Part shown: positions 1-35,105 of the stretch, one piece after another
How the letters are laid out: each line of letters begins with the position of its first letter
Numbering within the stretch: the stretch's first letter is position 1
Assembly: GCA_001871415.1 (NCBI GenBank)
Contig: MNWW01000028.1
Location: forward strand, 1-35,105
Reading direction: 5' to 3'
From: Candidatus Woesearchaeota archaeon CG1_02_57_44
GTDB taxonomy: Archaea; Nanobdellota; Nanobdellia; Woesearchaeales; CG1-02-57-44
Length of the DNA: 35,105 nucleotides
Translations under genes and position numbers: made by a program
Notes under the pieces: model-generated
What the model was told of the DNA's origin: nothing
What the model saw: the letters and a program-made list of their open reading frames with translations, nothing else
Databases searched by the model: none

Positions 1-114
1 GCTCAGGCTTCCGCCCGGATGACCTGAGCCGGCGTGGTGGATGACCTTGAGAGTCTGCACGCGCAGCTGGCGCGCTATCTCTTCAAGTTCCTTGATGTCG
101 TGAGTTGTTTCCAT
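1..114 (-). CDS. Transketolase, N-terminal part (cut by window edge)
   Basis: Only the first 38 codons are inside the window. They begin METTHDIKELEEIARQLRV and continue into a conserved HHAGSGHPGGSLS segment, the start of the thiamine-diphosphate-binding domain of transketolase, which moves two-carbon units between sugar phosphates. Archaea often split transketolase into two genes, and this would be the N-terminal subunit, but the fusion state cannot be seen. The ATG at 112-114 lies about 28 bp downstream of a TATA-like element on the minus strand, so the mRNA is probably leaderless. It is divergent from the nucleotidyltransferase fusion at 399. The family call is confident because the HxGSGHPGGSLS motif is diagnostic. 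Confidence 0.85.
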   Translation of the reverse strand, partial: METTHDIKELEEIARQLRVQTLKVIHHAGSGHPGGSLS

Positions 115-138
115 TATCGTGGCCAAGTTTGGTTTTGG

Positions 139-147
139 TATATGTTT
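139..147 (-). promoter_or_regulatory. Box A (TATA) of the transketolase gene
   Basis: On the minus strand this reads AAACATATA. Its centre is about 28 bp upstream of the ATG at 114, the spacing expected for a leaderless archaeal transcript. Confidence 0.5.
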
Positions 148-292
148 GTTGCGGTCGGATGGCGCAGGAAGGGTGGTATCTCTCCTGCGCCACTGTGGTG
201 GAGGGGGAGGTGCGGCGCCGTGGGCGCGGCGCCGCGTTGGGTAGTACGCCAGAAGCCACGAAGACCAAAGACGTAATACTTTATCATACATT

Positions 293-324
293 ATTGGCAT
301 CTTATATATAAATATTGCGCCAAT
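293..324. promoter_or_regulatory. ATTGGC/GCCAAT inverted repeat around a TATA-rich core
   Basis: ATTGGC at 293-298 and its reverse complement GCCAAT at 319-324 flank CTTATATATAAATA. The TATA core could serve either strand. It is about 90 bp upstream of the start at 399, so it is not the closest promoter of that gene. The symmetry suggests a binding site for a dimeric regulator; the adjacent gene carries a ribbon-helix-helix domain, a class that binds such sites. The rest of the 115-398 gap shows no convincing gene. Confidence 0.35.
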
Positions 325-366
325 GCTGGGCGTTTTCTGTCCGAAAGAGTCCTGCAACAGCAAGCC

Positions 367-374
367 TTTATATA
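367..374 (+). promoter_or_regulatory. Box A of the RHH-nucleotidyltransferase gene
   Basis: TTTATATA centred about 28 bp upstream of the ATG at 399. No ribosome binding site lies between, so a leaderless transcript starting at or next to the ATG is likely. This decides the start against the more upstream in-frame ATG at 315. Confidence 0.6.
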
Positions 375-398
375 CAAAAAGGTACTACATCATCATAC

Positions 399-1232
399 AT
401 GAAAGACCGCATCGCGATAACCCTTGACGCGGGCCTGCTCACGCTCGTCGACAGCAAAGTGGGGGCGCAGTTGCAGAACCGCAGTCAGGCCATAGAGCAT
501 TTCCTGCGTCTGGGTCTCTTCGGGCACGCGAAGCTCGCGGGACTTATCATGGTCAGCGCGGAGCATCAGGAACGGGTGCTCGCGTTCGCAGGGAGCGGAC
601 CGTCAGGATCAAAGAAGGCGAAGAAGGGCAACAAGAGGGCCACCACGAGCGTGCAAAGAGACGAGCACGCGGGCAACGCCGACGCGCAGCCGCTCATATC
701 GCGCCAGACGCGCGCGCTCGCCGACGCTGGCTGCCAGCGTATCATCATCGTCACACAGGATGGTCCACAATTGAAGCGTCTTATTGATACCATTGCCAAG
801 AATAACGCGCAGGTGGTCACGAGGGACGTCAAAGGGACCGCGCAGGTCATCGCCGCAGCAGGTGAGGCGGGTATCGACTCACCGTTCTTCGCGTTGGGCG
901 GCGATATCAGTTTCTCCTGCTCGCTCGCGGCCATGATGGAATATCATCTGCGCCACGGCAAGGTCGCGACCATGGGTCTCATCTCCGGACCTGAACCGAC
1001 CAAGGCGGGATGCGCCATGCTATCCGGCGATGCTATCACGCACTTTGAGGAACGCCCCAGCAAGGCCGACAGCTACGTCATAAACGCGGGCATCTACTGC
1101 TTCTCGCCGACGATATTCTCCTTCATCGGCCCCAAGGATATCTCGCTTGAGCGTCACGTCTTTCCGCGTCTCGCCGAGGCAGGCCAGCTCATGGGCTGGT
1201 TCGTTCCGGGCGAGTATCGGCATGTGGGGTGA
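399..1232 (+). CDS. Ribbon-helix-helix domain fused to a degenerate sugar nucleotidyltransferase
   Basis: The protein has 277 residues. Residues 1-45 look like a CopG-type ribbon-helix-helix DNA-binding domain: RIAITLDAGLL, then NRSQAIEHFLRLGL. The rest resembles NDP-sugar pyrophosphorylases: QPLISRQTRALADAG, a GGDIS segment where the family has its metal-binding GD, FEERP, VINAGIYCFSP, and a final EYRHVG matching the usual end of the catalytic domain. The glycine-rich GGxGTR loop that binds the nucleotide is not recognisable; a Lys/Gly-rich low-complexity stretch (about residues 66-95) fills its place. There is no C-terminal left-handed beta-helix. It could be a regulator sensing sugar nucleotides with little or no enzyme activity, which is inference. 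It converges on the next gene with a 9-bp gap. Confidence 0.75.
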   Translation: MKDRIAITLDAGLLTLVDSKVGAQLQNRSQAIEHFLRLGLFGHAKLAGLIMVSAEHQERVLAFAGSGPSGSKKAKKGNKRATTSVQRDEHAGNADAQPLISRQTRALADAGCQRIIIVTQDGPQLKRLIDTIAKNNAQVVTRDVKGTAQVIAAAGEAGIDSPFFALGGDISFSCSLAAMMEYHLRHGKVATMGLISGPEPTKAGCAMLSGDAITHFEERPSKADSYVINAGIYCFSPTIFSFIGPKDISLERHVFPRLAEAGQLMGWFVPGEYRHVG

Positions 1233-1241
1233 TGTCGCTGA

Positions 1242-2240
1242 TCAGACGCTGGTCAGGAATCCCCACCAGGGCGCTTTCTCATCGAGGATATCACCAGTAT
1301 CCTCCGCGTCGTAGATGGTGGTGAGCGTCATGTGGATGGGGATGAGCCCCAGCAGCATGCATGGCTCCTTGTGCTGGGCCAGATAGACCAGGCGCCCGCT
1401 GCTGCTCGTGACCGTGATCCTATAGTAATCGTCGAGGCGGTCAGGGATGGAAGCGACTTCTCTGCCCTGCACATAGACCTTGGCGTCGATTACCTCAGCG
1501 TCCTTCGCGATGATTGCGGTATCGTCGACCTGCAGGGTGTTCCCTGATACGGTGACCGCTCTGCTGCCGATGCGCGCGTGCAGTGTTGGCTTCCGGGCGC
1601 TGCCTGCTGACTGGTCTATGCCGGATGAGAGAGGGCCTGCTGCGCTCTGGTGTCGCTCCGGGACGCTCTGTGATAGAGCGCGATTGAGGGATGCAAGCTC
1701 CTCTTCAGCGCCGAGCTGCTGCAGGCCGCTGATGGCATGTGTCGCCTGTCTGAGAAGCTCGCTGCGCGCATCCTGTCTGCAGCGTGATTCCAGCAGGGCG
1801 AGCCGGGCCATGCCTTCTGAGAGGTTCTTTCGCGAAAGACCCGAGGAGGCCAGCTGCTCATCGCTGAGCCCTGCCAGTGCTTGTTGATGGAGCGCCTGCA
1901 AGTGCTCGGCCCGGCTGCAGCTGGTGATGCCGATCAGGCCGAACGTCCTTGCGATGGTCCAGGCGTCCCCGGCAAGCGCGTCACCCAGCAGGGGGGCGCT
2001 CGCCGCGAGCGAATGGATATCCTGCGTCTGGTTCCACAAGGGGTCGCTCTCATTGGTGATGCCCTGTTGCGTGCTGAGGGACTCGGCTTGCTGGAACGTC
2101 GGCTCAAGCATATCTGCTATCTGGTCGCTGAGGGTGTCTATGGCATCCGCGTGTGCGGCCGGGGCGGAAGTGACGCAGAAGCCAAGGACAAGCAAAGAGA
2201 CAAGAGCCCTATCCACGAAGTGCCGTTGGTTTCTTCGCAT
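1242..2240 (-). CDS. Exported protein of unknown function
   Basis: This is a 332-aa protein. A signal peptide is clear: basic MRRNQRHFVDR, a hydrophobic core (LVSLLVLGFCV) and an AHADA-like cleavage region near residue 32. The mature part is mostly helical by composition to about residue 205, followed by a beta-rich C-terminal part (about 210-325) with short Val/Ile/Thr strands. No C-terminal membrane anchor is visible and I recognise no family. It is the last gene of the minus-strand cluster; its ATG is 12 bp past the stop of the preceding gene, so the two are almost certainly co-transcribed. Context suggests it works with the membrane protein and the C25-like protease upstream. Confidence 0.7.
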   Translation of the reverse strand: MRRNQRHFVDRALVSLLVLGFCVTSAPAAHADAIDTLSDQIADMLEPTFQQAESLSTQQGITNESDPLWNQTQDIHSLAASAPLLGDALAGDAWTIARTFGLIGITSCSRAEHLQALHQQALAGLSDEQLASSGLSRKNLSEGMARLALLESRCRQDARSELLRQATHAISGLQQLGAEEELASLNRALSQSVPERHQSAAGPLSSGIDQSAGSARKPTLHARIGSRAVTVSGNTLQVDDTAIIAKDAEVIDAKVYVQGREVASIPDRLDDYYRITVTSSSGRLVYLAQHKEPCMLLGLIPIHMTLTTIYDAEDTGDILDEKAPWWGFLTSV

Positions 2241-2252
2241 ATGATATCCTGC

Positions 2253-3317
2253 TCACCGTCTGTGGGAAGCGCCTCTCAGGAAGATTAGCAGCGCCAGGAG
2301 CGCGATGATAGCGACGCTCTCCGTCAGGATGATGCCATCGCGCAGGTCGGGTGCGATATTCCCGGCGTTCGTGTCTTCTGCTGGCATTGCGGCCAGAAGG
2401 GGTATCTCCCGCTGATAGGAGCCAAAGTCCGTGTCCACAATCAGTGTCAGTGTATAGCTGCCCGGCTCAGAAAACAGCAGCTTCTGAGGATTGCGATTGG
2501 ACAGCAGTCCCGTGCCGCCGGGGCCTGCGAGCGATCCTTGGATGACCGGCGTGACCTCCCTGCCGCCTACGCTCGCGCTGACGCGCAGGTAGCTCTCACC
2601 AAGAGGGATGCTGCTGTAGGGTGTGACGCAGCCAGGGTCTGCGCAGATGGAGGCCTCGACATCCAGCAGCTGCCCGGGGTTCGTCGCATTATTGGCGGCA
2701 TCATAGTCAAGCACTATCTGATAGAATCGGGAAGCGTTGTCCATGGCACCCGCAGTGACGCTGTATCGTGTCGCTTCCAGCGCTGACTGGCGCGCCGCGT
2801 ACGGCATGCTGGCCTGCGATGTCACCTCAGCATACAGCCCCGCAACCTGCTCGGCATACGCGCGCTGCTCGGACGAAGGCCTTGCCTGTAGGCTCTGGGA
2901 GAATGCCCTGCTGGCGAACTGCCAGCTGCCCTGGCATTCTGCGCGCAGCAGCGCGAGGGCGAGCGTATGCCACGCGCCAGGCACCTTGTCCTCCTGGTAG
3001 GTCACATCGTAGATGCTGCCCATGTCCTGCACAGCCTGGAATGCGGTCTGCATGACGCAGAGACCGATGCTGATGTCCCTGATATTCTCCAGCTCCCGCA
3101 GCGCGCTGTCATAGTCCTGCCTGTCCAGAGCCACGCGCAATCTCGCGAGCGCGGCGTCCGAGGCGTTGAGCGCCGCATCATCAGAGGGCGTCGCATGGAT
3201 GGCAGGCAGCAGCGCAGCGGCGATGAAGAGCGCAGCGAAGAGCGCGCATACAGGAGGCGCGAGCCATCGGTCACTGGTCCTGATGTAGGTGCGTCTTACC
3301 GGGGGGTGATAGCTCAT
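2253..3317 (-). CDS. Membrane-anchored extracytoplasmic protein with helical repeat region
   Basis: The product has 354 residues. The start at 3317 (MSYHPPVRRTY) is chosen because it follows the stop of the upstream gene by one base and has a GGAGG site about ten bases before it; an in-frame ATG at 3338 would overlap that gene. A hydrophobic segment (about 22-42, CALFAALFIAAALLPA) acts as signal or anchor. Residues about 50-205 are helical and Ala-rich, with repeat-like pairs reminiscent of TPR (LDRQDYDSALRELENI), then a beta-rich domain (215-310) and a C-terminal helix (IIALLALLIFL) followed by RGASHRR. Topology is therefore outside with a short cytoplasmic basic tail. No specific family is recognised. 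Confidence 0.7.
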   Translation of the reverse strand: MSYHPPVRRTYIRTSDRWLAPPVCALFAALFIAAALLPAIHATPSDDAALNASDAALARLRVALDRQDYDSALRELENIRDISIGLCVMQTAFQAVQDMGSIYDVTYQEDKVPGAWHTLALALLRAECQGSWQFASRAFSQSLQARPSSEQRAYAEQVAGLYAEVTSQASMPYAARQSALEATRYSVTAGAMDNASRFYQIVLDYDAANNATNPGQLLDVEASICADPGCVTPYSSIPLGESYLRVSASVGGREVTPVIQGSLAGPGGTGLLSNRNPQKLLFSEPGSYTLTLIVDTDFGSYQREIPLLAAMPAEDTNAGNIAPDLRDGIILTESVAIIALLALLIFLRGASHRR

Positions 3318-3318
3318 C

Positions 3319-5751
3319 TTAGTGCGCCTCCCCCGCATAGGTGCGCTGCGCCCCGAGGCACTCAGGCAGCGTCGTTCTGCAGAAGAAATTCATGTTGTTG
3401 ATGTAGATGCAGTAGTCAAGCAGTGAGACCGAATAGGTCCCTTCCAGTGCGTCATGGGTGTCCACATTGCTGCCGCGCAGCGCGAAGGTCGAACCCTGAT
3501 AGGTCACTATGGTGTGCTGGCCGACGACATCGCTGGGCTGCGCCAGGATGCAGTACTCCGCGTCTCCTCCGGTGCAGTCGGCGAGACCGAACACGTTGGT
3601 GACAGTCCCCATCGGCTGCGCCAGGCTGATGAGCTGGGTCTTGGGCACGTCGCAGATGAACGCCCAGCGCTGGTCAAGCTGTTCTTCAGGTGTCGCAGTG
3701 GTATGCTTGAACTTCTTGATGGGGAAGAACTCCGGCGAGCTGATTTCATCGATGGGCCAGGCATAGGCGTTCCTGCTGGTGGTTATCTTCCCTGTCACCG
3801 GGTCGAACTCGTCTCCCATGGTATCAGGGTACGTCAGGCGGTATTCCTTGACCGTGCGCGCCTGCACGCCGTTGGTGTTGCCGCGCATGGCCACATTGAC
3901 CTTGAAGAGCTGATCGTCAGGCCCGTCTTTCCATGATGCCTTCAGCAGAGGGTCGCCATAGAGAATCATGATGGACCTCGTTGTTATGGGCAGGCTTGCG
4001 ACATACTGACCGAGGGTGATGCCGGTGATATCATAGTCATCCCAGCCCGTGGTTTCGACCGTGGTGCCGATGAATGCCGCTATCCAGTCGAACATGCGCG
4101 GCTCAAGCTGGTTGACCGAGAGGCAGCCTTCGTCGATGATGATGGTGCTCTTTCCCCGTGTGTTGATATCATAGACAGGCAGCACGCCGCCATGCGCATG
4201 GCTTATCCATAGCGTCTTATCCTGGACCGATGTCTCAATGCTCCCCATGATCACATCAGGGCCTGCCGCCGGGTCAACGATGCCGAGCGCATTGGCATAG
4301 CTCTGGTAGAGGGCGTAGCTGTTCTCCACATGCTTGCTCCGATAGAACGCGCCGTTAGACCATGAATAGGGCGGATACTCTATCTGCTGCGTGAAGAGCG
4401 CGTTCTGTCCGTGCAGGGAGATGACCCTGTCATAGTAGAATGCGCGGTTCATCAGGGCCGAGCTTCTGGCGATGTTCTGGTAGTTGTTGCCTCTGTCCGT
4501 GGCTATCCTGCCGTAATTCCAGACCACGTCATATTTTGCCGCGTCCAGGCGGCTGCGGGCTATATCATAGTCACAGCTGGCGTATTCCCATCCGCTCGTG
4601 CCCAGCCAGGGTGCATTGAGCTCGCGCGGGATGCTGTCGATGCTGGCCAGGATGAGCAGATACCCCTGTCCGGGATCGATGCTGTTCACATTCATGCCAA
4701 GGGCCTGCAGGCTGCGGGGGTTCTCTTCGAGCACGCGGTTGGTGCCAAAGTAGCGGGTGCCATCTACCTTGTAGGCGACCTGCGCGCTGACGATGGCGCA
4801 TTTCTCCGTGTCACCCGTGGCCGAGTAATGCTCGATGGGCAGGAGGAATGCCTTACGGTAGGCCGCGTAGTAGGGCGCGAGCATGCTGTTGTAGTCCTTG
4901 GGGATGTCCGTGCTGCCGGTGGTGGTGAATGCGTCGGTCAATACAAGGGTGACCGGGTCTGGATGGCTGTCAGCGTAGGATTTCTCTATGACCGCCACGT
5001 CATCCAGCCCGTCCACCACGACCTTGCGCGCGCCGGGGAACAGGTCATCCATGCCTGGCGGCAGGAATGGCATATTGCCCATGTCAGGGTTTGCCGCGTA
5101 CCAGGAGGCGTACATGGCATAGTAATAATCACTGGCCGTCGCGTAGGCCGTCACCTGCTGCCCTGCGTAATGCTTCTGCAGGAACGCGCGGACATCTGCC
5201 TCGCTGGTGATGGAGGTCACCGTGGTTATCTGCAGGTCCTCCAGGAAATTCTGTGTCGCGATGTGCCTCGCGGGCGCCTGCGTGTCGATGAGCAGCGGGA
5301 TGTGCTCGCGCACCGCTATGCCGACGAGCGGGAAGACCAGCTTCCAGTCCGGCTTGACCACGAGCGCCTCAGTCGGCGCTGGCTCTGTGCCATCGACGAA
5401 ATGGATGTTGTGAGTGACAGGCGCGCTGGCCGAGAACACCCGTGGCGAGAGGCTGTTCATGTCTAAGTCGACGGTCCCTGCGCCGCTGAGCATGCGCTCC
5501 TCCCTGCAGGTGGGAAGGCTGGTGACATCGATCTGCTCACCCGTGTCAGTATCGGTGATGGTGGCAGTTGTTGTAGGCACTTGCTGCTCGCTTTGTGTCT
5601 GCTCGTTCCACATGGTGACCGTCCCCGGGTTATACTGCACATCAAGGTTGGAGAACGCTGGCTGGCTGGGAGTCGCTGCCAGTGCCGGCATGGCGCAGAG
5701 CAGGACGAGGAGAAGCGAGACAGATGACAATCGCATGGCGTTGGTTCTCAT
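3319..5751 (-). CDS. Secreted gingipain-like (peptidase C25-like) cysteine protease
   Basis: The product is 810 aa counted from MRTNAM, chosen because a signal peptide (SSVSLLLVLLCAMPALAA) follows at once; an ATG at 5859 would add 36 repeat-encoded residues. The catalytic region shows the C25 layout: a His-Gly pair in SHAHGG (His about 520), then 23 residues later a Cys in DEGCLS (Cys about 543), and LYGDPLLK (about 599), the conserved LLGDP-type end of the domain. In C25 enzymes this His and Cys form the catalytic dyad. Residues about 610-810 form a beta-rich C-terminal region with paired cysteines. No C-terminal anchor is seen. Likely role: processing of exported or surface proteins. The family is assigned from motifs and order; substrate specificity is unknown. 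Confidence 0.7.
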   Translation of the reverse strand: MRTNAMRLSSVSLLLVLLCAMPALAATPSQPAFSNLDVQYNPGTVTMWNEQTQSEQQVPTTTATITDTDTGEQIDVTSLPTCREERMLSGAGTVDLDMNSLSPRVFSASAPVTHNIHFVDGTEPAPTEALVVKPDWKLVFPLVGIAVREHIPLLIDTQAPARHIATQNFLEDLQITTVTSITSEADVRAFLQKHYAGQQVTAYATASDYYYAMYASWYAANPDMGNMPFLPPGMDDLFPGARKVVVDGLDDVAVIEKSYADSHPDPVTLVLTDAFTTTGSTDIPKDYNSMLAPYYAAYRKAFLLPIEHYSATGDTEKCAIVSAQVAYKVDGTRYFGTNRVLEENPRSLQALGMNVNSIDPGQGYLLILASIDSIPRELNAPWLGTSGWEYASCDYDIARSRLDAAKYDVVWNYGRIATDRGNNYQNIARSSALMNRAFYYDRVISLHGQNALFTQQIEYPPYSWSNGAFYRSKHVENSYALYQSYANALGIVDPAAGPDVIMGSIETSVQDKTLWISHAHGGVLPVYDINTRGKSTIIIDEGCLSVNQLEPRMFDWIAAFIGTTVETTGWDDYDITGITLGQYVASLPITTRSIMILYGDPLLKASWKDGPDDQLFKVNVAMRGNTNGVQARTVKEYRLTYPDTMGDEFDPVTGKITTSRNAYAWPIDEISSPEFFPIKKFKHTTATPEEQLDQRWAFICDVPKTQLISLAQPMGTVTNVFGLADCTGGDAEYCILAQPSDVVGQHTIVTYQGSTFALRGSNVDTHDALEGTYSVSLLDYCIYINNMNFFCRTTLPECLGAQRTYAGEAH

Positions 5752-5804
5752 GGTGCACGTATGGTAGTGTCGGGGCTGGCGTTGTCTTCGGGGGTGCGGT
5801 ATCA

Positions 5805-5868
5805 TCTGCATTCGGTACTGTCTGCATTCAGTACCGTCTGCATTCGGTACTGTCTGCATTCAGTACCA
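5805..5868. repeat. Four 16-bp tandem repeats alternating between two mirror-like forms
   Basis: Units at 5805, 5821, 5837 and 5853 read TCTGCATTC followed alternately by GGTACTG and AGTACC(G/A). GGTACTG and CAGTACC are reverse complements, so neighbouring units can pair as hairpins with a TCTGCATT loop. On the minus strand each unit carries an ATG. The array fills the 118-bp spacer upstream of the protease gene and would lie in its leader if transcribed from the promoter near 6583. Confidence 0.9.
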
Positions 5869-5869
5869 T

Positions 5870-6553
5870 CTACACATGATGCATCGTGCTGTGGACAACA
5901 GGCAATATAATACTTTCGCCTGTCTGGTCATCGACAATGCGATAGGTGACTATCTGGGTGATGTCCACTCCTATCCTGGTCTGTGCCACGGCCTGCACGA
6001 TATGGATGCCGTCGTGGCGCACAGCATAGGGGATGTTCAGGGGATTCGCATGGATGGCGTCATAGAGCTGTCGGTAAAATTCCTCGAGTGCTGCGACGCG
6101 GTAGGGATAGGTCTGCTCGTAGCCTTGCAGGTGCAGGACCCCGACAGGGCTTCTGGCCTCCAGCGGGAACTGGAAGGCGAGGCCGAGAGGATCCTCAGAG
6201 GTCCTGGCATAGGTCAGATGGCCATACCTGATGGAGAATCCGGACAGTTCAAAGTCACGAAGCCGCCCAAGGCAGGTGCGCGCCTGTGTCGCGATATCCG
6301 ACGAGAGCTTATCTCCAAGAGGATAGTCCCGTGAGATAGCCCGGGGAAGCGCTCCCTGTGCGCCAGCGGTGGCGAAGCAGAGGCCGTAGAAGTCCGCGAC
6401 GCGCAGGGCGCCTTCGCGCAGGGAATAATACTCCTGTGTCCCTAAGGTCACGCGCGTGCTCCATACCAGGTGCTGCGCATAGAGCAGGATGCTCACCGAC
6501 AGTATGAGCACGACGCCAAGGATGAGGAACGGGGTGATCTCTCCTCGGGCCAT
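5870..6553 (-). CDS. Membrane-anchored protein with pilin-like N-terminus
   Basis: The product has 227 residues and begins MARGEITPFLILGVVLILSVS, a short charged head followed directly by a long hydrophobic helix. This resembles archaeal type IV pilin-like or class III signal-type N-termini (the GQ(V/I)T-F-I-I-G pattern common in small archaeal genomes); the exact cleavage site is uncertain. The remainder is a soluble extracytoplasmic domain with two cysteines (about residues 59 and 93) and mixed alpha/beta composition. No enzymatic motif is seen. It is the first gene of the minus cluster with the C25-like protease. The promoter at 6578-6588 is about 28 bp upstream of the ATG, implying a leaderless start. 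Confidence 0.7.
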   Translation of the reverse strand: MARGEITPFLILGVVLILSVSILLYAQHLVWSTRVTLGTQEYYSLREGALRVADFYGLCFATAGAQGALPRAISRDYPLGDKLSSDIATQARTCLGRLRDFELSGFSIRYGHLTYARTSEDPLGLAFQFPLEARSPVGVLHLQGYEQTYPYRVAALEEFYRQLYDAIHANPLNIPYAVRHDGIHIVQAVAQTRIGVDITQIVTYRIVDDQTGESIILPVVHSTMHHV

Positions 6554-6577
6554 GTGGAGCTACGGGCTGGCGCAGTT

Positions 6578-6588
6578 GATATTTCTTT
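6578..6588 (-). promoter_or_regulatory. Box A of the export/protease cluster
   Basis: On the minus strand AAAGAAATATC is centred about 28-30 bp before the ATG at 6553. No better TATA element precedes the three downstream genes, so it may drive all four. Confidence 0.45.
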
Positions 6589-6710
6589 TGTTCCCATTGT
6601 CTGGTAGGGTTAGGGACATTCAGGGTTTCGTGCGTCCGTTGCTGATATGGCGCGTCACAGACCGGTGCGCGAAGTAGCGCTGTTCTCTGCGCTGTTGTCC
6701 TGCGCAGGCC

Positions 6711-7961
6711 TCAGGAATCCGGCTGGCCCGAGGTGCGCTTGCCTTTGCCCTGCCGCAGCGCATCTTGCAGCGCGCTTCGCAACGCGTCCTGCACCGCTGG
6801 CACGGTTATCGCCTTCATGCACTGCTGCTCCTTGTCGGTTCCCGTGAACCTGCATTCCGGAACGCTCCCGCGATGCACATTGATGCAAGGCGAGTACGGG
6901 CAGCACCCTCCACGATAGACCGAGACATTCTCTTTCCCGAGCGGCGCGAAGCGTGAAGGAACATTAGGCCCGAACAATCCTACGACTTTGCATCCCTGCG
7001 CGGCCGCGATGTGCATAGGCCCGGTGTCATTGGAGAGCATAAGGTCACATTCCTTGCAGACAGCCGCGAGCTCTTCCAGGGACAATTGCCCAGCGAGATT
7101 CAGGACGCGTTCGTGGCGGGTGCTGCTCGCTGTTGCTCCCTGGTCTTTTCCGCTCGTCCCTGACATCCGCGCCACGCTCTCGCACACCGCAGCATCGCCC
7201 TTCCCTCCCACGAGAACGACACCCATCCCTCGCTCACGCGCCCACGCCACTACCTTGGCCATACGAGACATTGGCCACATACGGCTTTTTGCCGAGTCGG
7301 CCACAGCAGGAGCGACGCAGAGCAGTGGCCTGCCAACCCCCTTCAGCAGTGAGCGGGCCCTGGCGCGTGCCGCGCTTGAGACCTTGAGTTCAATCAGCTT
7401 GTCAGGATAGGGGACCTTGGATGTGGACACAAGCAACGGCTTGGCAAGGTCGATGAACGCGTGGCTTTCATGCAGGGTATCATCGAGCCGCACAGTGTCT
7501 GTATAGAGCATGCCGCGTGGCCAGAGCGAAAATCCCAGTCGTCGACGCGACAGCAGCAGCGACAGCAGCGCGCTGCCATTGCTGAAGGGTTCCGTGTCGA
7601 TAACGGCGTCATAGTGGCGCGACGGGCATCTGCCCCTGAGCGCGCGCAGCAGCCCGCCCGGGGCGCCGACATCCACCACCTCGTCGAACAGCCCGCTCAT
7701 GCGCAGCACCGCGCTGACCCTGCTGGTGGTTATCGCGTCGATGCGCGCATGGGGATGCTGCCTGCGAAGCTCCCTGACCATGGGCAGCGTCAGCACTGCT
7801 TCGCCCACAGCCCAGAGCCGCACGACCGCGATGCTGCGCACATCGGCGACAGGACGGGGTCGCGTCAATAGCTCAGGAATCGAGGCTATCTTTCCGCCGA
7901 GCACCAGCAGCGCGCCGAGGCTCTGGTCCGTCCAGCGCAGGGTTTTTCCGTTGAGGGTCAT
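6711..7961 (-). CDS. Glycosyltransferase family 9 (heptosyltransferase-like)
   Basis: The product is 416 aa. Residues about 43-75 match the GT9 N-terminal Rossmann domain (IAVVRLWAVGEAVLTLPMV, then LRRQHPHARIDAITT). The C-terminal domain has CVAPAV, GMGVVLVGGKGD and the diagnostic SNDTGPMHIAAAQGCKVVGL with FGPNVPSRFAP, the nucleotide-sugar-binding region. A Cys-rich tail (CCPYSPC, then C-x-F-TGTDKEQQC) follows, also typical of GT9 proteins. The enzyme probably adds a sugar to a surface glycan; donor and acceptor are unknown. It is the last gene after GT2 and DUF2304, 45 bp after the DUF2304 stop, with no clear promoter of its own. The family call is firm; the pathway is inferred from the AglB neighbourhood. 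Confidence 0.88.
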   Translation of the reverse strand: MTLNGKTLRWTDQSLGALLVLGGKIASIPELLTRPRPVADVRSIAVVRLWAVGEAVLTLPMVRELRRQHPHARIDAITTSRVSAVLRMSGLFDEVVDVGAPGGLLRALRGRCPSRHYDAVIDTEPFSNGSALLSLLLSRRRLGFSLWPRGMLYTDTVRLDDTLHESHAFIDLAKPLLVSTSKVPYPDKLIELKVSSAARARARSLLKGVGRPLLCVAPAVADSAKSRMWPMSRMAKVVAWARERGMGVVLVGGKGDAAVCESVARMSGTSGKDQGATASSTRHERVLNLAGQLSLEELAAVCKECDLMLSNDTGPMHIAAAQGCKVVGLFGPNVPSRFAPLGKENVSVYRGGCCPYSPCINVHRGSVPECRFTGTDKEQQCMKAITVPAVQDALRSALQDALRQGKGKRTSGQPDS

Positions 7962-8006
7962 GGTATCACGATAGCAGGCTATGGGTGCTGCACAGGTTCG
8001 CTTCTC

Positions 8007-8333
8007 CTACTTCTTGCGCAGCGCGATGTTCCTGGCGAGTGTGGTTATCTGCTGCTCTATGTTGTCCAGTCGCACCAGCAGCTTGAAGTTCAGATAGAAC
8101 AGGATGATGATGCTCGCGTAGAGTGCCAAATCAACGCCGCGCCCGATGCCTAGCGTCGTTGACGCCCTGACCAGCAGGTCCGGCGAGACAGCGACAATGA
8201 TCGCCACGATCCAGAGCGCTGCCCAGAAGAAGAACTGGTTGAAGGTGAGTTCGCCTCCCTTGAGCCGCAGCACAGCGCGCGAGAGCGCGAACGCCGCGAA
8301 AATGATGACCAATGCCTGTACGAATAATGCCAT
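8007..8333 (-). CDS. DUF2304 small membrane protein
   Basis: This 108-aa protein starts MALFVQALVIIFAAFALSRA. Three hydrophobic helices are visible (about 2-21, 33-52 and 67-88) with a GGELTFNQFFFW loop between the first two and a basic coiled C-terminus (NIEQQITTLARNIALRKK). This is the layout of DUF2304, which is commonly encoded beside GT2 glycosyltransferases and thought to supply them with a membrane anchor or to help move lipid-linked sugars. It begins 4 bp after the stop of the GT2 gene, which itself lacks membrane helices, consistent with a two-subunit unit. The role is inferred; the family assignment is good. Confidence 0.82.
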   Translation of the reverse strand: MALFVQALVIIFAAFALSRAVLRLKGGELTFNQFFFWAALWIVAIIVAVSPDLLVRASTTLGIGRGVDLALYASIIILFYLNFKLLVRLDNIEQQITTLARNIALRKK

Positions 8334-8337
8334 GTGT

Positions 8338-9108
8338 TCACCTCGTGAGTTTTTGCCAGAACAACTGCCCCATGATCCTGATCCCGTTGAGCGTGCGCTG
8401 TCCCTTGCGCAGCGAGTAGTCTGTGTAGATGGCCTTGATGGGAATCTCTGTCGTGCGTAGCTTGTTCCTGCCAATCTCCTTGATGATCTCGCTGGACACT
8501 TCCATCCTGTTGGTACGGATGGAGATTTTCTGCGCGCCCGCGCGTGAGAATCCACGAAGTCCGCTTTGGGTATCGCTGCAGCGAACACCAAAGAGCAGGT
8601 ACGTTAGGATATTCAGGACGCGGTTGCCCGCTTTTCGGACAAACGGCATGCCTTCTGTCTCCGTGCCGATGAGTCTGCTGCCGATGACCGCGTCATAGCC
8701 CGAAGCGACCGTGTCAGCGACCCTTCTTGCGTCCCGTGCCAGATGCTGGCCATCAGCGTCCACCGTGACCAGGATGTCAGCGTCATTCGCGAGCGCTGCC
8801 GCAAACCCCGTTCCCAGGGCGCCGCCTAGCCCACGGTTGATGGGATGGGAATACACTGTCGCGCCAGCTTTACGTGCGACCGCCGCTGTCGCATCAGCGC
8901 TGCTGTCATTGATGACAAGGACGACGAACCCTTCTGCTTTCAGGTCTTTGATGACCTTGGCGATGGTCTGCTCCTCATTGTAGGCGGGAACGATCGCGAC
9001 GCGCTTCAGGTGTGCGATGCGCCTGTTTTTTGTGCCGCCGAGTGATTTGCTGGCGGCGCGCACCCTGCCTGTTGAAGCGCTTGGGGCCCTGCGCAGACTG
9101 CGGTTCAT
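8338..9108 (-). CDS. GT2 family glycosyltransferase (dolichyl-phosphate sugar synthase-like)
   Basis: The product is 256 aa from the ATG at 9106-9108, chosen because a TTTTTTATA box lies about 27 bp upstream; longer in-frame starts would run into the aglB 3' end. A basic N-terminal extension (about 35 residues, many Arg/Ser) precedes the GT-A fold: VAIVPAYNEEQTIAKVI, VLVINDSSADAT, HPINRGLGGALGTGF, and VTVDADGQH holding the metal-binding DxD. DTQSGLRGF and a C-terminal RTLNGIRI follow. These fit the dolichol-phosphate mannose/glucose synthase-like branch. The usual DDGS triad is NDSS here, a mild variation. It forms a tight operon with DUF2304 and GT9 and probably charges a lipid carrier for N-glycan assembly. 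Confidence 0.88.
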   Translation of the reverse strand: MNRSLRRAPSASTGRVRAASKSLGGTKNRRIAHLKRVAIVPAYNEEQTIAKVIKDLKAEGFVVLVINDSSADATAAVARKAGATVYSHPINRGLGGALGTGFAAALANDADILVTVDADGQHLARDARRVADTVASGYDAVIGSRLIGTETEGMPFVRKAGNRVLNILTYLLFGVRCSDTQSGLRGFSRAGAQKISIRTNRMEVSSEIIKEIGRNKLRTTEIPIKAIYTDYSLRKGQRTLNGIRIMGQLFWQKLTR

Positions 9109-9130
9109 GCATGCACGAGAATGGAAGTGG

Positions 9131-9140
9131 GTATAAAAAA
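9131..9140 (-). promoter_or_regulatory. Box A of the GT2-DUF2304-GT9 operon
   Basis: TTTTTTATAC on the minus strand, centred about 27 bp before the GT2 ATG at 9108 and located in the 70-bp gap after aglB. This gives the glycosyltransferase operon its own promoter and a leaderless start. Confidence 0.6.
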
Positions 9141-9178
9141 CCTGTTGTGGGCTACGCAGAGGGACTTGATGCAGTGGT

Positions 9179-12100
9179 CTATCCGACTGTTCCCGCAAGC
9201 CCCGCGCTCGCTTCAGTACTGTTGGCCGTCGTGTCCGCTGCAGAACCGCTGCTTGTGCCATTGTCCGCATTGCCATCAGCCGTGCTCTCTGTCGCATTCA
9301 TGGCCGTCTCATCCTGCGCAGGCTGATCGAGCGAATATACGATGTTCTTCTCCTTTCCTTCCCAGTCCACCTTCCAGACATAGATCTCGTTGCCGATGAT
9401 GCTGCGCTCATAGGTGAATGGCTTGAAGTGCGAGAGCCCATGGCCCTTCAGGAAGAACAATCGCGTGAAGATGCTCTTAGCTGTCTCGGGGCTGGCGAGC
9501 GTGACCATGAACTCATTGTTTCCCGTCGGAATGAGGGTGACGCCGATGCTCATGCTGCTGTTCGAGGTCTTCACCTGAACGCCTTGTTCATCCGGATACA
9601 CATAGACCTGAGGTATCACCATGCCTTGCTGCGTGCCCACCAGGGCTGTGTTGCTGGTTGTGTTGATGGCCACCGGGCCGCAGATGAGCATGTCTCCCTG
9701 CGGATTGCAGCCCTGCGCGCCGCCCTGGAATCCCGGCCAGGGCGCTATCCACTGGTTGATGGATTCCTCATTCGGCAGCGAGGTGATCTCGAAGTAGAGT
9801 CTCTCTGCGTCCACGGCATCGCTGACCAGTCCTTTGTCTATGAGTGCCTTGACGCCAGCGTCTTTCTTGAGGCCTGCGACAGCGTTGACCATGGCCGAGC
9901 GCGTGAAGTTCCAGGATCCAAAGTGGCCCCACACACCGCTCTTGCCGATCATATCTTCGCTCGTGATGAAGTAGTTCTCCGGCGGCTCGCAGTGCGTACC
10001 CGCGAGCACGACCTGCGCGTCAGCTTCGCTCAGGCCGGTGCCGAGCAGGTACTGATGCGCATCTTCCTTGTCCATGAGGATGGTCTTCTTGAGCGTATCC
10101 ACTGCCTTGAGCCCATCGCCGTAGGTCTCCTCAAGGAAATTGCCTGTCTCATCAGAATTGCAGTCAAGCATGCGCAAAATGCCCATGGCTTCATCCTCAT
10201 TGTCTGTGAGCAGCACACGTCCTATCCAGTGCGCCATGGGTGTGCTCTGGCTCGCGCCATCGAATGTGACGCCGCGCTGCGTGATGTACTTGAAGTGGTG
10301 CCCGAAGTCCCACCAGGAGTTGACGATGGCCGTTGGTTCTGATTCCATGCGTATCTTGCTGAGCGCGTTCCACCAGGCATCATTGATGATGGGTATCTCT
10401 CCGAGGGAATTCGCGCTTGCCGCTTGCAATGGTTTGATGAGCACTAGGGAAAGACCGACGATGAGCACGACCGAGACGAGTGTCTTGTTGATGGAGAACT
10501 GCTTGCTCATCCAGGACGTGCCATAGCGGTGCAGAAGCCCTGTGGCGATGCCCACGCCGATGACATAGGCAGGCACGAGCATGAGGATGAAGCGCACGCC
10601 GCTGAAGGTCGAGTAGATGATACCAAGGTACCAGACCACGAACAGGATGGCGAACTTGACATCACGCTGCCCTCTGATGTCGCGGGTGAAGAGCAGCAGG
10701 ATGACGCCAAGGATGCTCAGGTAGAACAGGAACGGTGTGCCCAGCGTGTTGATTATCTGCTGCAGGTTGCCGACTGGATTCAGCTCGGCGACGGTCGTGT
10801 AAACATTGGGCCAGATGGTGGCTTGTGTCGCGTTCTTGATGCTCAGGAACGCGAACGGTCCCAAAAACGCCTGCAGCCAGAGCTTGAAGTTGCGCATGAA
10901 CAGGCCGGTGAAGATGATGGTGCTGACAAAGACCAGGCCGAAGGTGAGAACGACGCTCTTGACGCTGGGGTCTTGGAAGAACTCCTTCAGGATATTCTTG
11001 CGCAAGGTCTTTTTTGCCCAGCCGCTTTGGTAGCACAGATACAGGAACAGGCCAAGCGCGAGCACCAGCATCCAGATGAAGAGTCCATGCGGCCAGCCGC
11101 GAAGCGCCCACCAGAGCAGTACGGCGATGCCTTCCGACACGATGAGAGCGATGCCTTGCGCGCGCAGCGATGCCCGGAATTCCGGGCGTCTCCAGATATA
11201 GTTTATCCAGGTGTAGAGCAGATAGCCAAGCACGGTGACGATGATGAAGTCGAAGACGAACCACCAGCCGCCCCAAGCAAAGGAGTACATGCCAAAGGCC
11301 AGGCCGGTGAGGATACTGTAGATGGTGCGTGTCCGTGGTGTGTTCGCTTCAAACGCTTCCATGAAAAGCCAGAGGGCAAGGACGGGAAATACGACATTGA
11401 CGATGTCATTGTCTGAGCCGAATGTCCTGCTGAGGATGAACGGGTGGATGCCGATGTAGATGGCGGCGATGGTAGCGCCGAAGTCGCCGGCGATGCGGCG
11501 TGTGAGGAAGAAGACTGCGATGATGGACAGGATGCCAAAGACCCATGGCGTGAGGAACGCTGCCTGCATGGTGGTGATGCTGCTGTGGAATGTCTTGAAG
11601 ATGCGATACAGGTACGCTTCGGCGTAGGGGTAGAGTGATGGTGACGTGCTTGAGCCGTGCGGCGCGGTCATCAGGTTGTCCCAGAGTGCGCCGTCCTTGA
11701 TGGTGTCTCCCACATGGCCATGGTCCAGGATGTTCTCTGCCTGGCGCAGCCAGAAGTAGGAGTCGATGTCTGCTAGGTATGTGTAGCCCTGGTCGTTCTT
11801 GAAGTGCTGCTTGAACTGCTGGGATACCTGGGCGACCTGCTGGTCCACCGCGTCCTTGTTCTGGCCGTAAAACTGCGTGAGCTGCTGCTCGACAATGGCG
11901 TTCTTATTCGCGTCAGGCAGGCTGGGATATTGCTGATCCACGCCGGCGCGGATCTGGGAGCGGTAGTTGTTGAACACGGCGTCGTGGGCCCAGCGGTCGG
12001 TGATGGGCAGATCGTTGGGGAAGTTCCTGAAATGGAACATGAAGGCGACCGCGAAGATGATGAGGATGATGGCCCGATACTTCTTTACCAGGTCAAACGC

Positions 12101-12547
12101 GCCGGAGACGTTGAACCCGAGATCTTCATCGTCACCCGATGTATGGGTGCGTGGGCTTGCGTCTTTTGATGCGCGGGCGCTTGCGGTCTGCTTGCCGGTC
12201 TTCTGCTTGCGGCTGAACAATTTACCGATGCCGGAGAAATCTATGGCTAGGTCATCATCGTCAGCCTTTGCGGGGGGGCGAGCGCTCACAGGCGCGGCGG
12301 ATGCTGATGAGGGGGCTGCCCCTTTTTGGGGTGGGTGCTCTGGTGCTATGTGAGCATGGTGCACCGGCGGTCGCGCAGAAGGCGACTCTTTCTTTTCAGT
12401 GCTGGAGGGGGCTGCGGTTGAACCGACAGATCCCGATGAGGAGGTGTCCGGATTCTTGCGCTCCTGCTTCTTGTTTTTCCAGAAAGCGAGCTTTCCCAGA
12501 TCGATGCTCAGATCGTCGTCGTTTGATTCGTCTTCCACAATGGCCAC
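9179..12547 (-). CDS. aglB: Oligosaccharyltransferase AglB (STT3 family)
   Basis: The product is 1122 aa and transfers lipid-linked glycan to Asn in N-x-S/T on exported proteins. It starts at GTG (12545-12547), about 29 bp after a TTTAAATAA box. Residues 1-156 are a cytoplasmic low-complexity tail with three copies of an acidic motif. The membrane domain starts at about 157; the first acidic motif is TDRWAHD (183-189) and the second DIDSYFWLR (260-268), followed by ENILDHGHVGD and SPSLYPYAEAYLYR. Many helices follow. The soluble domain has the catalytic-site motif WWDFG (745-749), a Phe variant of WWDYG, with HHFKYITQRG after it. The last 50 residues are Ser/Thr/Ala-rich with three sequons (NAT, NGT, NST). 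The call is very secure; the long tails are unusual. Confidence 0.96.
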   Translation of the reverse strand: MAIVEDESNDDDLSIDLGKLAFWKNKKQERKNPDTSSSGSVGSTAAPSSTEKKESPSARPPVHHAHIAPEHPPQKGAAPSSASAAPVSARPPAKADDDDLAIDFSGIGKLFSRKQKTGKQTASARASKDASPRTHTSGDDEDLGFNVSGAFDLVKKYRAIILIIFAVAFMFHFRNFPNDLPITDRWAHDAVFNNYRSQIRAGVDQQYPSLPDANKNAIVEQQLTQFYGQNKDAVDQQVAQVSQQFKQHFKNDQGYTYLADIDSYFWLRQAENILDHGHVGDTIKDGALWDNLMTAPHGSSTSPSLYPYAEAYLYRIFKTFHSSITTMQAAFLTPWVFGILSIIAVFFLTRRIAGDFGATIAAIYIGIHPFILSRTFGSDNDIVNVVFPVLALWLFMEAFEANTPRTRTIYSILTGLAFGMYSFAWGGWWFVFDFIIVTVLGYLLYTWINYIWRRPEFRASLRAQGIALIVSEGIAVLLWWALRGWPHGLFIWMLVLALGLFLYLCYQSGWAKKTLRKNILKEFFQDPSVKSVVLTFGLVFVSTIIFTGLFMRNFKLWLQAFLGPFAFLSIKNATQATIWPNVYTTVAELNPVGNLQQIINTLGTPFLFYLSILGVILLLFTRDIRGQRDVKFAILFVVWYLGIIYSTFSGVRFILMLVPAYVIGVGIATGLLHRYGTSWMSKQFSINKTLVSVVLIVGLSLVLIKPLQAASANSLGEIPIINDAWWNALSKIRMESEPTAIVNSWWDFGHHFKYITQRGVTFDGASQSTPMAHWIGRVLLTDNEDEAMGILRMLDCNSDETGNFLEETYGDGLKAVDTLKKTILMDKEDAHQYLLGTGLSEADAQVVLAGTHCEPPENYFITSEDMIGKSGVWGHFGSWNFTRSAMVNAVAGLKKDAGVKALIDKGLVSDAVDAERLYFEITSLPNEESINQWIAPWPGFQGGAQGCNPQGDMLICGPVAINTTSNTALVGTQQGMVIPQVYVYPDEQGVQVKTSNSSMSIGVTLIPTGNNEFMVTLASPETAKSIFTRLFFLKGHGLSHFKPFTYERSIIGNEIYVWKVDWEGKEKNIVYSLDQPAQDETAMNATESTADGNADNGTSSGSAADTTANSTEASAGLAGTVG

Positions 12548-12571
12548 TGGGTTTTCGCAGAAACGGACGGC

Positions 12572-12580
12572 TTATTTAAA
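12572..12580 (-). promoter_or_regulatory. aglB box A overlapping the upstream stop codon
   Basis: TTTAAATAA on the minus strand is centred about 29 bp upstream of the aglB GTG. Its last three bases are the TAA stop of the reductase gene, so the promoter is embedded in the 3' end of that coding sequence. Confidence 0.6.
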
Positions 12581-13903
12581 CATTTTGATTGCAAGAAACA
12601 GCAGCCGCGGCTCGGCTGCGAGCAACCGAAGACCGAATTGCGTGGGATAATCCCGGTCATGATCGCGGAAGATGCGCGCAACGCGCGGCTTGCCGCACAG
12701 TCGTATGAGCTTATTGAATTGGGCGTCGCTCATGGTGTCCATGGCATGGCGTAGGCGAAGGCCCATGGCAAGGTCTGCGTGCAGGGCTTTTTTCCAGCGT
12801 CGCTCGTAGCTGTCTCCCGCGATGAGTGCGTCGACCGCGCAGCGTGCCGCGGTGGCGCCCTGGATGATGCCTCCGAAGGTGGTGGGTTTGACCTGCGTCG
12901 CAGCGTCGCCGATGAGCAAGACGCGCATACCTGGTGATGGTGTCTTTCCTGTCTGCGCTCCCGGGTCAGCCGGGCGCACAACAGTCTCTGTCCGCAGCAG
13001 GGGATTATAGACCGGGATGATGCCTCCTTGATGGCCGATGGTGCGCGCCCGGTAATCGTTGCCCAGGTACTGTTTCTGGAACGCGTTGAACGCTTCTGCA
13101 GGATTGCCATACGTGCACATGCCTGCGCGCACCGTGTCCGGGCCTTCAGGCACTATCCAGGCGATGACTTCCTTGTGCGGGAAGAACTCGATGATGCCCT
13201 TGTGCTTGTGCCGCACGACGGTCTGCGGCGCGTTGACAAAGGCGCGCTTGCCTGCCATGCCAGCGCCTCCGGGCAGATCATCGCGCTCATAGATGCCCGC
13301 TGCCTTGGCGACCAGCGACCGTGGGCCGTCAGCGCCGATGAGCGCGCTGGCCTTGATGCGAAGGATGGCGCTCCTGTGCGCAGAGGTGTCTGATATCTGC
13401 GGCCGACCTGTCGCAGCTACGCCCTCTGTCGCCGCGGCGCCCTTCTTCTCCACCAGCACCTCGCCAGTATCTTTATCTATCCCGACGAAGCGGTGGCGAA
13501 GCAGCAAGGTAGCCCCCGCTGTCTCAGCCCTGCGCGCGAGCATCGCGTCGAACGCGTTGCGATAGACGACGTAGTCGCCCTTGAGCGGGATGTCCGCGTG
13601 ACTGCCGTCAGGCGCGTACACCCAGGTGCCTTTGGCGACGAACGCGGTGACAGAATCAATATCCTGTTCCGATAGCTCCGTTGCCTTGAGCACCGACCGG
13701 GTGAGGATGCCCGTGCACTGGATGGGATCGCCCACAGAGGCGTGCTCTTCCAGCAAAATGACTTTTTTGCCCTGGCGTGCCAGCAGCCAGGCGGCCATGC
13801 TGCCCGCTGGTCCCGTGCCGACAACCACGACTGGACGTTCAGTAGAATGATTTCCAGTATGGTTCTTGGTGCCTGATTGCCTGTCTGAGACTGTTGTTGT
13901 CAT
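12572..13903 (-). CDS. Geranylgeranyl reductase family flavoprotein
   Basis: The product is 443 aa from the ATG at 13901-13903, which has GGGAG eight bases upstream. An ATG at 13990, a few bases below a TATA box, would give 472 aa and cannot be excluded. The FAD-binding motif GTGPAGSMAAWLLARQG is near the N-terminus, then LLEEHASVGDPIQCTGIL with the conserved Cys of this family, ALIGADGPRS in the middle, and LLIGDAATQVKPTTFGGI, the second FAD motif. These fit enzymes that saturate isoprenoid double bonds of archaeal lipids; a Haloferax relative reduces dolichyl phosphate. Being next to aglB, it may act on the glycan lipid carrier, on membrane lipids, or both. Confidence 0.88.
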   Translation of the reverse strand: MTTTVSDRQSGTKNHTGNHSTERPVVVVGTGPAGSMAAWLLARQGKKVILLEEHASVGDPIQCTGILTRSVLKATELSEQDIDSVTAFVAKGTWVYAPDGSHADIPLKGDYVVYRNAFDAMLARRAETAGATLLLRHRFVGIDKDTGEVLVEKKGAAATEGVAATGRPQISDTSAHRSAILRIKASALIGADGPRSLVAKAAGIYERDDLPGGAGMAGKRAFVNAPQTVVRHKHKGIIEFFPHKEVIAWIVPEGPDTVRAGMCTYGNPAEAFNAFQKQYLGNDYRARTIGHQGGIIPVYNPLLRTETVVRPADPGAQTGKTPSPGMRVLLIGDAATQVKPTTFGGIIQGATAARCAVDALIAGDSYERRWKKALHADLAMGLRLRHAMDTMSDAQFNKLIRLCGKPRVARIFRDHDRDYPTQFGLRLLAAEPRLLFLAIKMFK

Positions 13904-13988
13904 TGAGATATCTCCCTGACCTAGTACTGCTTGGCTATTTGCCGCCTTATCGCTTCCTGCGCAGGAGCATGGTCCTGTGTACATGCGC

Positions 13989-14018
13989 ATTGGCCATCAG
14001 CCCATTGGCCATCAGCCA
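13989..14018. repeat. 15-bp direct repeat between promoter and reductase gene
   Basis: ATTGGCCATCAGCC(C/A) occurs twice in direct tandem (13989-14003 and 14004-14018). It lies immediately downstream of the minus-strand TATA element, so it may have altered the distance from promoter to start codon. Confidence 0.85.
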
Positions 14019-14030
14019 TATTATAATATA
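14018..14030 (-). promoter_or_regulatory. Box A of the geranylgeranyl reductase gene
   Basis: Minus strand TATATTATAATAT. Its downstream half would start transcription around 13995, close to the ATG at 13990 and about 90 nt before the ribosome-binding-site-supported ATG at 13903. Confidence 0.5.
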
Positions 14031-14045
14031 GTTATCGGATATCCT

Positions 14046-14062
14046 ACCCCCGGCAAGGGGGT
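14046..14062. other. GC-rich hairpin between divergent promoters
   Basis: ACCCCC and GGGGGT surround a GGCAA loop. The palindrome sits between the reductase promoter and the TTTATATA box of the plus-strand operon, and neither gene ends here, so a regulator site is more likely than a terminator. Confidence 0.35.
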
Positions 14063-14094
14063 GTTTTCATTGGACAATGGCAACAAACACAATG

Positions 14095-14102
14095 TTTATA
14101 TA
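14095..14102 (+). promoter_or_regulatory. Box A of the PKD operon
   Basis: TTTATATA whose centre is about 28 bp before the ATG at 14127 and about 74 bp before the large ORF at 14173. The expected transcript start coincides with 14127, which supports the small leader ORF. Confidence 0.55.
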
Positions 14103-14126
14103 CGGTGCGAGAATATTCACTCCACT

Positions 14127-14186
14127 ATGGGGACTCATGATGCGATTGCGACAATCTTGGTGAGGAGGTGCTATGATGGCTCCTAG
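14127..14186 (+). CDS. Putative 19-aa leaderless leader peptide
   Basis: MGTHDAIATILVRRCYDGS ends with TAG at 14184-14186, overlapping the start of the 911-aa gene (14173) in another frame. Its ATG is where transcription should begin given the TTTATATA box at 14095. The GAGGAGGTG site for the downstream gene lies inside it, so its translation could gate access to that site. No homolog is recognised; it may simply be a long leader. Confidence 0.35.
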   Translation: MGTHDAIATILVRRCYDGS

Positions 14187-16908
14187 ACTACCGCAAGGCA
14201 ATCCTGATCTGGACACGATAGTGCGTCAGTTTGCCAGAGATATCAACAGTGCAAAACCGATACGTCCCTTGATGTTGCCAAAGGGTTTTCGCGCTACTGT
14301 CGATGATCCAGAGACATATCTTCCTCCTGAGCCAAGAGTACAATCTCTGGGAAGGCGCATAGCGACCGGGCTCCTGGCAGGCTTATCTTCCCTTCTTCCA
14401 ATAGCTGGCTATGCAGGGTTGGCTGCCGCGCTGGACGGCGCGTTCACCCATAGTGCCGCAGCGGCGACACCTGTCCCGGCTTCATCGTATAGCGCAGTCT
14501 CTTCGTTCCATCCTGGGGCCGACATTCACGTCGCAACTGCAGAACCAGCCACCGGTCCATGGCTCCCCGGCAAGGGCCCGCATGCCGTGACTGTCGAGGG
14601 TGTCGCTTCATCGACGCAGACAAGTTCTTCTTACTCAAGCACCACGAGCGTCCCCTCGCAGCTCATCCTGTATGGCTCTGCCGACGAGGGTGAGCGCATC
14701 AACCTGCCTTCTGATCTCAGGGCAATGGTGGCCTCTGGCGGCCCGCCTCTGCCGCTGGCCTATCAGGTGCCAGGGCTCACGCCCAAAGGGCGCATCGCCT
14801 ATTCCACTATTGCTCGTGCGCTTCGCTCAGCAAATACAGCCAGTGCGCACGGCGCATCTACCATCGATCTCGAGACGCGTTTGGGTGACGGAAGGTATGT
14901 GGCGCTCGCTAGCGCTCGGAATCAGCCAGGAGTCATCAATGACCTGACACCATTGGTCAGCGCCGTCGCTGGTATGTGTGGCATCGACCTGTTCACGGGC
15001 TCAAGGGTCCCGCATCTGACGCCCGGGCGCGCCAATGAGTATGAAGATGTCCGCCACAGCAGCGTCGCTGCTGCCATAGCGTGGGGTGCTCCTGTCGAGG
15101 CCTTCGAGGACCTCTATCAGGACGCGGTGAGCGCGAATCCAGTTCATCTTAGCCGCGCTGAGGCCGCCCAGGTTATAGGCTGGTTCAACCAGGTCTTCGT
15201 GGGCGCATACACCAATCGCGGCACAGGGAAGACCGAGCGCTATGCTGCCGCGGATGTCGCAGACTGGTTTGACCGGGAAGCGAGGCCGAGCACTGCGCGC
15301 TACGGGCCGGGTGGCGCAGATCCCGTGACCCGGGAGCTGGTCTTTGATGCTGGCGTTCCTACCATGAAGATGACCTTCTCTGAACGTAGTCAGGGCGTAT
15401 TCACTCCAGATCAGGGCGGACGCTATGCGGATCCGATGACGGGCCAGCACTATGATGTGGCACTGGCACACCTGTCAACCGAGGATGGCCTGACCACCTC
15501 CTATGGCGTCGATATCCGGGTGAAGGAGGGACGCATGCAGCCACAGGAGGTCGACGCATGGAACAACCTGAAGCGGCTCGCCTATGAGCGCTTTGCCCCG
15601 CGATACAGCAGCCTGCGCATCGACCTGCGCACCGGGCAGGTGACGACCACGATAACCAATACCACCACCGTCGCTGGACTCGCTGTCCCGCAGCCGCAGA
15701 ACACGCCGCCGACAGCACAGTTGTACTTGCAGGGTCATCAACAGCTAAGCACCGTGCAACCTATCACTATCGCAACGGGTCTCGAGGGCGTCGTCAATGA
15801 CGCTGAGACGCCAGGTCAGCTGCGTGTCCGTTGGGACCTGGTGCAGGACCAGATGAGAGTGGGCGGCGTTGATTGGCAGTCCGCGGGCGCGCAGGGCGCG
15901 ACATCGATCAACTGGCCAGATGAACTTTCCTCAGGGAGTTACGAAGTGGTGCTTCGCGTGCAGGATCCCCAGGGCGCTGAAGGTATTGCGTATGGTGTGG
16001 TCACGCTCGGCCAGGCAGGTCCGCTCGTCGTAGCGCAACCAGCCCCTGGCAACAACGCGCCCAAGCTCGCTATAGTCTACAACTGCGACCAGAGCGGTTT
16101 TCTCTGGCGCTACCCGGGGACGAATGAGACCGTGCCCGTTACCTACGACGGACTGCTGCGCTCCGGTGCGGTATCTCCTGAGCGCCTGCGCGATATGCAA
16201 CAGGCGTTCCATGTGACTGGCTCGGATTCACGCGTCATAGCGTATCCAGGCACGGGCCAGATGGTGCTGCCCGCGCAGCGCAACACAGACCATACGGATG
16301 TGGACGTGTTCTTTGTCGGCACTGATGCTGACAGTCAGCCGCTGTCCCTGACGGGCGTCATGCTCGCGCAGATGCACATCCTCGGCACGCGCGGACTCAT
16401 CGAGGTCGATCATCAGGTTCCACACTATGTGATCCCTGCGGCGTCCGTGCCCTCCTATCTGTCACTGGAGCTGGGTCTTGACCCGGGCGCTGATGTGTCC
16501 ATCTGGGCATTTCCCGACCGCGAGCTGACGCATCCGTATTTCCAGCAGCAGGTGAGCCATCCGATCCCCGTGCTGGGCTCGTTATTCCCCGGAGCTGACA
16601 GGATCTTCCGCTACACTGATACGGAGAACGTCGGCGTGGGTATGCCGTATATCTGCGCTGGCACCGCATATGATCCGATGGGCGCGCGGGGCAACGCGAG
16701 CAACAAGCTCAATGTGATACCCAACCAAGTCGTATACGAGGACGCGCAGATAACTCTGCTTGATGTCATGCTGGGCGCTTATCTTGCGCGCTTTTTGCCA
16801 GGACCCGGAGGCATCCATGTGCCCGGGCATCATCACCCTGGCGGGAACGGCGGCAACAGTGGCATCACCGGCGGGCAGTCCGACGGCAATGTGTTCGGCG
16901 GGCAGTGA
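14173..16908 (+). CDS. Large exported protein of unknown function with Ig-like domain
   Basis: The product is 911 aa. GAGGAGGTG at 14162-14170 precedes ATG ATG; the second ATG (14176) has the better spacing. There is no classical N-terminal signal: about 62 soluble residues precede one hydrophobic segment (about 67-90, ATGLLAGLSSLLPIAGYAGLA), so it may be a signal-anchor protein with a long cytoplasmic head. A Ser/Ala/Thr-rich linker follows to about 170, then an alpha/beta region of no recognised family (about 170-500). Residues about 535-620 resemble a PKD/Ig-like fold (SGSYEVVLRVQDPQGAEG). The C-terminus is Gly/His-rich (HVPGHHHPGGNGGNSG). It has only three N-x-S/T sequons. It is first of three co-oriented surface genes. 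Confidence 0.75.
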   Translation: MMAPRLPQGNPDLDTIVRQFARDINSAKPIRPLMLPKGFRATVDDPETYLPPEPRVQSLGRRIATGLLAGLSSLLPIAGYAGLAAALDGAFTHSAAAATPVPASSYSAVSSFHPGADIHVATAEPATGPWLPGKGPHAVTVEGVASSTQTSSSYSSTTSVPSQLILYGSADEGERINLPSDLRAMVASGGPPLPLAYQVPGLTPKGRIAYSTIARALRSANTASAHGASTIDLETRLGDGRYVALASARNQPGVINDLTPLVSAVAGMCGIDLFTGSRVPHLTPGRANEYEDVRHSSVAAAIAWGAPVEAFEDLYQDAVSANPVHLSRAEAAQVIGWFNQVFVGAYTNRGTGKTERYAAADVADWFDREARPSTARYGPGGADPVTRELVFDAGVPTMKMTFSERSQGVFTPDQGGRYADPMTGQHYDVALAHLSTEDGLTTSYGVDIRVKEGRMQPQEVDAWNNLKRLAYERFAPRYSSLRIDLRTGQVTTTITNTTTVAGLAVPQPQNTPPTAQLYLQGHQQLSTVQPITIATGLEGVVNDAETPGQLRVRWDLVQDQMRVGGVDWQSAGAQGATSINWPDELSSGSYEVVLRVQDPQGAEGIAYGVVTLGQAGPLVVAQPAPGNNAPKLAIVYNCDQSGFLWRYPGTNETVPVTYDGLLRSGAVSPERLRDMQQAFHVTGSDSRVIAYPGTGQMVLPAQRNTDHTDVDVFFVGTDADSQPLSLTGVMLAQMHILGTRGLIEVDHQVPHYVIPAASVPSYLSLELGLDPGADVSIWAFPDRELTHPYFQQQVSHPIPVLGSLFPGADRIFRYTDTENVGVGMPYICAGTAYDPMGARGNASNKLNVIPNQVVYEDAQITLLDVMLGAYLARFLPGPGGIHVPGHHHPGGNGGNSGITGGQSDGNVFGGQ

Positions 16909-16984
16909 GCGCGCGCAGGATGCGCGCAGGGACGCAAGAAGACAAGGAAGTCCGACAGGATCAGGACAGACGGAGTGGAATGAC

Positions 16985-18085
16985 ATGAACCCAAACGATA
17001 TCGAAATGAAGCGCGCAGGAAACGCGTTCATTGCTTTGCTGTTATTTGTCACTCTGCTTGCCTTCACCGCGACGCCCGTGCTCGCGACAGCGAGTCTCAC
17101 GTATCATTTTCAGGACGCGAACGCTGCGCCGGTCCATAATGTCTATACGGAGATCTATACCTGTACCAACAGCGACTGCTCGCAGGTGACCTCCACGTTC
17201 AGGCGCTCGCTCTTTTCAGGCCCCGCGGACACCGCTACTATCAACTATCCCACACAGCTCCAGAGCCAGTACGGCTACGCGGTCTATCAGATGGCCTCCT
17301 GCGTGATTCCGAAAGCAGGCGTCGCGACCTGGGCGGGCAATGGCCAGCAGGACTGGCAGTACACCTTCGAGCAGGTACCGGTGTGCAAGTCGGATATCCT
17401 GGACGCTACGGTGTCGGCACAGTCCGTTGACGTCGGAACGCCTGTGCAGCTTTCCGTGCAATACAAGAGCGCGTTCAAGCAGACCCTGCTTCGCCCGCGC
17501 TATATCCCTTCAGGATATGCCTCGTATTTTTCCAGCGACCTCACCGCCAGTGTCACTATCACGCGCAGCGGGCAGACGACGCCCGTGTATACGCAGTCCA
17601 AGTCCGAGTCGCTGCTCATGGACGCGCAGAGCTCAGCGTCGTGGACATTCACCCCGCAGCAGGAAGGCACCTATACCATCCGGTTCACGACCGATGTGTC
17701 AGACTGCCAGTGCGCAGGCTCTCAGGTGCAGGAGCGCACATTCACGCTCGATGTGGCCCGACCGACGCAGCCGCCGGTCGCGGTCATTGCAGGAACACCT
17801 GCCCGTGGCGATGCGCCATTGTCCGTGGCCTTCTCCAGCACAGGCTCGTACGATCCTGACGGGACCATCGCATCCTACGCATGGACCTTCGGCGACAGCG
17901 CGACGAGCACCGCGTCAGCGCCGTCACACACGTTCGCTACGCCGGGTGACTATACCGTGAGTCTGGTCGTGACAGACAACGACGGTCTGCAGAGCCAGCC
18001 CGCGACCGTGCGCATCGAAGTACTCGAGCCATTGGGGCTGTTGGGCGACCAGACCGACGGCACTATCTTCACGAGGTGGACCTGA
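16985..18085 (+). CDS. Secreted protein with Cys-rich N-domain and one PKD domain
   Basis: The product is 366 aa. The start at 16985 has GGAGTGG about seven bases upstream. A signal peptide (AFIALLLFVTLLAFTATPVLA) leads into a Cys-containing domain of about 220 residues with YTCTNSDCSQVTSTFRRSLF, CVIPKAGVATWAG and FTTDVSDCQC. Residues about 262-345 form one PKD domain: YDPDGTIASYAWTFGD, then TVSLVVTDNDG. The N-terminal domain is strongly similar to residues about 75-290 of the next gene, so the two are tandem paralogs. No membrane anchor and no sequon are present. It is probably a surface adhesin or structural subunit; the function is inferred from domain type only. Confidence 0.8.
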   Translation: MNPNDIEMKRAGNAFIALLLFVTLLAFTATPVLATASLTYHFQDANAAPVHNVYTEIYTCTNSDCSQVTSTFRRSLFSGPADTATINYPTQLQSQYGYAVYQMASCVIPKAGVATWAGNGQQDWQYTFEQVPVCKSDILDATVSAQSVDVGTPVQLSVQYKSAFKQTLLRPRYIPSGYASYFSSDLTASVTITRSGQTTPVYTQSKSESLLMDAQSSASWTFTPQQEGTYTIRFTTDVSDCQCAGSQVQERTFTLDVARPTQPPVAVIAGTPARGDAPLSVAFSSTGSYDPDGTIASYAWTFGDSATSTASAPSHTFATPGDYTVSLVVTDNDGLQSQPATVRIEVLEPLGLLGDQTDGTIFTRWT

Positions 18086-21000
18086 ATGCGGGCACAGGCC
18101 TTGACGAGACGCGACCTGACGAGACGCTGCGAGGCGCCTCTGGCAGGTCGCGCCAGGGGAGATGCGCATGCACGCCTGCTCAGGCGCAACGTCCGCAGGA
18201 ACGCTCTGCTGTTGCCGGTTCTCCTCGTCCTGCAGCTGGTCCTCCAGTCCGTGCTCGCTGTGTCTGTCCTGGCTCCCCTCGTCGCAGTATCTCTTCCCGC
18301 GGCAGTCGCCAGCGCTGGCGTCACCTACCATTTTATCGACAGCGTCGGCGGTTCAGTGACCAATGTCTATACAGAGGTCTACACCTGCGCGAACTATGAC
18401 TGCTCGCAGGTCACCGCGACGTTCCGTAGATCGTTGTTCTCAGGAAGCCAGAGCACGCAGACCGTCGCGTTCCCTACGGTCCTGCAGAGCCAGTACGGCT
18501 ATGGCGTCTATCAGATGGCGCAGTGCTTCATCCCCAAGGCGGGCGTCGCGACCTGGGCTGGCGATGGCAGCCAGGATTGGCAATACCAGTTCGAGAAAGT
18601 GCCGGGCTGCAAGTCAGACATCATACAGGCGAGCGTCTCGCCGCAGACAGGTCAGGTCGGCCAGCGTATCGACCTTGCCATGCAGTATCGCAGCGCGTTC
18701 AGGCAGACATTGCCACGGCCGCGCTACATCCCCACAGGTTATGACGCATATTTCTCCAGCGATCTCACCGCCAGTGTTACGGTCACGCGCAGCGGGCAGG
18801 CGGCATCCGTGTTCCAGCAGTCCAAGCCAGAGTCTCTGTTGATGGACTCGGAAGGCTCAGCCTCCTGGTCATGGACGCCGACCGAGGCGGGCACCTACAC
18901 CATCACGTTCACCACTGACGTATCAGACTGCCAATGTCTGAGCGATCAGCCACAGCAGCGTGAGTTCACGATGACTATCACCGGCAGCCAACCGCAGAAT
19001 CAGCCCCCGATAGCCGTCGCGTCCGCTGTTCCACAGACGACGACGGTAGGACAGCAGGTGGCTTTCAGCTCCGAAGGATCCTACGACCCGGATGGCACCA
19101 TCGCATCCTATGCCTGGACCTTCGGCGACACCGTGTCCAGCACGTCAGCCAATCCATCCCACTCCTTCGCGACACCGGGCACCTACACCGCCACGTTGCG
19201 GGTGACCGACAATCTTGGTCTCCAGAGTCAGCCGGCGAGCGTGACCGTGACCGTCCAGCAGCAGACAAATCCTCCGACCGCGACGCTCACCGTCAATCCG
19301 TCCAGCGGCACCAGACCGTTGTCGTCGTCTGTATCTTGCACCGGTTCTGGAGGAACAGCTCCTTTGTCATACACCGTGGATTTCGGCGATGGGACGCCAT
19401 CAGCAGGTCCACAGTCTACGTCTATCAATGTCCAGCATACGTTCCAGCAGTCTGCCACCGTGACGTGCACCGTGACGGACAGCCAGGGACGCGTCGGTAC
19501 AGCGCAGCGCGCGGTGACGGTCAGTGCGCCACCGCCGCAGAACCAGCCACCCACCGTGCAGGCGTTCGCCAACCCGGATACCGGGGCGGCGCCGCTTTCC
19601 ACGACGCTCTCCGCGCAGGCGTCTGATCCTGATGGTTACATCGTCTCATATGCCTGGAACTTCGGTGATGGCTCGCAGCCCGCGTCCGGACAGAGCGTCC
19701 CGCATACCTATCAGTATCCGACCACCTATGCAGCGACCGTTACCGTGACAGACGATGACGGGCTCACTGCCACAGACAACGTGCAGGTGACGGTCACACA
19801 AGCGCAGGTCCAGAACCAGCCTCCTGTCGCTGTCGCGTCAGCGTCTCCACAATCAACGACCGTTGGTCAGCAGGTGTCCTTCAGCTCCGCGGGCTCCTAT
19901 GACCCGGATGGTTCCATCGCCAGCTATGCGTGGCAGTTCACTGATGGCACTTCATCGACTATCGCGAATCCGACCAAGTCCTTCGCCTATCCAGGGACCT
20001 ACACCGGCACGCTCGTGGTCACCGACAACCAGGGCGCGTCAAGCCAGCCCGCGAGCGCGAGCGTGATTGTCCAGCAGCCGACGAATCCCCCGACAGCGTC
20101 GTTGACGGTGAATCCAATGAGCGGCACCAGACCGTTGTCGTCGTCTGTATCTTGCACCGGTTCTGGCGGAACAGCTCCTTTGTCATACACCGTTGATTTC
20201 GGTGATGGCACGGCGCAGGCAGGGCCGCAGTCTACGTCCATCAGTGTCCAGCATACGTTCCAGCAGTCTGCCACCGTGACGTGCACCGTGACCGACAGTC
20301 AGGGTCGTATGGCGAGCGCGCAGCGCTACGTGACCGTGTCCGCTCCGCAGAACCAGCCACCTATCGTCGACGCGCTGGCGAATCCCGCGTCAGGGACAGC
20401 ACCACTTTCCACGATACTATCCGCGCAGGCATCCGACCCTGACGGCTATATTGTCTCCTATGCATGGACCTTCGGCGATGGCCAGACAGGCTCAGGCCAG
20501 AGCGCGCTACACGTCTATCAGAACCCGGGCACATACACCGCGAGGGTCACTGTGACTGACAACCAAGGACTCAGCGCGTCAGACATTGTCTCGGTGAGCG
20601 CGACCCAGACACAGGTCCCGACAGCGTCGGTGAGCGCGCAGCCCAACAGCGGGCAGTCACCGCTGCAGTCGCTCATCTCCTGCACGGGTACGGGCTCTGG
20701 CCAGCTCTATTATCGCGTGGACTTTGGTGATGGCACCTCCTACGGTCCGTTGCCCTTCTCCATAGCGGTCCAGCATGCTTTCCAGCAGTCCACGACAGTG
20801 TCCTGCACCGTGACCGACAGCCAGGGGCGCAGCGCTAGCGCGACAGCGCCGGTCACGGTCACCGTCAACCAGCAGCCCACAGCACTGCTCACGGCAAGCC
20901 CGCAGAGCGGCAACGCGCCGCTGGCAGTGAGCTTGTATTGCACAGGCAGCGGCGGCAACGCCCCGCTGCACTACCAGATAATGTACGGTGATGGAGGCCA

Positions 21001-24000
21001 GAGCATCGATAGCCTCAGCCCCATCAGCATCACCCATTCCTACAGCCAGTCGACAACAGCTACCTGCCGTGTACGCGACCTTGACGGCGATGTGGCGATA
21101 GACACCAAGCAGATAACCATCAACCAGAATACGCGTCCGACCATCACCTGCGCGGCGTCCGCGACTTCTGGTCGCGTGCCCTTGCAGGTCTCGTTCACCA
21201 GCCAGGCTCAGGGAGATTCTCCTCTCACCTATGCATGGGCCTTCGGCGATGGCGCAACAAGCCCCGGCCAGGATGTCCAGCACACCTATGGCATCGCAGG
21301 CACCTATACGGCGCGCGTGACCGTGACAGACCGCGACGGCGAGACCGCGACCTGCACCGCAGGGTTCATCGCAGTCACCCAGAATCAGGGCCCTGTCGTC
21401 GACGCGCAGGCGAATCCGTCGAGCGGCCATGCGCCTCTCGCCACCACGTTGTCCGCGCAGGCATCAGACCCTGACGGCTACATCGTATCCTACGCGTGGA
21501 CCTTTGGTGACGGCTCCGCATCGGCATCAGGCCAAAGTGTCCCGCACACCTATCAGGCCCCGGGGAGCTACATCGCGACCGTGGTCGTGACCGACAATGA
21601 CGGCCTGACCGCGCAGGACAGCGTAGTGATCACGGTCAGCCAGGACGCGCAGCCCACAGCAGTCATCACCGCAACGCCCAGACAGGGCACAGCTCCGCTA
21701 CAGGTCGCGCTTGGCTGCACGGGCTCAGGTGGCAATGCGCCCCTGCGCTACCAGCTGCTCTTCGGCGACGGTTCTGGCATCGGCCCAGTCTCACAGCCCA
21801 TCAGCACGACGCACCTGTACACGAGGAGCGCGACCGCGACGTGCATCGTGACAGATGCCGACGGTGATGTGGCGCAGGACACCGCGACCCTCTCTATCGA
21901 CGCGGACATCGATGTGCAGGCTATCTGCAGCGCAACGCCGACGAGCGGCGTGGCGCCATTGGCCGTGACCCTGTCGGCGACCGCCGTCGGGGGCAATGGT
22001 CCCTTGACCTACACATGGCAGTTCGGTGACGGCACGACAGGATCAGGCGCGCTGGTGCAGCACACCTTCCCCGTGGGCACCTATGCGCCGCGCGTCACCA
22101 TCGTCGACGCTGATGGCGATAGCGCGGATTGCACGGTGCATGTCATTCAGTCCAATTCTGACGTGCCGCCTGAGGTCGTGCTGACCGTCGATCCGAAGCT
22201 TGGCAGAGCGCCGCTCAACAGTGTCGTGACCTGCCTTGGCCTGAACGGCAATGGTCCTCTGTCCTATCGCGTCGACTTCGGTGATGGCAGTCCTGTCTTC
22301 ATCGCCAGCGGGGCAGTGTCCGTGCAGCATACCTTCACGCGCTCGAGCGTCGTGACCTGCACCGTGACCGACAGCGACGGCGATGTCGGCATCGGCAGGG
22401 CGAACGCGACCATCGTGGCCATCGTGCCGCCGGTCGTGAACATCTCTGCTGTCCCATCGGTCGGTAACGCGCCATTGCACGTGCAGTTCTCATCCACAGC
22501 ATCTGATCCTGACGGATTCATCGTCGCCTACCACTGGACCTTCGGTGATGGCAGCGCGTCCTCCTCTCTTGTCAATCCCAATCACATCTATACGCAGCCG
22601 GGCAATTATGTCGCGACCCTGACGGTGACCGACAATGACGGCCTGCAGGCCTCTGACAGCGTCGCTATCCAGGTCACATCACTCCCCGGTCTTGAGATAA
22701 CCGGGCTGGAGTGCTTCCCTCGTATCGTCCTGGGGGAGCAGCAGGCATTCAGCGTGCGTGTCAGGGGCGATGGCCAGCCGCGCCAGGGCGCGGCCGTGAC
22801 GCTCTTCGCCAACAACATGCAGGTCGGAACATGCACGACCGCGGCGCAGTCAGGGGCATGCTCTGTGTCGATAACGCCGGCCGCAATCGGCAACTACACA
22901 GCATACGCCACGGCGAGCCTGGCAGGTTTCGCGCCAGACAATGATCATGCGCCGATTTGCACGTACGAAGTGGTCAAGCGCGAGCTTATGATAACGGGTC
23001 TCGCCACCTACAATGACAGCTTTTTCGCCAATCCTGACGATGTCTTCTATCGCAATGAGACGGTCTACGTGCGCTTCACCGTGCATGACTTGTCGACGGG
23101 CTATCTGGTCCCTGACGCCATAACCTCCGTGACCATCGTCAGTCCGCCGGGCGGTCGTCTGCAGTTGACCAAGCTGCAGGAGAACGCAGGCAACTACTAC
23201 TACATGGGCCGCATCCCGCCCAACCATGATTTTCTCGGCACAAGCCAGGTCTTCAGCTTCGCGTTCAAGGACGGCAAGACCGGCGAGGCGACCGTGCAGC
23301 TGGATATCCTCAACAACCCTCCGGAGATACGCCCGCTTGGTTCCTTCGTGCTCGACCATGACCAGATGCTCGACATCCCGCTCAGCCCGTATGAGTTCGA
23401 TGTGGAGGATCATGGCATCAACCTGACCTGGTCGGTGTTGTCCGCTGATCCCTTCCTGTTCACCGCGTCCATGGTGACTGCGGGTTCGCCGTACGGTCAG
23501 GGCGCAAAGACATTGCGCCTGCAGGCGCAGCCCGGCCAGTCAGGCGACAGCACCGTGCAGCTCACGCTGCGCGACCTTAACGATGCGCAGGCAGTGCGTA
23601 TCGTGCCCGTGAGCATACGGGCGCCTCTGCCAGTCATCAGCCTGACCGTGGCTATTGAGCCCAAGCCGGCGACGACCGCTGATGCGCTGTTCTGCCGCGC
23701 CGTGTCCAACGCGACGCAGCTTTCCTACCGATGGTATCGCAATGGCGCATCGACCGCGTTCACCGCGCCGGATGTCGCGTCCAGCAATACCGCGCGCGGC
23801 GATGCATGGAACTGCACCGTGACAGCGACGACGCAGGCTGTCAGCATCACGCGCTCAGACGAGGTCACCATCGGCAATTCCGCGCCACAGGCGCAGGTCG
23901 CGCTCTCTCCGCGCGCGCCAGACTCGGCAACAGACCTCTCCTGCGCGATGACCTCCTCTGATATCGACGGCGACATGGTGACGCTGGCCTACACCATCAC

Positions 24001-25162
24001 CGGTCTCACGCAGCCCGTGTCCGGCTCGTGCACCAGCTCCTGCACCATCCCTGTATCGCACACCCTGACGACCAAAGGGCATGCAGTCACCTGCAGAGCG
24101 GTACCGACCGATAGTCAGGGTATGACGGGCCCGGCGGCATCTGATACTGTCGGCATCGGAGGGCAATCGCCATTCATCGTCAGCGTGTCCATCACGCCGT
24201 CGTCGCCGCATTCCAGCGACGATCTCACCTGCGTCGCTATAGCCCAGGACCCTGACAATGATCCCATCACCATCACCTACCGCTGGGAGCATGGCGCTAG
24301 TGTCATCGCGGGGCAGATGCTCAGTCATACCTATACGGCGCGCGGTGATGTCTGGACCTGCATCGCGACAGCGACCGCTGGTGGCGAGAGCGTGTCCGGG
24401 CAGGCGAGCGTCACCGTGGGCAATGCAGGCCCGACCATCGTCTCCACGCCAGAGACGCATATCACCCTCGACGACGTGACCGATCCTTCTATCGAATATG
24501 TCTATCAGGCGCGTGCCGTCGATCCGGACAGCGACGTACTCTACTGGTCCTTGGACTTCGGACCCTCCGGTATGCGTATCGACGCGAACGGCAAGATAAC
24601 CTGGGAGCCTGGACGCAATGACGTGGGCACGCACCCCGTGCAGGTGCGGGTCTCTGACGGCCAGTACGATGATGTGCAGTATTATCAGATCATCGTCGAC
24701 GAGCCCGACGAGGTCAATACGGCGCGCGAGCGCATCTACTGGCAGCATCTCCTTATTCAGACCCTGTGCGTGGAGCCTGGTGATCAGGCGTTCGTGCAAG
24801 TGGCCTTCGAGAACACAGGATTCTTCACACTGGAAGACGCGAAGATAACGGTCTACATGCCTGACCTGAACCTGATGACGTCCACTGGTATGGAAGATGT
24901 GGATGCTGGCGATACCATGTCCAAGACATTGTACCTGGACATCCCTTATGACGCGCCCAATGGCTGGTATGACCTGCGCGTGGCTGCGGGCAACGGCGAT
25001 TACCGTCGCATCCGCCATCGCGAGCTGCTCGTGGCCGACCAGTGCTGCGCGGACAGCTACTGTCCCTATGGCAGCGTGGCGCCAAGTCCGCGCGCATGCG
25101 CTTCCAACACAGGCAGGCCTGCTTCCCAGGACACGACCGTGAAGCTTGTCTATTGCAGTTAA
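18086..25162 (+). CDS. Giant surface protein with 14 PKD repeats
   Basis: The product is 2358 aa. The ATG directly follows the stop of the previous gene and has GAGGTG seven bases before it, so translation is probably coupled. About 38 residues, many basic, precede a hydrophobic segment (about 40-76). Residues 75-290 repeat the Cys-rich domain of the preceding protein. From about 303 to 1531 I count 14 PKD domains of about 85-90 residues, with motifs such as SYDPDGTIASYAWTFGD and VTVTDNDG; several carry a Cys pair (SCTGSGG and VTCTVTD). Domains 1-3 and 4-6 are near-copies. The rest is Ig-like, including a putative Ig domain (DVLYWSLDFGPSGMRIDANG), a CARDB-like part and a Cys-rich end. A stalk-like adhesin or envelope scaffold is likely. 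Confidence 0.88.
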   Translation: MRAQALTRRDLTRRCEAPLAGRARGDAHARLLRRNVRRNALLLPVLLVLQLVLQSVLAVSVLAPLVAVSLPAAVASAGVTYHFIDSVGGSVTNVYTEVYTCANYDCSQVTATFRRSLFSGSQSTQTVAFPTVLQSQYGYGVYQMAQCFIPKAGVATWAGDGSQDWQYQFEKVPGCKSDIIQASVSPQTGQVGQRIDLAMQYRSAFRQTLPRPRYIPTGYDAYFSSDLTASVTVTRSGQAASVFQQSKPESLLMDSEGSASWSWTPTEAGTYTITFTTDVSDCQCLSDQPQQREFTMTITGSQPQNQPPIAVASAVPQTTTVGQQVAFSSEGSYDPDGTIASYAWTFGDTVSSTSANPSHSFATPGTYTATLRVTDNLGLQSQPASVTVTVQQQTNPPTATLTVNPSSGTRPLSSSVSCTGSGGTAPLSYTVDFGDGTPSAGPQSTSINVQHTFQQSATVTCTVTDSQGRVGTAQRAVTVSAPPPQNQPPTVQAFANPDTGAAPLSTTLSAQASDPDGYIVSYAWNFGDGSQPASGQSVPHTYQYPTTYAATVTVTDDDGLTATDNVQVTVTQAQVQNQPPVAVASASPQSTTVGQQVSFSSAGSYDPDGSIASYAWQFTDGTSSTIANPTKSFAYPGTYTGTLVVTDNQGASSQPASASVIVQQPTNPPTASLTVNPMSGTRPLSSSVSCTGSGGTAPLSYTVDFGDGTAQAGPQSTSISVQHTFQQSATVTCTVTDSQGRMASAQRYVTVSAPQNQPPIVDALANPASGTAPLSTILSAQASDPDGYIVSYAWTFGDGQTGSGQSALHVYQNPGTYTARVTVTDNQGLSASDIVSVSATQTQVPTASVSAQPNSGQSPLQSLISCTGTGSGQLYYRVDFGDGTSYGPLPFSIAVQHAFQQSTTVSCTVTDSQGRSASATAPVTVTVNQQPTALLTASPQSGNAPLAVSLYCTGSGGNAPLHYQIMYGDGGQSIDSLSPISITHSYSQSTTATCRVRDLDGDVAIDTKQITINQNTRPTITCAASATSGRVPLQVSFTSQAQGDSPLTYAWAFGDGATSPGQDVQHTYGIAGTYTARVTVTDRDGETATCTAGFIAVTQNQGPVVDAQANPSSGHAPLATTLSAQASDPDGYIVSYAWTFGDGSASASGQSVPHTYQAPGSYIATVVVTDNDGLTAQDSVVITVSQDAQPTAVITATPRQGTAPLQVALGCTGSGGNAPLRYQLLFGDGSGIGPVSQPISTTHLYTRSATATCIVTDADGDVAQDTATLSIDADIDVQAICSATPTSGVAPLAVTLSATAVGGNGPLTYTWQFGDGTTGSGALVQHTFPVGTYAPRVTIVDADGDSADCTVHVIQSNSDVPPEVVLTVDPKLGRAPLNSVVTCLGLNGNGPLSYRVDFGDGSPVFIASGAVSVQHTFTRSSVVTCTVTDSDGDVGIGRANATIVAIVPPVVNISAVPSVGNAPLHVQFSSTASDPDGFIVAYHWTFGDGSASSSLVNPNHIYTQPGNYVATLTVTDNDGLQASDSVAIQVTSLPGLEITGLECFPRIVLGEQQAFSVRVRGDGQPRQGAAVTLFANNMQVGTCTTAAQSGACSVSITPAAIGNYTAYATASLAGFAPDNDHAPICTYEVVKRELMITGLATYNDSFFANPDDVFYRNETVYVRFTVHDLSTGYLVPDAITSVTIVSPPGGRLQLTKLQENAGNYYYMGRIPPNHDFLGTSQVFSFAFKDGKTGEATVQLDILNNPPEIRPLGSFVLDHDQMLDIPLSPYEFDVEDHGINLTWSVLSADPFLFTASMVTAGSPYGQGAKTLRLQAQPGQSGDSTVQLTLRDLNDAQAVRIVPVSIRAPLPVISLTVAIEPKPATTADALFCRAVSNATQLSYRWYRNGASTAFTAPDVASSNTARGDAWNCTVTATTQAVSITRSDEVTIGNSAPQAQVALSPRAPDSATDLSCAMTSSDIDGDMVTLAYTITGLTQPVSGSCTSSCTIPVSHTLTTKGHAVTCRAVPTDSQGMTGPAASDTVGIGGQSPFIVSVSITPSSPHSSDDLTCVAIAQDPDNDPITITYRWEHGASVIAGQMLSHTYTARGDVWTCIATATAGGESVSGQASVTVGNAGPTIVSTPETHITLDDVTDPSIEYVYQARAVDPDSDVLYWSLDFGPSGMRIDANGKITWEPGRNDVGTHPVQVRVSDGQYDDVQYYQIIVDEPDEVNTARERIYWQHLLIQTLCVEPGDQAFVQVAFENTGFFTLEDAKITVYMPDLNLMTSTGMEDVDAGDTMSKTLYLDIPYDAPNGWYDLRVAAGNGDYRRIRHRELLVADQCCADSYCPYGSVAPSPRACASNTGRPASQDTTVKLVYCS
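18995..20617 (+). repeat. Duplicated PKD triplet (about 816 bp x 2)
   Basis: PKD domains 1-3 (18995-19810) and 4-6 (19811 to about 20617) correspond in order. CAGAA(T/C)CAGCC at 18995 recurs at 19811, and the segment starting GCGGCACCAGACCGTTG at 19305 recurs at 20121, an offset of 816 bp or 272 codons, with almost identical DNA over roughly 80 bp. The offset falls to 810 bp in the third domain because of a two-codon difference. This indicates a recent in-frame duplication. Confidence 0.85.
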
Positions 25163-25342
25163 GCACGGACAAAGGCGAAGCGTGGTCGAGAGGTATGGCA
25201 AGTCAGATATCCGATGGCAAGGTCTGCCAAGAGCTGGTTGAACATGATCACAGAAAGAACAGAAGTCAAAAATCCCGTGACAAAAACCACTATTCGATGG
25301 TGCTAGAGTGTATTCACTAGACAATGCTAAAAAAGGAAAAGG

Positions 25343-25350
25343 TTTAAATA
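25343..25350 (+). promoter_or_regulatory. Strong promoter of the S-layer-like gene
   Basis: TTTAAATA preceded by a purine-rich BRE-like run (AAAAAGGAAAAGG) is centred about 32 bp before the ATG at 25379. The 25163-25378 gap is otherwise without a convincing gene and is more AT-rich than its surroundings. Confidence 0.65.
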
Positions 25351-25378
25351 CAATACAACAATTCAGAGGTGCTGCACA

Positions 25379-26683
25379 ATGGAAAACAGGGGTGCTATCA
25401 TGAACAAAAGGATCTTGCTCGTATTGGCGTTGCTGATTGCGGTAATTCCCGCAGTCATGGCTGTTCCCGTGACTGTCCAGCAGGTGAAGGTGGATGGCAC
25501 CACGGTGGACGCTGGCTCTACCAATCGGCTGAGCATCGATCGCGGGCAGGATTTTGAGGTCCGTGTCGAGGTGCTGGCGAATGCCGACGTCCCGAACGCG
25601 GAGATAGAGGCGTTCATCGCCGGCTACGAGTACAATGACCTGGAGAGCATCTCTGATACTACCTCTACGTTTGATATGCAGTCCGGTGTCATCTATTCCA
25701 AGAAGCTGACCTTGCGCCTCCCTGACCGCGTGGACAGCGACGACTACCGCTTACGCATCATCATCGCGGACCGCAATGGCGAGACCACGGTGCAGGATTA
25801 TCGCCTGACCGTGGACCGCGTCCGCAATCTAGTGGTCATCCGCGACATTGTCCTGAACCCTGCTGACTATGTCACGTCCGGAAGAAGCCTTCTTGCGTCT
25901 GTGCGCATAACTAATTTCGGCGAGCGCGACGAGGACAACATGAAGGTGACCGTGAGCATTCCTGAACTGGGTGTGAGCGGCATCGATTATATCAATAATA
26001 ACATCGAACCGGATGAGTCCACAACCTCTGAGGAGATAATGTTGCGCATCCCGTCCTGCACCAAGGAAGGCACCTACACGGTGCGCGCCGTGGTCGAGTA
26101 CCGTGACCAGGAGAAGGCTACCAGCAAGGATACAACTATCCGTGTGATCGGGACTGATTGCGTGGACTCTGGAGGTTCATCCGGAAGTTCGGGCACCACC
26201 ACGCAGCCAGCGACCGTTATCGGTGTCGACAGCCAGATGCAGGAGCTCACCCGTGGTGTCGGTGGCGGCATCTTCGCTGTGACCATCACCAATCACAACA
26301 GCAACACGCAGACCTATACACTCTCCCTGACCGGTTATGAGCAGATAGCGACCGTGCGTATGACGCCCAGCAACGTGCTGGTCATCGGCGCGGGCCAGAC
26401 GCAGACCGCCTATGTCTATGTGGCTGCCAATGAGAACGCGCGCCTGGGTCCTGCTGCCATGACGCTGACCATCAGCGCCAACGGCCAGCCGGTCAAGCAG
26501 ATGGTCCTGCAGGCCAATATAGTCGACAGCAATCTGGGTCCGCAGGTGGCCAAGCCCGATCTGGTGAAGATACTCGAGACGGTCTTCATCATCCTGCTGA
26601 TAGTGATAATCATCATCGGCATTATCATCATGTCCCAGCGACGCACTGGCGGGGAAGGGCAGAAGGGCGAAGAATATTATTGA
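25379..26683 (+). CDS. S-layer-like single-pass surface protein
   Basis: The product is 434 aa. The ATG at 25379 is near the predicted transcript start; MNKRILLV at 25400 is an alternative with GGGGTG before it. A signal peptide (ILLVLALLIAVIPAVMA) is followed by two or three beta-sandwich domains of CARDB/NEW3 type (about 35-150 and 155-265, with NLVVIRDIVLNPADYVTSG), a Gly/Ser/Thr linker (SGGSSGSSGTTT), a third beta domain (285-385) and a C-terminal helix (VFIILLIVIIIIGIIIM) with a charged tail. This matches proteins often labelled putative S-layer protein in DPANN genomes. It contains no N-x-S/T sequon. The strong promoter suggests abundance. The envelope role is inferred. Confidence 0.72.
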   Translation: MENRGAIMNKRILLVLALLIAVIPAVMAVPVTVQQVKVDGTTVDAGSTNRLSIDRGQDFEVRVEVLANADVPNAEIEAFIAGYEYNDLESISDTTSTFDMQSGVIYSKKLTLRLPDRVDSDDYRLRIIIADRNGETTVQDYRLTVDRVRNLVVIRDIVLNPADYVTSGRSLLASVRITNFGERDEDNMKVTVSIPELGVSGIDYINNNIEPDESTTSEEIMLRIPSCTKEGTYTVRAVVEYRDQEKATSKDTTIRVIGTDCVDSGGSSGSSGTTTQPATVIGVDSQMQELTRGVGGGIFAVTITNHNSNTQTYTLSLTGYEQIATVRMTPSNVLVIGAGQTQTAYVYVAANENARLGPAAMTLTISANGQPVKQMVLQANIVDSNLGPQVAKPDLVKILETVFIILLIVIIIIGIIIMSQRRTGGEGQKGEEYY

Positions 26684-26835
26684 TGAGCTGTCAGGCAGGT
26701 CCCTACAGGTCATCGTGCCCTGCAGGTCATCGCCGTTGACTGCCGTTCGCCTGTCCATCAGCCCCCTAAAGGTCGGGCGACGGACGCGCAAGAAGCGATG
26801 CCCCGGGGTCTGTTCAAGCTGCAAAGGTATTCCTG

Positions 26836-29800
26836 ATGAAACCAATTACGCGATTGCTGGTACTGGTGCTTGTCATTCTTGCGGCGGTCATGTCCATCGG
26901 CTCCCTGATGCCTGCGGTGTTCGCGGCTGAGGACTTTGTAGCCTACGCGAACGGTCAGGCCATAACCAGCTGCCAGTGTAAGACCTACGCGTCAGTAATC
27001 ACCGTGCAGAACACCGGCACTGTGGCCTCAGCGTATAATCTCTACCTTGAGGGTGACGCGGCTCCTTACGCTGCTATCCGCCCGCAGACATTCATCCTTG
27101 GCCCTGACCAGCAGCAGAAGGCGACAGCGTATATCACCCCTCCGTGTACGTTCGCTGGCAACCTGCAACTGCGGACCATTGTCGCCACAAGCACCCTAGA
27201 TAAGGAAATCAACCAGGACATTGTGGTGCAGAACTGCCGTAACCTGGAGCTTTCTGTCGATCGCAGCAGTATAACCGCCTGCTCTGGGACGACCATGACC
27301 TACGGTCTGCTCATCAGCAATCCCGGTCCGTTCGAGGAGACCTATGTGCTCAACGCGACCGCGCTTAATCCAAGCTTCGCTGCGAATCCCGTGGCACTGC
27401 AGCCAGGTACCTCCACCGTCGTTCCCATGCAGGTCGCGACGCCGGAGGGTTTCACCGGAGTCGTCAAGTTCGCGGCGTCGGCGTACGCCGTCAAGTCAGG
27501 CCAGCTGCAGGCGGTCGACCTGACCGCGTATGCGAATGACTGTTATCAGTACACGGCCCTCGTCCAGCCGCAGAGCATCAAGGCGTGCGCGGATGAGTCT
27601 TCTGCCGCGCGTGTGGATATCATCAATAACGGCACGCTCGCCAATGTCTATACCGCGGTGCCATCGCTCACGTATGTGATCGGGTCTTCCGAGTATGTGC
27701 CTGCTGGCAAGCAGGCGTCGATTTCCCTGATTCTCTCTCCCAAGCGCGAGGATATAGGTAATCACACTCTCAATGTGCAGGTGCAGACCGAAAAGGGCAA
27801 ATCGCAATCACTCACCGTGCCTTTGGAAGTGCTCGATTGCTATGGCCTCAGGTTCGAGGCGCAGCCGTATGCGGCGGTCGCGTGTTGCGGCCAGCAGGAT
27901 TATGCCGGCGTGGTCAGGAACACCGGCAGCGTGTCAGAGACCGTGAAGGTGAGCGCGTACGACGACTTCGTGTCCGTGATTCCCGCGGTCTTCTCACTAG
28001 GGCCTGGAAAGGAGCAGCAGGTGATTTTCCACGCCAATCTTCCCTGCGATACGCAGCAACGCGTCATCTCAGGAGAGGCGAATCTGCTTGGGTATCGAAG
28101 CTCGCTGGTGAAGGGCATATCCTTCCCCGTGAAGGTGCTGGACGATGCTGCCTGCTTCGCGCCGACGGTAACGCCAAAGGATGTCGCTGTCGACTACGCG
28201 ACGCGCAGCTTCGATATCAATGTTGCTGCGCCAGGTATCCGCGAGTCCAATTACACCATTGCCCTGGAGCCAGGGCAATTCTGGCAGGCGCAGGTCCAGG
28301 ACAAGCGGTTGAGCGGTCAGGCCTCCGGCCAGGATCATACCGTGTCTGACGCTGCCACGGCCGCAGCAGGGTCTCAGGCAGCATCAGGTTCCTATTCCTT
28401 TTTCATCACGCCGACCAACGAGAGCGCGCAAGGCTTGTATCCAGCGATGCTGACGCTCTACGCGGGCGGAAACGCTTACCCTGCGTCGGTCAATGTGGCG
28501 CTGCGTCATGACTATGTCCATGAAGGCATGGTGGCTGCGTGGCTCGCGATAAAGCCCTATCTTCTGTGGCTCGTGCTGCTCCTGCTGCTGTTGCTTGTCT
28601 TCATCATCCTGCTCAGGCGCCGTAGCGCGGCCAGGCGAAAGCGCACGGTCCAGGCACTGACCCTTGCGGACGAGCAGGCGACCCTGGAGCTGACGCGCAA
28701 GGGGTGGATGGCAGGCGCGTCCTGGCGAAGTGTCCCGGAATCAGGCGCGTCAGCAGGCCTGACGCATCCGTACTTTGAGATAGTGCGCATTGAAGTGGTC
28801 CCGAAGAAGACATTGCGCAATGTGCGCCTGGAGATCCACAAGCTGCTTGAGCGCCCCAAGGTGCCGGCAGTGGACAAAGGCATCGCTTATTTTGATATCA
28901 AAAAGAAGAACTGCGCTGATCGCGACATTGCGTTCGCGCGGGTGACCTTTCGTGTCAGCAGTGCCATGCTCAAGGCATCAGGGCTCAAGTCGCGCGATGT
29001 CGCCCTGCTGCGGTACCGGCGCACGTGGGAGCCGCTGCACACGCGCCATGTGGTGAGCAGCGGTGGCTACGCGTATTTCGAGGCGGTGACCCCCGGTTTC
29101 AGCGTGTTCGCCATCGGCAGGCGTCAATCTAATACGCCCTTCACACGAAAGGCGGCCGCAAGTGATCTCGTGCCCGCGGCAGTAGCGCGCGGCAAGCCAG
29201 CGCAAAAAGGGTCAAAAATGTCCTCAAAGGAACAAGCGAAGCAGCGCTTCCCCTGGGGTTTCCTCATCGCGATCCTCCTCATCCTGCTCCTCGTCGCGTA
29301 CTGGCAGCCGCTGGTCGCGCGCTTCGGACCAGAGCATCCGAGTGCGGTCTTCACCGATGCCAGCACCATCATGCTCTGCGAGGCCGGCCCTGAACTGGCA
29401 GCGCTGCATTTCAATCACACCACAGCGTCGGTGTATGACGTCCGCATGAAAGGTCCCTCATATCTGAACGCGACCGCGCTTCCGGGCCAGGTCGTGCTGA
29501 CGGCGAGTGGTCCACGCGCGCTCGGAAGATCGACAGCAGGCATCACGGTCACAGCGGGGGACGAGCTGGTGGCGAAGACGACAGTTCCTGTCAAGGTCCG
29601 TTCCTGCTTTGCGGCGTCGCTTTCCTCTGTCAAGGATATGGACTGCTGTGGTCTCAAGACGTATGAGCTCAACCTGAGCAACAACGCTGTCGAACCAGGA
29701 ACCTTTTCTCTCTTCGCATCTGATGGGCTCGTGCTCGATCAGAGCGAGTACTGGCTTGCCGCAGGAGACAGTGTGCTGGTTCCTGTGACAGCAGACGTCC

Positions 29801-31704
29801 CCTGTGACGCCACGCTTGATGGTATGGTGCGCGCCACAAGGGCGGCATCGCCACTGCCGGCTATCGAGGCGAAGGTGCAGGTGCAAGGCATCGCGACTAA
29901 GGCATGTTACGCCGCGGAAATCACACAAGAACGCTCAACAGTCTCAACCAAGGGTGGCATCATCCCTTTCACTATCCGCAATGTCGGGATCAAGGAGGCG
30001 CGCTATGGGCTCTTCAGCCCTGACGCGCAGTATCCAGTGGACTTCAACGCTACCCATGTGACACTGGCGCCAGGCCAATCTGAGCGGCTGGACATCATCA
30101 TCGCGCCGTCGGAAGAGTCGACGCAGAATTTCACCATTGGCGCGCTGTTTCTGGGCAACTCCTACTTGCATCCTATGACCGTGAGTATACGTCAGAACGT
30201 CTTCAGCAAGTCTATGGACGCGGCCACAGGATTCTTCTATCCTGACCGTATGCCATGGCTCTGGGCATTGCTCATCGTCCTGTTCATCATCTGGGTGCTG
30301 CTGCTTATTCGTAATCGCAGATCATCGCAGGTGCGCCAGCACTTCTACCAGATGGGCGACGAGGCAGAAGAGGCGACAGCCAAACTGCCGACCGTGCGTA
30401 AGGTCGGTCAGGCGTATGCCTATGAGCACTGGGTCATGCGCATCCACTCTCCCACCTTCGCTATCCGCAAGATAACGCTCCTGACCAACGCCAACGCCAA
30501 GCGCGTGGAAGCGCGCTTGACACGGCTTCCGGCGACAGAAGTCAATGTCAAGGACACCTATCACGCGTATCGCCTGCGCCTTGATGGGGCAAACAAGCAG
30601 GATACCGAGCGCATCGATGTATGGTTCCGTGTGGAGAAGGCGTGGGTCAAGAAACACGGGGTTATCCTCCTGGCTCGCCCGCAGCGCACCTGGCAGCGCA
30701 TAAAGCCAAAAGTGCTGGGCAAGGACGATGGCTATGTGTACTATCAGACGCAGATTCCTTCTGCTGGAACGCTTGTCATCGCGGGCAAGTCCGCGAGCAC
30801 GCTCGCTGATGTCGCTGACGCCAAGACCGCAGCGAAAGGCGCGGCGAGAGGCACGGGGGCTGCGGCAGGCGCGACCAGCGCCAAGGCGCAGCGGGTTGAG
30901 AAGCAGACAGGCAAGAGAACCCCCAAGGCCCCCAGCCGCGGTCGTGAGGTCCTCTTCACCTTGTTCCTCCTCTTCATCGTCCTGCTCATCGCCTACGCGA
31001 TAACGCAGGGCGCGACTGATGGAGAGGGTCTCGGCGAGAACGCCACCAGTCCCATGACGTTTGCGCACAGCAGCGATGCGGCAGGTATTGCTGACGACAA
31101 CGCGACAGCAGCGACGACATCAGGTGTGACCGGCGGTCAGGACGGCGCAGTGACCGGCGCTGATTCATCCGACATGTCGGATATCACCATCTCTCCTATT
31201 ATCATACCGAAGGCCCCAGAGGCATCGGAGACCATAATGGTCCAGAATGAGACGCAAGCTGCGCAGGGTCCGAGCGCTCGTGAGCTGGCAGAGGCCGAGG
31301 TGGCAGCGATGCTCAGCTACATACGCGATAACAATCTCTCTGATTCCTTCTACTATCATGTCTGGCCTGAGGGCTATGCGTACACCATAAACCTTTCAGC
31401 GAATATCATAGACCCTGATCATGGCAGATTGAATTTCACCGTGACGCCGATGGATGATGTCGCCTCGACCGTGCGCGGCGACTTCGCGACCTTCGTGCCG
31501 CCGCCTGGTTTTGTGGGTGTGCGCACGGTGAAGGTGTTCGCCATAGGGCAGGGCAAGCAGGCGCTCACGCCGGATATAACGCTCATCGTCCGTCCCGCCA
31601 CGTGGGTTGAGGCGGCGAAGGTCAATGGTACGGCTGTGCTCGTGCTCGTCATCGTGCTCACCGGCATCATGCTCATGGTCGCGCACAGCAAGAAGCGCAG
31701 GTGA
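26836..31704 (+). CDS. Five-helix envelope protein with two PGF-pre-PGF-like domains
   Basis: The product is 1622 aa. A signal peptide (residues 1-31) leads into an ectodomain of about five Ig-like NEW3/CARDB-type repeats of about 100 residues, each opening near a Cys (CQCKTYASVITVQNTG, ITACSGTTMTYG, VACCGQQDYAGVVRNTG) and closing on another. Helices lie at about 573-594, 804-827, 1138-1160, 1370-1392 and 1598-1616. Between helices 1 and 2 (about 645-762) is a PGF-pre-PGF-like domain: VTFRVSSAML, VALLRYRRTWEPL, YFEAVTPGFSVFAIG. A diverged second copy lies between helices 3 and 4 (VWFRVEKAWV, TWQRIKPK). Arg/Lys clusters place both inside the cell. A cadherin-like domain precedes the last helix. 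It possibly links the surface layer to the cytoplasm. Confidence 0.82.
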   Translation: MKPITRLLVLVLVILAAVMSIGSLMPAVFAAEDFVAYANGQAITSCQCKTYASVITVQNTGTVASAYNLYLEGDAAPYAAIRPQTFILGPDQQQKATAYITPPCTFAGNLQLRTIVATSTLDKEINQDIVVQNCRNLELSVDRSSITACSGTTMTYGLLISNPGPFEETYVLNATALNPSFAANPVALQPGTSTVVPMQVATPEGFTGVVKFAASAYAVKSGQLQAVDLTAYANDCYQYTALVQPQSIKACADESSAARVDIINNGTLANVYTAVPSLTYVIGSSEYVPAGKQASISLILSPKREDIGNHTLNVQVQTEKGKSQSLTVPLEVLDCYGLRFEAQPYAAVACCGQQDYAGVVRNTGSVSETVKVSAYDDFVSVIPAVFSLGPGKEQQVIFHANLPCDTQQRVISGEANLLGYRSSLVKGISFPVKVLDDAACFAPTVTPKDVAVDYATRSFDINVAAPGIRESNYTIALEPGQFWQAQVQDKRLSGQASGQDHTVSDAATAAAGSQAASGSYSFFITPTNESAQGLYPAMLTLYAGGNAYPASVNVALRHDYVHEGMVAAWLAIKPYLLWLVLLLLLLLVFIILLRRRSAARRKRTVQALTLADEQATLELTRKGWMAGASWRSVPESGASAGLTHPYFEIVRIEVVPKKTLRNVRLEIHKLLERPKVPAVDKGIAYFDIKKKNCADRDIAFARVTFRVSSAMLKASGLKSRDVALLRYRRTWEPLHTRHVVSSGGYAYFEAVTPGFSVFAIGRRQSNTPFTRKAAASDLVPAAVARGKPAQKGSKMSSKEQAKQRFPWGFLIAILLILLLVAYWQPLVARFGPEHPSAVFTDASTIMLCEAGPELAALHFNHTTASVYDVRMKGPSYLNATALPGQVVLTASGPRALGRSTAGITVTAGDELVAKTTVPVKVRSCFAASLSSVKDMDCCGLKTYELNLSNNAVEPGTFSLFASDGLVLDQSEYWLAAGDSVLVPVTADVPCDATLDGMVRATRAASPLPAIEAKVQVQGIATKACYAAEITQERSTVSTKGGIIPFTIRNVGIKEARYGLFSPDAQYPVDFNATHVTLAPGQSERLDIIIAPSEESTQNFTIGALFLGNSYLHPMTVSIRQNVFSKSMDAATGFFYPDRMPWLWALLIVLFIIWVLLLIRNRRSSQVRQHFYQMGDEAEEATAKLPTVRKVGQAYAYEHWVMRIHSPTFAIRKITLLTNANAKRVEARLTRLPATEVNVKDTYHAYRLRLDGANKQDTERIDVWFRVEKAWVKKHGVILLARPQRTWQRIKPKVLGKDDGYVYYQTQIPSAGTLVIAGKSASTLADVADAKTAAKGAARGTGAAAGATSAKAQRVEKQTGKRTPKAPSRGREVLFTLFLLFIVLLIAYAITQGATDGEGLGENATSPMTFAHSSDAAGIADDNATAATTSGVTGGQDGAVTGADSSDMSDITISPIIIPKAPEASETIMVQNETQAAQGPSARELAEAEVAAMLSYIRDNNLSDSFYYHVWPEGYAYTINLSANIIDPDHGRLNFTVTPMDDVASTVRGDFATFVPPPGFVGVRTVKVFAIGQGKQALTPDITLIVRPATWVEAAKVNGTAVLVLVIVLTGIMLMVAHSKKRR

Positions 31705-31777
31705 CATCTCTGCCTGATGCGCTGAGACCGTGCTCCGGAGCAGAACTTTTTTCAACCATCTCTTTTCACATTCCTGC

Positions 31778-32599
31778 ATGGCGCAATCTGGCACTGCCCG
31801 TCGCACGGTCCTCATGGTCAAGAACTGCTCGCGCGAAGGCCCCGGGCTGCTCGAGCCCTTGCTCAAGGAGCTGGGCATCGCTTATGCTATCGTCAATCTT
31901 GACGCGGGCGAGCCCTTCCCCGACCCGCGTGGCTATGCTGCATTGGTCGTATTGGGCGGTCCTGACTCTGCCAATGACGATACCTCCAGGATGCGCGATG
32001 AGCTGATGCGCGTCAGGCAGGCGCTTGACGAGGGCATCCCTTTCTTGGGCATCTGTCTCGGCTTGCAGGTTCTGGTGAAGGCCGCGGGCGGCAGCGTGGT
32101 GAGCAGCAAGGTCAGGGAGGTAGGTTGGCGTGATCCGCAGGGAACTCCCTACACCATATCTTTCGTCGGTCCCACCCACGCAGACCCGGACCCGTTGCTC
32201 GCAGGTCTGCCAAAGATAGTGCCTATCTTCCAGCTCCATGGCGAGACCGTCGTGCTGCCGGACGCACAGGACAAGGCAGCTGAAGAAGACGATGGTGGCC
32301 CGGGAGCATCGCTACATCTCCCCGGTTCCCATCAATCTCCTGCCTATCCCATGACGCTCCTCGCCACAGGCGCGCATTGCGAGAACCAATTGGTCCGCGT
32401 GGGAAAGGACGCCTATGGCATACAGGGACATCTGGAGCTGACGCCAGAGATGCTCGCGGTCTGGGCAGAGCAGGATCCTGATCTCATCCCGCTCGGCAGG
32501 GACAAGCTCCTCGCCGGGCACGCAGCGCAACAGGCAGCATACGAGGCGAACGGCAGGCGACTTCTGGAGAATTTCCTGAGGGTCGCCAAGCTCTGCTAG
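31778..32599 (+). CDS. Class I glutamine amidotransferase (GMP-synthase-like)
   Basis: The product is 273 aa from ATG 31778; an ATG at 31730 would add 16 unlikely residues. All parts of a class I amidotransferase are visible: VLGGPDSAND, the nucleophile loop GICLGLQVL (Cys 93), LHGETV, and QGHLELTPE with His 218 and Glu 220 completing the catalytic triad. The family releases ammonia from glutamine, but here no synthetase domain is attached, as in stand-alone GATase1 proteins related to the GMP synthase glutaminase subunit. An acidic insertion (about 167-180) is unusual. It follows the 1622-aa gene by 73 bp on the same strand and converges on the Lrp gene with a 9-bp gap. The partner enzyme is unknown. 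Confidence 0.85.
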   Translation: MAQSGTARRTVLMVKNCSREGPGLLEPLLKELGIAYAIVNLDAGEPFPDPRGYAALVVLGGPDSANDDTSRMRDELMRVRQALDEGIPFLGICLGLQVLVKAAGGSVVSSKVREVGWRDPQGTPYTISFVGPTHADPDPLLAGLPKIVPIFQLHGETVVLPDAQDKAAEEDDGGPGASLHLPGSHQSPAYPMTLLATGAHCENQLVRVGKDAYGIQGHLELTPEMLAVWAEQDPDLIPLGRDKLLAGHAAQQAAYEANGRRLLENFLRVAKLC

Positions 32600-32608
32600 G
32601 TGAGAGCA

Positions 32609-33595
32609 TCACCCGGTCTGCACGCTCGGGCAGAAATTATACTTGTGCACCTGATACAGGTGCAGGGCCGAGTAGTCTTTGAGGATGTCTGAGAACTTGC
32701 TCTTGACCTCCATCATGAGCTCGCGGAACTGCTCTGCGCTCGAGACTTCCAGGTCCATCTCAAAGTCCCAAGGCCCCAGGGCCTTGACGATGTAGATGAT
32801 ATTCGGATGTATCCTACAGAACTCTCTCAGGCTCTTTTCCCGTTCTTCTGAGACATTCCTGAATCCCAGCAGCACCTTGTAGTGCAGATAGGGGTAGACT
32901 GATTCATTGGGCACGATGTTGTAGTGCCGGATGACTCCTGATCGCTCCAGCTTGCGTATGCGCTCTGCAACAGTATCGGCGCTCACGCCGACGATGCGCG
33001 CTATCTCCACCGCGGTCGTGCGCGCGCTGATGCCGAGCTGCAACAGGATGCTCCAGTCTGTCCCGTCCATCTTCACGGGCGCGGGCACAGCGCCGAAGAA
33101 CGATTCGCGATAAGCGCTGGGCTCCTTCTTGTTGATGAGATAGTCCCTGACAAAGTAATCGCCGCGGATGATGGTGGCTATCTGCCGCTCCGCGATGTTC
33201 TCGCCGAAGCGTTGGTTGAGCTCTGTGAGCGTCTTGTCAAGAAATGCCATGTCGCGCGCCCAGGTCCCGAACGCGATATCATACTTGCCATCGCAGCTCG
33301 CGGCCCAGACCACGTTGGGATGGTTGACGAGAAAGGTGATCAGCTCTTTTTCCTTGCCGCGCTCCAGGTTCTGCAGCCGCAGGAAGTTCTTGTGCACCGT
33401 GAAGCTAAGTTTAGAGATGTCGATGACTGAGTAGAATGTGGTGAGCAGCCGCTCTTTGAGCATGCGCGTGATCCTGAACCCTACGACCTGCTTGGAGACC
33501 CCGACCTTGCCGGCTATCTCTGCGTTGGGCTGTCGCGCGTTCACGTCCAGCTCATAGAGGATCTTGCGGTCCTTGAGGTCAAGGGATATGCTCAT
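32609..33595 (-). CDS. Double-module Lrp/AsnC family transcription regulator
   Basis: This 328-aa protein contains two complete Lrp-like units. The first has a winged HTH at about 5-55 (LDLKDRKILYELDVNARQ, IAGKVGVSKQVVGFRI) and a ligand-binding RAM-like part to about 150. The second has an HTH at about 173-225 (WSILLQLGISARTT, IARIVGVSADTVAERI, RKLERSGVI) and a second RAM-like part to about 320, ending YQVHKYNFCPSVQTG. Most Lrp proteins carry one unit of about 150 residues; double proteins occur in archaea. A TATA box lies about 25 bp before the ATG, so it is probably leaderless. It is divergent from the radical-SAM-like gene across 98 bp and is the obvious candidate to regulate it and itself. 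Confidence 0.88.
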   Translation of the reverse strand: MSISLDLKDRKILYELDVNARQPNAEIAGKVGVSKQVVGFRITRMLKERLLTTFYSVIDISKLSFTVHKNFLRLQNLERGKEKELITFLVNHPNVVWAASCDGKYDIAFGTWARDMAFLDKTLTELNQRFGENIAERQIATIIRGDYFVRDYLINKKEPSAYRESFFGAVPAPVKMDGTDWSILLQLGISARTTAVEIARIVGVSADTVAERIRKLERSGVIRHYNIVPNESVYPYLHYKVLLGFRNVSEEREKSLREFCRIHPNIIYIVKALGPWDFEMDLEVSSAEQFRELMMEVKSKFSDILKDYSALHLYQVHKYNFCPSVQTG

Positions 33596-33612
33596 GATTT
33601 CTCAGTATTTCC

Positions 33613-33624
33613 ATTAAATATATA
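33613..33624 (-). promoter_or_regulatory. Box A of the Lrp gene
   Basis: Minus strand TATATATTTAAT centred about 25 bp before the ATG at 33595. It lies about 40 bp from the opposite-facing box at 33660, so one bound regulator could affect both. Confidence 0.6.
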
Positions 33625-33659
33625 GTTTTTGCGATTTTGTAAAAAATATCTGGAAATAG

Positions 33660-33668
33660 TTTAATATA
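33660..33668 (+). promoter_or_regulatory. Box A of the radical-SAM-like gene
   Basis: TTTAATATA centred about 30 bp before ATG 33694. It supports that start over the in-frame ATG at 33670, which lies only a few bases from the box. Confidence 0.55.
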
Positions 33669-33693
33669 GATGTTACCACTCATTTGTCACTAT

Positions 33694-34734
33694 ATGGTAG
33701 AAAACCAAGTGGAGCTGGAAGTGGCCGACCGCCTGCAGAAGATGTATCTGGAGGGGACGCTGGAGAGGAGCATCGCTCTTCTCAATATCACGCGCCCGAA
33801 CATCTGCGAGAAGCGAGGTGAGTCTCAAGAGATAGATGGGCAGGTGCAGCAGTCTTGCCGGGGCTGCGTGACTCAGGGTATCGGTCGCAAGGGGGCGTAC
33901 GCGAGCCTGGAGCAATTGACCGGGATTATAGATTATTTCGCGCAGACCTGGGGGGCGCGAGTGCTCGCCATCCCCGGTCAAGGCAATCCTCTGCACCCTG
34001 CACTCGCGCAGGACACTATGGCCCTCCTGGAATATGCCTTCAACACCTATGGCATGATTGGTTACACCTTCAATGCGGTGGACAATCTCACTGAGGAGAA
34101 CTGCCGGCGCCTGGCCGACGCTCAGGTGAATGTCATGGTTAGTCTCAAGGGGAATCAGTTCATCGACGCGCCATTCTTCCACGACCATCCCCGATACAGT
34201 CCTCCGACCAGGAAGGGTGAGCAGGACCGGCCAAGGATAGCTGAGGAACTCAACCGCTTCTTGGACATATACGGCGACCATCCGGACCAGCCGGCCGAAG
34301 GCCTGACGCGCATCGGCTTTAACTATGTGGTGGGCCCAAGCGATGTCGCTGACCAGGGCGCGAAGCTGGACCGGCTCAGCAAGGCGATACGGGCCAGAGG
34401 CTACTGGTTCGGGGTCAATACGCCCTTTGAGCGCAACGAGGATCAAGGCGTACAGGCACGGCTTGAGGCGCTTCAGCGTGAATATGTTGACCGGCCTCAC
34501 AGTCTCGCCATCAAGACGAGCGATGGAGTCCACCAGTGCGCTCTTGGCAACACCTGGACTGCGACCGTAGGACCGTTCGGTGAGCTGTATCAGTGCCCCT
34601 ACATGGGCGGAATGCAGACAGACGGGTTATTCCAGAAGGTGCTCAATGACGGTCCGGATGCAATGAGCGGCCTGATGCGCAGGTACATGGCCCCGAAGGA
34701 TACGCCGTGCATCATGCGGCCGCATCAGCGATGA
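33694..34734 (+). CDS. Radical-SAM/SPASM-like enzyme with atypical CX16CX2C motif
   Basis: The product is 346 aa. The cysteines that could hold the radical-SAM cluster are C38 (RPNICEKRG), C55 and C58 (QSCRGC), spacing CX16CX2C instead of CX3CX2C; the preceding LNITRPN resembles the LN(L)T-N-C lead-in. VLAIPGQGNPLHPAL occupies the place of the SAM-binding GGEP motif. Toward the C-terminus, HQCALGN, then GPFGELYQCPYMGG and a final Cys near DTPC resemble a SPASM-type auxiliary cluster region. The overall order supports a radical-SAM fold, but the substrate is unknown and the family is not one I can name. It is divergent from the Lrp regulator. Alternatively it could be a non-SAM iron-sulfur protein derived from that fold. 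Confidence 0.62.
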   Translation: MVENQVELEVADRLQKMYLEGTLERSIALLNITRPNICEKRGESQEIDGQVQQSCRGCVTQGIGRKGAYASLEQLTGIIDYFAQTWGARVLAIPGQGNPLHPALAQDTMALLEYAFNTYGMIGYTFNAVDNLTEENCRRLADAQVNVMVSLKGNQFIDAPFFHDHPRYSPPTRKGEQDRPRIAEELNRFLDIYGDHPDQPAEGLTRIGFNYVVGPSDVADQGAKLDRLSKAIRARGYWFGVNTPFERNEDQGVQARLEALQREYVDRPHSLAIKTSDGVHQCALGNTWTATVGPFGELYQCPYMGGMQTDGLFQKVLNDGPDAMSGLMRRYMAPKDTPCIMRPHQR

Positions 34735-34872
34735 TCGCGACAATCCATCGACGGCGCTGGCACCCTTGTTGCTGGGGGCTCCTTTGACCAACCTGGTCCA
34801 GACCGCGGTGACCGTGCTGATTCTGGGCGGCTGTGGCTCGAAATTAGGATAAAATTTTGCTGTGTTGCGTAA

Positions 34873-35031
34873 TTAATCGTCAACGATTATGACGTATGCT
34901 CTTTTGCCGATGTATTTCTTTGGCGCGTCAAGTTTTGCTGAGTTGCCAAATGGTGTGATTTGTTTTTCGTAAATCACGTTGACGTGTTCTTTGATGGTCA
35001 GATCGCCTTTTCGTGTTTGGATTTGTCTCAT
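34873..35031 (-). CDS. DUF2080 transposon-associated small protein
   Basis: The product is 52 aa from the ATG at 35029-35031, 27 bp below a TATA box, so leaderless; the in-frame ATG at 35046 is too close to that box. Key segments are NVIYEKQITPFGNSAKL and PKKYIGKRAYVIIVDD, which match the DUF2080 pattern (Glu-Lys, PFGNSA, PK-x-(Y/W)-IG). These small proteins, probably AbrB-like in fold, accompany archaeal transposases. The base composition here is clearly more AT-rich than the rest of the window, consistent with a mobile element entering from the right edge. The 34735-34872 stretch before it holds no gene that I can see. Confidence 0.75.
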   Translation of the reverse strand: MRQIQTRKGDLTIKEHVNVIYEKQITPFGNSAKLDAPKKYIGKRAYVIIVDD

Positions 35032-35054
35032 AATCAGGATATCCATAGATATCC

Positions 35055-35062
35055 TTATATAC
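35055..35062. promoter_or_regulatory. Shared near-symmetric TATA box for two divergent genes
   Basis: TTATATAC on the plus strand and GTATATAA on the minus. Its centre (about 35058) is 27 bp from the ATG at 35031 on the minus strand and 27 bp from the ATG at 35085 on the plus strand, so one element could position two leaderless transcripts. Confidence 0.55.
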
Positions 35063-35084
35063 TTTTCGGTTCTAAAGAGGATAC

Positions 35085-35105
35085 ATGACGAATCTCGACA
35101 AGAAA
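35085..35105 (+). CDS. Start of a plus-strand gene, probably a transposase
   Basis: Only MTNLDKK is inside the window. The ATG is 27 bp downstream of the TATA box at 35055-35062. DUF2080 genes normally neighbour a transposase, so that is the likely identity, but the visible residues cannot prove it. Confidence 0.4.

Follow-up and report, generated by a model that had tools for sequence, protein, structure and literature searches.

We found that a 1622-residue envelope protein from an uncultured member of the Woesearchaeales carries two PGF-pre-PGF domains (TIGR04213/IPR026453), each placed between transmembrane helices on the cytoplasmic side of the membrane. PGF-pre-PGF is a common archaeal domain whose usual context is extracellular, ahead of a C-terminal anchor helix, and finding it on the cytoplasmic side throughout a conserved family contradicts the view that the domain marks surface proteins. 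The protein, here called the scaffold, is encoded in a contig stretch of 35,105 nucleotides that was analyzed as a whole (the window), and the gene immediately upstream encodes a surface protein, here called the partner. Domain identity, cytoplasmic placement, recurrence in relatives, internal duplication and pairing with the upstream partner were all computed, and the reading that we consider best, with a probability of about 0.6, is that the scaffold is an envelope anchor with an inner, non-cleaving, GAIN/ZU5-like docking domain. To our knowledge, very little is known about how the coat is linked to the cytoplasm in DPANN archaea, and the scaffold is a candidate for such a physical link.

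When the whole protein was compared with NCBIfam, TIGR04213 (PGF_pre_PGF) matched two stretches of it (E = 6.8e-25). Each copy was also scored alone: copy 1 (residues 648-760) gave 63.8 bits (E = 1.8e-17) and copy 2 (residues 1206-1316) gave 32.9 bits (E = 5.6e-8), both above the curated cutoff of 28 bits. A reading made earlier from the sequence alone (the sequence-only reading) had proposed one clear and one diverged copy, and these scores bear it out. The PGF-S-x-FAI motif reads TPGFSVFAIG in copy 1 (TPGFS at residues 752-756) and is replaced in copy 2 by IPSAGTLVIAG, that is, PSAGTLVIAG where PGFSYFAI is expected. The two copies resemble known members in passing the curated score, in the TPGFS of copy 1 and in having the same predicted fold. 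They differ in that known members are extracellular and precede a C-terminal anchor, whereas the domains described here lie between helices, inside, with a net positive charge and an often degraded motif. An ordinary PGF-pre-PGF domain of the outer type is also encoded in the source genome, in a 1661-aa frame (L062, G000:C58:17093-17482). In the literature that we searched, PGF-pre-PGF was mentioned in passing only.

By hydropathy, the scaffold has five helices and three ectodomains behind a signal peptide (Table 1). The signal helix spans residues 7-25, confirming the signal peptide that had been proposed ahead of the first ectodomain, and the five helices lie at residues 575, 809, 1140, 1372 and 1598. 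Residues 307-822 could be aligned with residues from about 896 to 1387 (23% identity over 533 columns, E = 4.5e-22); thus, the module of Ig-pair, helix, PGF-pre-PGF and helix is present twice, as the sequence-only reading had held. The second ectodomain gave the strongest HYDIN/VesB-like Ig match of the entire scaffold (2.2e-9, Pfam). The last ectodomain of the homologues is a cadherin-like/Big_9 domain, with profile scores up to 1.0e-10 for Big_9 and 1.2e-11 for Cadherin_5, while that of the window protein reached only E = 0.19.

Table 1. Features of the scaffold gene, the partner gene and their surroundings in the window.
Feature	Position	Strand	Basis
Glycosyltransferase family 9	6711..7961	-	
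Glycosyltransferase family 2	8338..9297	-	
STT3/AglB-type oligosaccharyltransferase	9179..12547	-	Pfam 1.5e-32
PKD-repeat protein, 2358 aa	18086..25162	+	13 PKD repeats
Partner gene, 434 aa	25379..26683	+	signal peptide, NEW3/FixG_C-like beta domains, C-terminal helix
Scaffold gene, 1622 aa	26836..31704	+	open reading frame
Signal peptide, residues 1-30	26836..26925	+	hydropathy peak 7-25, VFA↓AED cleavage-like site; homologues have a matching helix
Ectodomain 1, Cys-bounded Ig-like repeats	26926..28557	+	12 Cys, 5 sequons; HYDIN/VesB-like Ig match
Helix 1, out to in	28558..28614	+	hydropathy, charge; followed by RRRSAARRKR
PGF-pre-PGF copy 1, cytoplasmic	28777..29115	+	TIGR04213 63.8 bits; AF2 pLDDT 90.3; best Foldseek matches include GAIN and FIIND
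Helix 2, in to out	29260..29316	+	hydropathy, charge
Ectodomain 2, duplicated Ig-like pair	29317..30252	+	internal duplication E 4.5e-22; HYDIN/VesB-like Ig
Helix 3, out to in	30253..30309	+	hydropathy, charge
PGF-pre-PGF copy 2, diverged, cytoplasmic	30451..30783	+	TIGR04213 32.9 bits; AF2 pLDDT 89.6
Helix 4, in to out	30949..31005	+	hydropathy, charge
Ectodomain 3, C-terminal cadherin-like/Big_9-like domain	31006..31626	+	kept in homologues
Helix 5 (out to in) and KKRR tail	31627..31701	+	hydropathy, charge

The cytoplasmic placement of both PGF-pre-PGF domains is well supported. Topology was derived from hydropathy and charge, standing in for DeepTMHMM and Phobius, and helices were assigned by eye wherever neighbouring ones merged. 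In the 12 proteins with an intact N-terminus, the window protein included, the helices between the signal peptide and the domain are odd in number for 13 of 13 copies, which places the domain in the cytoplasm. N-termini were missing from the homologues in genomes G047 and G119, and the G030 gene is split in the assembly by a frame change within the PGF-pre-PGF domain (L124, G030:C67). In the same 12 proteins, the positive-inside rule holds for 69 of 74 helices, with more Lys and Arg on the predicted inner side, and the pooled flanks support a cytoplasmic domain in every protein. For the window protein, the topology of the sequence-only reading, which had been argued from Arg/Lys clusters, puts 24 flanking Lys and Arg residues inside and 6 outside, and this argument stands. 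The charge of the domain itself is also shifted: mean net charge was +7.1 for the 15 inner copies and -2.6 for 74 outer ones (Mann-Whitney p = 1e-6), and the difference held (p = 8e-4) when one copy per family group and both window copies were used. Taken together, helix parity, helix flanks and domain charge uphold the claim that the domains face the cytoplasm.

A further argument for this topology had been drawn from sequons, which were said to occur in all three ectodomains and in neither loop. The counts agree, with 5, 5 and 6-7 sequons in the ectodomains (one at the edge of helix 5) and 0 and 0 in the loops; however, both loops hold only 8 Asn in total, so that the absence is weak evidence by itself. 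When the family was pooled, sequons per Asn came to 12/97 inside and 71/346 outside, which was not significant (Fisher p = 0.08), and sequon density per 100 residues was 0.30 inside vs. 1.09 outside. The distribution within the window protein is therefore as claimed, but the argument built on it weakens once relatives are added.

It is extremely unlikely that the topology is wrong and that the domains really lie outside. Every other PGF-pre-PGF domain surveyed is indeed outside, but such a placement here would require an inverted or odd helix number in 12 proteins and would conflict with the charge at the 69 helices mentioned above, and an uncleaved signal anchor in place of the signal peptide would leave the parity unchanged. 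The surveyed copies outside the scaffold family follow a signal peptide only and mostly lie 25-140 residues before one C-terminal helix; in this survey of the order, no copy outside the family was found between two convincing helices. Two candidates for a helix-domain-helix order outside the family (L088 and L178) were rejected, their upstream stretches being beta-strand-like with polar or Cys residues.

The layout is not unique to the source genome and is common to a broad Woesearchaeales protein family. With the full protein as query, 248 of 288 Woesearchaeales genomes contained a match, for the most part covering ectodomain 1 and the first helix; the homologues have a signal peptide, an Ig-like ectodomain, helix hairpins with short K/R-rich loops and a final helix. 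A scaffold with PGF-pre-PGF between its helices, the layout that was sought in relatives, occurs in at least 13 further genomes (G005, G030, G047, G064, G119, G125, G136, G138, G163, G216, G229, G275 and G279) from six other family groups (f6, f25, f31, f48, f65 and f79). A direct scan of named genomes for relatives of the window protein found none. Long K/E/R-rich stretches, probably forming a single helix or a coiled coil, were seen in the first cytoplasmic loop at four loci (L174, L173, L181 and L124).

We also analyzed the history of the domain in a tree of 89 domains, in which 11 inner copies grouped together (bootstrap 77); the window copies and those of G125 and G047 fell outside this inner clade with low support. 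A single clade of all 15 inner copies was not rejected by the AU test (p = 0.71), in which the constrained tree outscored a quick free tree. A single recruitment of the domain to the inside is therefore possible, though not proven. The inner domains of seven family groups, with identities of 20-30%, retain the core of the fold.

AlphaFold predicted the same beta-sandwich for both copies (pLDDT in Table 1), from models built largely on the same alignment. When copy 1 was compared with the PDB using Foldseek, the GAIN domains of BAI3 and BAI2 led the matches, which also included NLRP1 FIIND, CD97 GAIN and, lower, AnkG; the unrelated helicases senataxin and Sen1 were within the first eight. The top six matches of copy 2 were BAI3 GAIN, AnkB ZU5, NLRP1 FIIND, CD97 GAIN, AnkG ZU5 and again BAI3 GAIN. 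Because the E-values of the GAIN, ZU5 and FIIND matches were only 0.01-0.08, with TM-scores of 0.35-0.51, the likeness is a consistent lead only. Among viral models (BFVD), the top two matches of copy 1 (E = 3e-6 and 5e-4) bear no informative names, the first being a viral protein of 175 aa (A0A5Q2W8E7). When the 89 domains were compared with Pfam at E-values up to 10, the 25 families reported most often included neither GPS nor ZU5; the window protein matched neither of them, and the domain profile gave no relevant match to PDB sequences.

ZU5, GPS and Nup98 domains have been united, with ZU5 reported in bacterial surface proteins (PMC3482391), and in GAIN domains the last strand, a tethered agonist, comes after an HL↓T/S cleavage site (PMC11697300). 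In the AlphaFold model of copy 1, the F-S pair of TPGFS lies directly before the last strand. PGF-pre-PGF resembles the GAIN domain of adhesion GPCRs and PKD1, the leading structural match, in being a predicted beta-sandwich near a membrane helix and in having an F/L-S pair at the place of HL↓T/S; it differs in having no GAIN-A helical subdomain, mostly no catalytic His and, in the comparisons above, no sequence-profile match, and the inner copies differ further in the side of the membrane on which they lie. The ZU5/FIIND domains of ankyrins, UNC5, PIDD and NLRP1 form the second group of structural matches, but there is no sequence-level match to them and no UPA or death domain.

The residues around the F/L-S pair were then counted. 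In the 74 outer domains, the Ser was kept in 73 and preceded by F or L in 72, and the position of the catalytic His was occupied by Gly in 64 and by His in 3. Of the inner copies, 13 align a residue to this position, and 7 of these retain the Ser (p = 2e-5 against the outer domains); we infer that the PGF-S motif is kept outside and relaxed inside. A cleavage triad (HL↓T/S, or F↓S with the catalytic His) is absent from nearly all copies, and copy 2 lacks even the F-S pair. Self-cleavage is unlikely because the catalytic His is usually replaced by Gly. That the inner copies are autoproteolytic switches cutting at a GPS-like site is very improbable, even though the predicted fold matches autoproteolytic domains and the G064 copy reads K-H-L-S-YFAI, near the GAIN HL↓S triad: the His before the bulky residue is missing from nearly all copies, and many inner copies have no Ser.

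ZU5 is a cytoplasmic beta-sandwich for docking or autocleavage. We tentatively suggest that PGF-pre-PGF is an archaeal GAIN/ZU5 branch found on both membrane faces, with PGF-S replacing the GPS site and the inner form serving a conserved Woesearchaeales two-gene envelope unit to couple the glycoprotein coat to the cytoplasm. With the same reserve, the domain may stand outside by an anchor helix as GAIN does and inside between helices as ZU5 does. If true, the GAIN/ZU5-like fold would be the first structural hypothesis for PGF-pre-PGF and would connect the envelopes of archaea with a superfamily whose known members are chiefly receptors of animals and surface proteins of bacteria.

The inner domains might also be a leftover, a canonical single-anchor surface protein having been fused in with its PGF-pre-PGF remaining inside without function. 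Such an origin would fit the spacing between the domain and the next helix in the window protein, 49 and 57 residues, which equals the canonical value of about 50, and the degraded PGF-S of many inner copies. However, the fold core is kept across the seven family groups, the inner charge is shifted to suit the inside and the window protein retains two copies; we consider a functionless leftover quite unlikely.

The partner protein matched FixG_C (3.9e-9) and NPCBM_assoc (1.3e-5) in Pfam and scored 95.1 bits against NF033506, the PACE-CTERM "putative S-layer protein". It falls under the NF033506 cutoff of 110 and is shorter, but is probably a distant relative, and the Ig parts of the scaffold match NF033506 weakly as well. 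In 33 of the 51 loci that could be tested, a strong homologue of the partner immediately precedes the scaffold gene, and the partner adjoins the inner-domain protein in all 12 intact loci (the window, ten of the testable loci and G216). The two-gene unit of a 434-aa surface protein and a multi-pass scaffold is widespread in Woesearchaeales.

In the anchor model, the scaffold is one member of an old, widespread family of Woesearchaeales envelope proteins. The signal peptide would bring a glycosylated, Cys-bounded Ig-like ectodomain outside, two-helix hairpins would then cross the membrane repeatedly and fix the protein in it, and the cadherin-like domain and the last helix with its positive tail would end the chain. 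Part of the family has one PGF-pre-PGF domain in the cytoplasmic hairpin loops, and the window protein has two, by internal duplication. The ectodomains and the partner would build or hold the coat. The inner domain, a putative GAIN/ZU5-type beta-sandwich without self-cleavage, would dock proteins at the inner face, and from the model we infer that it engages a cytoplasmic partner. Carrying such a non-cleaving docking module inside, the scaffold would act as a structural anchor that joins the glycoprotein coat, probably via the surface partner, to some cytoplasmic component.

Alternatively, the scaffold could be a signal transducer, with ectodomains that detect surface-layer state and thereby change the inner PGF-pre-PGF domains, which pass the signal on. 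Large ectodomains are joined via helices to inner domains in a single chain, several homologues have long charged, helix-prone cytoplasmic stretches, and animal GAIN and ZU5 domains occur in receptors. However, comparison of the window protein with Pfam and NCBIfam turned up no kinase, HAMP or nucleotide-binding domain and no effector domain of another type; no signalling or effector domains were seen in the proteins examined, and no conserved regulator besides the surface partner in the neighbourhood. We regard a transducer as unlikely and favour the structural anchor.

The window also encodes an STT3/AglB-type oligosaccharyltransferase, on the contig that also encodes the sequon-rich envelope proteins, and beside it glycosyltransferases of families 9 and 2 that form an apparent glycosylation cluster; N-glycosylation of the ectodomains is therefore plausible. 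A large PKD-repeat protein is encoded upstream of the partner gene (Table 1), and PKD-type proteins are found near the scaffold in some relatives too.
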